Source of the DNA: Apostichopus japonicus
Taxonomy: Eukaryota; Echinodermata; Holothuroidea; Aspidochirotida; Stichopodidae
Assembly (NCBI RefSeq): GCF_037975245.1
Contig: NC_092568.1
Span: 8,691,001-8,755,000 of the forward strand
DNA: 64,000 nucleotides
Reading direction: 5' to 3'
The notes beneath the pieces are model-generated. The model ran no database searches and had not been told where the DNA came from. It saw only the letters and a list, made by a program, of their open reading frames with translations. Shown piece after piece: positions 1 to 64,000 of the stretch. Position 1 is the stretch's first letter, and every line of letters starts with the position of its first letter. The position numbers were made by a program, and so were the translations under genes.

Positions 1-220
1 ATCCCTCGCCAAAAGGCGTACAAATAAGCCTACCATGAAACTCTGAAGTTTATCAACTTTTAAACTGATACATTAAATGCCGGGCATCATGTAACCGTGT
101 CATTTATAGCAACAACATACATGTTTACATGGCAGACACATTATCAGTACTATAACATCCACATGACGATGGACTTATCGTTAAAAACATGGACATATCC
201 GTCACATCACACATGACCCC

Positions 221-303
221 TTTGGCGTTCCATAATAACGTGCTTTTGTTGGATAATTTGGCGTTCCATAATAACGTGCTGTTGTTGTTGTTGGATAATT
301 TAT
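221..303. repeat. 36-bp direct duplication
   Basis: Two copies of a unit starting TTTGGCGTTCCATAATAACG, at 221 and 257, the second with an expanded TTG run. They lie immediately upstream of the 65-bp exon of gene 1, in the acceptor region of that intron. Confidence 0.8.
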
Positions 304-309
304 TTACAG

Positions 310-374
310 ATGTGTCGAAGACAGAGATCGTTCACTTGTTCTGGGCTTTGCTAACGTCATGGCAAAACTCTTTG
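310..374 (+). CDS. Gene 1 exon: 65-bp OATP exon before the last helices
   Basis: Bounded by an acceptor ending TTTACAG and a GTAAGT donor. In phase it reads CVEDRDRSLVLGFANVMAKL, which aligns with the 65-bp exons of gene 2 (24103-24167) and gene 3 (51440-51504). It completes the conserved arginine-containing segment that follows the Kazal loop and helix 10. The upstream exon is not within the first 309 bases. Confidence 0.85.
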
Positions 375-2913
375 GTAAGTTATCAATCGAGATATAAACA
401 ATATATTATATATGACGTTTGTTTAATACTAATGAGGAGGGTGGAGTGGAATGGGGAATACATGACTCCAAACTATAACGTGGGTACACTCTGGGCGAGG
501 GAGGGGTGGGGGGGGGGTAGTGAGGGATTGAGTAATATGGCTGGGGGGGGGGAGTACACCTTCTTATAACTACCTCTATCCATTAGAGACTGACAAAGTA
601 GAATCGATATGGATGATACAGCCAAGCTATGACAAGAAAAGTTGTTAAAAGCATGATTTCATTAATTATGACGGCAGAGATGCTAATTGGGAAATCAAGC
701 GTTAATCGGTTTAAAATAACTTCAAACAACCACTTCTAGAATAAAAAATAAGGTTAGAGGTATCACTTCAGTCACCTAACCCATCCCACCCCTCCCCCTC
801 CCCATCCCATCCCTTGAATTGTTATCAAACTGAAAACTGAATGTGCGCTCAAGGGGGAGAATTCAATGTTCCACTATCTTTTCTGTAATATCATCTTAGT
901 TGACAATTAAAATGGTAGAATACTTCCAGGGTATATGGTAACTTTCCTAATGACCATTACAGACCCGTATATGGGGGAGGGCGAGGGTCGGGTGGCGGTT
1001 AACCCCCACTTTTCAACCTCGATCACACCAAAATTAAGCAGTTATTAACATTGTATATATTTGTCTGCGGATGATGTTCCCATATCTCCCGACCCCCCTC
1101 CCCCCATCGACAGGCCCGCTGCAATTCGGCTTCCAGTTCCGCAACCCTCTATTACAAAAGCATGGATTCACGTGGGTATAAGGGAGACTTAAGAATGTTA
1201 TGTAAATATCACTGCAGGATTATCAATCAATCACCATCTATATATTTATCATTATAGCTTACATACCAGGTCCGGTTGTCTGGGGCGCCCTGATAGAGAG
1301 GGCGTGTGTTCTTTTTCAAGAATCCTGCGGGAAGACAGGCAATTGTGTTGTTTACGACACCGATAAGTTTAGGAATATATATCATGGAAACGTGCTCGTG
1401 TTGAAAACGATAGACGTACTGTGTCTCAGTGTTGCACTTGTAACGATCTTGGTCGCGAATAAGAAAGCACAGGTAAGTGACAGTTTAGTATTGGTTGAAC
1501 ATTCTTTTAAAAGAATAACCGCAGAAGGAATAACAAACTATAGGCTATATCATAAACACTACACAAAAGTACACACAATGTTTAACCGGGGGAATAATTC
1601 CAAGAATCATCATTAAAACTATATAAATAGATGCTCTTCAAAGATCAACATCCCAAACACCGACACATTAACATAGCCTATTCATTCGTTTATAGGCGAC
1701 TTAATTCGTAGGTTTGGATTCAATTGAGTGCAAGAAGTACAACGACTTGAACAAGTCGACAAATGACATCTCCCTAGAGCCATCTTATGTATGCTACCAT
1801 GTTTCTTAAATGCTTCCGATTTTTTTTTATTTCGATGGTAAAAATGATGTTATTTGCAAATTTTATTGAAAAACTAAACTAATTTTATACTATGGAATAC
1901 ATGCATGTAAATCGTCCAAATTTCATTTATAAACTTCGCCTTGTTTGAAAAAAAAGTGGAGACAGAAAAAAAGGGAAAAACAAGAGACTCAGAAACATAT
2001 AGTTCATTACTAAAAACGAAACGAAACATCTATTTCATCTTTATTTTATTTCGTAATTTCTATATAGAAAAGGTTTGTGCTATGAGTTATCACTTTTGAC
2101 CTCAAGTTCTTTTTTTTGGGGGGGGGGGGGAAAGTTCATGACCCGTGCACAAGTTTGTTCTCTTCAATCATGGAGGTAAAAACAGAAGACATACCATTGC
2201 CATGATTATAACTGTATACTCATCTAAGGATATTATAAGGCTGGGGTAGTTCCGCGAAATTGTTTTTTTTTACATGCCAGAATCTCGGCTGACATATTTT
2301 TGAAGTGTTTTAGTGTAAACTACATTTTCACTAACATAGGTGTTACATTTTCTGCCTCTGGAATATCCCTTTATTTAGATATTTGCTTAATTAATAATTA
2401 CCTTAATTAATTAATTTATTATATATAGCAAGTAACCTCTGAAGGGTGTCCACTCTTTCTTTAAATTCCTTATAATATATGGCAGTTATGTAAATGTAGG
2501 TAATTATTTTAGATCCTCCTGCAAACAGGAACTCGCGAACAAGCCATCATTGGCTTATCAAAGCCGCAAGCTGACCGAAGTCAGTCTCTTACATTCATAT
2601 TTAACGTCCATGATTATGAATTGTCAATTCTCAACAACTCTGTACTTGGACGACATACATTAATCTTAGAGTGACTCGAACTCGGGACCTTAATATGATT
2701 GAGAGGCACCGACGTTAACAACTGAGCTAATACTCCTTGTAACCTCTGATGTATCCATTCCTTGTATCCTCTCAGTATCTTCTCATGAAGGGTTTTCACT
2801 CTTGTTATTTTACCCGGCAGAAATATGAGGCTGTCAAGACGTTGAAAGAAGCAGAAAACTCACAGAAATTGACGGAGAATGGGAACAAGGAGTTTTCTTA
2901 TACTACAGTGTGA
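310..2913 (+). CDS. OATP/SLCO-family transporter gene 1, 3' part only (last 3 exons)
   Basis: This is the C-terminal end of an organic anion transporting polypeptide, a plasma-membrane carrier of amphipathic organic anions; the rest lies left of the window. Coding exons are 310-374, 1258-1472 and 2821-2913, 373 nt in all, with phases 2, 1 and 0 that join into one open frame ending in TGA. The encoded part covers the conserved R-x-V-x-x-x-x-R segment, the last two membrane helices with the loop motif [11 protein letters not shown], and a 30-residue hydrophilic cytosolic tail. Sizes 65 and 215 bp and the junction phases equal those of the two other OATP genes here. The tail ends in TTV, which fits a class I PDZ ligand. 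A candidate AATAAA lies at 3768-3773, beyond a transposon. Family assignment is firm; the member and its substrate are unknown. Confidence 0.88.
375..1257 (+). other. Intron of gene 1
   Basis: Non-coding sequence between two OATP exons with G-rich and C-rich homopolymer tracts (G10 at 508-517 and 543-552). I see no other feature in it. Confidence 0.8.
1258..1472 (+). CDS. Gene 1 exon: 215-bp OATP helix 11-12 exon
   Basis: Acceptor ATTATAG and donor GTAAGT bound a 215-bp open stretch. It encodes a Pro-Gly-Pro helix start, then the motif [14 protein letters not shown], a short loop and a hydrophobic helix ending in NKKAQ. The length and both phases match 22828-23042 of gene 2 and 52615-52829 of gene 3. 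This is the most conserved exon of the cluster. Confidence 0.92.
2512..2736 (-). mobile_element. tRNA-derived SINE, subfamily A, copy 1 (antisense in gene 1 intron)
   Basis: Read on the minus strand, the head TATTAGCTCAGTTGTTAACG matches a pol III A box and GAGTTCGAGTCAC matches a B box about 45 bases later. The body ends with a conserved block (CTTCGGTCAGCTTGCGGCTT, then CGCGAGTTCCTG) and a GGAGGATCTAAAAT tail. It is clearly the same element as 29445-29690. The motif GTAACCTCTGA occurs on both sides (about 2432 and 2739) and may be a target duplication, though the intron also seems locally duplicated there. Confidence 0.85.
2821..2913 (+). CDS. Gene 1 terminal exon, cytosolic tail
   Basis: It starts after TTACCCGGCAG and continues in phase 0 for 30 codons to TGA. 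The tail is charged (KYEAVKTLKEAENSQKL near its start) and ends SYTTV, a class I PDZ-binding pattern. OATP tails vary in length and sequence, so homology cannot confirm it; phase and acceptor do. Confidence 0.8.
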   Translation, partial: KYEAVKTLKEAENSQKLTENGNKEFSYTTV

Positions 2914-2939
2914 GAGACGTGTATAACCTATACCGATAC

Positions 2940-3498
2940 CAGTGGCGGCGGAACCGGGGGGTGGGGGCTTCGGGGGGCTCAGCCCCCAATGAAAAAGTTG
3001 ACGGGGCAAATGCATGATAAGACCCCCCCCCCCAATATTTACCAAGGCTCCGAAACGTGCATCTGCCCATTTTCAATGCATACTTGTCAATCTGTCCGAT
3101 GCACACGTATACTATATAGGTGTAATAATTTTAGTAAATGCTGGGGGACCCTCGGCCCGTCCCCTGGCTATAGACCACATTGTCACCCCAACCGCGTCTT
3201 CACACCCCGTGAAAAGTGGAAGCATTGAGTGTGAGTACCGGTAAGCGCAACACAACTTCGTCTTAGGCCAATGACTTGCCTCATTTCAGCCAGAGAAATT
3301 GCAGGCTTGAGACCCATATTTTAGGGCTAGGTATTCGCATCATAAAACACTCGGGAAGTGCCGTTTCCGGCCATCTGGGGGTTTGAAAAACCCAAAATTT
3401 TCTTGTACGCTCCGCGCCAAGCGATGGTGGCGCTCGGCTTAGATAGTCTCCACACATTAGCCCCCCCCCCCAATTATTTTCCCGTTCCGCCACGCCTG
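2940..3498. mobile_element. Non-autonomous hAT-type element A (559 bp)
   Basis: The ends CAGTGGCGGCGGAACCGG and CAGGCGTGGCGGAACGGG (right end read inward) are imperfect terminal inverted repeats. They are flanked by a perfect 8-bp duplication ACCGATAC at 2932-2939 and 3499-3506, the hallmark of hAT transposition. There is no transposase. The interior carries a C11 tract, a C-rich tract and a block shared with the elements at 12950, 16926 and 25036 (for example GATGGTGGCGCT and CCGTTTCCGGCCATCTG). It begins 27 bases after the stop codon of gene 1, so it sits in that gene's 3' UTR or just beyond it. Confidence 0.92.
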
Positions 3499-3506
3499 AC
3501 CGATAC

Positions 3507-4988
3507 TGCAGCATGATCTCGCAATGACTCCAAGGTATTCATCTGAACCTGAAGACTTGCTGTTCGTTTTATAGCTATGCATTATATATACAGAGGTTAA
3601 GCACTTAAGCTTTAGTTCGCCTGGAGGGTTATTGGTATCCCCCCCCTCCCCCTCCGTCTTCACCTCTTAATATACTTAAAAGATGATTTGAGACACAGAT
3701 TAACTTTGAAATAATGCAGTCAGTCCAGGTTGTATTTCTATAACACTTTTTGAGATATGACCATTTCAATAAAAGCGACTGGATTATATAGTCTAATGCA
3801 CAAACCCTTAGGTCAGTTGCTCAGGTGCAACTAAAAGCTGAAATGGCAAATAAAGATAAGACTAAAAATGATTTTCTGCTTGACAAACAATGTGAAACTT
3901 TTATTAAAGTGGGAAATATTCCACACTTCTATATAGTTGAAAACCTTATATCAATATTTTGTCCTTGACTCAAGATATGGTTGATGTAAACATAGTTTGA
4001 CCCACTTAAGTTGCAACTATCACAGGAAGGTGGATTACAGAGGTGGGATGTGATGTTATCTCTCCAGAAGCTTTTACTTAGGCTGTTATAATCTTCTTGT
4101 TGATTTAGCGTTGAAACCTGATACATTGTGGAATGTTTTCTTAACTGTCAAAGTTCTCTTTGTTTTATATATGAAATAGTCTTTTCCTTTCTAGATAAAT
4201 AATTGACAAAATTTCAAAGAAAAACAACAAAGACATTTTTTTCAGCTGAATTGCCCTTATGAACCTCATCCATTCTGCTGTCGACAGGTGCATTTACAAA
4301 ATATCACAAAAAGTTTATACCTAAGCAAGTCAACAACCAGAAAATCATTTTTATGACCTCAACTGACATGTTTAAAGTGTAGTACAAACTTATCAAGGAT
4401 TGAGAGTGTTGAATGTCATTTAAGGATGCAACTCTTACTTTATATGAAGTCAAAGAACATCATTTTGGTTTTAGTTATTAGAATTATTAACAAAAAGTAG
4501 ATTACCATTAATATTTAGGCCTGCACTGAAGCGCCAATGTCATCGTAAATTTAGCCTTTTAGAAGCATTCCAGAGATTGAGCATATTTTAAAGGTTAATA
4601 TCTTAGAAAACCGAAATAACTATAGAAACAGTGTACTATAGCAATAAAAACAATTCTTGGACTATAACATTCAATGAATTCCGCCTACTATCAGTCCGTT
4701 AACACTGAACTCTAGTATATGGAGTCATTCGTGCACAAAGTTCTACAAACGTTTTATTTACATATACTCACATATATTTTCCTTCCTGAAACACTTTGCT
4801 TGTCTTATTTAACGCTGAAACTCTGAGAATCAAATATTATATTTTTGCAGGTTCTTATAGCTTCCAAGAAATGCAAATTCTGAAAACATTTAACAATATG
4901 TGGGTATGCTGAATGCATAGCCAAAACGAATGGCCTAATTTACTATATATCCTGTATATACAATGATCGAAAATAGCTTGGCTATGTA
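3507..4988. other. Intergenic, no gene seen
   Basis: AT-rich DNA without a convincing reading frame. It contains a candidate polyadenylation hexamer AATAAA at 3768-3773 in the orientation of gene 1. Nothing else was recognised. Confidence 0.6.
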
Positions 4989-5306
4989 TAAAGGCATTGA
5001 AGACTCACCCCAAACCGCGTGCCGCCCTCTGAAAAAAAAGTTAACTTTCCGTTGCTTGCAAGTGAAGTTTTTTTCTTGTCGCTACAAAATGCAGACAGTA
5101 ATGAAACGTGATACCTTGTTATCTTTTATCTGGACCTGAGATGTCCATCGCTGCTATGTACACTGTGTTGTGGGTACTGACCGTAGCTGTATGTATTGAC
5201 TGTACACTAGTGTCTAATTACCGACGGTAGCAAGCTGTGTGTTTATTTTCTGGGATCGATGGTGGTGTCTAACACTTCGGTTACACCTCATTCGAAACCT
5301 TTAAAC
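4989..5306 (+). mobile_element. Dispersed MITE, copy 1
   Basis: This stretch matches 26045-26472 over nearly its whole length, starting AAAGGCATTGAAGACTC and containing CCCCAAACCGCGTGCCGCCC and CCGACGGTAGCAAGCTGTGT. It ends near CCTTTAAAC, the inverse of its start. It differs from copy 2 by small indels and lacks that copy's internal GTAT microsatellite. No coding capacity. It is probably a non-autonomous DNA transposon with TTTAAAGG-type ends; the class is not certain. Confidence 0.78.
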
Positions 5307-6091
5307 AATCACGATACGTGCACTGCAAGCTTACATCAACATTGCAAAAGAGGCTTTTGAAAGACTTAGGAGAATCGCCAGTTTCATGAATCTATAGCGA
5401 TTTTGGAATTTCCCTTGTCGAACATTGTCGTCCACAATGCCACAAATTCAACAAGGCAATCTGCAACCGAAGGTTGCCACCCAGTTTGATGGCAGGCTAC
5501 TTACCTGTCGATCCTTGAACGGTCATCAGTATTTCGTCAAACTATATCCCTGCTAGAAAATTATATTTGTAGTTCTTTAAAAATGTCTTTTGTAAATTAT
5601 ATGAATGATATTCTTTTAATTTTATTTTTAATTATTATATTGTCTACAATTCAGATGTAAGTTATTGTTCACTTTAAATGAACAAACATTTTCAGATTTT
5701 GAATAAAATTAACTTAACAATTTTTGTAATATTTGAATAAGGGGATTAATAAAGCTTAACCTTTTTAATCTTGAAAAAGCAGATTTATAAATTTAAATGT
5801 TATATAACATGTGAAATGTTAAATATTTCATAACTAATATATAGCACCTCAAAAATAAGAAATTTTCCATTCATCACATGGTTTAACCCTGTATGGTTGT
5901 TATTAATTCTATACCTTGTAACTGTGGAAATTTTTTCCTATTAAGTGTATAACCTTGGTGGAAATTACAACTAAGAAAAGATCATACTAATAATAATAAT
6001 GATAAAAATAAAAATAAACAAACAATGAACAAATGAAGACGTATTTCTATAGCACTCTAATTATTTTATAAATATTTATGTTATATAATAA

Positions 6092-6790
6092 TCGGCCAAA
6101 ATCACGACTTTTTAGAATCTTCCCAAAATTGAAGCAGAAAAGAGATGGCGCACTTTAATGTATACATCACGCAATAATTGGTAGGAAAAGGTCGATATTT
6201 TATTTAAAAGACACTTTTAATGGGATTATATATTGGTATCTCATCATTTAATACAAATTGAAGTTTTTTTCCAAAAAATCGAATATAATTTCTGTTTTAG
6301 ATACAGACATACGTTTTCTCGATGTCAATGAATATATTATAAACATCGAGACTGAAATGTGAGAACATTGATTTTTTTTGTCGAAATTTGACAATTTTGT
6401 AAGGCTATAGCCTTATGGTTTTTGAAATTTCGGCCAAAATCACGACTTTTTAGAATCTTCCCAAAACTGAAGCAGAAAAGAGATGGCGCACTTAAATGTA
6501 TACATCACGCAATAATTGTGTAGAAAATGGTCGATAATTTTTAGAAAGACACTTTTAATGGGATTATAAATTGGTTTCTTGTCATTTAATACCGTACATA
6601 TTGAAGTATTCTTCCAAAAATCGAATATCATTTCTGTTTTAGAGACAGACATACGTGTTCTGGATGTCAATGAATCTATTATAAACATCGAGACTGAAAT
6701 GTGAGAATCTTGATTTTTTTTGTCAAAATTTGACAATTGTTTGAAATTTTGAAAATAGATGGCGCACTTTAGAGTATACATCACGCATTT
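6092..6790. repeat. 338-bp tandem duplication with a third partial unit
   Basis: The start CGGCCAAAATCACGACTTTT recurs at 6093 and 6431, giving a 338-bp period. The two units agree along most of their length, with scattered substitutions. A fragment of a third unit (AGATGGCGCACTTTAGAG) lies at about 6760. The function is unknown; the minus-strand open frame across it is probably fortuitous. Confidence 0.85.
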
Positions 6791-7129
6791 ATGCGTCACA
6801 GCAAAAAAAGAAAACATATTTTTATCGCTTTAAATGTGTCTTTTGTAGATTGTATGGTGGTGGGATGGGTTTCAAAATGTTAGATTACTTTTCAAGATTA
6901 TAATCCATCAAGAAAGCCATCGATAATTTCGAAAGAAAACTGAAGAAAATGGGAACAGGTGGATTTGTTATCTTCATACCCCATAATTATTGTGGATATA
7001 GTACATGTATTTTCCTAACATTACCGCACTAGTGCAATGAGGTTCTAGATCCCCCATAAAGCTTTAATGATATCGAACATGTCACTTTTAAACGCAATGC
7101 GTCAATGAGTGTATTGTATATTTTTTAGA

Positions 7130-8211
7130 CTCGGGTCCCTGTAAGGTTCCGGGGCCCGCCCGCGAATATTTTTTTCCCAAACTGAACTGACACTGAAATT
7201 ATTTCCTCGATTCTGATTGGTTATCAGCGAGCACGTGATATACTTTAGTTTTCAACATGGATCCTCCATAATCTGTCGATATCAGTATGATCAACACAAT
7301 CAAATTCAAGATATTCACATGAGCAACTTTGCAGAACTTTTGGTAGGTATATTTGAACGAAAGTATACAGTGAAGCAACTATTCCCAACTACTGCGCCCA
7401 TTATAGGCAGTCCTCGATCGTTTGTTTACTCGCTTGACTCCGCTCTACACAGCACATACATGTAATGTAACCTATTGTACTGTGTATAGTATACAACACA
7501 ATAAAACACAGTGCATTTGTAATTGTATACATGTAGCCGATGTACATATGTACCGTGGTGTTTGTGTACATTCGGGGTTGCGATACTTTTAGTTTTATAA
7601 TCTTAATTCAAAATGCATTCAGTCAATGAATCATGATAGGCCTAGTCGAATATGTAGTGGCCATGAAGACGCGCGAGTGAGTGTGTGTCAGCCAGTGAGT
7701 GTACACAAACATGGCATTTCATTGACGATATGTCTGTGTCTTTTGACTTGTTAACTAGTTGTATATAGCTTATAACCTATACGTACGTAACCACATATGT
7801 TTACCTGCACAGTTAGAAGTTCTTATACATGGTGACATAGTAGGCCTGCATTAACCGTATATACGTATTCGTACTAGTTCGAGATCTCAAATTCACTAAT
7901 ATAGGCCCTACCGCCCTTACAGTAGCTCTTGATAACTGGAAGCCTCACATTGTATCTACATGTAGGCACACTTAGGCCTACATACTTTAACTTAGCCTGT
8001 ATATGGCGTACACCCGTATTTTTGACATGATGCGGCCGATGGGGATTGGTATGATCAACACTAACAGTGTTACATACATTCATTCATAAACGCCGACTAC
8101 CATTCCGGTATTGATCAGCCAATCAGAATCGAGGAAATAATTTCAGTGTCAGTTCAGTTTGGGAAAAAAATATTCGCGGCCCGCCCCCTAACCCCTGGCG
8201 TTACACCACTG
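7130..8211. mobile_element. Non-autonomous transposon with 60-bp perfect inverted arms
   Basis: The segment 7161-7220 is an exact inverted match of 8119-8178, including CGCGAATATTTTTTTCCC and the following 42 bases. The right end continues to CGTTACACCACTG, a hAT-like terminus when read inward (CAGTGGTGTAACG). The left end (TGTAAGGTTCCGGGG) looks like its decayed partner. About 900 bp separate the arms and no transposase is visible. The 8-bp flanks are not a clear match, so the exact ends and the superfamily are uncertain. Confidence 0.75.
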
Positions 8212-11200
8212 GAATCGACAGACTCAAGATAGTTAATGCGCCAGTATAGTTACCTTGGATGCATAGCTTTCTATATGAAAATATTGCAAGCGATTTTTGT
8301 TTTAACTACACTACGGGGTCGCTGTTTCATAAAATATGCAAATCATATATATACACTCTTTGATAACCCATTTAGATTGACACTTACGTGTTACATTACC
8401 CATTGTATACATAATACTTTTTAAGAAAAGTCACCTAGGAAAGAACAAACAGGCTAACTTACATGGTGATATCATGAGCTGATTCCCATTTCTACACAGC
8501 CCGTCTGCATTCTATTAACTACTGTGAAAATGGGCTGCACTTTTTACCAGGCTCCCTTGCCCGCCGGACCACCGGCCCACAGGGCATTGCCCAAATGCCC
8601 GTGTGGCCAGTCCGCCACTGCCCTTAAGTAATGTTCGATCCCTTGTGTAACCCATGCTGAAATTTACTCCGCAATTCCATAGTTTATTACTATCGTATGG
8701 AAATATGATGCGCGGGAGTTATCTACTATATATAAAATACCAAACACCTGCATCATTTGCTTCTTACTGCAGCCTACGCTTTCGTCAGTTGTGTATTAAC
8801 ACGAGGTTATGATACGTTCTAAATATTGACATAAGTACGATATACAATTTGCTGCTTTTCATCAACTCGGCGAAGGTATTGAAGTCATGACCAGTTCCCT
8901 AGGGTGGTACTAAGTACCTGTATCCATGTCTGATTTCGGAAACGAGCAATTTTCTGAGCAAAAGAAGGGGCCAGAATGATACAAGCTGTCATTCTATCTC
9001 AGAGAAAGCAACAAATCAACAACAACCATATTACCGTTAGTTCACATTTATGACATACTTTTTGCCTACTGACATGAATAGTTGTACAGAGAGAGAGGGG
9101 GAAGGGGAAGGGGTGTGTTTGGGGGGGGGAAGATATTAGAGAACGTCTGCCAATCTCACCTCTCCCAACTGTTATTCAAAATCGTTTGGTATGTTATTCA
9201 GATGTTTTTTAACAAATAACTTGGAGACGACTCGACCTCCTTTATAGATGATCTATCTATAACCGCTTCGAAATGTACAGCCAGGTTAGTTACGTAACGA
9301 AATTATGTCAAATTAAGCCCAGATATGAAAACTGATTTTCTGATTATAAAAGTTTGTTTATCTACAATTATGTTGGCTTTGACAGAAGGTTAAATTTTCT
9401 GGTAAAATATCTATCAGATTGTTCAATCACACGTGGTAATGTGAAAACTGCCTTTTTTTTGCGTTTAATTCTAAACATCCTGACAGAAACCCATTGAAAG
9501 GTTACTCAAAAAAATAAGGTATCTGATAAACAATTTAATGCGTGACGTCACTCAGTGAAACGTCGGGCAGATTGAAACGAGACGGTAATATTATCAAAGA
9601 TTTAACCATTCAAACAATAAACAACAAAAACAAAACATTAAATTCGTTATCACAAATAATTTGTGTGCGTGTGTTGTCTGAGTGTGTCTGTATGTAAGGA
9701 TAAATATTTCGGTGATTTGAATACTTTCTGGCGGGATCATGTCTTACATATGCAAAGTATACTATCTGCTAAATTTCTATTGTAATCTTAGCTACAAGAA
9801 TTCTTTTTTTCTTTGTCAAATAATTTGGAACAAAAGTACGATTCAAGTTGATAACAAGCCAATAATTGCTTATCATGCATTGGAGTGAGCGTGACACATT
9901 TGCTTGTTACCCAATGGTAATACCAGTTCCTAATACCATGGTTACGTACATTAGTTTACCCCTCACTCATTCGCACAATGGGAGAATCCCTGCTAGGGAG
10001 AATCCCCTGCTAGTGAGCCTCTGCCACTCGTAGTTCATGCGATTGAAAGATTGAAAAGAGGTGGGCCACGGTTGTATTATTCACTTTCTTTCGATCTAAT
10101 GTCGTTAATTTTAAATCCATTGAAGAATCAACTAGCGTATAAAGCTCTTTTATGATTGCATATAAAGTGTTTATTTTCAATTGGAATTTCATACAAGAAT
10201 GATTTACCCTTTTAGCATACCTCCCATTTCATGGAGAATAATTCTTGGATCAACGTAATCTCTAATCCTATAATGACTAGAAAGGAAATGCCAAAGAATG
10301 TTTCTACAGTTCACATGTTCTCATGGTTTATTCCTTCCTTTTGATTCAGACTTACAACAGCTCTAAGAATACTTTGTAACATGATGTTTTTTTCAAGATT
10401 AAATATAAGTTACATGAATAAATTTGGTCAGGTGATGAAGTGAAAGTAAAGCAGAGTTCTGGATGCGTTTTGGATTAATTTTCAATCCCATACTCTATAT
10501 GAGAGGCGATTCAAATACCTCTTTTCAAATCAGCAGAAGAAGGAGGAAACTTTATCTTGATTATGTTCACAGGAAACTTATGCAATTGAATATTTCATTT
10601 TCATAGAGATCTAATGGACAATTTTCATTGTTCAGTAACGAATGGTATGAGAAGGAGGGGCGGCGGTGAAGGTAGGGTAGCTATGACCATGATATTGGGA
10701 TGATATTGCCTCCTATAACTTATGTTTTATATGAGTGATTATAACTGTTGATGTAGTCGACCATGCATGTCATAGTGTTGACTTGTATTGCACATATAAA
10801 AGCTATAAAGCGTCTCTTAAAAACTCATTTATTCCAAAATTTACAGTGATTTGACTTGCATATTTATGTAAACTTGTTTAGGCGCTTTGAGGCCTTTGCA
10901 TAAAGCGCTCTATAAATATTTGCTTATTATTATTATAAAACATCCAAACCCCGTCCTCGTCACCGTCCCAACCTCATTACCATTCAATCTTTCAAAATGC
11001 AACAATTGTAAACGACGTGATCAAGTTGGCTGCTAATAAATCAAAATTTGATATTTATAAAGATGGTTCTAATATTTTGTACTAAGCGAAATACACACTT
11101 CTGTATATGTGTGGAACACAGTCATTTGGGGGCGGGGGGGGGGGGGCTATCGACGCAAATGCCGCAGTTTCAGAGGATCAATAAGCACATCAAGTCACTG

Positions 11201-11849
11201 CGGACTTAACAAAGTCTTGTAGTTGACGAATTCCCGATCCCCGTGTTTCCCAAATCTACTTGCATAACTTAAACTCAAAAAACCTATGAATTCTGTTTCG
11301 GGTTTCGAGTACCCGTGCTATTTCCAGCCATTCAGATCCGTAAATAAGATTAGTCACATGTAGTTAACGTGTTTGACTTAATAAGCATTGTCCCTTCCTA
11401 ATTCAAAACGGTACTGAAATGTATATGTATTGTTTGTTGAAATTTCAGGCTTACTCCAGTTCATGATCGTCTGCATAGAATATAGTTGTAAAAGGACAAA
11501 ACTTACAGCAAGAACTCTCTTGCGAGCATTATCTTAAGCAACCTTTTGTGAATAAGACGATTTCACGGAATCCGTTTTTCTTATACTGCTTGCTTCGAAG
11601 TCATCGATAGTATCCTAGCCTAAGCCTATTGTACATTTACGTCTTGGAAGGAAGCGACATTCTTACTGCTTGCTGCAATGTAAACAAAGACAAGCGTGAG
11701 CTTCTTGTAAATAAAGATATTCAGATCCGTTGTTCTAATGAGAGTAAAACAGGATGAATAGAGATTTCGTTGAAGGCAGTGTCGTTCACTGTTACCAATA
11801 GATTGTATCCAACCAACAATACCAATTTAAGCTCGTAGAAGGTTAACTC
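8212..11849. other. Intergenic, no gene seen
   Basis: No coding region recognised. At 8575-8614 there is a GC-rich stretch ending in GGCCAGTCCGCCACTG, which resembles one end of a hAT-type element whose partner I did not find. At about 10870-10940 the sequence GGCGCTTTGAGGCCTTTG followed by AAAGCGCTCTATAAATA and a TTATTATTA tail resembles the 3' end of a retroposon. Confidence 0.5.
10870..10940 (+). repeat. Retroposon-like 3' tail (GCGC..TATAAATA..TTATTATTA)
   Basis: A short GC-rich palindromic segment precedes TATAAATA and a short TTA microsatellite. Similar tails occur at 23098-23175 (inverted) and 33545-33630, which suggests 3' ends of one retroposon class. The body upstream is not recognisable. 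Confidence 0.45.
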
Positions 11850-12391
11850 GTCAAATGGTTCAGTGGGTAGAGCAGTGGACTGGTAACCTGATGAACTGAG
11901 TTCGACTCCATCAACGATTATACACCTTTAACATTCTTTTTCTCTTTCAGCAGTCCACGCTGAAGTCTACATATATTAATTCAACCATCTAATTTACTAG
12001 CTGATGTGGTGGCCGATGTTATAGAGGGTGACGAAAGACTCATTCCTTGTCGGTCGTGTAAATCGTGGCTAGGGTTCAAGACAGGCCTCTGGCGATAATA
12101 CCTGAGGTTGTGGCATGGTGCTTTTTTGTGGCCTAGGATCCCGTACCATGTCTCCCTTGTTGTCGCAAAAGAACCCGGGAGGATGCGCAGAGGGTCGGTC
12201 AAATCGACCAGAAGCGTACTAGGTGGCGTGCGTGAATCCTTGCCTTTGGCCAGAGGTGGTGACATCTCTGCGACCGGCATGCTTGCAGCCCATGTCCACT
12301 GAATACGTGGCCTAATGAGGCGTTATTCTCCTGAAAGTGAATATACGGATGCCTTTAAGAGCCATATAATTATTCTATATTAAAAAAAAAA
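11850..12391 (+). mobile_element. Candidate tRNA-headed SINE or retroposon with A-rich tail
   Basis: The segment 11850-11915 has tRNA-like boxes: TGGTTCAGTGGGTAGAGCA (A box region), TGGACTGGTAACC (anticodon-arm-like) and GAGTTCGACTC (B box). A distinctly GC-richer body of about 400 bases follows and ends in ATATT plus an 11-12-base A run at about 12381-12391. It is a single copy in the window, so the element boundaries are inferred. The head alone could also be a tRNA pseudogene. Confidence 0.5.
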
Positions 12392-12904
12392 ACCTGTTTC
12401 AAACTAGCGCCATCGAATTCTTTCTTTTAAAGCCGTTTTTTTTTCTTGTCACTCTGAAGGTGGAATGTATTTTTATGTAATGGGTCAAATACCCCGTTTT
12501 TTATTTTGATAACTTCAGGAACAAAATTAACTTTGATTTGCCGTGGACCGTTAAAAACCACTGCTCTCAGTCTAGCTAGGATTGTATTCCTATAACACAA
12601 TTACTTATTTTTTGTTTGTTTTTGGAATGACCCTTTAAACAGTTGAGGTTCACTAGATAAAGTGACTGGATCTTTTAGTTTATTACACAGCTCATCAGAC
12701 TAGTTCCTCGGTTGCACTACACAACTCAATGGGAGAAATTAAGATTTTATGGTCTCAGATGACATGTTTATAATTAATACAAATTTATTAGAGACAAATA
12801 ATGTCGAATGCCATCCAAGGGTGCTCTGTTGCTTACATGAAGTTTAACGAACATATTCTGGTTGGCCTCAAAACCAACGGATCAACATTAACTATAAGAA
12901 CTAA

Positions 12905-14576
12905 CGCTTTCAACCCCAGTCCCCTTGCAGTGAGACTGTGACTGTGTGACAGCGACGTAGCCAGGAATTTGAAAGGGGGGGGAGCACTTTTTGCGATTGA
13001 TATCGATTTTCAAAAATTTATGCACGACTATATGAGCGGAGCGCCACCATCGGTTGGCGCGGAGCGTACAAGAAAATTTTTGGTTTTACAAACCCCCCAG
13101 ATGGCCGGAAACGGCCCTTCCCGAGTGTTCATGCTGGTTCCATGGCCTCTTGCTAACTTGAGACACCTCATTCAATATCACTTTTCAACCAAAAAAACAA
13201 ACGAGTTAAGATAGTACATAATTCAATAATACATAATGTATTTAAAATTAGCAAGGTACATGTACAGAGTAGTCTTACTTTTCAACTGCTGATACTTGTA
13301 GTTACATATATAGATAGGCCAGAAATGTCTTAGATACAACTATAGCCAGTAATTATCTTTGATACAACTGTAAATGTTTAAGTTAGCCTAATAAGAGAAG
13401 GCGAGAGCTATCCGACGATTGCCATCTGATTCAAATTTCTCAACTGTTTTCTCAACTGAAATATTATCTGCGTAAACAGGTTCTTAACTAGATGTTACAA
13501 CACTGACAAGATCGGATCCTATAGTCTTTTTCAGCGGGTAGAGTGTTGAATGAAACGGCACGCGATAGAAATGACAGCCTAAATTAGAAGACTAGGTCAC
13601 CTAATTAAGCCATATTCTTGCTACGTTCATTTCAATAGTTATTCCTGTCTAGACTCTTAAACTCGTCCAGCAAGCTTATGGATTTGAAATATGGGTGTTT
13701 TTAAAAAAAGATAACTTGGCCAAAAAAAGTGTAGGCCCGGGCCCACAGTGCTACATACTGGCTACGCCCCTGATCATATGATATCATATTATCAGCAGAT
13801 TTTGTTTCCTGTTTGAATTCTTTTACATGTTCTTTTACATAATACATCAGAAAGACAAACATAGTGCTCTTTTACAATTTTTCAAGTAGGATGATTCTTG
13901 TTTATTGTCCAATGTCTGGACTTTAATACATTTGACCAACTTAACTGATGGACATTGGACAATATAAACTCTCATATTTTGGAATATAGCCATATATGCA
14001 GTGGCCTAAAAACAAATATCGTTATCACAGTGTATTAGCAGTGTAATAATTATTATAGGAAGTGCGTATCACGTACGATTGCTAGCTTGGCTTCATTACA
14101 TGCTGTTCGTGCACAACTTAGGACGAATCATAGAAAGGATGAGATCGAACGTTGTCGACGTTGTTGTGCATACGGTTCGTGACATTCCATAGAGTGAGGT
14201 TAGGTAGGCAATATGTATTTTATTACGCAGTGGCCAACTGTAGGCTTGTAATAGGCTATAGGCTAAATTTAGCTAATTGCATCTGCCAAACTAAGTAAGT
14301 AGTTGAATCAGTAGGCATGAATGTTACTACGATTATAATTGAGTTAACGGAGCTGACGAGTATTCAAGATCAAAAGAGCACTGACAAAATACCATGCTAA
14401 AAACACAACAGTTTTTAAACATTTTTTTTCGACACTGAAAGGGGGGAGCGGTCGCTCCCCCTGCTTCCCCCCCCCCTGGCTACGTCCTTGCTGTGTGATC
14501 ATCGTCAGGTGTGTATCACCATTCCCCTCGAAGGGGAACAGATACTACACATGATCTTAGCCAAAAGGCCGAGAAG
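12905..14576 (-). mobile_element. U2-snRNA-headed SINE, copy 1, split by a hAT insertion
   Basis: On the minus strand 14576-14536 reads CTTCTCGGCCTTTTGGCTAA then GATC and GTGTAGTATCTGTTC. This is the 5' end of U2 spliceosomal RNA, with about one change. It then leaves U2 and runs through a small hairpin (CCCTTCGAGGGG) to GATGATCACACAG at 14491. After the 1541-bp insert it resumes at 12949 with TCACAGTC and GCAAGGGGACTGGGGTTG. The same non-U2 body follows the same head at 47367-47531, so this is a repeat family with an snRNA-derived head. A functional U2 gene is ruled out because the branch-point and Sm regions are missing. Confidence 0.8.
12950..14490. mobile_element. Non-autonomous hAT-type element B (1541 bp)
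   Basis: The ends are CAGCGACGTAGCCAGG and, read inward from the right, CAAGGACGTAGCCAGG. The flanking 8-bp duplication CTGTGTGA is perfect (12942-12949, 14491-14498). It carries the internal block shared with elements A, C and D (GCGCCACCATCG, GATGGCCGGAAACGGC). A second terminus-like motif (CTGGCTACGCCCCTG, ending at about 13772) suggests nesting or a composite structure. No transposase frame was recognised. Confidence 0.9.
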
Positions 14577-15880
14577 TATATACAATAGCACGGTAGTCAA
14601 TGTGGCTTCCATTCCTTACTTGTGCCAGGTATAATTAAAGGTATCGTTGCTGAGGTAATTTACTAATCGTATACAGGAACGTAAAGAAGTACGAATGTTC
14701 AATGCATCAGAGTAAAAAACGAAACCTTTAGTATTCGATCTATCAGCTTGCATATTTAGAGTTCTTCTCATCTCTGATATATACGGTGATAATATGGAGT
14801 TAAGGGTGGTTATAATCCCAGTACATCAGATTTATTGATACTGTGAAGAGAAGACACGGACTTAGGCAGCTTGTAGGTTATTAGATAGAAACCGGTGGAA
14901 TCACTGGAATGCCGAGGTAGCCAACAACAAAGAAAAGAAGAATAAGAATAAGAATAATAAAGAAACAAAGACATAACAGCAACTGTGCTCTCTCGTTAAA
15001 AAATATCGCCAGCTCTGAAATATTTACCGATCAATTAATTCAAATACCGAACTGTATCGGACAAATTACCAAATAGATAACGGTGACTTTTCTCGAAATA
15101 CGCAGGGATATGCATGATTTTCATTTGAAGAAACCTCTCCGCTCTAAAGAGCATGCCAGCTTTTGTCGATGTTCCAGAGTGAATGACTGCAAATGCCATG
15201 CAACTAATTAAGCAAATCTAGAGAAAGAACATCAGGCATTCGACCCCCCCCCCTACCCAAAGGCGATGGTAAACCCGTGCAATTTTTATGGTTTACCGGG
15301 TAACAGGTTAATTCGAATTATTTACAACGATTCCTCAGATTTAGTGTCATAATGCCCGTCTTTATATACCGTAATATTTTGAAATGATGGAAAAGAGATG
15401 GTGCTCTTTTCATAAGCGTTCTCTAATCATTTTATGAAATATTTAGATAAGCTTCCGTAGGTGTATTTTAAAGAGGATAGCGCCTCTTGCAAACTGCAAA
15501 CTTAATGTAGACCCGTAATTGTCCGCGAAAAGACCTCTGAATTTTTCTCGCTCAAGACAATATAAGCCTGTAATTGACTGGTATTATATCACATATTTAT
15601 TAAGTGTCTGTTTGTTTACTATTGAAAAATTTTCTTCTTTCATCGTCTTACAGAATAGGTCAATGGTGAAACATCTTAACAATTCAGTAACCATAGTGAA
15701 AGTATGTGTTAATGCCAAGAAAATAAAAGCAAATAACTGAATATGAAACCGATATAGTTACCACGTGGTCTCAAAATCGTGAAATAATATACAGAACATG
15801 CATAGCAACACTATAAAACAAAAATATCGTGAAATAGTGAAAACTAAGAAGAAGAAGAAGAAAAAACAAACAACATTTCA
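14577..15880. other. Intergenic, no gene seen
   Basis: AT-rich DNA with an AAGAATAAG run near 14935-14960 and a C-tract near 15244. No coding region or mobile element was recognised. Confidence 0.55.
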
Positions 15881-16325
15881 AATGGTAGAAAGTAGAGCTT
15901 ATTATAATTGGCAGAAAGTAGAGCTAATTGTACATGGCAGAAAAGTATAGCGTTTCTTTTATAAATAGAAATTAGAGTTAATTATAAATCACAAAAAAAA
16001 AACGAATTAGTTAAAAATTACAGAAAGTAGAGCTAATTATAAATGGCAGAAAGTAGAGCTAATTGTGAATGACAGAAAGTATATAGCGCTAATTACAAAT
16101 ATCAGAAATAGAGCTTATTATTATAGGCAGAAAGTAGAGCCAACTATAGATGGCGGAAAATAGAGTTCATTATAAATCACAGGAAATAGAGCTAATTATA
16201 AATCACAGAGCTAATTATAAATAGCAGAAAATAGATCTAATTGTGAATGACAGAAAATAGAGCTAATTACAAATAGCAGAAAGTACTGAGCTAACTATAC
16301 ATTGCCGAAAAAAAAGCTAATTATG
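15880..16325. repeat. Degenerate minisatellite, about 25-30-bp unit
   Basis: Some fifteen imperfect repeats of the theme GGCAGAAAGTAGAGCTAATTATAAAT run through the interval, with small indels and substitutions. Non-coding. Confidence 0.8.
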
Positions 16326-16925
16326 AATGCGATCAATTTTGCTTAGGTATGTAAGTAAGATATCAGTATCTTTAATAAGATTTGTGAATAGTAACTATAA
16401 CATGGTACATATGTACTTTACCAGGTTACTAGTTATATAAAACTGTTACGCATAACACATACAAACATCACCAAGTTATTCATAGTTATAGGTCAACGTT
16501 TATTTTGGTTTTCACGCTTGTATATTAATCTGTTCCTCCGCTTTTGGATTTCTGGATATTCTTTATAATTACATTTTACGGGTAACTAATATGACAAGCA
16601 TTTATGGATAAACTATTACAAAAATTAGATTCATTTGCTGTGATGTAAGCTTTATATGAGAAGTTATACGAAAAAGATCAAGTAGTCTATTGACACATTT
16701 ATTACAAATAATATTATTGTGAATCTGTTCAGTTGAAAACTTACAGATTAAATATTAACACTACAACATCATTTGCAAAATCCTGTTTTTATTTCTTAGC
16801 CTATAACACTAAAAAGATTAGTGATCAGCAAACGTTGGTTGGCTTGTTTGAGGCTAGCATAAACCAGTATAGTAAACCTATGAAGTTATGAATATAATAT
16901 AGGCCTAAATTAGATTATATAGCAC

Positions 16926-17317
16926 CAAGGGCGGCGGAACCGGGGGGCACAGGGGGCACAGGGGGCACGTGCCACCCACGTTTCCTCAGGTTAAAAATGT
17001 GCCCTTTTTCTACATAAAAATTGAGGTGTCTCAAGTTAGCAAGAGGCCAGGGAACCAGAATGAACACTCGGGAAGGGCCGTTTCCGGCCATCTGAGGGGT
17101 TTGTAAAACCAAAATTTTTCTTGCTAGTATGCATATTTTCCTTCAAGGGGGGGGGGGGGGCGTTGATGGAGTGATGTGTATACGCAAATAAGATATACAG
17201 AGCTATAAAGGGTACTAAATATAAGGCTGCATCAGTCCAATCGAATTTCTGCAAAGTGCCCTTTGATGTCGGTGCCCCCCCCCCCCCCCCAGATTAAAAG
17301 TGCTTCCGCCGCCCTTG
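16926..17317. mobile_element. Non-autonomous hAT-type element C (392 bp)
   Basis: The ends are CAAGGGCGGCGGAACCGG and, read inward, CAAGGGCGGCGGAAGC. A perfect 8-bp duplication TATAGCAC flanks it (16918-16925, 17318-17325). It contains the family block seen in element B in inverse order (GAGACACC/GCCTCTTGC, CCGTTTCCGGCCATCTG) plus a G14 and a C16 tract. It has no coding capacity. Confidence 0.93.
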
Positions 17318-17945
17318 TATAGCACGCTAACGTTCTTAAGAGTAAATAGTTACAGGTGATAGAATATTAAATGTACAGATAGGTTAGAATGAACTTTCAG
17401 GTATATTTACGACGTTGCGCGTTTTTGTCGATGAGACTAAAATACGTCGTTATACCTTACGTGATCGCCTTCAGTGTTTTACTATACACATCTTTCAGAG
17501 AAAAACATTTAGCTACTTTCGCTTGTGTCCATGAAAAATATGTTTGAATTTCGATATCCACTTTTTTCTTATTCGAAATAGACTTTGTAAAAACATACCG
17601 ACACCGTCTAATCATAATTTGTTAATTAAACTAGTTTATGTCAACACGTTGTTATTGGTTATATTAACGATCAAAATACTGTGTTGACTTATCGCATGTG
17701 ATCAACAAAGATTGTTGAATACTATAATGAACATGAATTTATGATGACTGTAAATGAATAGTAAAAAAAGCTTGGAAAGGAAATTCAGAAGAAGAAAAAA
17801 CAAAGAAAAACACCACAGCCATTTCGTTTACTGCATTTTTGCTTGTTAAAATTTGAAACATTTGTCTCTTAATAGTTAAAAAAAGGCTTTTAAATAGTTA
17901 ATGTTCAAATCTTTATGTTAAATATATTTCAGATACGCTTCTCCT

Positions 17946-17989
<44 letters not shown>

Positions 17990-18000
17990 GTATATATGTT
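17946..18000. repeat. (TA)n microsatellite, left part
   Basis: TA dinucleotide array with two TG interruptions. Together with 19055-19150 it brackets the Penelope-like fragment, as if the element had landed inside one TA array. Confidence 0.9.
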
Positions 18001-18030
18001 GATACTAGATGAGACTAGTGGAACACTAGT

Positions 18031-18076
18031 AGTTGTAACTCGGAGTTTCACGCTTTGTAGCGATCTTCAGACAACT
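18031..18076 (-). ncRNA. Hammerhead-ribozyme-like core of the Penelope-like element
   Basis: On the minus strand the order is AGTTGT, CTGAAGA, a short hairpin (CGC TACAAA GCG), GAAA, a small CTC-C-GAG segment, then ACAACT. CTGAAGA fits the conserved CUGANGA box, GAAA fits the second core box, and AGTTGT/ACAACT pair as helix I over 6 bp. The pair next to the core in helix II is U-U, and helix III is very short, so it may be weak or decayed. The position at the 3' end of a Penelope-like element supports the call. Activity is not shown. Confidence 0.5.
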
Positions 18077-18083
18077 GGTAGCT

Positions 18084-19049
18084 TCAAGTTATGCTCCATG
18101 AATATATAGGATCCTCGTCGGGATTACCGGGGATTATGCGGTTGTTGGTGTATTGTTCTGCCTGAGTATTCTCTTTCGCGTCCGTTCTGTTTGTGGGTTT
18201 GTAAGACTTTCTTCGGTGTTCGGCTGTTGGTGTATTCTCTTTTGCGTCCGATCTGTTGTTGGGGTTTTTTGCCTTCCTTCGGTGCTCGCTCCTTAGTTGT
18301 GTGTGGTTCTCTTGACGGTGTTTGGTGGTTGGACTGGAGTTGTTTATGTAGAACTTGTTTTCGTGGCGACACTTCGATATGAGCTCTGGGCGTTTGTTCA
18401 GGAGGGTCCGTTTGTCTGTGTTGATAATGATGAGTTTTTCAGTGAGACAGAGGTTGCACCGCTTCGACTCGTTGCTGTAGGCTTTGGCTCTGCTGGCGAT
18501 CGACCAATTGATAGTGAATGGCTGGTTGTTCTGTTTCAGCTGCCAGATGTGCTTCGAGAGTTCCGTTGCGTTTTGGTGTTTTTCGTGGTTGAGCGACATC
18601 TTGTGGTTACCGTATCTGAGCTTGAAGGGGGGTTCTGTTAGGCCGATGTATGTCTTGCAGTTGTCGATGGTTTTCACTTCGGCCTTGTATATGATGTTAG
18701 ATGCCTGGCAGTTTCCATTTAGTGGGCATGTGTCCTTTTTTCGGCAGTTGCAGGCTTCCTTTTCTTTCGATGTGTGGGTGGCTGCTATACGTTTGTTGTG
18801 TCCTTTGATGATGCTGGCGATGTTGGGCATGCAACTGTAACTGACTTTCACGGTGTTTCTGTTGAAAATCTTGTGTAGTTTCGATGTCTTCGGGAAGTGT
18901 TTGTTGATAAGTTTCAGGAATGTGCCTCCTATGTTCGTGGCTACGTTGCTGCTAAAAGGTGGGTTGAACCAAATGATGTTGCGCTTTCTGTTTCGGTTGT
19001 TCTTGGTAGGTTGGTGGGCGATGTATGAGAGATGTAAGATAGACGCCAA
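18084..19049 (-). CDS. GIY-YIG endonuclease region of a Penelope-like retroelement (partial ORF)
   Basis: This 321-codon frame has no upstream ATG; its first codon lies next to the TA array and a stop precedes it there, so the true N terminus with the reverse transcriptase is lost. The features fit the Penelope C-terminal module: a basic segment with [13 protein letters not shown] (about residues 29-41), a Cys cluster [15 protein letters not shown] (about 90-104), the GIY-YIG core TYIGLTE with a downstream Arg-Tyr (about 113-126), and a CNLC...CRHENKF cysteine/histidine set (about 188-222). Residues 223-321 form a polar tail with two copies of EHRRK...NR(S/T)DAKENT. The endonuclease would nick target DNA for reverse transcription. 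The frame is uninterrupted, which suggests a fairly young copy. Confidence 0.85.
18165..18300 (-). repeat. About 66-bp tandem repeat inside the Penelope ORF tail
   Basis: Two in-frame units encode [19 protein letters not shown] and [19 protein letters not shown]. The repeat keeps the frame and lies in the polar C-terminal tail, after the endonuclease domain. Confidence 0.75.
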
Positions 19050-19054
19050 CCTAC

Positions 19055-19064
19055 TCTATATATG

Positions 19065-19150
<86 letters not shown>
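19055..19150. repeat. (TA)n microsatellite, right part
   Basis: Nearly pure TA array of about 95 bases with two early TG interruptions. It adjoins the truncated end of the Penelope-like fragment. Confidence 0.95.
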
Positions 19151-19151
<1 letters not shown>

Positions 19152-19374
19152 GGACGTACGGGATTCAGAATTACCAAGTTACGAAAAGTACGAGAACGCT
19201 ACAAAAACTTGTCCTTTAGTCCTTGAGTGGCTGAGTTTGATTAACATAGCAGCTTTTGAATACTATTAAAGTCATCATCTTTTAATATCGTAATAGTCAA
19301 ACCTACCACGTGATAACAAGCTATAGCAATAGATTATAGAAGTTTGACAAATTTCGTAATCTCACTCACGAGAC

Positions 19375-19440
19375 TGGATTATAGTGGGGATTATAGTGGG
19401 GGTTATAGTGGGGGTTATAGTGGGGGTTATAGATTATAGT
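19375..19440. repeat. GGGGGTTATAGT-type short tandem repeat
   Basis: Five near-identical units of about 14 bases (GTGGGGGTTATA) in a row, ending GATTATAGTTGGG. G-rich on the plus strand. Confidence 0.85.
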
Positions 19441-22160
19441 TGGGTAGTTTTAATCCGAATTATAATCAGCTTATTGGCGGTAGATCTACTTACAATCTAT
19501 CGCCCTGGTAATGGAACTCGCGACTCTCTTTAGTGTCACCAAAAAATAAGAGGGTCGCCATAACATCGGGAAGAAGATTAAGAATGGAGAAATTGCCGAA
19601 ATTTGTGGGCAAAAGGTGGATATAATCATCAACATAATTTTTCTCAAAAGTTGCAAGACATCATCATTTCGAAACTAAGTACCATTAATCAAACACAAAT
19701 TTCTTAAAGGGATAGGAGTACCTGCTTCCAATAGAACCGCTTCCCAGGCCATAATATGCGCCACTGGAAAGGTAGCAAAGAGGAATAAAGTGAAGGTTTG
19801 GGTCACCAAGCAAGAAAGTGTGAATACCATGTTGTCATGGATCTATTACTGAAGTTATCCAATGGACAACTGTGTAAAAGTCATGCAGTTACCCAAATGA
19901 ATGCTTGCCTGGTTGAAGACACGAATATGCTACGTTATTAGCTTTAAATGTGCATAGCGTGAAATATCTTCTCCTTTCCCTCCACCCCCCCCCCCCCCGG
20001 TCTACACAGCCCAGTAGCTTTCTTGTTACGGTAAACCTACAATTGTTTTGTAAGATCAATTAATATATGCTAACAAATAAGTGTGTAAGTCATTGCATTC
20101 TTTTAATGTTTGTGTTGTTAACAAATCGCTTTATTTTTACATATTCAAGTAAACATCTTTTTGAAACTTCCGAAGTTTAATCCTATGTGTCGGGAGGCAA
20201 ATATATATTTTCTATTGGAATGATGCGAAAATAATTTTCAAATAATATTTTTGGGATCATAACTTTCTCTTGCCGATAACTTTCGAACCGATATATCCAG
20301 CTATATTGAATCGATATATCCTGAAGTATACCGATAGTTTTCATATTTCATATTTCATACTTTTCCCCACCCTACCCCTCCACCGTTCCCAACGATCGAA
20401 CCCGAAAATGGTGATCAAACATTATTTACAATCTTGAAAAACATGGAATCTGCAAGCAAAGCCTGATTAAGAAACAATCCATACATGTACACAAATTGCA
20501 AAATGAATCCACATATATAAATATGCATGAGCTTGATTATATCACCAAATATCATCACATATCACCAAATGATTTGCATATCAATATTAACATTCGTTCA
20601 ATTTCATGAATATTGAAATCATGGAGCTTTAAGAGCAGCCGATTGGAGCAATATCCAATAATGCTAACAATTTCACTCTATACTAAGGTAGGGAGGGGGA
20701 TGTGGAATTGTCTCTTCATCCTCCGTGGATACGGCCCTGCTATATAGATGTCTTTTGTTGTGAGACAATCAAGAAACAAAATTTTATATTATATAAACAA
20801 CAAAGCAATATACCGTAATGTATAATATCTCTCGACTGAATAATTCTTTGTATCCCCTTTCTTGCATCATCATTCGTGGTTACAGAATAGAAACATATTC
20901 ATGTTGGATACTGTCATATTTTAGGCCTATGTAATACATTTAGAGGGATTCTTGAGTGGCTACAGATTCTACAATTTTTGCAAAAAAAATGTGATAATGT
21001 TAGTGATACTTCACAATTCGATGATAAATTGTGTTGTCAGGTTTAGGAAAAAACACACACAAGCAACTCGGCAATATATCACGGAGGTTAGCTTGTTAGC
21101 TCAACATTGAGTATCATGTGCAGTTTAAGGCCCTTCCGGACCACCGTAAGTGGCCTTCATGTATGGGACCTTCGGCTTTTACCCCGCATACTTCTGCTTC
21201 TTCTTAAGAAGTATAGCGTGTGCTAGCTGTTCCTCAGAGGTAGGTAGAGATGACTGATTTCAAGCTGTGGTATGCTCGGTTTTGAAGGTTTGAACTGTTA
21301 CTCCTGTTGAGTCTGATACCTGTTGTTTATCCTGCAGTTCCATTCCTTTGTATTGCTATGTGTAAAGAATGGAATTATTATGAGTAGTACGAAGAATGCG
21401 GCGTTTTCAAGTGAACTTCGTATATTTACCAACCACCGCAAACAAATATCACAATATTATTAATAAAAAAAACCCAAACCCAGTTATTCTGAACCTACAA
21501 GTGCATAAAACGCGTTTTGTTATTTTCAGCCTACCAGTGTACAATCATATATATGATGGAATCAACTTGACGCTGAAAAACATGGCCAAACACATCAACA
21601 CTGACTGCGCCCTTTCATTCTAAACTGCAGCCACTATAACAAGGAAGAAACGGAGGCGTATATGTATACCATGCGTCGGTTCCTTACCGAACTAACCACT
21701 GAAAATCATAACAAAACAGAACCGCAGTTTTGACCAAAAAGCAACGAAAAAAAAACCGAAAACGAAAACAAAGCGAAAAACATAGCAATTATTTACACGT
21801 ATAGGACATTTTACCAAGTCTAGTCTTATTTTGACATTTCTTTCAATTAGTGTAGGCTATCTAGCTTAGTATAGGCCTATGTATCATTTGACACCATGAA
21901 AGAGAATGATCACCTTACAACTATACTTTTAAGTTTACTATTGATACTTTTTCTTATTCGAACCTAAACACCAGAATATTGTCAATATTTTACGAAATTC
22001 TCTGATCCATCCCACCCTGCCCTTTCTCCTCTAGAAGCAACGTGTTTCCACGGTACGCTCATTCCAGAAACTTACACAAGTACAAACACCTGCACATGTA
22101 CCTGCATATCCACCTACACCTGCAAATGGACATGCACAAGCAAATGCACGTTTTCGGACA
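19441..22160. other. Intergenic, no gene seen
   Basis: The space between the Penelope-like fragment and the 3' side of gene 2. It is AT-rich with a C-tract near 19985. I found no supported exon, RNA gene or complete mobile element. The 3' UTR and terminal exon of gene 2 should lie somewhere below 22828. Confidence 0.55.
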
Positions 22161-22827
22161 CGTCTCATGCACAAGGCGCTATATCGTACTTCAAAAGTGT
22201 TGAAGTTGATTCTTGAATGAGGATCTGTTATGTCATACACTTATAGTGTCGTGAACCCTCATGTATATTTAATATATGCAGATGTATGTAAATATACTCT
22301 GTTTAACTTATCCCTTTAATGATTTCTTGGAATTAAACATATGTGTAGTGTGATTGGCTGCTGCTGTCATGTGACTTAAACGTTAACTTATGATTGGAAG
22401 AAAGTATCTTGTCTTTTGCCTCGTCATGTATGACAGTTTTGTAAGCCAATTCAGTCTCACTGTATACCTCTACTGTGTAAGGTCTCCGTGTGTGAAAGCA
22501 CGTACAATATACTAGAAATTACACTAATTATATAGGTTTCCACATATTTAATCTGATCAATCCTGCGAAATAAATAGTACGAATCATTATATCTCTCTGT
22601 TGGACTGGTTATTCACGTTATTCGTGTCGTCCCTGCCACGCGACCATCGAAATCTGCCTTACCGTACTGGGACGGACGCGACAGGATCTCAATAGATTGC
22701 GCGGTCAACCTCCCCCAACCTCTATTTCCATCCCGCCTTTACTATCTCCCCTCGGCCCTCACTCGGCCCTCCAAGCAAACAAACATCCGCTATACCCTTC
22801 CAAATAATAAAATAAGTTTCCCATTAC

Positions 22828-23042
22828 CTTAGTGTTTTTCTTGAAGACCCAGACCGAAAGGAAGACCAAAATGGCGAAAAAAAGATCGATAGCTCGTAGT
22901 GAAGCTATCAGCCCGTAAAAGTGAAACCGTAGACTGGGTAGGTCGTAGAGGATACAGTTGCCAGTTTTCCCACAAGATGTCTGAAAAAGTTGGCAAGCTT
23001 TCTCTATACTAGCACCGAAGTAAATTGGACCCGGGATAAAAC
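22828..23042 (-). CDS. Gene 2 exon 9: 215-bp helix 11-12 exon
   Basis: Acceptor TATGTTTTCAG, donor ACTAAG|GTAATG. It encodes [19 protein letters not shown], then TSCGKTGNC and the last helix ending VFKKNTK. Identical in size and phase to 1258-1472 and 52615-52829. The donor is weaker than in the other genes; without splicing the frame would run 23 residues further into the intron. Confidence 0.92.
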
Positions 23043-26000
23043 CTGAAAACATAAAAACGAAAGTTCTATAGATCGTTTTCCAAAAAAGTAATGATAACAA
23101 TAAATAATAATAATAATAAACAGTTCTTATTAAGCGCCCGTAACAGAAGTCTCAGGGCGCTTTACAAATATAAAAGTCATAAAATACAAAAAGAATACAA
23201 GTCAAACACACAACAAAAGAAGCAAAAGACCGCTGACCAGACAAGGAACATGCAACGAAAGAGCAAACCAATAAGAAAACCAGTGTCTGGCCATCGATCC
23301 TGACCTATTCTAAAAAATAAACCAAACCAATTTGATATAAAATCAAACATGTATAAACAAGAGAAAAGTATACAGTATGCTATATTCTATGTGAGACAAA
23401 ACGCAAACGCTCAGCACGGCATTCATCTACATTAGTGGTTTTCTGTAGAGTTCAATCCGCTCACCAAGAAGCAAAGCTGCCAACAACATTGCACTAATCG
23501 GGCATGTAGGAGCCACTTAAGATTATTAGTTTGTCCATTTACCTACCGGCAAACCCTGTACATTGCTCATTCGTAGGTACAGTGAATTTATTTTTATATT
23601 TGTAACCCTTTGTTGCAATCAATTGTTGTTTGTTTGTGTGGTCCTCGTAGAAATGATTCGTGGACCCCTTGATCTACATATCTGTTGTGTGAAAATCGCA
23701 ATCCTACGAATGCCCATTAGTGCCATTGAAAAAAAAATCGGCGGGTCTGGGGTTGTTTTTTTTTTTAGTATGTAAATTATAAATTTAGGCGTCTACAAAT
23801 TATTTGTCTCAAAACAACAGAGATGCCCAATTTATTTCTCGGAAAAAAGATAATATGTCAACTTCTCTCTTTCTCCACGTCCCTCCCAACCCCCCCCCCC
23901 CAAAAGAACACTATAGTGGGCCAACGTAAAACCGCCGTTCCACAATTGACGTAGCCTATTAATTATACGATATAACATTATCATAGGTAGCTGGCCGTTC
24001 TTTCAGTACTTGCGAGTCGGCCACAGACTTTATACATCGCTTACATTCTTATTGTATGTAACCTCAAGCAAGAATTATGAACGAGAAACTGTCAGAACTC
24101 ACCGAGAACTTTCATGAACACACTTGAAATCCCCATCATAACTGATCGGTCCCTTTCTTCAACGAGTCTGTAAAAGAAAAACAATGAAAACTTTAATAAA
24201 AGTGAAAAAGAAACTCATTAACGAAAAAACCGACTGGAAGCTTGTTATTAATCTGAAATGAGCATTTATAAGCAAGAAGGAGATTCGACTCAAAATAAAA
24301 AGTAACGCCGGGATTGTATACAATTAAACTGGGGTGTAATCCGTGGCTACACATATACAACTTACTGTGGCTTCCGCGACTGGTATGGCGCAACCCCCCC
24401 CCCCCGCACCACAGTAGAGAAGTGGTCCCATATAAGGGGCCGCCAATCACGAGTACATCGCTGGTTAACTCGTTTGGTATAGCGCGGGAAAGTGGTAATA
24501 CTTATCTTTAACAGCTATAAACCGTAGCTATAGTGTTGAACGACTGGGGGGATGGTGAAAACCTGGGGAGGGGGAAAACTGGGAATAAGGGGGTACTTCA
24601 AAGTCATATGTTGCAATGTAGTTTTTGATCATATGTAGATCCCCTCGTTCATGCATCCCCCCCCCCCTCACGGTATAGCGCACTTTACACTGTATGTGAC
24701 CTACCTGATCTGTAACATCAGCGTCGGATTTGCGGCAAAAGTAACCAGAGTGAAAAATAGCATATTGACAGCTATGTAAACTATCCACATATTATCACAG
24801 CCTGTAGGACAAGCCTCAGAGAAAGCGTACCCTTCGTCTTCTTGGTAGAAATCATTGGATAAATCTATCGGTACACAACTGCATTGAATAAAAACCTGTA
24901 ACCAAAAAGTAAAGCATACTTCTAAAATTTTGTAAATTTCAGATTATGCATGGCAAAGAGCGATCCCTCAGAGCAGTGACTTATAAGTCAGGGGTGGGGG
25001 AGTGGTTGGTAGTGGGTAGGTATCCAACCCTAAAGCAGACGTGTAGCCAGGGGGCGAAGGGGCGACCGCCCCCCCCCCCTGAGCATATATTTTGTATGTT
25101 TTGATGATATCGCTAGTTATTTCAAGCATAGATGCAACTTACAAGGCCCGGGAAGTGCCATTTCCAGCGACCTGGAGGTATTTTCAGCCAAAATTTTCTT
25201 GTACGCGTAGTGCCAACTCATGGTGGCGCTACGCTTATAGATAGATTTCAATGCAGAATCTACGGCTCTGCAAGTTTGCCTACAGGTTTGCCCCTCCCTT
25301 GGCAAATTCATGGCTACGCCCTAAGGGCGTCGCTCAGGACATAATTTTTGTACGCAATCTAAAACTCAAGCATTTACACACTTATATATTCATTTATGCA
25401 CTGAGTGTTATGAATATTCATATAGCTACGTACTGTTGAGTTTTTCCCAGATATTTCCCAGGTCTCTTGCGACTTGCATCCAGCGTGACAAGGTGTGATG
25501 TAAGTGATGCCATCCGAACCACATACCGGTTGGTAGTTGACTGTACAATCACAATCATTATTGCACATATGGTCTAAATCTGATGGCGTTTCCCCCCTAT
25601 ATGTTGTTTGATACAACAAGTAAAAGAAGAGACGTGATAAGGTTAAAAGCAAGATGAAAGGGGTGGGGGGGGGGTGCAGGTATAGGGAGGAGAGTTGAGG
25701 GTACGGAAGAGTGAGAAGGTGGGTAGAATGAAGTCGAACACTGTTGAACATTGTTATAAACATGGTGAGTTCTTAACAAAGTTTACTCTTTACTCTTGAT
25801 TTCTATGACATACGAGTCCATGTAAACCAGGCTTTGGTTTGAAACGAAAATAAGGAACAACATACTTCGCGTCCATTAGTTACCCTGGATAACACTTGAT
25901 CAAGAACATACAACGATTCGTTTCCCTATTGCACAAATACTGATACGGAAATTGTATAGTTTCATCACTATCATAATTCACACTAACTTACATACGAAGC

Positions 26001-27687
26001 AAATGAATGAACATTAATCGAATGCTTTCGTCACTCGTATCGTCTTAAAGGCATTGAAGACTCGCCCCAAACCGCGTGCCGCCCTCTGAAAAAGTTAACT
26101 TTCCGTTGCTTGCAAGTGAAGTTTTTTTCTTGTCGCTACAAAATGCAGAGAGTAATGTATGTATGTATGCGTGTATGTGTGTATGCATGTATATATAATG
26201 AAACATATATGTATGTAATGTATGTATAATAAAACGCTGTTATCTTTTATCTGGATCTGAGATGTCCATCGCTGCTATATGTACACTGTGTTGTGGGTAT
26301 TGACCGTAGCTGTATGTATTGACTGTACACTATAGTGTCTAATAACCGACGGTAGCAAGCTGTGTGTGTATTTTCTGGGATCGATGGTGGCGTCTACAGG
26401 GCGTCTAACACTTCTGTTACACCTCATTTGGCATCAGACGTTTCTTTGTGCGCGAGTCTTCACACCCTTTAATGATGCTAGACAGTCATGAAAGGTTTCT
26501 CTCATCTTCTTCTATAGATCCAACAACGCAAAGTGATACCATAGGACTTGTTCCCTGCATGGCATGAGAAGTTGCATGCTCTCATTTAAGAACCTTCAAC
26601 GTACTAGGAATAATTCGAAAGGATCGCAACCATTTCAGGAAAAGAGTTTTAAAAATTGAAGCAATTTTACTTTTTTTGGCTTGCTATAATATGGTATAGC
26701 AAGTTTGATGACCTTTCACATGTACCTCCGTAATAAAATAGAGGCAGTTTTAAAAATTGTATCATAATACACAACAGTTAGGCCTATAGCTATACTTACG
26801 CGACATAACTAGAAGAATAACTATCCCTTGATTCATATGGAGCAGTAAGCCCAGCAGTCGGTGTGTTTGGACATCCAATGAAGAGATACATTATAGTGGT
26901 AAAGAAACAACCAATGTGTAGAACTAAGATCATCATAGCTTTGCCCTTGTTTTGGAGGTTGAATGCTCGTATAATACAGCCGCCTGATAGGGTACCGATG
27001 AAGGCAGCCGGTATGACCACAACGCCTATGGAGAAATGTTCCAAAAAGAGAAGCATAAAGTGCCAGTCATAATGGGATAGAATTGTTATATTGAATGAAT
27101 TCCGACGTAATATTAATCTAAAAACTATATCCCACCCACTCTCCTTCCCTGAAGAAAAAATATATATATATTACAGAAGTTAATGGTCACACAATTAAAA
27201 AAATAAAATAGTAATAACAGCCACTCATCTTTAAACTTAATGATGATTTTTTACTGCAACATTTAAAGAAGTTTAACGTGTTTGTGAGACATTAACTTAC
27301 TAGCACTGTAACTTGACAAAACTCAATGTCCTCATTTTAGATCAAAATCTCCAGAAATACGGAAAATTTTGGAATTTGAAAGGATAACCTGTTGGCAATA
27401 TCCCATGAACCCCTTCATCTGTAGAATCTTAGATTATTAGTTTTACTTTACCTGTTAAGAGGGCAGCCCTAGATGCATCTAGATTAAATTGATTTTGGAT
27501 ATACTTGGGACCAAAGGCTCTCCCTCCAGCAAGACTTGCCGTATTAGCACAAGTGGCCAATATCATCGCCATTACCGTAAAGTTACGTAACACTCGGAGA
27601 ACCGACTTTAATAATCCTGGATACAAGATAAATGAACAAAAATATAATATGGATTAAGGCTTGTGATTTGGATATATATATATATAT

Positions 27688-27720
<33 letters not shown>

Positions 27721-27726
27721 CATAGG

Positions 27727-27770
<44 letters not shown>

Positions 27771-27809
27771 ATGTATATATATATATTACGATTTTCATTT
27801 ATATATATA

Positions 27810-27852
<43 letters not shown>

Positions 27853-30800
27853 TTCTATATATATGTACTTCTATATATACTTTTATGTATTGAGCATGTA
27901 TATGGAGGGGATAATGCTTTCAACGCAAACAGTTGCGTAAATACAACAGCATGTCTGATGATATGGAGGGGTTGGTCTGAGGGGCTGCAGCTGTGTGGCT
28001 CGGGGTCATTTATGGGTCACTTCAAAAATTGAAGACTATATAAACAGGACTCAGTATCATACTTGTCCGAGGAGCCCGACCACCATCTAGACTCTCCTGA
28101 ATGTAAGAGTGACCACCCCCCAACCCCCCTCCCCCCAACCCATCCGCCCGTTCTCCATCACATCCCCAGATTCGAAGAAGTGAGGTTGGGTACGTCCTTA
28201 TCCATATTTCATAATAATATGAGATAATATTTGGTCACAAATTGTTGATACCTTTGACAAATCCAGTGATACCCTCGTCTTCTTCAATGTTAGGCATATG
28301 GAAGCTGAGGGATACATCACCCATCTCTGTATCATTCTTGTCGTCCACCGAACCCTCCTGCTCCCGACTACCTGCAGCTTTGTTCTTGGATATCTTAAGA
28401 GGATGGTGATCAGCAAAACAAAAGACAGGACAGGAAAATAAAAGTACCATGCATCCGGACACCACAAAACCGAGCCACCAGGCACCTACCCAGCGAGGAT
28501 CGTCTGGCCCTATGGGATACGTTTCAAGGGTATCGAAGGGGAAAGATACTGGTAAACCGAGGCACATGAATGCGATCATGTAGCCAAGGGTTGCACCGAT
28601 CGGAAAAGTGGTAAAGAGAACGGCTGTGAATAGAAGGAAAAAATGTAAAAACACGTCAACTATACCCTTTGTTGATTTTTATAGCGTTACATGTTTCAGT
28701 AATGACGTGAGTTTGGAACAAAGAGGTTACTGGGCGATGTAATCATTTTGGTTTATCATCATTCTTCTTTTGTTTTTGTTAATATGATTGCAAATTTTAC
28801 GTATAATTGATCAGAATCAGAATTGACATAAAAATAACAAATATTATACCATACTCCTTTTATCTCATTTTATCTCCTTCTATCCGCCTCAATTACCAAC
28901 CTCTTCCCCTCTCCCGCATCTCCCACACCCCACCCTCCACCCTCCAAAAAGACTTGCATTTAAAAAATCTTCCTTTAACTCTTGTTTAGTTATCATGTGT
29001 AACTATTTGAAGGAGAACTAACAATTCTTAAAGATGAAAAGGTAAGTAAGAAAAAAAAAACTATGTTCAACATATATGTGATAGAAAGTATGTAACAAAA
29101 CTACATCCCATGGCTCAAATGAACTACATTTAAACGATTCAATCGTGGAGTTAATCATTGGAAGGGTTATCTTTTGGAATATTGACCTATAGATAAACTG
29201 ATGAAGGAATGAATTCCCCTGATGTCACCAGTCTAGCTGCCTGCTGTGCAGAGTAAACAGGGAACTTGTGTCAAAACACACTATAGTTGTGTGTTAATAC
29301 AATATATGATTTATGGCTGGAAAGCACAGAGCCTTAATGTGCATGTACTTGCAAGGCACCCTGCTCCCCCTACCCCCTGCTCCCCCTACCCCCTCCCCCA
29401 CCCCTTGCTCTCGCTCTTTCTCTCTTGATACGCTGGTACGCAGTGGAGTGTTAGCTCAGTGGTTAACGTCGGTGCCTTTCAATCATAAAGTCCCTGGTTC
29501 GAGTCACTCCCAGATTAATATGTCGTTCAGTTACAGAGTTGTTGACAATTAACAATTCATAATCATGGACGCTAAATATGAATGTAAGAGACTGACTTCG
29601 GTCAGCTTGCGGCTTTGATAAGCCAATGAGGCTTCTTCGCGAGTTCCTGCTGGCAGGAGGATCTAAAATACATACCTACATACATACGCCACTAATCGCA
29701 ATGACCTGGCAGGCATAGCATGTCATTAATAAATAAATTAGTATAGCCTATACTAGTACTGCACGGTTAAGTTATGATAAGAAGGTACATGTTACGATGT
29801 CTGATAATACAAGTAACAATGGCTACTATCTTGATAAACGCAGATATTCAGACTGGTATAGCATTATAATCAGTGTACATAGTCAGACATCAACATGATA
29901 ACGACACTTAAAATGATTCTTTTTGCCATGGGGAACAATAAAACCACTTGAGATAATATCTATCTCACTCGTCAGAAGTAAAAAAAAAAAAAATACAAAG
30001 CCGTATTGACTTTCTGGGTTGAGTAGGTTAAGGCGACCTATGGGAGCGATATACTGTGTAGACATACACACATAGGCTTATCACAGGTGTATGGAAATTT
30101 TTTATTTATAGTAATGTAGCACCGTAATTGAACTAGAAGAAAAATCAGGAGAGATGAAATATTACTTCCTTGTGACTAAGAAAATAATAAAGACATTTTA
30201 CAGTCATTTCCTTACTTGGACGAGAAAAGGGTGGCTGGAGAGACTGATAGAAGGTATGGGGGGGGGGGGTGAAGGGGAGGGGAGGGGAGAGAGGGGAGGT
30301 TCTTCTCTCATGTAAGCCGTCTACTTGTACCAATGCTATAGTGTATGTTAGTGGCATGCATTTTTAACTTGGTAAATGTAGGAAAGGAACAATGGAATAT
30401 TTTACTTGTTGTCGTTCTAATAATTTTGAACTTGAGTTAGTAAATGAGAGAAGAAAACACTGTTAATAAACTGCATATCTATTGCAGAAATTTTTAGTAA
30501 GAAGACATAAAAAATAGGTTGGGCAAGCATACTGTGTAGGATTTAAAATGTCAGGCCTTTTAACGTTTACATTGTACATGATTAAAACCAGTTAAATGTA
30601 TTTATGATTCCTGTTGTAAACAAACTCGACAGCCATGTAACGTATGTGCAAATGGATGGGATGAAATGGGTTGGATGGGATTGAGTGGGTTGGATGGGTG
30701 GGTGGGATAGTGGGTCCCTTTTCTACCGACCGATATACACTGTAGAGTTTCGATGGCTAACCTTGTCATCAATGAAGTGGGTTGGATTGCATGAAGTAGG

Positions 30801-32823
30801 TTGGTACGGGATGATGTGGGTTGGAAGGGATGAAGTGGGTTGGATGGGTGGGTGGTTTGGTGGGTCCTTTTTCTACTTACCGATATACATTGCAGAGTTT
30901 CGATTGCTAACCTTGTCGTCAATACAAGAGACGATAAGTGGAAACACAGCGCTGCTAAAACTGGTCAGAACCTGACCAAGGAGAATCCACCATGCCTGAT
31001 TGACAAGAGCTCCCGATTCACTATTCAAACCGTTATCACAATCATCATCATCAGCATCATAATGATGCTCACTGTCACTGCTGCCATGTGCGGTCTCAGT
31101 GGTACAGAAACGGTCTTCTCCGTTCTTCAAATGACCACAAGAAAAAGAAGAAAAAAACAGTGTTTAAAAAGCAAAATTTCAAATCTCGAATTGTACTTTA
31201 CATTTTCTGTCCCTATGGGAACGTTAAAGGGTGCTATCAAAATGGTAAAATATTTTTTTTTCTGCAATTTTAGCTGTTATATTCACCATGTTGCTACAAA
31301 ATGATATTAAGTGATAAATTTTATCATTTTGGTGCAATTTGGTTAAATTGATGACATTTGATAAATAACTTCTTTTGTCATATTTCAACAAAATGTTGAC
31401 ATCCTCACTTACTATAGATTCAATGAGTTCGTCTATTTATTGCAAATTTTTAACGTATTATTCGAACAATTAATCATCTTGTTGAAACTTGATACAATAT
31501 TTACAGAGAGAGATCTTAACATGTTAACGGCACCTTTACGCTTCCATAGTCTTCCCATATCTCTTCTTTTCCTCCTTTGTATTTCGTTTTGAAATTTTGT
31601 TATTGTTCACTATAGGCATATCATTGTGACTATCACAAGAGTGACTTTGCCAATGTTGCCGTTATAGTTAGTTTTGTAGCCAGGTCCTTTCCAGTTTATT
31701 ATATATTTTTTTTTATTGGAAAGTCCTGCAGCAAAACACGCTTTAAGGGCGGTAACGGTTATGCAACTTTAGACGTGGGGCCCTCGTGCACTCTTAATGT
31801 TTAAAGAATTAGAGGAGTGACCAGGGGAAGGGGGGAGGGGGACAAGTAGTTTGGGCCTAGTCGGAACCCCCCCCCCCCCCCCCACACCACTCCGGCTACC
31901 TCAGTTATAGTCACTCTTATCTAACACTGACTAAATAGCAAATTTAGCACTAAAATGGGTAAGTGTTTTCAATGTATCAGAGTTACATTACGTCAGAGTT
32001 AAATTAGTTAAAATTCACTCTGAAGAGAAAAACTATAAATAACACTTATCGACCAGTGTTCACTCTTTGGGAGTGTTCACTGTGAACACTCTCAAAGAGT
32101 GAATCTTCACTCTTTGGATTTAAGAGTGTGTGGCATATTTGCCATTTGGCCTTGATCGATATTGATAAAATTGTAGTGAAATGGTGAGTAAGTAAACAAT
32201 TCGACAGACCGGCTGATACTCCAAACAAATAGCTGACATATAGGCATAGAGCATACTATATATTTACGATTGAAACTTTTACAAAAATACACGTGATAAA
32301 TTATTCAAATTAACCAAATAAAGTTAATCTTTACCTCTCCAGTATAGTTCGACTGCGTTGCAGGATCCAATGCGGAAGGCAAACTATAGAGATAATGGGG
32401 TATCGAACACACGAAACTGCCACAAGCACAAATTAAGTAGAGCGCCCCTAAAACACGGGCCCTGTTTCTCTTCTGGCCATAATATATCACAAATAGAACC
32501 GTAAATAGGCCAACGATATCCGTGACAGTGAAGAAGAAAGCCGTCTGCGAACTTTTTAACTGAAATCTCTTCTCCAGTGTCGAAGTACATGCTCCTAGGT
32601 ATGTCACGGAAGCGGCGAGACCGATGTTTGCTAACCAGACGAATGCGGTGAACATCTTGGGGTTATCAAACAGGCCCATTTCCCTCCTCGCGACCGGTGG
32701 GGAGTCCTCTACCGTCGGCTGGTAAGCTGCATTGGACCGTCGCGTCGACGGCGAACTCTGACCTGAACCCGAATAAGGCATTCTACGGTATCTTGGCCGG
32801 ATTTCTGCAATGGCAGCCTGCAT
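22828..32823 (-). CDS. OATP/SLCO-family transporter gene 2 (nine exons resolved, terminal exon not)
   Basis: An organic anion transporting polypeptide for the plasma membrane. Exons on the minus strand: 32335-32823, 30881-31124, 28252-28623, 27452-27616, 26800-27025, 25434-25596, 24705-24895, 24103-24167 and 22828-23042. They total 2130 nt (710 codons) in one frame with GT-AG borders, close to the usual OATP length. Seen in order: a cytosolic N terminus of about 55 residues; helices 1-3 with LEKRFQLK at 83-90; a long extracellular loop with NYT at 159 and an acidic, histidine-containing stretch; the superfamily signature [13 protein letters not shown] at about 286; a Kazal-like loop from about 510; and helices 11-12. 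The last exon shows KKNTK|GTAATG but no convincing acceptor follows. One weak option (22165-22224) would add ILIQESTSTLLKYDIAPCA. The ATG at 32823 overlaps a possible acceptor, so translation may instead start at Met15. Confidence 0.9.
23098..23175 (-). repeat. Retroposon-like 3' tail in gene 2 intron
   Basis: Read on the minus strand: TTTGTAAAGCGCCCTGAG, GGGCGCTTAATAAGAAC, then TTATTATTATT. It resembles the tails at 10870-10940 and 33545-33630. Confidence 0.5.
24103..24167 (-). CDS. Gene 2 exon 8: 65-bp exon
   Basis: Between TCTTTTACAG and GTGAGT. It reads [20 protein letters not shown], aligned with the 65-bp exons of genes 1 and 3. The conserved acidic-Arg-x-Arg feature follows helix 10. 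Confidence 0.9.
24705..24895 (-). CDS. Gene 2 exon 7: end of Kazal-like loop and helix 10
   Basis: 191 bp from TGGTTACAG to ATCAG|GTAGGT. It reads VFIQCSCVP, then [10 protein letters not shown] and a hydrophobic helix ending NPTLMLQIR. This completes the cysteine pairs of loop 5. Phases 0 and 2 match gene 3. Confidence 0.92.
25036..25322. mobile_element. Degenerate hAT-type element D in gene 2 intron
   Basis: The left end CAGACGTGTAGCCAGG fits the hAT terminal pattern. The right side ends near ATGGCTACGCCCTA. The interior holds the shared block (GGAAGTGCCATTTCCAG, GTACGCGTAGTGCCAACTC, TGGTGGCGCTACGC). The flanks CCCTAAAG and CCCTAAGG are only a possible 8-bp duplication, because accepting them shortens the right terminus. 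It lies between exons 7 and 6 of gene 2. Confidence 0.65.
25434..25596 (-). CDS. Gene 2 exon 6: Kazal-like loop, first half
   Basis: 163 bp from CATATAG to ACA|GTACGT. It carries the cysteine pattern of OATP loop 5: CNNDCDC, then [10 protein letters not shown] and PCHAGC, followed by a sequon NST at the junction. Same size and phases as gene 3 exon 49456-49618. The fold resembles Kazal inhibitors but here is part of a carrier, as in all OATPs. Confidence 0.94.
26045..26472 (+). mobile_element. Dispersed MITE, copy 2, in gene 2 intron
   Basis: The same element as 4989-5306. Its ends are inverted repeats matching at 18 of 21 positions: 26045-26065 starts TTAAAGGCATTGAAGAC and 26452-26472 read inward starts TTAAAGGGTGTGAAGAC. 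Both ends carry TTAA. An internal GTAT/TGTA microsatellite at about 26156-26230 distinguishes it from copy 1. The class is uncertain; TTAA ends alone do not prove a piggyBac origin. Confidence 0.8.
26800..27025 (-). CDS. Gene 2 exon 5: helices 8-9
   Basis: 226 bp between TTCTCCATAG and GC|GTAAGT, entering in phase 1 and leaving in phase 2. It encodes [20 protein letters not shown] and a second helix ending at a Cys-Pro and a polar loop ([16 protein letters not shown]). Gene 3 has 214 bp here with the same phases. Confidence 0.92.
27452..27616 (-). CDS. Gene 2 exon 4: 165-bp helix 7 exon
   Basis: Acceptor TTGTATCCAG, donor ACAG|GTAAAG. It reads [19 protein letters not shown] at the start and [19 protein letters not shown] near the end. 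Size and phase are identical to gene 3 exon 44314-44478. Confidence 0.93.
27665..27870. repeat. (TA)n microsatellite cluster in gene 2 intron
   Basis: Several TA arrays interrupted by CATA, TGTA and ATTT. They lie just upstream of exon 4 of gene 2, in intron 3. Confidence 0.92.
28252..28623 (-). CDS. Gene 2 exon 3: helices 5-6 and OATP signature
   Basis: Acceptor CTATTCACAG and donor CAAAG|GTATCA bound 372 bp in phase 1. It contains the superfamily signature [13 protein letters not shown], a helix with many cysteines, and then a polar, acidic cytosolic loop before the next exon. The corresponding exon of gene 3 is 342 bp with the same phases. Confidence 0.92.
29445..29690 (+). mobile_element. 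tRNA-derived SINE, subfamily A, copy 2
   Basis: The head GTTAGCTCAGTGGTTAACG fits an A box and GGTTCGAGTCAC a B box. The conserved 3' block is CTTCGGTCAGCTTGCGGCTT and CGCGAGTTCCTGCTGGCAGG, then GGATCTAAAATACATACC with a CATA repeat tail. It lies antisense in intron 2 of gene 2. It has no coding capacity and would be mobilised by an unidentified LINE. Confidence 0.88.
30681..30923 (-). repeat. 150-bp-offset tandem duplication covering the donor end of gene 2 exon 2
   Basis: The segment around 30831-30923, which includes the last 42 bases of exon 2 and its GTAAGT donor, is repeated 150 bases downstream in the gene at 30681-30773. The downstream copy keeps an open frame ([14 protein letters not shown] against [14 protein letters not shown]) but its donor reads GTCGGT and it has no acceptor. 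G-rich TGGGTTGGATGGG repeats link the copies. Confidence 0.88.
30881..31124 (-). CDS. Gene 2 exon 2: extracellular loop and helix 4
   Basis: Follows a pyrimidine-rich tract ending CATTTGAAG and ends at ATATCG|GTAAGT. It encodes residues 164-244: an acidic loop with [13 protein letters not shown], then [15 protein letters not shown] and [10 protein letters not shown], which align with SGALLNQAFWLF and YPLFIVHIDD of gene 3. In gene 3 this region is part of one large first exon, so the intron before this exon is specific to gene 2 in this cluster. Confidence 0.87.
32061..32101. repeat. Near-perfect palindrome in gene 2 intron 1
   Basis: Two 20-bp arms starting CACTCTTTGGGAGTG and ending CAAAGAGTG meet almost without a loop and differ at one position. 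Further CACTCTTTGG motifs follow. In the transcript this would form a stable hairpin. It may be a tiny foldback element. Confidence 0.8.
32335..32823 (-). CDS. Gene 2 exon 1: N terminus and helices 1-3
   Basis: 163 codons from ATG at 32823 to GGAGAG|GTAAAG, ending in phase 0. It encodes a Ser/Pro-rich cytosolic segment, then hydrophobic stretches at about 57-77, 96-114 and 122-140. The OATP landmarks are [12 protein letters not shown] and [10 protein letters not shown] glycosylation sequon NYT lies at 159. The sequence CTTTTTACACATCATGCAG around the ATG could also act as an acceptor, with Met15 as the start. Confidence 0.88.
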
Positions 32824-33018
32824 GATGTGTAAAAAGATTATAGGAAACTATGCATAGAAGTTTAGCTGGAGTTAACGGTATATATCGCAGAATCGGTTCT
32901 ATATTACAGATTACCGTCTCTTCTTTATGTGAGGCACTACGTGTAATCTATTGAGATAAATGGCTTTGTTGTTGTTAAATAGTACGCACGTAGTTCACTG
33001 ACATCCATATGTTGTTTA

Positions 33019-33260
33019 CAAGGGCGTAGGAACCGGGGGGCTGGGGGCGCCAGCCCCCCAGTGAAAAATATGATACTTCCGCCCCCCCCCCCCGCTCCGC
33101 AAGTCAGAAAACCCCTTTTTCATTTCCAAATGAGAAAAAAATCTCATTTGGAGCACCAAATTGCATCTAAGTCCAGGTGAAAATGCAAAATTATTTACAA
33201 AATGGAGTGGGTGTTTGAAGTGTGCTATATTGCACTCAAAAGTACCTTCCTACGCCACTG
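33019..33260. mobile_element. Non-autonomous hAT-type element E (242 bp), upstream of gene 2
   Basis: The ends are CAAGGGCGTAGGAACCGG and, read inward, CAGTGGCGTAGGAAGG. A perfect 8-bp duplication GTTGTTTA flanks it (33011-33018, 33261-33268). It lies about 195 bases upstream of the gene 2 start codon, in the region expected to hold its 5' UTR or proximal promoter. No coding capacity. Confidence 0.93.
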
Positions 33261-33544
33261 GTTGTTTATCAAGGATCCAGTGTATGACTATACGTTTTAA
33301 AGTAATATTACTCTTTATTTACTCCTGATAATCCTTCTCTTATACAGATTGTTCCATAAATCTTGTTTCATCTTTTTTTTGCTCGAAAGGGAACAGTCAA
33401 ACCTTTATAATTTTCTATATAGAGCTGTTATACTAAACTTATCATTTCCATAGAGATAAGTATAGGCCTAAACAATTACGTAAATTATGCGTATACTGTG
33501 TTTACTAGTTTATGTATTTACTGTTTTATGTCATTGTATATTCT

Positions 33545-33630
33545 AGATTGTTTGTAAAGCGCACAGATGCATCGCGCGTAGTGCGCTATATAAGATTTCA
33601 TTTACATTACATTACATTTACATTGTATAT
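33545..33630 (+). repeat. Retroposon-like 3' tail with TACAT microsatellite
   Basis: TTTGTAAAGCGCACAGATG, GTAGTGCGCTATATAAG, then TTTACATTACATTACAT. Same design as the tails at 10870 and 23098. Confidence 0.5.
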
Positions 33631-34923
33631 ATTCGACGTTCAAGTTTTATTACACAAAATATGAGTTTTACGAAAAACATAAAGTTACAAAAATCCTTGA
33701 AAGTATGCGAAGGGAATCAATTTAAATATCACGTGGCATATTAGCATATATACAGTCGATGTCCTTTATTAGCTATGTATGGCGATTAGCCAAATATGAT
33801 ATTTGTTGTGTACATATAGGCGTATATACAGTAGCGAAGTCGTTGATTGTGTGTTCTTTATTGGTTGTTCTCTATAGCTGTGCAAATAGATTCAAATTAG
33901 TATACATGCTTAACTGTTATAGATACCTATCACGTACATTCCACTAACCGCCGAAAACTCAAGAATGATTTCACGTCTTGTTGAAAGTTGACGAGATTAA
34001 ATTAAAAAGCAAAATTAATTAATATAATAACATATATAAAACATTAAATAAAATAATTCCGTCACTCGTAAATATACGTAAAAGATTACTTTGAGTTTCA
34101 GATTTGAGTCAGAAACATTATCACACACACATACACACACACAAAAAATATTCTTAAGTATGTCGTATAATTAGTCATCAGTTTAGCGTGGGAGGGAACA
34201 TCTCTTACATAACGTTCCCGCCACACGCCCACACCTGGACCAAAAACAATAAAACGGTTACACATCCAATTACTGAATTTCTAATCAAGATTAATGTTAC
34301 CAGTCTGGGATATAAAGAATTAAAAATCCCACAATGAAGAGCCATTGTAAAGCAAACAAAATTTAAACATTATAACTTACCTATAAATACAACGGCATAA
34401 AAGTTTTATAAAACAAAACTCGTCTTTTTTCGGTATCGATATAAAATCACCGTGGGTATAGTTCTATTTCGATATTTTTCTTGAAGCTGTGTGCTCACCA
34501 GGTGTTGATATTCGAATGGTAAGACATACGGATAAAAATCGACAAGAACCGTTATACGTGAATTACCATCTTGCGCCAGTCACTAACCATCAGCCCGTTT
34601 GGTATCAAAGTTCAATTTCGTGTTTCTTCACAATAGCAGGTTAATTATTAACACTTTTTGATAATTATTATACAAACATCTTGTGGAAGGAGATAAATTA
34701 CTCTGAATATTTTTTTTTTTAAAAGTGACTAATAAGAGAACGAACAAATGGGTTCTACACTCTGTTGACTAATGTCTGCGGTAGCAACCCAAACATTTGC
34801 TCAGAGAATTATAGCTTTCCCAAACGTGTAAAAATTTGTTATCTTACTAATTTTGATTACAGTCTTTGCTTTGTTTAAAAGTGAAACAAACCACATCCAT
34901 CATCTTTGTTATATGCGATTGAG

Positions 34924-35568
34924 CAGGGGCGTAGCGAAGGGGTTTTTGTTGGGGGGGGGGGTGTGGAGAATTTGATTTGCCGACGGATCTGGAAGTGGTG
35001 ACTGAAATGGGAAAGGGGTCTAAGGGGAGGGGGTGTCCCCCTCCCCTTTGGCAAATTTTTAGTTTTGAAACGTCCTTAGATGCAATCTGGTGTATATTTT
35101 AAGTCAAATTTGATTTGCCGACGGATCTGGAAGTGTTGACTGAAATGGGGGAGGGGTCTAAGGGGAGGGGGTGTCCCCCTCCCCTTTGGAAACTTTTTAG
35201 TTTTGAAACGTCCTTAGATGCAATCTGGTGCATATTTTAAGTCAAATTTGATTTGCCGACGGATCTGGAAGTGGTGACTGAAATGGGGGAGGGGTCTAAG
35301 GGTAGGGGGTCTACCCCTCCCCTTTGGAAAATTTTTAAGTTTTGAAACGTCCTTAGATGCAATCTGCTGCATATTTTAAGTCAAATTTGGCACGGAAGAA
35401 GCTCCCGTTCTCCTTTTCTCTATTCAGCTTTCCTTCTTTCTTCCCCTTCCGCTCTCTGCACCTTTTCTCCTTTTGCCGACAGACCCAAAATTTGCCGACA
35501 GCGACCAAATTATTGGGGGGTGTGACACCCCCCCACACCCCCCCCCCCCCCCGCTCGCTACGCCCCTG
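34924..35568. mobile_element. Non-autonomous hAT-type element F (645 bp) with internal triplication
   Basis: The ends are CAGGGGCGTAGCGA and its exact inverse TCGCTACGCCCCTG. A perfect 8-bp duplication CGATTGAG flanks it (34916-34923, 35569-35576). The interior is about three copies of a 138-bp unit starting at 34981, 35119 and 35257 (CGACGGATCTGGAAGTG). It lies in the divergent intergenic region between genes 2 and 3. Confidence 0.95.
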
Positions 35569-35576
35569 CGATTGAG

Positions 35577-38557
35577 GTAATTTAAGATAAAACAATTTTC
35601 GTAAACAGTTTAAAAGAAAAACAATTCCCACTTAATATGGGAGTTTTTAATATTTCAATGTTCATCCATACATGGACAAGACATAAGACTTGAGTAAGTC
35701 TAAAAATGACATCATTGATAAATTTTGTTATTTTATTTTAATACATCTCGACGGCTTTTTGCAAACACTGAATCGAAAATATTCAGGTCCATTACATGAA
35801 TTTACAATTTGAACTGACATTGGTTTCCATGGCAACACTGTTTAATTCAGCTTGGAAAATATGCATAGAAAAACAAAGGGTATAGAATGTTCCATCTCCG
35901 ACGATGCGTTTATAGGCATCACAGAGCGAAGAAAGAGGCCTCCCTGACACGATTTTGTAAACCCCTGATTTGTCTCTCAAGCGGAAATAATATTTGGCGG
36001 AGTTATTCATCACAAGGATCCGAATTATTATTAGCTAACTTGATTGGTTTACTTTGACCGATCGTTTATTCGATAACAACGTATCGGTATTAATGATGAA
36101 CCCATTAACCGTCATGTAGTACTTCTAATAATGATATTAACATATGGCATCAATCCTGTATCTCTGGTTACATCTTTACAAGACGCCATATTACATTCAT
36201 AGGTTACAGTTTGAGTAGAGAGAGAGAGCCTGGTTGTATCCTAATTTCTAAAAGTATTGTCGATAGTAGTTCCTTTGTTTTAGAACTTCTTTATCGACTC
36301 TGCAATAGGTACACACATTGTTTTTTGTCAAATTCATAGAATATATAACAATATTGATTTTTGTTTTACAAATACGGCAGATTTTAGAATTCACTTTACG
36401 ACTTTAGGAGAATCTTAAAAAATTTAATAATAATAAAAACGTTATTAAATTTTTTCCTACGAGACACGAATAAAAAGCAAATGGTAGCATATTTTACCTA
36501 AATAGAAATAATAGTGAGGTTGGAATAATGTTTGTCATATTTGATTCTTCATTTTCATCAAATCGCTCAGAAATTCATTTCAATTGGGCAATTTTTTTTT
36601 ATTGGTTCAGAAGAAGAAATATCATCTGTTTATATATAAAACACATGCAGGTATATTATTCAGTAATAGTTAACTACACCTATGTAGAAATTTGTATAAA
36701 ATAAGTCAAATATTTCCATCGTTTTTGGAGTGTTCCTTAATTATATGTCCATCCGCTATCATAGTTCATATAATGCATGCTGCACTCTTGTGGTCATAGA
36801 GTGGAGTTATTAAATATTTACCTGCTTTGTGGCCACTTCAAATGATAGACATTTAATAATTAAGACGAGCAAAAATCCTTAAAAATTATCAGAATCATCC
36901 CTAAATTAGAAGTTAGGCGAGGCATTTCTTATACCATTTAATCATTCGGTCCAAAGTGCTAGGGTGGGGCAGTGTGAATATATTCAGTTTGTTTAAGATG
37001 AGCTTTTTTTCAATCATTTATTTTCAAAATTAAGAAACTCTATAGAATTTATTTGGGTGACTTTCGCAAGCAATATACTTTGACACAATAAGGTTAAGTA
37101 AATGGCTCAAACTGAAAGCCGTTCAATATTATTGATAGATATCGATATCGGGGGGGGGGGGGGGCTAGTATGTGGAGGGAGGTTGCATGGGTTGATTCTG
37201 ATATTTGGACTCACAAGGTGCACATGCGTAATCGTAATTTGTTTATACTATCATTATGTTTTGCGATTTGTGCACTTTGAACCGCTCAAAGTAGATATAC
37301 ATAAAAGATACAATCTGCGAATCACGTGACTTTTTACGACCTTTCAAGTTAATAACCTGATCATTTACGGCTGTTCCAAAGGTGTATCTCTCCCTCCCTC
37401 TGGTGGCCAGCAAGCCTACAGAAAGGAATAGTTAGTGTGTGGGATGCAAACAAATACATATTGGCAGTAAATGTTAATATGGATAAGAACCAAAAACTGG
37501 CCCGAGTGTATAGTTTTAATGTACTTATACCATATATATATTCAACGTGGCAAAAGGTATACAGCACCGGCTCATGGTACCAAACTCCCGCATTCAGTGA
37601 AGACCGCCTTGCTCAATTTTTGTCACCATGGAAACCTGTCAGAAGTGTGAACATCATGTTTGTCACAAAACAAGTCAAGTAGGCCTATATAGATTTGCCA
37701 ATATTTATAACAAAAAGTGCTTACAATTGCGTTGTAAATTTTATGAAACTTTGTAACGATTTTATATTGTATTCCAGAATTTGTTGTGTCATTAAGATAC
37801 TGGATGGTTTTTCATACGTGCCGTAAAATATATCAACGTCCGCTTCATTTATGATCCTTCTCTTTCTTGACTGGAGAGTTTTTTTTTTACAAGATGTTAA
37901 TTAGTAAATGAATATTGTTCTTTTTCGGTGATCCTTTCACTTAAAATTTTAAATCTCTTTCACACTAGTGCACAGATTACTTTATAGATTTGTAAGAAAA
38001 CATTTACCCCCCCCCCTCCTCTCTCTCCCGAACTCTACCGCCCGCCATGTCCATCCTTTAAAGGATTGGTTCAGGTGTTTGACATGTCTATGTTGTATGA
38101 AAGAGCACAAAAAGACAAAAAGAACAGTGAAGAAACTACCATGATAGCATGCTCTGTTAAGGAGATATGACACTTTGATGTCACATCCTCACTTCCTTAA
38201 CATGTGTGAATATATTTCTTTAAAAATTATTTACATTTTTTAACACATTTGAAAATAATATAATCAAAAATTCTTCTGATGTTTAATCTCAAATACTTCC
38301 TTTGACAAATATGAGATCTCCTGACATATCTTTTGGTTGAAAGTCATGAAATCTCATAAAATATTTAGAAAAAAAATACAAAGACTTTTCAGGAATGTGA
38401 GGATGTGACATCACAGCTAGTCAGATTTCAGCAGTTTCTACACAATCTGATAAAACTTTACACTTGAATATCTCTTTAACCGAAAAAGATATTTGAACAG
38501 TTTTTTTCACCATTGTGTTTCTTTTATTGTCCTCTTTCATATAACATAAACATGTTA
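35577..38557. other. Intergenic, no gene seen
   Basis: Part of the divergent spacer between genes 2 and 3. AT-rich, with a G15 tract at 37150-37164. No supported coding region. Non-coding first exons of gene 3 could lie here but cannot be recognised. Confidence 0.5.
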
Positions 38558-38572
38558 AGGCGGAGTGTATAG

Positions 38573-38822
38573 CCTAAGGCGGAGTTTATAGCCTAGTGGT
38601 TAACGCCGGCGTCTCCCAGTCATGAGATCCCCGGTTCGATTCCCCGCCGACAGCAAGGTGTGTCGTCTGGCAAGGGTGTTGGTCAATAACAACTTCCCGA
38701 CATGGACGTTAAATGGATGTGTGCCGAGAGATTGGCTTCGGTCAGCTTGCGAGTCTATAAGCCTCCATGGCTTCTTTCGCGAGTTCCTGCTTGCGGGAAG
38801 ATCACATATACATACATACATG
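38573..38822 (+). mobile_element. tRNA-derived SINE, subfamily B
   Basis: The head TATAGCCTAGTGGTTAACGC is an A box and GGTTCGATTCCCC a B box, and the head differs from that of subfamily A. The 3' half nonetheless matches it: GGCTTCGGTCAGCTTGCGAG, TCGCGAGTTCCTGCTTGCGG, GAAGATCACATA and a CATA tail. A short direct duplication (AGGCGGAGTGTATAGCCT / AGGCGGAGTTTATAGCCT) marks the 5' end. Confidence 0.87.
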
Positions 38823-39692
38823 TGTGCCAACTGAACCAATCCTTTAATAAGATCATTCTATACATTGCCCCTTCTTTGCCCTTAGTTGTGTATTCAAGCG
38901 CAGTAGAATTGAGAAAAAACACGTGATGGCGGTGAAAAGTACAATAAGACAAATACAATCGTTTCGCTGATTGGTTCATAAGATTTTCAAACACTATCAA
39001 TGGCTGTTGTATTGGCTTTTCAACTCTCTTGTGTTTTCCCCCTACCTGGTGAACTCGGTTTGAAGCATTCAAGTGGAAAATGACAAATAGCGAGGTTTAT
39101 GTAAAAATCTCTGAATATTCATTATGTTTTCAATCGTCACTATATGATAGAATAAACAAGTGCAACACATATACGGTAGCCTTAGAGTACTTTCAAGCAC
39201 AGACGAAATACAATTTAAAATAAATTAATAATCAAATAATAATCAAATCAAATAATCAAATCATTTATAATCGATAGCATTACACGAATGCATTCTTGAA
39301 ATGATGAGAAGCAATAACGTATCACAGTTTGGAAAGCTGTACCACAATGTAGGGTATAACAAAACCTTTGTGTTTACTTTGGAAGAATTTTGAGCAGATC
39401 TCAGATTTTCGACATCTTTTTTCCCAACCAAAACAAAGAAAGAAAGAAAGAAAGAAAAAAACTCGTACGTATTAGCATATATAGCATAAGTTAACACTGC
39501 AATCGTTTCTTGGATATTAGTATCAAATTATTGTGTGTGTGTTTGTCTGTCTGTCTGTCTTTCTCTCTGTCTCTAAATATGTTGGTAAAATATCTGTCCG
39601 TATATGTATCATCGATAATGTTTCTTTTCTTTTTTTCAATGCATGTTTCATTTGTACCTTAGTTCACACTATTCACACTGACTGATCTGAGA

Positions 39693-40070
39693 GAGAAGAT
39701 GTGAGAATATAGTTAATAATTAAACAGATTAAACTGATTTTCTATGCATGCCCGCATTTTTATACCGTGGGTGCGGTGGTATTATGTATGTATGTATGTC
39801 TATAAACGAATGTCTCGCCTGGCTGATCCAACCATGACCCCCTGAATAGTGCGACCTTGTAAGACGCCCACTTTTTGGACACTGAGAGAAGATTTGAGAA
39901 TATAGTTTATAAATTAAACAGACTAATTCTCCATGCATGCCCGCATTTTTATACCGTGGGTATACGTTGGTAGTATGTATGTATGTCGATAAACGAATGT
40001 CTCGCCTGACTGATCCAACCACTACCCTGAATAGTGCGACCTTGTAAGACGACATTTCTTGGCCACTGTA
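39693..40070. repeat. 192-bp tandem duplication
   Basis: Two units starting GAGAAGATGTGAGAATATAG (39693) and GAGAAGATTTGAGAATATAG (39885). Both contain CCCGCATTTTTATACCGTGG, a GTATGTAT run and GAATAGTGCGACCTTGTAAG. Non-coding, between genes 2 and 3. Confidence 0.85.
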
Positions 40071-41284
40071 GGTTTTGCAGTTTTGTCAACAAAGTTGATC
40101 AAAGGCCGTATTTTGGAGTTCGTAACTCAACAATAATTTGGCATCTTATAAAGAAGTTTGTTTACGAGGGCTAGTTTTGTCTATGAAATATATTTGTTGT
40201 ATCTTTCAAGTTGTGACGTGTCCTATGGAATGCTGGCAGCGCATCAGTAAAGCCAAGCTTAACAGAATTTATCAGAACACTATATAAAACCTGTTAAATA
40301 GTTTAATCCACTTCCAGAACTGACTCAAAATTTGACAGTGAGACGCGCTATCGTGTGGTGAATTGCTGTGGAGGTAGGTGTTACATCAAATCTCGTTGTG
40401 TAATAATTGGTAACCTAATTCAGTATGTTGATCTTCTTTGCTGTCGTGTGTCCCTCATATGGTTTCCATTCATGTCAACATTATTTCAACAATTGTTAGT
40501 TAATTTCAGTCGGTTCTAGTCAGTATAACGACGTAAGCTATAGGCCTATTATATCAGGTTTATTTCTTTTCCTAACGAATACATACAGTTGCGGGGGAGT
40601 GGGGGGGGGGGCGAGAGGTGGATGGCCCAAAAAATATGAACCTTAATCAGAGAGGGATAACTTTATCAGAGGATTAGTTTTCTCTGATAGGGGGTGTGAG
40701 GGGTGTGGTGGGGGACGTATGTAACTGTTTAGGAGTGCAGGGTGGGAGACAAGAGCCAAGGGGACTGGTGGGGTGAAACATTTTCAAATATTTTGTATAC
40801 TCCGTTACGATTTTGTAGCTCAAAGAATCACCACATTCTCACTAAGACAGACGAATTACTCTGAAATTTCTCTAAATGTAACCACCCCCCCGCCTTTTAT
40901 CGGCTTTTAAGTGCCCAGTATTACAGGGGATGGTTCCATTGCATATTTGGATGAAAAAATACCGATGGTTGATATTTCAGTTGAGGGTGGAAAGTCGGGG
41001 GGGGGGAGGTAAAAACTAAAGAATGAGAAACTTTGACGTATGTTTGCTAATAGATAAGAATTATTATTATTATTATATTTTAAATAAAATTCCGATTATT
41101 TATATGTTGCCTATGGGAACCATACAATGTGGGCTGGACGCCCATAATAAGCAACAGTGAATACAAGTTAAACTCAACATATTAATCACTTCTTCTTCTT
41201 TCATCCTTGTACTACAGTTTTCTAGTCAAGTTTCCTGACCGAGTGACTATACATCTGTTAGTCAAATCCACCACCACGACGACA

Positions 41285-41957
41285 ATGTCTAATGTACGTC
41301 ATATTTACAAACCTTCCGCCACGACGGATGACAACAAGGGGCATGATGACGACATTAAAAAACCATCCGGCTCACTGATGGAGAGGATTAATAATCCAGT
41401 CGTTTTCTCGATCATCACTTTACTTGCAACGACCATGGGTGTGGCAGGATACATCTACCAAGCGTCGTGTGTCACCACGATTGAAAAGCGATTCCAACTC
41501 AAGAGTCAACATACCGCGATTTTACCGATCGTCACCGATGCCGTTGGAGTTTGTACCATGCTCTTCATCGTCCATTACGCCTCCTCCCGTCATAGACCTA
41601 GGGTCATATCCTGTTCACTCATGTTGACTGGTCTTGGGCTCATGCTCTATAGTGTACCCCACTTTTTGTACCCTGTCCCGCCCCTCCTACAGACCTCCTT
41701 CGTCGGGACTACAAACAACACAGCTAATTCTGCCGTGTCATATTTGTCATCTGGTCCTGGGGAAGTCTGCAACGATGCCGACAGCCCAGATGAAGATTGC
41801 TCAGTGGGGCAGTTACAAAAATCGGGCGCTCTACTCAACCAGGCGTTTTGGCTGTTCGTCGGTGCTGGTATTGTTGGTCTCAGCACAAGTTTGTATCCGT
41901 TGTTTATTGTACATATCGATGACGGTGTCGAGAAAAAGAAGCTCCCCATTTACATGG
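41285..41957 (+). CDS. Gene 3 exon 1: N terminus to helix 4
   Basis: The first ATG of the frame, in context GACAATGTC, follows a likely acceptor ending at 41217. The exon encodes 224 residues and ends TACATGG|GTAAGT in phase 1. It combines what gene 2 splits into exons 1 and 2. Landmarks are [20 protein letters not shown], the sequon NNT and SGALLNQAFWLF. Confidence 0.92.
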
Positions 41958-44900
41958 GTAAGTTCTAATCATAAATTGTCAGAAGCCATCGGTCCATCAA
42001 GGTTTTGTTGACGTCACTACATGTACGCACGCGCAAACAATGCGCAGAGATGTTGTGGTATCGATGGTTTCAAGTTTTGACTTTTTCACCTTAACCAATT
42101 CCGTCAAGTTTATCATGTTAGTTTTTTTCCCCAGTACGTGATAAAACAAGAATATTCAATGAATAAACTATATTGACCATAATCAGAAATACAGAATAAG
42201 TCCCTTGGGATTACTGATCGGTATGTGGGACTGACGTCATGGAGGGAGCACCGTGATATTTGATATACCAATTAGCTATCACAACTGTATATATTTGTTA
42301 CAAGTATAAAAACGTCACAACAATATAAGAAGCAGATGCAGGGAAAACCCCTTTTACTCCAATTTGGCATCCAAGTGAAAATAGCATTAAGTGAAAAAAA
42401 AGGCTCTCCAGAGAAAAGAGACTCTTTTACCGTTACATGAAAACAAATTTCACACATGTTTAAAACTGCCTTCAAAACCTCTTAATTCATGCTCGTATAC
42501 CATAAAAAAAACAACGAAATTCTCTGAAAATCACACAGAAACGAGTTTTGTTTTCTTTCAAAGTAGCCCTTTCTGTTCTCCTCCTCTTCCTTACCAGGAG
42601 TTTTGATGGCGGTATTTGCTGCCGGTTCACTGCTCGGATACGGTGTAGCGATATATTGCCTACAGATACCCGCCTACATCTCCGATCCAGAGTTTAATCA
42701 GCTGACACCATACGACCCAAGCTTCCTTGGTGCTTGGTGGCTCGGATTCCTCGTGCTAGGGTTATTACAAGTCATCTTTGCCTTCCCGATTTTCTTTTTC
42801 CCTCGATATCTGCCAAAACCGAAGGATCAGGAAATCGATGTCAACGGGACTGCTGCAGGAGATGATGATATGACCGACGCCATGTTAAAGGGTCTAAAGT
42901 TTGAAGTCACGGGAGATGAGGGTGAAAACTTCTTTCAAAGTAAGTATCATGGCGGAACAATGTCCTGCTAACCCCCCCCCCCTTCCCCCTCCCCTCAACC
43001 CCTTCTGCCTCAAAAGAGCAGACATCTATATCTTATATGAAAACTCACTAGTCAAGGAAAAAAAGCATCATAGTTGAAGAGGGACGTGACCTATGTGTCA
43101 TTCATTGGCTTAAAGGTAATCAACGGCAACCATCCGCCCCCACCCCACCCCCGGGCCAACCAAAAATATGCCAGAAAGTCCGAAATGTGTTACCTATAAT
43201 CAAACATTGTTTACTTCTTGTAACGCATATATACTAAAGAACCCTTATTTTCCCTCCCTGAGACATTTAACTGGCTCACAGAACACCCTTTTGATATATG
43301 GGAAATAATTTCTGGAGTGTTGGATTTTTAAGTAAGAACAATTTCATAACTTTTAACTATTCTAACATTGCTAGAACTTGGAGACGATAAAAACAAATAT
43401 CATTGTTCACAAGGTTGTAGGCTAGGTCATGACCATATTAATTGTGTTTCTTTCCAGGATTGGATAAACATGAAGTTCCTGGAATAAACAGTTGGCAGGC
43501 AGGCTGGCTGGGTGGTGGGGTGGTTAATAACGTACGTGATTCTTGGAAGACATAACCTCACGTGAATTGCTACAGAATATTTATCCTATGGCAAGCTTCT
43601 ATCATTTGGAGGCAAGAAACAAAACAGTACGAAAAGTTATCAGTGTTATTCTCCAACATGCTCTTTATGTAAGAATTACTGTTTTACTTGCAATTGAAGG
43701 ATATGTGTCCTCCTTCGAGATCAAATTGTTTATCGTCTGGGATTTTCCCTATGGGGCTGAACAGTGAACGAAAGAAAGCAATTTGGTGTGTGCATGGTGG
43801 TAGGGGGTAGGGGTAGGGGGGGGGGGGAATAGACGGATGGGAAAATGATATTCCTTTAGCTATTCGATGGCGACCGTAATGCTATTCAAAACTCAAATCT
43901 CGTTTTCGAAAAATATAAAATAACTGCTAATTATTTCAACCCATACACTTATTCCTGTTGAATTAGATGTTTACCATCCCCTCCCCTCTCCCCAACACCG
44001 AGCCGCACCTTCATGAAAAGAAACAATTGGGATCATACATGGTTGTGTCCCTTCATACAATCGCCATGTCAAAGTAGGCTAAAAAAAACGTATAAAATCA
44101 TTCATAAAAAACCCCTTCCTCCTACAAATTCACCGCCCACCTATAGCCCACCCCCTCATAACCCCATCCCACACCTATCACTATATACTACCCTAAGCCC
44201 GTATCAATGATAACAAAATCAAAGCCATACATTACTTCGTTTAATCTGTTTGTAGCTCCATGGTTTAATATATTATCACACTCACATACCGATCTTTCTT
44301 TCTTTCTTCATAGGTTTAGTGAAGTCCATTTGGAGGGTTTTATCTAACCCCACACTCGCAGCCTGTTTTGTCTGTTATATAGCCTTATCGGCATACTTTG
44401 CCGGCGCCGGTGTTTTTGGACCTAAATATATGCAGACACAATTTAATATCAACCCATACCAAACAGCGATGCTTTCTGGTATTTTAAATTTCTTATTTTT
44501 CCACTGAAAATATACAAGTCACTAGAGAGCCTAAGCTTTTCCATCCTATCGCAGGATCTTCTTCAGCGGTTAACTGAACGAAAAGAAACTAAGAACACAG
44601 CTTCTGAAGAAGATCTTGGTAGGATCGAAATGTCAGGTTTTTCAAACATTTAAATATTTACCTATATACTGCAGGCTTGTTGCAGTAGTTTAGCAATTTG
44701 CTGAATCCCTTTTCTTTCTCTCTTTTTGTTATCATTTTAATATGATTTTTAGCTCAAAACTTGAATATTAACTGATTACTTTGAGTACGTTTATAGTTTC
44801 TCTAGTCATAATTAAACAAAAACATTTTTTTTTTGAATATACAAGAAAAAAAGAAAAGAAAAAAAATTAAAACCGCTTATCAAGTAGTACTCCGAATATA

Positions 44901-45002
44901 GATGCTCTGCACATGCACAAATGGTGCTTACGTCATGATAAAAAATTAAAAAAATGAAGATATATACTACAGATACTGCTGAACAGATGTAACATTCCGT
45001 AC

Positions 45003-45051
<49 letters not shown>

Positions 45052-48000
45052 TGTACACATAGGCGTAGGGGCCCAATTTGTTTTGGGGCGCTTTGACGAC
45101 TTGCCCGAAAAATATAACCAAAATTTTTCGCGGGTGTAATTTCATATAGGCACGCACCGGTTGTTACATCGCATGCCAATTACATACAATCATTTGCCGT
45201 GTTATTACCCTTCCATATTGGTTATTATTTTTCGGGAAGTCGTTACAATAATAATGATAATAATAATATAAGTTTAACCATTGAAAAACACATCGCAATT
45301 TATTTTTCTAATCAGTAGTTGCCCGGAAAAGTCTCAGCATATTGCCCGAATTTTCACAAAAAATATTTGGTTGGGGGCTGCAGCCCCCCTCCCAACCCCA
45401 ACCACCCCGCCTCCTGCGCCTATGGGTATACATGTACTTGTTTATGGGTATAGATACTACACATGATCCGATTACAGGTTGGTTAGTAATCCCAACTGGG
45501 AATCGGAAGGTGGCATACTACATATAGAATATGTATCAATCCGCCTGATTGTTGTCCTATCTCAGGAAAATGGCCGAAACTGTATCAGGTGAACATCTTT
45601 TTAGATATTTTATCAAACAAAATATGTTCTATTGTTTTGTTTTGTAGCTTGGATAATAAAAAGCATGATGGGGAGTTCATGTGGTGAAAAATGGGTCAAT
45701 TGAGGCAATTTGAGAACACTTTAGGCCTCCCAGGAACAGCGTATGAATTTTTTTTACTACTGAGTGAAGCGGTTTGCTTACCAGTGACAAAACCTTCAGG
45801 CGCTCATAGCAATAAAATCTTACATGGCCATGATACGGAAACTTGATGGTGCCATGCGTGGCGAACTTGTCAACTGTGAAGTGATGGGTAGCGGTTAGCT
45901 GCGGAGAACTTATATAATGACACTTAGAGACCACATTACTTTGACGATTTAGTATGTAAGTCAATGGGGGAAATTATATGGAGTATGCTACCTTAACATG
46001 TACTACACAGGTATTGTACCACAATTAATCGTTCCATTAACTTACACACTAAACTTCTCGTCAGATAGAAGTTTTCAACTGGCATATCCTACCCACCACA
46101 CGATAGCTGCAGTCTTGGCCTATCATGGTACTTCATGCCTTTTTTTTATATTGAGCTAGAAGAGGAGCAAGTTTAGCACACTGACCCCCAACTCTTCCGT
46201 CTGCGCGAAGTAATTTTAAAATTTAACCAGAGAATCTTTAAAATAGTTATATCACCTTCAATCCTCCCTATTTTCACACCATATGTACTTTAAATTATGC
46301 TCTTTCACATAAAGGCAGGAATTGCAGTGATAGTAACTAATACTATATATGCTAAGACAAGCAATACATTAGGTCATTTTAGCTTCTGTTTCATTCGACA
46401 ATGGTTAACCTTTCGAGCGCATGTACACTACTCTAACTGTTGTACGGTTGCTACAAATGATTTTGGTCAAAGGTTGAGGAGTGAGCTAAACTCTTTTATT
46501 GCCTGTATTATAGGTACCGCACCACAATTACAGTAATGTTCATCCGCTCGAAAGGTTAACCATTGTCAGAGAAAAGAGGTAAAAGTACCTAAGGTAAAGC
46601 TTGTTTAAGCATGTGATCAGTTACTGTCATCGTTTGTTCTGCCTACATATGAAAGAGCATAATTTAAAGTACAAATGGTGTGAAAATAGGGAGGATCGAA
46701 GGTGATAGTAAACCATTTTAGAAAATATTTGGTTAAATGTTGATATTACTCCGAGCGAGCAGATGGAAGGGTGAGGGGGGGGGGGTTCAGTATGCAAAAC
46801 TTGCTCCTCTTATAGCTCAAAATCTAAACGGTCATGATATAAAAGTTTGCAAGTGCCATGATAGGCCAAGATCTCAGCTATCATGTGGTGGGTAGGATAT
46901 ACCAGTTGAAAATTTCTACCTATGCTTTGGCAGGTCTTGAAAGTGACAAGTTAAGTGTGTAAGTCAACGGAACAATTAATTGTGGTGCGAGATCTAAAGT
47001 CTACACCTGGAATTTGTTACACAAGTGTAGTCTGATCACTTGGGTACTATCCTTTATGTAGGTTACATGACAAAATCACAAGTCTAGTATATATATACAC
47101 CGTATACTAGGTACAGGTACTATAGACCTATTCAAAAAGTTCTACGAACCGTGAAGTTAGCATTTGTACAATTCTTTCGGGGATTTGTTTGCCTTTTCTG
47201 TAGATTTTGTGTATAGTTTAGTTACAAAGCATAGAATTATGTTAACATTAGATCACAAGACATCTATTGCGTAGGGTGTAGGGAAATCATTCAGGTCTAG
47301 ACAATATAAGGCAGCACTGGCATTGGAAGAAACTGAAGAATCTGACATTAGAAGCAAAGGCGATCATGTGTAGTATCTGTTCCCTTTCGAGGGGAATGGT
47401 GATGCACACCCGACGATGATCACACAGTCACAGTCCCGATGCAAGGGGACTGGGGTTGAGAGCGGATCAGTCGTTCGGTAGTTTGGTTTTCGTGCCCAGG
47501 TTCTTTCCTGGGCGACTTTTTCTTAAAAAGTAAGGCGATCACCATCATCTTCCAATACATGGTCTGTACTAATATCAGACAATCGAGACAAACTACGCAA
47601 ATATCTCCCTGTAAATTAAACTATACCCATGAGGTCACATTGAGAGGCTTATTCAATATAGGCCCTCTTATCTAAGGTCGTGTATATACGAAAAGAAGAT
47701 ACAGAACAGTGCACGTGCTGAGTAGTGACATGGGGGTGGGGGAGGTTGGGGTTTGGGGGAGGAGTAAAGTGGACAAGCAAACATTTTTTCTACAGATCGG
47801 AAGCGTAAAACAAACACAGAAAACTAGAGCCAGCCAGAGGAATGGGAAAAGCTGACTTAACTGGGTGGGGGGGGGGGGGTGGGGTGCCGCGGCCCTGGCA
47901 ATACCACCCTCCCTAGCCTTAAGAAAAGAAAAAGTCCCTCCCTGGTGGCTGGGCTGTTGCCCGGTACATCTTGTAGATTGCTCGATATCCTTCTAATAAA

Positions 48001-51000
48001 GATCATGTGCCTATCCATAGATTGACATTTGAGGACTGCATGTGATAATAAAATCCCATAATTTATAGCTTGATTTATAAGCTTGCACATGCTAAGGAAA
48101 AAAGTCGAAAATGTAAGGAAAAACTACATGCATTTTCAATAATTTTTTCCATGTATTTTATACTAATTTGCCAAAAAAAATGAAGAAGAAGCGAAGAAAT
48201 TATAGAACCAATCAGAGTCATAAATAACTTAGTCGTGTATTGCATTTATTCTTGGGTATTGTTTTGATGTCTCAGTTTTGCTAACTTTATATATACTCCA
48301 GCATCTTATAATGAACATGTACGGGAGACCAATCAGAAGCAAAACACCGCTTTGAAATAAGCTATAGTGTCAGTATATATATACAACTCTATTACGTATT
48401 TAATCATCATAAAGTATATATTTGTAATCTGTTTTATGATTATTATTTTTTTTAGCTGTTATTATGCTTCCACCGGGATTATTTGGTAATCTACTCGGGG
48501 GAATTGTTGTTCGAATCTTCGGGAATACTCGGCTAAGAACTGTTACTATAGTCGTAGTTCTCGGTGTTGTTGTTATGCTGTTGGAACCTCTATTCTTGAT
48601 ATTTGGCTGCAAGAACGGTGATATTGCTGGGCTAACGGTGCACTATCAACCAGAAGGAGCTACTATGGCGTGAGTAGCAACTTATTTATATGTTAAAAAA
48701 TACGCATAACTTTGTACTATTTCATCGCTCTTGGCTTGGAAAATCAAGTAAAAACTCAGGTAAAACGTTATCAGTAAATGTCCGTATATTTATCAAAGTT
48801 CCACATTCGATGAACAGCGGACCGGGACAGTGATTTGCTCAGGGAGGGGGGGGGGGGGGGTGGGGATGGCCCTGCCCCATCTCCATCGTCACGTTCAGAT
48901 GGGGGACTTTTTCAAAATTCAAAAGTACTTGTTAGCCATAACCTTGCGTTTAAAACTACTTGAAGACCTAATTTGTAGTAGAAATATTCCTCAGAATGCA
49001 CCATTTTTTGACCTCGCATTTTTTTTTTCTGGGGGAGGACGCCAATACTCATGGGAGTAGAATCCATCGACCCCAGAAACACACCCCTTATTCATGAAAG
49101 TTTGGATCCGCATACATTCCATAAAATTCCATGCCCATACCTAACTCATTTCGGGGGGAAGTTGGTATTCCCGACCCCCACCTTTGCAATCCTTGACACA
49201 TCACTGGCCCGGGGGAGAGAGGACGGGAGAAGTGGGGTGGGGTAGGGGTTGGGAGGGAAAGATGTGTACTATTGTCATGGAGGTGAATGGATGATATGAA
49301 GATTATGATTAAGCCGAGGATAAGTAGTTAATAGAGCTATAAATATATAAACGACTCAACAGCACAATAAAGTATTTTATCAAACAAACAAGACCGCTGT
49401 ATCAGTTGTGTATGCACGTATATCCATTTTTTTTTCGGTTTTCGTCATTTTTTAGGGATATAGAACTACCTAATCTTGATGCAGGATGCCATGAAGGGTG
49501 CGGATGCAAAGACCAGTACACCCCTGTTTGCGGGAGTGATGGGGTAACCTACGCCACTGCTTGCTTTGCGGGCTGTCAGAGTTATGGAAATGTTGAAATA
49601 GAGGGCAGTAATACAACGGTATGACATTTTTTTTCACTTCTAAGTTATAGCCAGATTTTAAGGTTGCATTTCCAGAAGTTTACAAACATGACTGTTTTTC
49701 TCTCTTATATTCTAACATTCTAAAGACCGCTAGTAAACAATAGTGACGTATTTGCTTGTTTTCCTTACTTGTTTGTCGCTTGGTAATGAAGGCTAGGAAA
49801 GAACTTTCATTATAACCAGATGCAAGGTTGCATTTCCAAAAGTTTTACAAACATAACTGTTTTTTTCTTCTCTAATATTCTAAAGACATCTATTAAACAA
49901 TAGGGGCGTCTTTGATTGTTTTTTTTTATATATATATTTTGTCGTTTTGTTAATGAAGGCTTGGAAGAAACTTTCATTGTTTTTAACTTTGTGTCGGTAT
50001 TACATGAATGAAACAATTATGTATAACAGACTGCCACGTCTGAACTTTCTTTAATCCTTTACTTTTACTTTGTCAAATGTCTTTCAATAAAATACGAGGA
50101 ATACAATATGTGTTTTTTTATTTTGATATACTGCCATCGTTAGTGTGTTTCTTTAACATGGGCGTTGTATAGAGATATTGATAGAATTATCACAGTTTGT
50201 ATTATAAGTGACTTGAAGCTAACACGTGTGAAGCACAGTTGCGCATTGACGGGCAAAAATGTTTTCTTTTACTTGAATAGAAATTGAAAATGGTTTTCGA
50301 TATAGCAACGGCGGTAGTGTATTCACACTAATAATGCATCACAGGTTTGAAATACATTAAACTGCAGTTACCTGTTGAAAAAAAAAAAAATTAGAAAAGA
50401 AAGTAAAACCAATTTGTTAGTGCGCTTCTATGACATCACACCTGTTTGCTTCAAGTTCACTTCTGATGAAGACACGTGTCAACTTCAAATATTATCTCAA
50501 GAGTTAAAACGTTGTATATATGAACTGAAGGCAAATTTTCACCTGCAGTATGCTTAGAATATAACCCTCTTTCAACTATCAAATGTAAAGTTTCTTCTGG
50601 ACTATCCTTTTTTAAAGAGGCCTAAAATAACTTATGTTATGAATATCTTTAAGTGAAGTTTTCTTTTGCTTTGGAGATATCCTGGTACCAAGGTTAAACA
50701 AAGCATATATAATTTTATTCGCAATTATTTTCTCTCTCTCTCTTTACTTTCTTGCAGGTGTATTTAGATTGTGCCTGCATTCCGTCCCAGGAAACCTCCA
50801 CATTTATTTCTGGAAGTGACGTAGTTGATGGCGTACTAACCGGCCAATACGCCGTCCAAGGAGCATGTCCTCTTGATCCACCGTGCCAGTCCCTCTTGCC
50901 CTTCCTAATCCTGAGTCCATTAATCATGACGATAGGGACAATGCTAGCTAATCCCATATCAATCCTTCAGATTAGGTGATTATTGAATATCTACTTCGTA

Positions 51001-53764
51001 TAATTCTAGTTCGAAAACTATCTGACATAATTGGTATAACCATGACCTCAAACACTATTACAAATCCCAGGTATAACTGATGTTTTAATTGGACAGTTTT
51101 ACAGAATCCGTTTGAACGATCGGCGCGGTTTCTACACCGTGGGTATAACCGCCATATATTGGAATGTGAAGATATTGTTGTGACGTATAGTTTGTTGTAC
51201 TAAACGCATCCATCGAGGGCTCCCTGTTGGCATTCCTCTATTTCCCCTTATGTCATATACTATTCTTTAACCAATATTCGTTTACCCCCCCCCCCCCACA
51301 CGCACCCGCCTCCATCGACCTCGTTTCATGGGGGTGTGGTACCTCTGAGCCCCTCTCACAAGGGCATGTTCTGAAGAGATGAACGAATAATGCAAACTCT
51401 TTCCATAATTCATAAATCATTTTCCATCTTCCCATGCAGGTCTGTTGATCTGCCTGATCGTCCCATGTGTCTTGCTATGGGAAACATCCTAGGGAAACTG
51501 TTCGGTATGTTGTTTTTTTCTCCCTTTATTATAACAATGACTTCTTATATTAGTTTATTTTTTAGAGGGAACGTTAAAGCAGCATTTTGCGTCCTCGACT
51601 ATGATATTTCTCAACCTCACTGACTCCACTATGCCATAACGACATACATAACTAGCTTATCTATTTATATTTTACTTCAAATGGTGGCATAAAAGTCGAA
51701 AAAAATGCAACTTTCAACTTTGTTGTTCTCCAAGATATTTTCCGTTGGGAACCCAATAAACCTCGCCCATAATATGAATATTTAAACATTACGAACGTCA
51801 TTGACAGATACGTAATACAACACCACGCTTGATTTGTGTACAGTCTATATGGCAGTTGTACCAGGGTTGTACCAGAGTTGCATAACAACTCCCAACGCAA
51901 AGTCTTGAAATCTATTTTTAGCAACGGCTCATAACTAAACCTGCATCTCTGATTGGTTGAATTCAAACTAGTGGGTTTGGGAACTGAATGCGATTTAACT
52001 TTGTATGTGGAATACTCGCCAATTAACGTTTTTGGCAGGGAAAAACTTGGCTAATATCTTAATTTGCTGTTTTGTGATTTGATGTATGTAAAAAACTCGA
52101 TGGACATGTCAAAAAAGTAGAAAACGGCGACCAAACGCAAAATGCTCATGAATAAACATACTATTCACTGATTGGTGGAATTCAAACTAGTGGATTTGGA
52201 GATATGAAAACTTTGTCGAGGACACTTTTACTCATTATCGATATAAATCGTTAATTACTCGCTAATTAACGCTCTTGGCAGGGTGAAACTTGGACGGTAT
52301 CTTAGTTTGCTGTTTTATGATTGATACATGTAAAAAAATCGATGCACATGTTAAAAAGGTGGAAAAAAGCGACCCAACGCAAAATGCTGCTTTAAGTAAC
52401 CAGCCGATCAGGAGATTCCGTTTAGAAGAACGGGGTTAATAAAAAAAACACGACCTGCAGGAAAATACGTTTGTACGTATGTACGGTGAACTTGGGGTGG
52501 GGTGGGGTGGGATGGGTTGGGGTGAGCGAAGGTAATCACTGTGATTTCCATTTTGCGAAGATGTTTGATATACTTTATAATTTTTCCTCATATATCATAA
52601 ATTGTTATTTGTAGGATTCCTACCAGCCCCAATAATCTATGGTGCAATCATAGACTCCGCCTGCTTGATGTTCCAGAGTTCGTGTGGACAGAGCGGTAGT
52701 TGTATCGTCTACGATATTGAACAGTATCGGTTTACCTTTCACGGTTTGAACAATGTTTTACGGGTACTGGGGACGTTATTTCTATTCGTGGCCTACCTAT
52801 CGGTCAGACTAGGATGGGACGCCAAAAAGGTAAGAATGATGTAATATTCATCTGTCCCAATGATGACAGTATATTTTCTACCAAAAGTAAGCGATAGACG
52901 ATTTTTAAATTTTTATATATATTTTGTTTATGTAAAGAAGGTACCAGAGGCGAGAAATGAAGCCCCTAATCAACTTTCCACATCGTTTTCTTAATTATTA
53001 GATGATATTGTTTTTCTCAATTAACCAGTTACGCAGTGATAAGAACGGTAAATGTAGTTACCAACAACTTATGGAAGCGTATAAATTCCATTTAAATGTT
53101 TTAAATTGCATTGGTTATATTTTTGTAGTGACCTGCTTCTATTATAATAGTACACTGTTTTACATATTGATTATGCCCTGACTATATTGTCATAGTTCAG
53201 TTTTTTATGTTAAAGTGACCTTGCTAGGCCTATAGTACAGTGCTTAAATTGTCATCGTGACCTGTTCATATATTCATAGTGTACTGTTTTATATTGTATA
53301 AGTAACCTCCTTATACATTATTATGGTGCACTGTTTTATAGCATTAGTGTTCTGACTTTATTGTCATATATAGCGCACTTTTTTATATTGCTATAGTGAC
53401 CTCCTCATACATTATTATAGTGCACTGTTATATGGAATTATAGTGATATTATTGTCATAGCGTACTGTTTCATATTGCTATAGGTGACCTCCTTATACAT
53501 TATTATAGTGCACTGTTTTATAAAATTATAGTGTTCTGTGTTTATTGTCATAGCGTACTGTTTTATATTGCTATAGTGACCTCCTTATACATTATTATGG
53601 TGCACTGCTATATGGTATTATAGTGATATTATTGTCATAGCGTACTGTTTCATAGTGTTACAGTGATATTCCGTTGATTGTTTCCCTACTTTCTTTTGAA
53701 GCCAAAACAAGAGAACGAGAACCAAGAGGAGAAGGAACCGATGAAGAAGGAATCAAATGTATAA
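41285..53764 (+). CDS. OATP/SLCO-family transporter gene 3 (complete coding model, 705 residues)
   Basis: Nine coding exons: 41285-41957, 42598-42939, 44314-44478, 48456-48669, 49456-49618, 50758-50975, 51440-51504, 52615-52829 and 53702-53764. All have GT-AG borders and matching phases and sum to 2118 nt, the usual OATP size. In order: cytosolic N terminus (1-36); helices 1-3 (about 39-59, 78-98, 106-123) with IEKRFQLK at 66-73; an extracellular loop with sequon N144; helix 4; a changed superfamily signature DPSFLGAWWLGFL at 264-276; a Kazal-like loop from about 475; helices 11-12; and a charged tail ending ESNV, a possible PDZ ligand. An acceptor (CTACAG) 67 bases before the ATG implies an upstream non-coding exon. 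The first AATAAA after the stop is at 55079-55084. The substrate cannot be inferred. Confidence 0.93.
42598..42939 (+). CDS. Gene 3 exon 2: helices 5-6 and altered OATP signature
   Basis: Acceptor TTCCTTACCAG, donor CAAA|GTAAGT, 342 bp, phase 1 at both ends. The signature reads DPSFLGAWWLGFL, so the usual Arg-Trp pair of D-x-R-W-(I/V)-G-A-W-W is replaced by Ser-Phe. An acidic cytosolic loop follows. Confidence 0.93.
44314..44478 (+). CDS. Gene 3 exon 3: 165-bp helix 7 exon
   Basis: Acceptor CTTCATAG, donor TTCTG|GTATTT. It reads LVKSIWRVLSNPTLAACF and VFGPKYMQTQFNINPYQTAM. Identical size and phase to gene 2 exon 27452-27616. Confidence 0.93.
44530..44640. repeat. Inverted pair of hammerhead-like motifs in gene 3 intron 3
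   Basis: The plus-strand copy at 44604-44630 reads CTGAAGA, A, GATC TTGGTAG GATC, GAAA. The minus-strand copy at 44566-44538 reads CTGAAGA, a stem AGATCCTGCGATAGGAT, then GGAAAA. Both have the CUGANGA box, a hairpin and a GAAA box. They probably derive from a Penelope-like terminal repeat. Helices I and III are not clear. Confidence 0.5.
45003..45049. repeat. (TA)n microsatellite
   Basis: TA array of about 40 bases immediately left of hAT-type element G. Confidence 0.93.
45058..45424. mobile_element. Non-autonomous hAT-type element G (367 bp) in gene 3 intron 3
   Basis: The ends are CATAGGCGTAGGGGC and, read inward, CATAGGCGCAGGAGGC. The flanks GGTGTACA (45050-45057) and GGTATACA (45425-45432) match at 7 of 8 positions. 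No coding capacity. Confidence 0.8.
46018..46988. mobile_element. 1-kb foldback element with nested inverted repeats
   Basis: The arms 46018-46310 and 46647-46988 are imperfect inverted copies about 300 bases long (for example ACCACAATTAATCGTTCC against its inverse near 46970, and AGCATAATTTAAAGTAC against 46284-46305). Inside them a second perfect 23-bp inverted pair lies at 46396-46418 and 46545-46567 (CGCTCGAAAGGTTAACC). A foldback transposon or an inverted duplication of a repeat is likely. It lies in intron 3 of gene 3. Confidence 0.82.
47367..47531 (+). mobile_element. U2-snRNA-headed SINE, copy 2, 5'-truncated
   Basis: It starts with the U2-like TGTGTAGTATCTGTTC, continues with the body seen in copy 1 (CGAGGGGAATGGTGAT, GACGATGATCACACAGTC, GCAAGGGGACTGGGGTTG) and adds a 3' part with the hairpin CCCAGGTTCTTTCCTGGG and a T/A-rich end. 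The 10-bp repeats AAGGCGATCA at 47357-47366 and 47532-47541 flank it, as expected for target-primed retroposition. Confidence 0.82.
48456..48669 (+). CDS. Gene 3 exon 4: helices 8-9
   Basis: 214 bp between TTTTTTTTAG and GC|GTGAGT. It encodes VIMLPPGLFGNLLGGIVVRI and a second helix ending FGCKNGDIAGLTVHY. Phases match gene 2 exon 5. Confidence 0.92.
49456..49618 (+). CDS. Gene 3 exon 5: Kazal-like loop, first half
   Basis: 163 bp between TTTTTTAG and ACG|GTATGA. The cysteine pattern is CHEGCGC, PVCGSDGVTY and ACFAGC, with a sequon NTT at the end. Size and phases equal gene 2 exon 6. Confidence 0.94.
50758..50975 (+). CDS. Gene 3 exon 6: end of Kazal-like loop and helix 10
   Basis: 218 bp after a CTCTCTCTCT tract and TTGCAG, ending ATTAG|GTGATT. 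It reads VYLDCACIPSQ, GACPLDPPCQ and a helix ending NPISILQIR. It is 27 bp longer than the gene 2 counterpart because the loop is longer. Confidence 0.92.
51440..51504 (+). CDS. Gene 3 exon 7: 65-bp exon
   Basis: Between TTCCCATGCAG and GTATGT. It reads SVDLPDRPMCLAMGNILGKL. Same size and phases as in genes 1 and 2. Confidence 0.92.
52615..52829 (+). CDS. Gene 3 exon 8: 215-bp helix 11-12 exon
   Basis: Acceptor TTATTTGTAG, donor AAAAAG|GTAAGA. It reads FLPAPIIYGAIIDSACLMFQ, SSCGQSGSC and a last helix ending GWDAKK. Same size and phases as in genes 1 and 2. Confidence 0.94.
53130..53670. repeat. About 90-bp degenerate minisatellite in the last intron of gene 3
   Basis: The marker TATAGTGACCTCCT(T/C)ATAC or a variant recurs at about 53398, 53486 and 53578, with intervening TTATTGTCATAGCGTACTG and TATAGTGCACTGTT modules. 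Half-units extend both ways. The array ends about 30 bases before the terminal exon. Confidence 0.85.
53702..53764 (+). CDS. Gene 3 terminal exon, cytosolic tail
   Basis: It starts after CTTTCTTTTGAAG in phase 0 and runs 20 codons to TAA. The product is Glu/Lys-rich and ends ESNV, a class I PDZ pattern. It is supported by phase and by analogy with gene 1, not by sequence homology. Confidence 0.72.
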   Translation, partial: PKQENENQEEKEPMKKESNV

Positions 53765-54582
53765 TCGGAAACCGACCAAGAAATGCGAAACGATTGAGGT
53801 CATTCTTAAAAGGCTTTAATCAATCACTAGAAAAGCCAGTTGGCTTTGTGATTCCTTGCCATATACCATTTACTCAAACTGCCACATAATTATCCGATTG
53901 ATAAAGAGTAAGTGAGTTAAAATTTGTCCAAGAATTAAGTGCGAACCAGAAGTGATCAGAGATGTCCAGCTCTTATTTGTATCACTCACTTGTGTGCAGC
54001 AACCATTTAATTCACTGGTAAGGATTTTACAGTATAGAACATTTTTTCCCAAAAAGGTTTCAATGTCCAGAATGAGCAGTCTTCCTACGTAAAATATAGA
54101 CACAAAGATGTATGCATAAAAGGACATTTTCTTTCACTATTTTTGATCTAACAAACCAGCTCTGCCACCAACAATATCCCTTTAATAACTGTCATTAATG
54201 AATTGACATTGAATTACTTGACATTGTTTATACACTGTGAAATATTTTCACAACCTACTGCCAAAGTAAAAATCATCTAATATAAATCACAGAGAAAATG
54301 GCCAATTTTTGCACCATTTGAGATAACCTGTTGAACCCCTTGAAGCTAAGAGGGTGAAAACTGATAAAGGCCACTTGAGTGTGCTTTAAAGCAAGACTAT
54401 CAACTCTTTGAAGCAGATTTAATGTCATGGATGACGACTGCATGTTTTGTTGAAGAACTACAGAGCCCCTTCACAAAACTAAACTGAACTGATATTGACA
54501 AAACTAGTATGTTCATCAAAAGAAAATCATAGCATTGGAGAATTCACAGGTGAATTGTAGCATTAATTTTGTAGTCATCATG

Positions 54583-54915
54583 CTTAAAAGGTTTTCAGAC
54601 CTTGACACCTGTTGACCTCATGTGACCTTTGACCTCCACCAAATGTCAATAGGGTTCTTGTACTCACTTTGCTGGATCTGCATACCATGTATGAAGTGTA
54701 ATACTTCGAGTTATCATGTTTACAAAGTTTTCAGACTTTGACCTCGGTTGACCCCAAATGATGTTGAACTTCACAGAAAAGAATAAGGTACTTATACTCA
54801 ATAAGACAGATCCACAAACCATGTATAAAGTTAATCAACCATGAAATTTTTGAGTTACTGCCTTTATAAGCAAGTGTCACATACACACACACACCATCCC
54901 ATAGACTCTTCCTGC
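54583..54915. repeat. Dispersed-repeat-like segment with TGACCT motifs, two imperfect units
   Basis: Units beginning AAAAGGTTTTCAGACCTTGAC (54586) and ACAAAGTTTTCAGACTTTGAC (54718) each contain TTGACC(C/T)CA and a later ACCATGTAT(G/A)AAGT. A CA-rich stretch and ACTCTTCCTGCCTCTGGCAA follow. It looks like an old mobile-element fragment. Confidence 0.6.
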
Positions 54916-55078
54916 CTCTGGCAAGGAATATAAAGCTGAAAGTATCAATATTTAGCTGTACCAGTCTTTCAAAGTTATATTATATCGTGTAATAACCTAA
55001 ATACATTAAATACTATATATATATGTATTTTTTAATCTTTTATTCTTCAAAAAGTTAAAGAAAAAAAGGTGTACCCTT

Positions 55079-55084
55079 AATAAA
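55079..55084 (+). promoter_or_regulatory. Candidate polyadenylation signal of gene 3
   Basis: The first AATAAA after the gene 3 stop, 1.3 kb downstream. A weaker ATTAAA lies at 55005-55010. No transcript evidence is available. Confidence 0.25.
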
Positions 55085-57498
55085 GAGATCTGTTCCAACC
55101 ATTTGATTGTTCCTCTAAAACAATTTCAATTGTGTGTGTGTGGGAGGGGGGGGGGCGGGGTGGGAGAGGAGCAAATTCTCTGGTCTCCTCACTGGATCGG
55201 CTAGAACATTGGCAATTATTTGAAGTTAATTCTTCGTTTTGGTTCGATTTTAGTGGTTTAAATTCCCAGATGTTTTGTTCATAAATACAGATAGGCCAGT
55301 ATATATTATATGATTTTATGTGTAACTATATAACATTGCTTTTTCGTTAGCTATTAAGGATAACTAAAAACTATGTCTAAACCTAGATTTCATAAAATAA
55401 ACGAAACGATACTCCAATAAAATTTAGTTATATATGTTTAGAAGTTTAAATACGCTGGCTAAGTACAGTAACTTCTATGGAAATTCTTTATTAGCAACTT
55501 TTAAAACATTTCAGTTTCATCATTCATTTGAGTCAAACTTTACGCTAAAAGTTGTTTTCCAAAAAATCTTAAGGAAGTTTCTGGCTATTCGAGACACTAC
55601 ATATGTAGAAAAGTACTCCTGGTGGGGGGGGGGGGTAGGGGGAGGTAAACTGTTATTGGATGGAATAGCTTGGTCGTGAATCTATATCAGAATCTACAGG
55701 CTAATTATTTGAAGATATTCTTTAATGTATACCAATTTTCAGGCACAAAAATACATGTTAGGAAGCGGAATTGCCTTTTTTTTGTTTAGCAAATTAGTGT
55801 TGAAGGGGAGAGAGAGGGGGAGGGAGGGAGAGGGGGAGGGGAGGGAGGGGTTAAAGACCTCCTCACCTTCCCGCTCCATATATACAACTGCATTTAATTG
55901 TTGAATGCAAGTGCTTTATGGGTGGCAGTAAAACTATGCAAGACTGAGAATATATCTTTCTTATCATCACTTACAACAATCCTGAATGTTTAACTTCAGT
56001 ATTCGAATTCCAATGAAAAGAGTAATAACCTACATATATCACTCACAGATCGTCTTTTTTTGACATTCCCTTAACAGGCTCCTAAAGTTAGCAAAGGTTT
56101 AGTGTCAATCTCAGTAAAGAGGCTCTTCTTATATATCTACGAGAACTGAACTCTTTAAGTGAGTGTTAATGTTACTGAGCAAATCACAACCTGGGCGCAA
56201 CCACCTTTTAACCGGGGTAGTGGCCACGATGTTAAGTCGAGTAGGGGAGGGATCTACAGTGGTGTAACATCTAGGATTTATAGGTAATATTCTGTCTACC
56301 AGTGGGAGAGGGGATGATCCCCTTGATTTTATTTTGTGGGGGAGGGGGGTTAAAGACTCCAGAAGTATACGTGGTGGCGCCCCCCTCCCTTCCCCACGTC
56401 TACAATTGTTTGTCTCACAGAGTCAATCCTTATTGTAAAATCGAATAAGCGCAAATCACAGCTAGAAGACGTCTTCGCACATAATCCAGTTTTGCCTCCG
56501 AATAAGCTATATGGTCACCAATGCTCAAACTATTATATAATATACCAAACGCATAGGTACTTCTTTTCAACACAATTTAATGATCTTATGTTAGCCTCAT
56601 CATGTCCGAGCATAAAGTTTGAGGGTAGCATATATTTTCAGGAACTAACAGTTGGAATCATTGAGCTATTTTTTAGCATACTGTAACCAGTGACACAATA
56701 CAAGACTCCTCTCATATGTAGAACCTTGCAGGTGTTCCTGTGTGCATATTGTGTGGGGTTGTGCTGCGTTTTTCCCTTCCCGAATACTGTTTAGGCCCAG
56801 TTAAATCATTAGTTTCTTGTACTTGCATAACATTAATGGGTATTTGTAGTTTTTTCATCCATAACATATGATGATTTCATTTCATACGCATTTTCACTCT
56901 TTCTACTTACATTGGTACAGAGAAATATATATCCTTTAAATACAATCATACAATCAATTCTCATATCATTTTTGTCTTCGTCCTGAAAATATTATACCAC
57001 AGACAGAACGAAACCAGTTTCTCTTGGAGTTTATTTGTGCAAGGAGAGTAAAGATTGGAGAGGGGGGGGGGGGAGGGAGTGTGGGGGCTAATGTATTGTA
57101 AACGTGGAAACCTAGGGGCGGGGGAAGGGGGAAACACAATTAGTTATTTGCACGACAATAGAAATTGACTTTCAAGCATATTTGTGGGTGGGGCTTGAAT
57201 ACTGATGATCCTTTATCGGTTTCATTGTCTTTTTCCTTGAATCTAATAAATGCAGGCCCTATCTATTGTTTACAAATAAAAACTGACTGTGCCCGTTTCA
57301 CCCCACCCCGCCCCCCCCCCCCTCCGTACAGGCTCTCCCCTTCCATTTTGAATTAAAAAAAAACACCCAACCCTAAATAATATACAAAAAGAAAGTCGAA
57401 TTTGTGAATATGTGAACTTTATTTCAGATGAATGACGAGAAAATATAATATTTATACTAAAAGTGCCCGATCAAAGTACTCCACTAAAAGCAATTTTT

Positions 57499-57539
<41 letters not shown>

Positions 57540-59570
57540 GTAAATCACACTTTACATCTGTTTGTGTTACGTACTGTACAGGTCGTGACAAAAGACAAGG
57601 CAACCGCACAGTTAACTATGCTCATTAAATTAAAACAAGAACATAACCGTAAAGTACTACAAAATAAAAAAAATCCATGCATTCCTTTTGGACAGAGAAT
57701 GCAATTAAAAACTATGTCTGGAACAAGAATTTATAGAGTATATAAGTGCACAGACCGTTCGCGACGTGACGTCTGCATTATTTCTTACCCGTTTTCTTTG
57801 ACCCCCTCCCCCCCCCTCATCCCCTGTCACCTTCCTCTTCCTTATAAGGCTATTCTTACTTTATTTTAGTTTTCTTATTTGTGACCTTTGTGATGTCTGT
57901 GTATATTTCATTATATTCCAAGTATGTCTCTTTCACACCCCTTGGAGAACACAGAAAATAAATCCACTAAACTGAACTGAACCTTAACATCATGGAAGTT
58001 CATTGTGAAAAACTGACCGATATGTGTAGTCAGTCTCTCCATAACCACAAATAGCTTTTGCCTTTTGAAAGCAATCTGCATTTTCTTCCCCCCACCCCCA
58101 CCCCCCCCCATGCATTTTCAACCAAATCTACAAGTACTTACTCTCAGTAATGTAAGATTGCAATTAATAAAAAAAAACAGAAGATCTCTCAAAATGAAAT
58201 GAACGTTTAATCCAGCGAGTGATCAATTATTCAAAAATCGATTCTTCAAATTTCCTGCCCCTCCCCCCTCCCCTACACCCCTCGACAAGAAGATTGTGTC
58301 AACCAACAATATATAACAGAGGCAGACAAGTACGAGAACAAAACTTTTCTTGACGACGTATTCTATATCAGACACTGATATACCCTACTCGCAGTTTGCT
58401 TTATATCTTAAGTATGTAACATGTCTAGTAACAGATTCCCTTCCCCCCCCCAATTCCCATTTGACCCCCCCCTCAATCTGATTAGCAAACAGTATTTTAT
58501 ATACAATTTCTAATGATAACATGATTGGTTGTTTGATATAAATTTTACTTATTAATTTGGGGGGAACCATGTCTTTATTAACAGTGGAGTTACCTTACAA
58601 TAGAATCATGATACGAAAAAAATTACTGCGTGACTGATTCCCTCTGAAATATCTGATTTAATCAATTAAACAAACTTCAATTAACCAATTAATAAATCTA
58701 CCATTGTAACTTATTGATTCCAACTATGCAACTGCATGACAGGCCGCAGTGGACGTAAAAAATTTGCAACAGATGTACATACAAAGATGATACTGCTGAC
58801 CTCATATTATAAACCAAACCAGGCCAGCAGGTTGCATTTTACCCACAACAATGATAATATTGTTAGTCCACTTCATACCAGACTCGCTGCTACTAAATTA
58901 CTACTACAATCATGCCATTTAAAATCCAGGGAGGTCCCCTGTGCCCCACTATACCTCCCTAGTGTATTTAATGATGCCATTAAAATTCTCGCTCCTGTTA
59001 CACATGAGGTTAGCTATGGAACCCTTCAAAGGATCCCCCACACCTCATTGTACATGTCCCTCGCCCCGTCCACCCGACCCTCACCCACCAGCTGGTGTCG
59101 AGAATATTTGGGTTTTGCTTCTGATTGGAAGCTTTGCAATTCAGGTTTGTGACTGGAGCCATCAGTGGACAGATGCCACATTACAACATGACAGTGACAT
59201 GAAACTAAGGACCCTCTATCTCCAAATAGAAGAAAGAAAGAGGGGGAAAAAAGAGAGTTAAAAAAGATATGGAGCTTTTTGTTTCGAATACCTTTGGCAC
59301 AAAAGTTTAAAAAGAAAAATAACAATGACCAGCGGATGGAAAAGAAGAATGGTTAAACATTTCACCATAAACCCTAACCTGTGAAAAGGTTAAGTATTGG
59401 TGGCCATATCAAACCATAAACCCTATCAAAACCTGTGAAAAGGTTAAGTATTTGGTAGCCATATCCAAACCATAGAACCTCTATCCTCCTCAAAATTCCA
59501 ACTATTGATCTCCTAGTCCACACTATACCGCAAGTACTTGTCAAGGACGATCTCCCACCCAGTGCAACTA
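55085..59570. other. Right-hand intergenic region, no gene seen
   Basis: Contains many G/C homopolymer tracts (about 55141-55160, 55622-55650, 57060-57073, 58090-58110) and a TA array at about 57497-57535. A hAT-like left end CAGTGGTGTAACATCTAGG at about 56258 has no partner that I could find. The longer open frames here (for example 58736-59152) lack family resemblance or exon structure. Confidence 0.5.
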
Positions 59571-59573
59571 ACC

Positions 59574-59656
59574 GTCTCTCTGTGACATCACAGTCTCTCT
59601 GTGACATCACAGTCTCTCTGTGACATCACAGACTCAGAGAGACTGTGATGTCACAG
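59574..59656. repeat. Three 19-bp tandem repeats followed by an inverted copy
   Basis: GTCTCTCTGTGACATCACA occurs at 59574, 59593 and 59612. The complement follows at about 59635-59656 (AGAGAGACTGTGATGTCACA), so the third unit and the inverse form a hairpin. Confidence 0.9.
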
Positions 59657-62600
59657 CCTCTGGGTGAGCTATGTAACAAGTGACACCTTTATGACTTTAT
59701 CCGTGAGCCACACTTCAAAAAGAGTCACCATAACATTTACTGTCCAATATAACAAAACATTGAGAAACTTAAAAACCAAAAATCCCTCCCTGACAAAACG
59801 TCTCAAAAAGCCGGAACAAAAATGAGGTGGGGGGGAGGGGGCAGGTGGGGATAGGAAGAGGCACATAAGCAGCATAGAACCGCAATAATTAAAATATTGA
59901 AAACTAAAAAGGTCTTCTTGAATATTTTTATGATTTCAGATTTATCCATTTTTATTTTATACTTCTTTTTTTTCTCTTTTACTTTTTTGGTTGCAAAATT
60001 ACCAAATGGTAAATCTTTTGGATTTTGGGAGGAATCATAAGCCAATTCATCTAGCTCTCTCTCTTTTGCTTGCCTTACAGAAAATTCTAAAAAGAAAAAG
60101 AAAAATTCTCAAAAGAATGGCCAACCACTGCTCATAGTTATCACAACGACCTACAAGCAAAAGATCTTGGGAATAGAGCCGAAAATGACAAGATTAATCT
60201 CCTGTAAGCTTTAACGATATATGCTGGCTATTACTTATCCATAGACCGATACAGATGTAAATTAAAATATCAAAATTTTATGAAGCTAAAAATTGCTAGA
60301 AGTTTTCAAATCTTCTTTCCTTGTGGTGATATGTCTAAAAGTTGTCCCCCCCCCCCATATAAAAAAAATAGGATTATTAAAAATTGGACAATGAAATGTC
60401 TCAGTGGGGATATACATATACTCAATGAGTAACAGTTAACTGCTTCTTGAAATATGAGCATGGTTAACCATCCTCGGACTAATATCTAGAATACCATAGG
60501 ACTAATTCTGATGACCCCTTAAAAGGGATCAATGTTCTCCTTAACTTCTAATATCTAATAAATGTATGTATTACATTAATATAAAACACTGGCCCTTTAA
60601 ACTTTACTTCATGTACAATTTATACAAACCCATTATATCAAAATTGGTTACTATTGTGCAATTTTCTAAAGTGGGTCAATGTAACCATATCATATATACA
60701 TTTCAGTGACATAGCAAGTTTTCTTATCCTAGAGCAAGGTGGAGATATAGAGAGAGGTGGAGAGAGGGGAAAAGGGGAGATTGTTGGTTGAGAAGAGTTA
60801 CCAGGGATTGTGGTACCTTTTACAGGTTGTATTCCCACACCTATGTTAATATATCTTTACAAGTATGTAATAATTAAAACTGTCTACAAGTTTTCCATGG
60901 ACAAAGCGCAAAGAGAAAGTATTTACACGGATTTTGCTGTCAGGTGGCTAATGATATCATTTGAAAGATTTTCAGTAGCAAAAAAAAAACAAAACAAAAA
61001 ACAACCAAAGTAAAATACTAGGGAGAAAAAAAAACATACTGTACAATAAAGGGGGGGGGTGGGTATAGGGGAGGTGGGGGAAATCGTGGACTTGCAAACA
61101 ACCCATGTGAGGGGTTTGCAATGCAAGGTTTTAGCCACAATATGTCATTAGGTGTGCCCATAAAACAGATTTGAAAAAAAAAAAAAAAAAAAAAAACGAA
61201 TGGAAATGAATGAATTAAAAACCTTAACCTGATTTAAAAATTGCATGAATATTCAACAGTTAATACATCAGCTGCTCACCAATAAAAATGTGCAATCAAT
61301 TATAATTTTTACCCTTCGAAAAAATATTCATATTATCAGCTGTCAGTGACCAGAACCTATTCATCACATATTTTACCATCAGTACTAAAAAACAGGGGTG
61401 ACTTTGAGCAGAATATTAATCTTGAAATATGTTATTAAAAAAAAGAAAAAGAAAAAAAAAGTGAATTTCTTCAAAAACATATATCTTGGCTACAACCCAG
61501 TTCCTACTGGTATCTTCCGAAACCACATCAGCCTTCAATTACTGTACAGGCTTATGGGATAAGTCCAACAATATTTGCTGATAATCGTTACCCGACTTAT
61601 CATGTGTGATCGTTCTTGATGTCTCTTAGTGCCTTTTTTTCTATTGGTAAAAAAAAAAAACGAAATCCACTGGCATTAAGTCAGCAAAAAGACTGAATTT
61701 CGAGGCCTGTCAAGGTCATTACAATTAGATTTTCTAGTAGTTTTTTTTATCTTTGCTTTCAAAGTGGAGCATGGTTCCATGATCCCATACGAGCATAACG
61801 TAAGTCCCTGATGCCAGATAGCTCTACACAGACCGCGCAGCAAAACTTGTGTGTCGCTTCATTCCATCACTCTCTACCCGAAAATAGTTCAAGACTTTTG
61901 CAGGGTGTGAAACCACCCAAAAAAAATATATGTATAAAACTTACTTTCAACAAAGTATATTAATGGCTGTAAATTTTGAAAACATCAAATCACAGCAAAT
62001 GTTGCGATAGCAAAGTTTGTATAGCATTAGAACACTACATATCCTTTAGTTTGTGTAATCGATAGAAACAATCTTTGCGGGTTGAGGCATTAATATTACC
62101 TCCGACAGCCCGCCCCAAACCCCCCTCCTTAGTTGGAACTGAGTTTACATTATTACCTATTGGTAATTTCATCTATAATCAGACTACTGTAACACTGAGC
62201 ATAATATTCTCAAAACTCCCGTTAACATCATATCATACAAAATATTTTGTTGAGCAAATAGTTTGTGTTCATCGGCATCTGGTCACAACTTACAAAACCT
62301 CTCATTTTATGGAGCGACACCTATTCGTCTTGACTGCTGAAACAGTGTGTTGACCACAAAATAAATCTACTTTCAGTATCACAGAACTTCAAATATAATA
62401 CATAAAAAGGGCTGTTTCTTTTGAATATACTTGCACTTACAAAATTTCAAACTGGTAGTTGCGTTGAACAGAATAATAGGGAAAAAAAAGAAAATCACTG
62501 AAAAAATGGTTTCAGATTTTTAACTATCATAACTATTTTTTTTAATATATCAGGTGCACAGTACCAATGTAAGTAGTTTCAAAGACAATTAAAACAGACA

Positions 62601-62720
62601 TACTGCAAATACACTCAATTTAGGTCGAAAGGAATGCTTTTCCAAAATATACATAAATAGGACATTTTGTTCAATTCTTTAAAAATTTACGATAAAACTG
62701 ACTAAAAAATTTCATTTATA
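59657..62720. other. Intergenic, no gene seen
   Basis: AT-rich, with G-tracts at about 59827-59850 and 61051-61080 and a 22-base A run at about 61174-61195. No supported coding or RNA gene. Confidence 0.5.
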
Positions 62721-62724
62721 CTAG

Positions 62725-62952
62725 ACAGATCCCTGATAGGTCTTTTCTCTTTTCAAATAGATTCTTTGCCTCTGTTCAGACACCCATCCAAACTGTGGGA
62801 CTTTACAAACAATATTTACATCACAGAACATGAGAGAAAGATCCCTGATAGGACTTTTCTCTTTCAAATAGATTCTTTTTCTTTGTTCAGACACCCATCC
62901 AAACTGTGGGACTTTCAAACAATATTTACATCACAGAACATGAGAGAAAGAA
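62725..62952. repeat. About 117-bp tandem duplication
   Basis: Two units starting AGATCCCTGATAGG and containing CAGACACCCATCCAAACTGT and ACATCACAGAACATGAGAGA, with a few changes. An A/AG-rich run follows. Confidence 0.88.
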
Positions 62953-62999
62953 ATTAATGGAAAAAAAAAAAGAAGAAAAAAAAAAAAAGAGGATACCAG

Positions 63000-64000
63000 A
63001 TTAATTCTCAGAGACGAGTATTTTCCCGACAACATTTCAGAAGAAAAGCATTAAAAAAGGAATACCATTGGGTGAAGTTAGACTTTCAAATCCAACTTCC
63101 TTGTTGTGGCCAAGAATTAAAAATACTGACCAAGTGCAGAAGAGTCCCAACCCCGCCCCCCCCCATAGGTCTTTGATAAACTCTGAAGCACCACTGTTCC
63201 CCAAGAATGTGACAACAGTATCCAAATGTTCTGGGAAGTACATTGATAAATGCGACTGTCTGGTGGCAGTACTGAATGGTTTGAAAGTAGATGTTATAAA
63301 TTGTTTTTTTTTTCTTTTAAATAATCCTTTGTAGTGCAACCGCAATTTCATGATACCTTCACAGAAGAGGAAACGTATTTAATCGCTAATACATGATAGG
63401 ATAAAAATAAACTTCTCAGCAAAACTTATGCAGTTAATGCTAGATTTTGGGATAAAATTATAGAACTGGACTGATTCAATATCAACATTCCCGAATGCAT
63501 GATTTTTCTCCAGAGATTAATCTTTGAGTTAATGATATGGGGGGGGGGTATAAGGGGGGTATGAGGGGGGTAGGGAATACTATGCCAAATATTACAGAAC
63601 ATTTTCACTTTTGGCAACCACAAATTGCTTAGGGTTAATTTACAACAGCAAAAAATAAAACAATTTCAACCAAGCTGAAGTATCATTCAATATTTCACAA
63701 TACAAGCAACATATTGAATGGATGAGGGATTTCTCCCCAAAAGTGTCTGTGGAAAACTTTTTGTCTTTTTGATTCCGAGAAATGTTTTCTAATATATTCC
63801 CTGTCCCTGTACAGCTATAAACACACCAGACTTTGTTAATATAGTAGAATTCCCTACAAGACTACAAGCCATGAGTTGTACTAGTATCAATGCCCAATGT
63901 CGCGAGTACCAATGTGAGTACCAATCTATGAGGACAAGTACAAGTATGGGCAACAATGCTACAATATGAGTACCAGTATGGACTCAATACACCTCCGGAA
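63000..64000. other. Right edge, no gene seen
   Basis: A 104-codon minus-strand frame at 63037-63351 has no recognisable domain. The last 130 bases contain loosely repeated GAGTACCA motifs. Nothing firm can be called. Confidence 0.4.

What the first reader, a model, noticed from the sequence alone, without database searches (positions are those of the whole stretch)
12905..14576. SINE with a U2 snRNA head, interrupted by a hAT element
A 41-base match to the 5' end of U2 snRNA begins a repeat whose body is unrelated to U2 and recurs at 47367. snRNA-headed SINEs are rare (SINEU of crocodilians is the known case). A perfect 8-bp duplication lets the two halves be joined unambiguously across a 1541-bp insert, which dates the SINE before the hAT burst.
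Basis: partly seen in the sequence, partly recalled or inferred. Interest (0 to 1): 0.75.

Follow-up and report, generated by a model that had tools for sequence, protein, structure and literature searches.

The report
Sea cucumber SINE targeting U2 genes
A short jumping DNA in what is very likely the sea cucumber Apostichopus japonicus inserts itself into the genes for U2, an RNA of the splicing machinery, and probably borrows their promoter, which would explain why its many scattered copies begin with up to 45 letters of U2.

Summary
On the minus strand, window 14576-12905 is a short repeat headed by U2 snRNA, split by a 1541-bp hAT-like insert with a perfect 8-bp duplication. A second copy (47362-47531) has its own 10-bp target duplication. 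The genome (671.6 Mb, echinoderm by mitochondrial code; size and scaffolds match the published Apostichopus japonicus assembly) holds a young 194-nt family. Its first 45 nt equal the host's own U2 (45/45), and the body matches no Rfam family.

The genome shows more. In the host's tandem U2 array the element sits inside six U2 genes, always directly before U2 nt 38, with duplications of 8 to about 16 bp, and some copies are headless truncations. Two Keno-like LINEs (one shown to have APE endonuclease and RT) occupy the same site. Dispersed copies sit at sites resembling its start (A-T-C). Of eight exact tail-U2(38-45)-body joints, seven lie outside the array.

Best reading: a U2-gene-targeted SINE, probably transcribed from the U2 promoter, whose "head" is the stretch of U2 between start site and insertion point. 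The helper LINE and the transcription are inferred, not shown.

The parts
14536..14576 (-). U2 head of SINE copy 1 (U2 nt 5-45)
   Evidence: 41/41 to the host U2 gene, 40/41 to human U2; RF00004 48.4 bits
14491..14535 (-). Body of SINE copy 1, first part (consensus nt 46-90)
   Evidence: alignment to family consensus; same body at 47383-47427
14491..14498 (.). hAT target-site duplication CTGTGTGA, right copy (within SINE sequence)
12950..14490 (.). hAT-like insert, 1541 bp, inverted ends CAGCGACGTAGCCAGG / CAAGGACGTAGCCAGG
   Evidence: parts repeat elsewhere in the window (I2 and D8)
12942..12949 (.). hAT target-site duplication CTGTGTGA, left copy
12905..12941 (-). Body of SINE copy 1, second part (consensus nt 91-127); nt 128-194 missing
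47362..47531 (+). SINE copy 2 (consensus nt 25-194; identical to the consensus letters used here), 5'-truncated in the U2 head; nt 25-29 (47362-47366) also belong to the TSD
   Evidence: 39 of the 41 other genome matches listed are 98-99% identical, the other two 93% and 86%
47362..47382 (+). U2-derived part of copy 2 (U2 nt 25-45)
47357..47366 (.). 5' target-site duplication AAGGCGATCA of copy 2
   Evidence: read from sequence; found by script (L001)
47532..47541 (.). 3' target-site duplication AAGGCGATCA of copy 2
8415..8446 (-). Tail-only fragment (consensus about nt 163-194, 91%)
45446..45468 (-). U2-like fragment GATCATGTGTAGTATCTATACCC, probable old remnant
   Evidence: 21/23; context

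Best explanation
It is a 194-nt non-autonomous retroelement (a SINE in the broad sense) that targets U2 snRNA genes. SHOWN: copies sit inside six U2 genes of the host array, always directly before U2 nt 38, with U2 sequence from nt 38 on repeated on both sides; two LINE families, one with APE endonuclease and RT domains and the other 41% identical to it in the part read, occupy the same point in the same array; the dispersed copies carry up to U2 nt 1-45, in the consensus identical to the host gene, have target-site duplications, 5' truncations and one apparent 5' inversion, and sit at sites that begin A-T-C (weakly T) like the U2 site. INFERRED: a Keno-like U2-specific LINE protein nicks U2 after nt 37 and copies the SINE RNA there from its AAAAAGT end; the filled U2 gene is transcribed by RNA polymerase II from the U2 promoter starting at U2 nt 1, giving U2(1-45)-SINE-U2(38-) RNA; that RNA is sometimes copied into off-target sites resembling AGT|ATC. 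The U2 'head' is thus the transcribed piece of target gene upstream of the insertion, not a fused internal promoter. Because the tail ends in AGT, insertion before ATC... recreates part of the recognition site, which would explain the tandem arrays.
For: (1) Two adjacent U2 genes (C16:31132463 and 31133906, which differ in the SINE hairpin) read U2 upstream region, U2 1-45, SINE, AAAAAGT, U2 38 onward. (2) SINE-tail/U2(38-53) junctions: 8 places within 2 mismatches: 6 exact in the C16 U2 array, 1 exact in a diverged U2 copy on C20, 1 with 2 mismatches in a dispersed dimer on C5. (3) Insertions differ in 5' truncation and duplication length: L172 is headless (U2 38-53 repeated), L178 is headless behind a LINE-like 3' end (U2 38-52 repeated), L163 is two SINEs in one U2 gene, the first truncated. 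That is target-primed insertion, not gene conversion with a U2-headed copy. (4) K1 5' ends: 6 places within 2 mismatches, all in that array, all six read and abutting U2 1-50. K2 5' ends: 6 places within 3 mismatches, all in that array, one abutting U2 1-45; a 5'-truncated K2 (L162, 100% over 456 nt) also abuts U2 1-45. K2 ORF2 has PF03372 and PF00078; K1 and K2 are 41% identical. (5) Consensus head 45/45 identical to host U2, including host T30. (6) Off-target flanks after AAAAAGT favour A, T, C and weakly T at positions 1-4, not G at 5, in three sets (n=30, 40 with base 1 fixed, 23); mean match 2.43 of 5 vs 1.31 at random places, maximum 1.90 in 2000 draws. (7) TSDs: 26 of 35 copies with >=7 nt vs 6.4% for shuffled partners; 12 of 35 with >=11 vs 0. 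(8) Tail-U2(38-45)-body joints: 8 exact, 7 outside the array. (9) No A/B box above shuffles; T runs at nt 15, 150, 180 would hinder Pol III.
Against: No transcript was seen, so use of the U2 promoter is inferred. All seven SINE copies in the six array genes carry the markers of one subfamily (TCGTTTGG/GGGTGAC, and GGGCTGAG where that part is present) and the C20 one of another (GGTTAGAAG/TCGTTCAG); the youngest dispersed subfamily (GGTTGAG/GGGCGAC, as in window copy 2) was not found in a U2 gene, so its source is lost, polymorphic or unassembled. The SINE tail is not homologous to the K1 or K2 3' ends beyond about six bases, so the helper is unproven. Five of the six K2 5' ends have other letters than U2 upstream and were not read. 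None of 54 full-length dispersed copies has U2 upstream sequence at E 1e-3; that fits the model but also means dispersed copies are dead ends or are transcribed some other way. Position 4 of the off-target motif is weak (p 0.05, 0.009, 0.07). Of the 69 upstream-plus-head places in the array I read the junctions of only part. The joints outside the array were matched, not read.
Confidence: 0.8

Rival explanations
1. Classical snRNA-headed SINE: the U2 head was fused once to an unrelated body by reverse-transcriptase template switching and now serves as (part of) an internal Pol III promoter; insertion into U2 genes is incidental.
For: The head ends sharply at U2 nt 45 and the body resembles no known RNA; head doubling and end-to-end fusions suggest that template jumps happen in this family (L018/L096; L089 and L097).
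Against: Six filled U2 genes with one exact 3' junction, some copies headless, cannot be incidental. The head stops where the repeated U2 stretch of the two cleanest array copies stops. No A/B boxes above shuffles and three T4+ runs.
Confidence: 0.1
2. Recombination: dispersed SINEs with a U2 head were moved into U2 genes by homologous recombination or gene conversion through the shared 45 nt, so no targeted insertion is needed.
For: The two cleanest array copies share 45 nt with dispersed full-length copies.
Against: Conversion does not explain headless, differently truncated copies (L172, L178, first copy in L163), repeats of U2 nt 38-52/53 at the 3' side, or LINEs at the same nucleotide.
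Confidence: 0.04
3. The head is a relic of former U2 targeting, but current dispersal runs from a few dispersed master copies read by other promoters; the array copies are a side branch.
For: The youngest subfamily is not among the array copies read; 981 places carry the head within 3 mismatches, true U2 genes included, against 6 array junctions.
Against: The young consensus still has a head 45/45 identical to current host U2, copies start at or inside U2 +1, and 7 exact tail-U2(38-45)-body joints lie outside the array.
Confidence: 0.15

Closest known systems
SINEU (crocodilian SINEs with U1/U2-derived heads; Kojima 2015, GBE, PMC4494074, not held; known here from recall and from passages of PMC8010984 and PMC5753468)
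   Same: Short dispersed non-autonomous element whose 5' end is the 5' part of U2; recalled as mobilised by a Tx1-clade LINE.
   Different: Host is an echinoderm; here the element is physically inside U2 genes at a fixed nucleotide. Whether Kojima proposed this origin could not be read.
Keno (Tx1-clade, APE-type LINE specific for U2 genes; as described in PMC4640811, sections 3, 6, 8, 11 read)
   Same: Same 3' junction in U2 (within about one nucleotide of the published site); K2 has APE endonuclease and RT.
   Different: Keno is autonomous; the SINE shares no clear sequence with K1 or K2.
Utopia (restriction-like endonuclease LINE specific for U2 genes; PMC4640811)
   Same: Same U2 site; weakly specific families insert at sites resembling TGTAGTATCTG outside U2 genes, much as this SINE does.
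   Different: The LINE read in full here (K2) has APE, not the restriction-like endonuclease; duplications are 8 to about 16 bp, not 0 (arthropods) or 20 (reptiles).
SIDE elements (short internally deleted R2 derivatives in insect 28S genes; recalled, no call)
   Same: Short non-autonomous partner living in the same gene-specific site as its LINE and read out with the host gene.
   Different: SIDEs derive from their LINE; this body is unrelated to the parts of K1/K2 compared and also disperses widely off target.

Membership tests
SINE (general) | Short, no coding capacity, dispersed, flanked by target-site duplications | tested here: met
   194-nt consensus; 26 of 35 copies with >=7-nt TSD vs 6.4% in shuffled pairs; spread over many contigs
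SINE (general) | Internal Pol III promoter (A and B boxes) | tested here: not met
   Best A- and B-box matches 6 of 9, reached in 100% and 89% of shuffles; T runs at nt 15, 150, 180. Consensus matching only; transcription not tested
SINE (general) | 3' tail related to a helper LINE | tested here: inconclusive
   40 of 40 exact tails read (of 431) were SINE copies; K1 ends GAAAAGT, SINE AAAAAGT, no further similarity in the parts compared
SINEU | Head derived from the 5' end of U1 or U2 snRNA | tested here: met
   45/45 identical to host U2 nt 1-45
SINEU | Sequence homology of body/tail to crocodilian SINEU | not testable with these tools
   No SINEU sequence or Repbase held; the paper is not held
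Keno (for the resident LINEs) | Insertion at the Keno/Utopia site of U2 | tested here: met
   K1 and K2 followed by U2 from nt 38; published site about nt 39
Keno (for the resident LINEs) | APE-type endonuclease plus RT | tested here: met
   K2 ORF2: PF03372 1.5e-20, PF00078 1.3e-33; K1 read only in part, 41% identical
Keno (for the resident LINEs) | Phylogenetic place in the Tx1 clade | not tested
   No reference RT sequences were aligned
U2 snRNA gene | Whole U2 with Sm site and 3' domain | tested here: not met
   Only nt 5-45 match in the window copy; the rest of the Rfam hit runs into the hAT

The most novel reading that the evidence does not exclude
A Pol II SINE that owns no promoter: its productive source genes are U2 snRNA genes it has entered, so each transcript starts at the U2 cap site and dispersed daughters carry the same U2 'head' of up to 45 nt. 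This would predict that snRNA-headed SINEs in general (crocodilian SINEU with U1 or U2 heads) arise from snRNA-gene-targeted LINE/SINE pairs, not from promoter fusion.
Probability: 0.6. Interest if true: 0.85.

Novelty: new variant of a known kind. Interest (0 to 1): 0.78.

Why it matters
SINEs are usually defined by carrying their own Pol III promoter, and snRNA-headed SINEs are puzzling because U1 and U2 are Pol II genes with external promoters (recalled). Here one assembly holds the target gene filled with the element, candidate helper LINEs in the same site, and dispersed daughters bearing the gene's 5' end. That makes the origin of snRNA heads directly testable. It also warns that counts of 'U2 genes' in such genomes may be inflated: the published A. 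japonicus annotation lists 996 splicing snRNAs and only 0.02% SINE (PMC10344927, section 14); that this SINE is the cause is my inference. It further shows a functional-looking snRNA array partly filled by mobile elements.

Tried and rejected
LINE partner by shared tail: 40 loci with an exact 33-nt tail (of 431 in the genome) were read and all 40 are SINE copies. The tail-only piece at window 8446-8415 sits beside an unrelated repeat, so its neighbour is not the partner. Two paired tails 2.7-2.9 kb apart were fetched and were not LINEs: L110 has a 72-bp direct repeat at its two tails, L112 is a 1.6-kb palindrome. Body as tRNA, 5S, 7SL or another structural RNA: no Rfam match except U2. Pol III boxes: nothing above shuffles. 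A master copy outside the array with U2 upstream sequence: none in 54 full-length copies. The exact body pattern in viral contigs: none. A truncated insertion (L171) looked like a third LINE but is K1 (98% over 108 nt). The LINE-like end in L178, first taken for K1, shares only its last 23 nt with K1 and is probably a further family; it was not followed. In one search the stretch printed under L155 was in fact the neighbouring gene of L156; one search read both genes. The U7-like match at 13856-13913 is below its gathering score and was left.

Full report
OBSERVATION. The U2 match is real and on the minus strand: window 14576-14536 equals host U2 nt 5-45, and Rfam scores it just above the U2 gathering score. 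The hAT-like insert is 12950-14490, 1541 bp, with CTGTGTGA on both sides and near-identical inverted ends. The second copy, 47362-47531, has U2 nt 25-45, the body and the tail, and lies between two AAGGCGATCA. This is what target-primed reverse transcription cut short in the head would leave; five bases of the duplication coincide with the element.

GENOME AND HOST. The window's assembly is held: 671,581,487 bases in 35 contigs. Its mitochondrial contig reads AAA as Asn, ATA as Ile, AGA as Ser and TGA as Trp at conserved COX1 positions, and COX1 is followed by what look like ND4L and COX2 frames. That is echinoderm code and order (recalled). The published Apostichopus japonicus assembly has 671.6 Mb, 34 scaffolds and 23 chromosomes up to 46.02 Mb (PMC10344927, passages and section 14); G000 fits, with 34 contigs plus a mitochondrion and C16 of 46,036,110 bases. 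The species name is therefore an inference, a strong one.

THE FAMILY. A search with copy 2 gave 2366 first-look candidates, of which 40 were scored; of the 42 matches listed, 1 is the window copy itself, 39 are 98-99% identical and 2 (second copies beside others) are 93% and 86%. I fetched 20 + 19 loci. The 194-nt consensus is U2 nt 1-45, a body, a hairpin tail and TTAAAAAGT. In the 39 main copies the match starts at nt 1 in 9, at nt 2-8 in 19 and at nt 10-26 in 11. Four of these loci are also in a later exact-head set and were counted there only (on). Duplications of at least 7 nt flank 26 of the 35 left, against 6.4% when flanks are paired at random; at least 11 nt in 12 of 35 against none. 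One copy (L139) carries the head inverted upstream of the body, like LINE-1 twin priming. Counts: 30 exact matches of the first 66 nt; 431 exact 33-nt tails; 981 places within 3 mismatches of a 43-nt head pattern, a figure that includes the true U2 genes. Mean identity to the consensus: best-hit set 97.95% (n=36), exact-tail set 95.55% (n=41), exact-head loci 94.88% (n=39, neighbouring copies included). The body has no Rfam relative, and the RNA folds more stably than shuffles (z -4.2).

THE KEY RESULT. The host U2 genes form a 645-bp tandem array on C16 plus a few genes on C15; of the 46 candidates scored, 42 are on C16 and 4 on C15. In the 20 loci fetched, U2 occurs in four versions, and nt 1-45 of each equal the SINE head, including a T at nt 30. 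I then searched for the last 12 bases of the C16 U2 upstream region followed by the head and the SINE-specific CCC: 69 places within 3 mismatches, all in this array, three of them exact. Two of the three (C16:31132463 and 31133906) are U2 genes with the SINE inside: U2 upstream region, U2 1-45, SINE, AAAAAGT, then U2 from nt 38; the two SINEs differ in their hairpin (one search had shown only one of them). The third (L157) holds a LINE. Of 16 further stretches of the array read, three show other SINE-filled genes: L161 (U2 1-42, then a base difference); L163, with two SINEs in a row separated by ATCTGTTC = U2 38-45; and L172, where a SINE lacking head and early body follows U2 1-53. L173 re-reads one of the first two. 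A search for the SINE-tail/U2(38-53) junction found 8 places: 7 exact, 6 of them in the array and 1 in an old U2 copy on C20 whose upstream does not look like the U2 upstream region; and 1 with two mismatches on C5. The sixth array case (L178) is a headless SINE directly behind a LINE-like 3' end, again with U2 38-52 between and after; that end shares its last 23 nt with K1 but not more. Varying truncation, repeats of 8 to about 16 bp and one fixed 3' junction are what repeated target-primed insertion gives, and what gene conversion does not.

THE LINES. K1 (six 5' ends, all in the array; all six read as abutting U2 1-50; three 3' ends read, GAAAGAAAAGT|ATCTG) and K2 (both junctions of one copy read; 3' end TTAAAAGAA|ATCTG) sit before the same nucleotide, U2 38. 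K2-like 5' ends occur at six places, all in the array: one abuts U2 45, the other five have different letters upstream and were not read. A truncated K2 (L162, 100% over 456 nt) also follows U2 45. K2 has an APE endonuclease and RT; K1 is 41% identical to it over 467 aligned positions. This is the published Keno/Utopia site (U2 about nt 39; PMC4640811, sections 3, 6, 8 and 11 read), and the APE domain points to Keno. The SINE shares no clear sequence with K2 or the parts of K1 held, so the helper is inferred from the shared site alone.

WHY THE HEAD IS TARGET SEQUENCE. First, the head equals the stretch from the U2 start to the end of the repeated target, 1-45, in the two cleanest array copies. 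Second, of 8 exact tail-ATCTGTTCCC joints (12 within one mismatch) 7 lie outside the array; the simplest origin is a doubly filled U2 gene such as L163. I matched but did not read these seven. A C5 dimer that I did read has the longer U2 38-50 as spacer. A template jump at the AGT shared by tail and U2 nt 35-37 is an alternative I cannot exclude. Third, no Pol III box stands out and T runs at nt 15, 150 and 180 speak against Pol III. Fourth, no U2 upstream sequence was found before 54 full-length dispersed copies, as expected if the RNA starts at the cap site.

OFF-TARGET CHOICE. Directly after AAAAAGT the flanks favour A (27 of 30 and 21 of 23 in the two sets where the pattern did not fix it), T (15 of 30, 28 of 40, 14 of 23), C (15 of 30, 15 of 40, 12 of 23) and, weakly, T (14 of 30, 20 of 40, 11 of 23), matching U2 38-41; position 5 (G) is not favoured. 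Copies whose tail the script could not place were left out. Because the tail ends in AGT as U2 35-37 does, each insertion partly rebuilds AGT|ATC. This would explain the tandem arrays: 8 of 30 exact-head loci have an adjacent same-strand copy, with the same 9-nt spacer twice in L094, and nine units spaced by ATCCTAT... in L111. L089 and L097 also show direct AAAAAGT|ATCGC joints, probably template jumps.

LIMITS. No RNA data. The SINE copies in the array carry the markers of one subfamily and the C20 one of another; the youngest dispersed subfamily was not found in a U2 gene. The genome tools scored only the best candidates. Kojima's SINEU paper could not be read, so I cannot say whether this origin was already proposed there. 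Ten literature searches returned no listing whose title or abstract start describes a SINE inserted in snRNA genes; the library lacks most subscription papers and I know of no Repbase Reports in it. The giant squid genome paper (passages) notes about 1,300 U2 loci among high-copy ncRNAs of which it says many are likely to be SINEs, so similar families may exist elsewhere.

Noticed in passing
L155-L159, L161-L164, L166, L168-L172, L178 (C16 about 31.006-31.17 Mb): Part of the host U2 array is filled with mobile elements: SINE, K1 and K2 LINEs share one nucleotide position, sometimes two elements in one gene.
   Followed up: yes
L178 (C16:31006580-31007030): A LINE-like 3' end in a U2 gene that shares its last 23 nt (TTGAATAAACTTGAAAGAAAAGT) with K1 but not the sequence before it: probably a third U2-targeted LINE family.
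   Followed up: partly
L112 (G000:C2:13099600-13103000): A near-perfect (99.6%) 1.6-kb palindrome with a SINE copy in each arm; real hairpin locus or assembly artefact.
   Followed up: no
L081, L086: Some full-length copies carry extra bases before U2 nt 1 that repeat the target flank, as if the reverse transcriptase had switched between target DNA and the RNA 5' end.
   Followed up: no
window 13856-13913 (+): Weak U7 snRNA-like match (23.8 bits, gathering 34) inside the hAT-like insert, beside an inverted repeat around TATTGTCCAATGTC; probably chance.
   Followed up: no
window 3346-3441, 17022-17123, 25143-25237: Other partial copies of sequence from the same hAT-like insert.
   Followed up: no
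window 8443-8520 (-): Piece of another dispersed repeat (353 first-look candidates) next to the SINE tail fragment.
   Followed up: partly
G000:C29:15137-16092: A second, fragmented COX1-like stretch outside the mitochondrial contig, possibly a nuclear mitochondrial insert or assembly fragment.
   Followed up: no
window 34969-35382: Three head-to-tail copies of a 138-bp unit (96% and 72% to the first).
   Followed up: no
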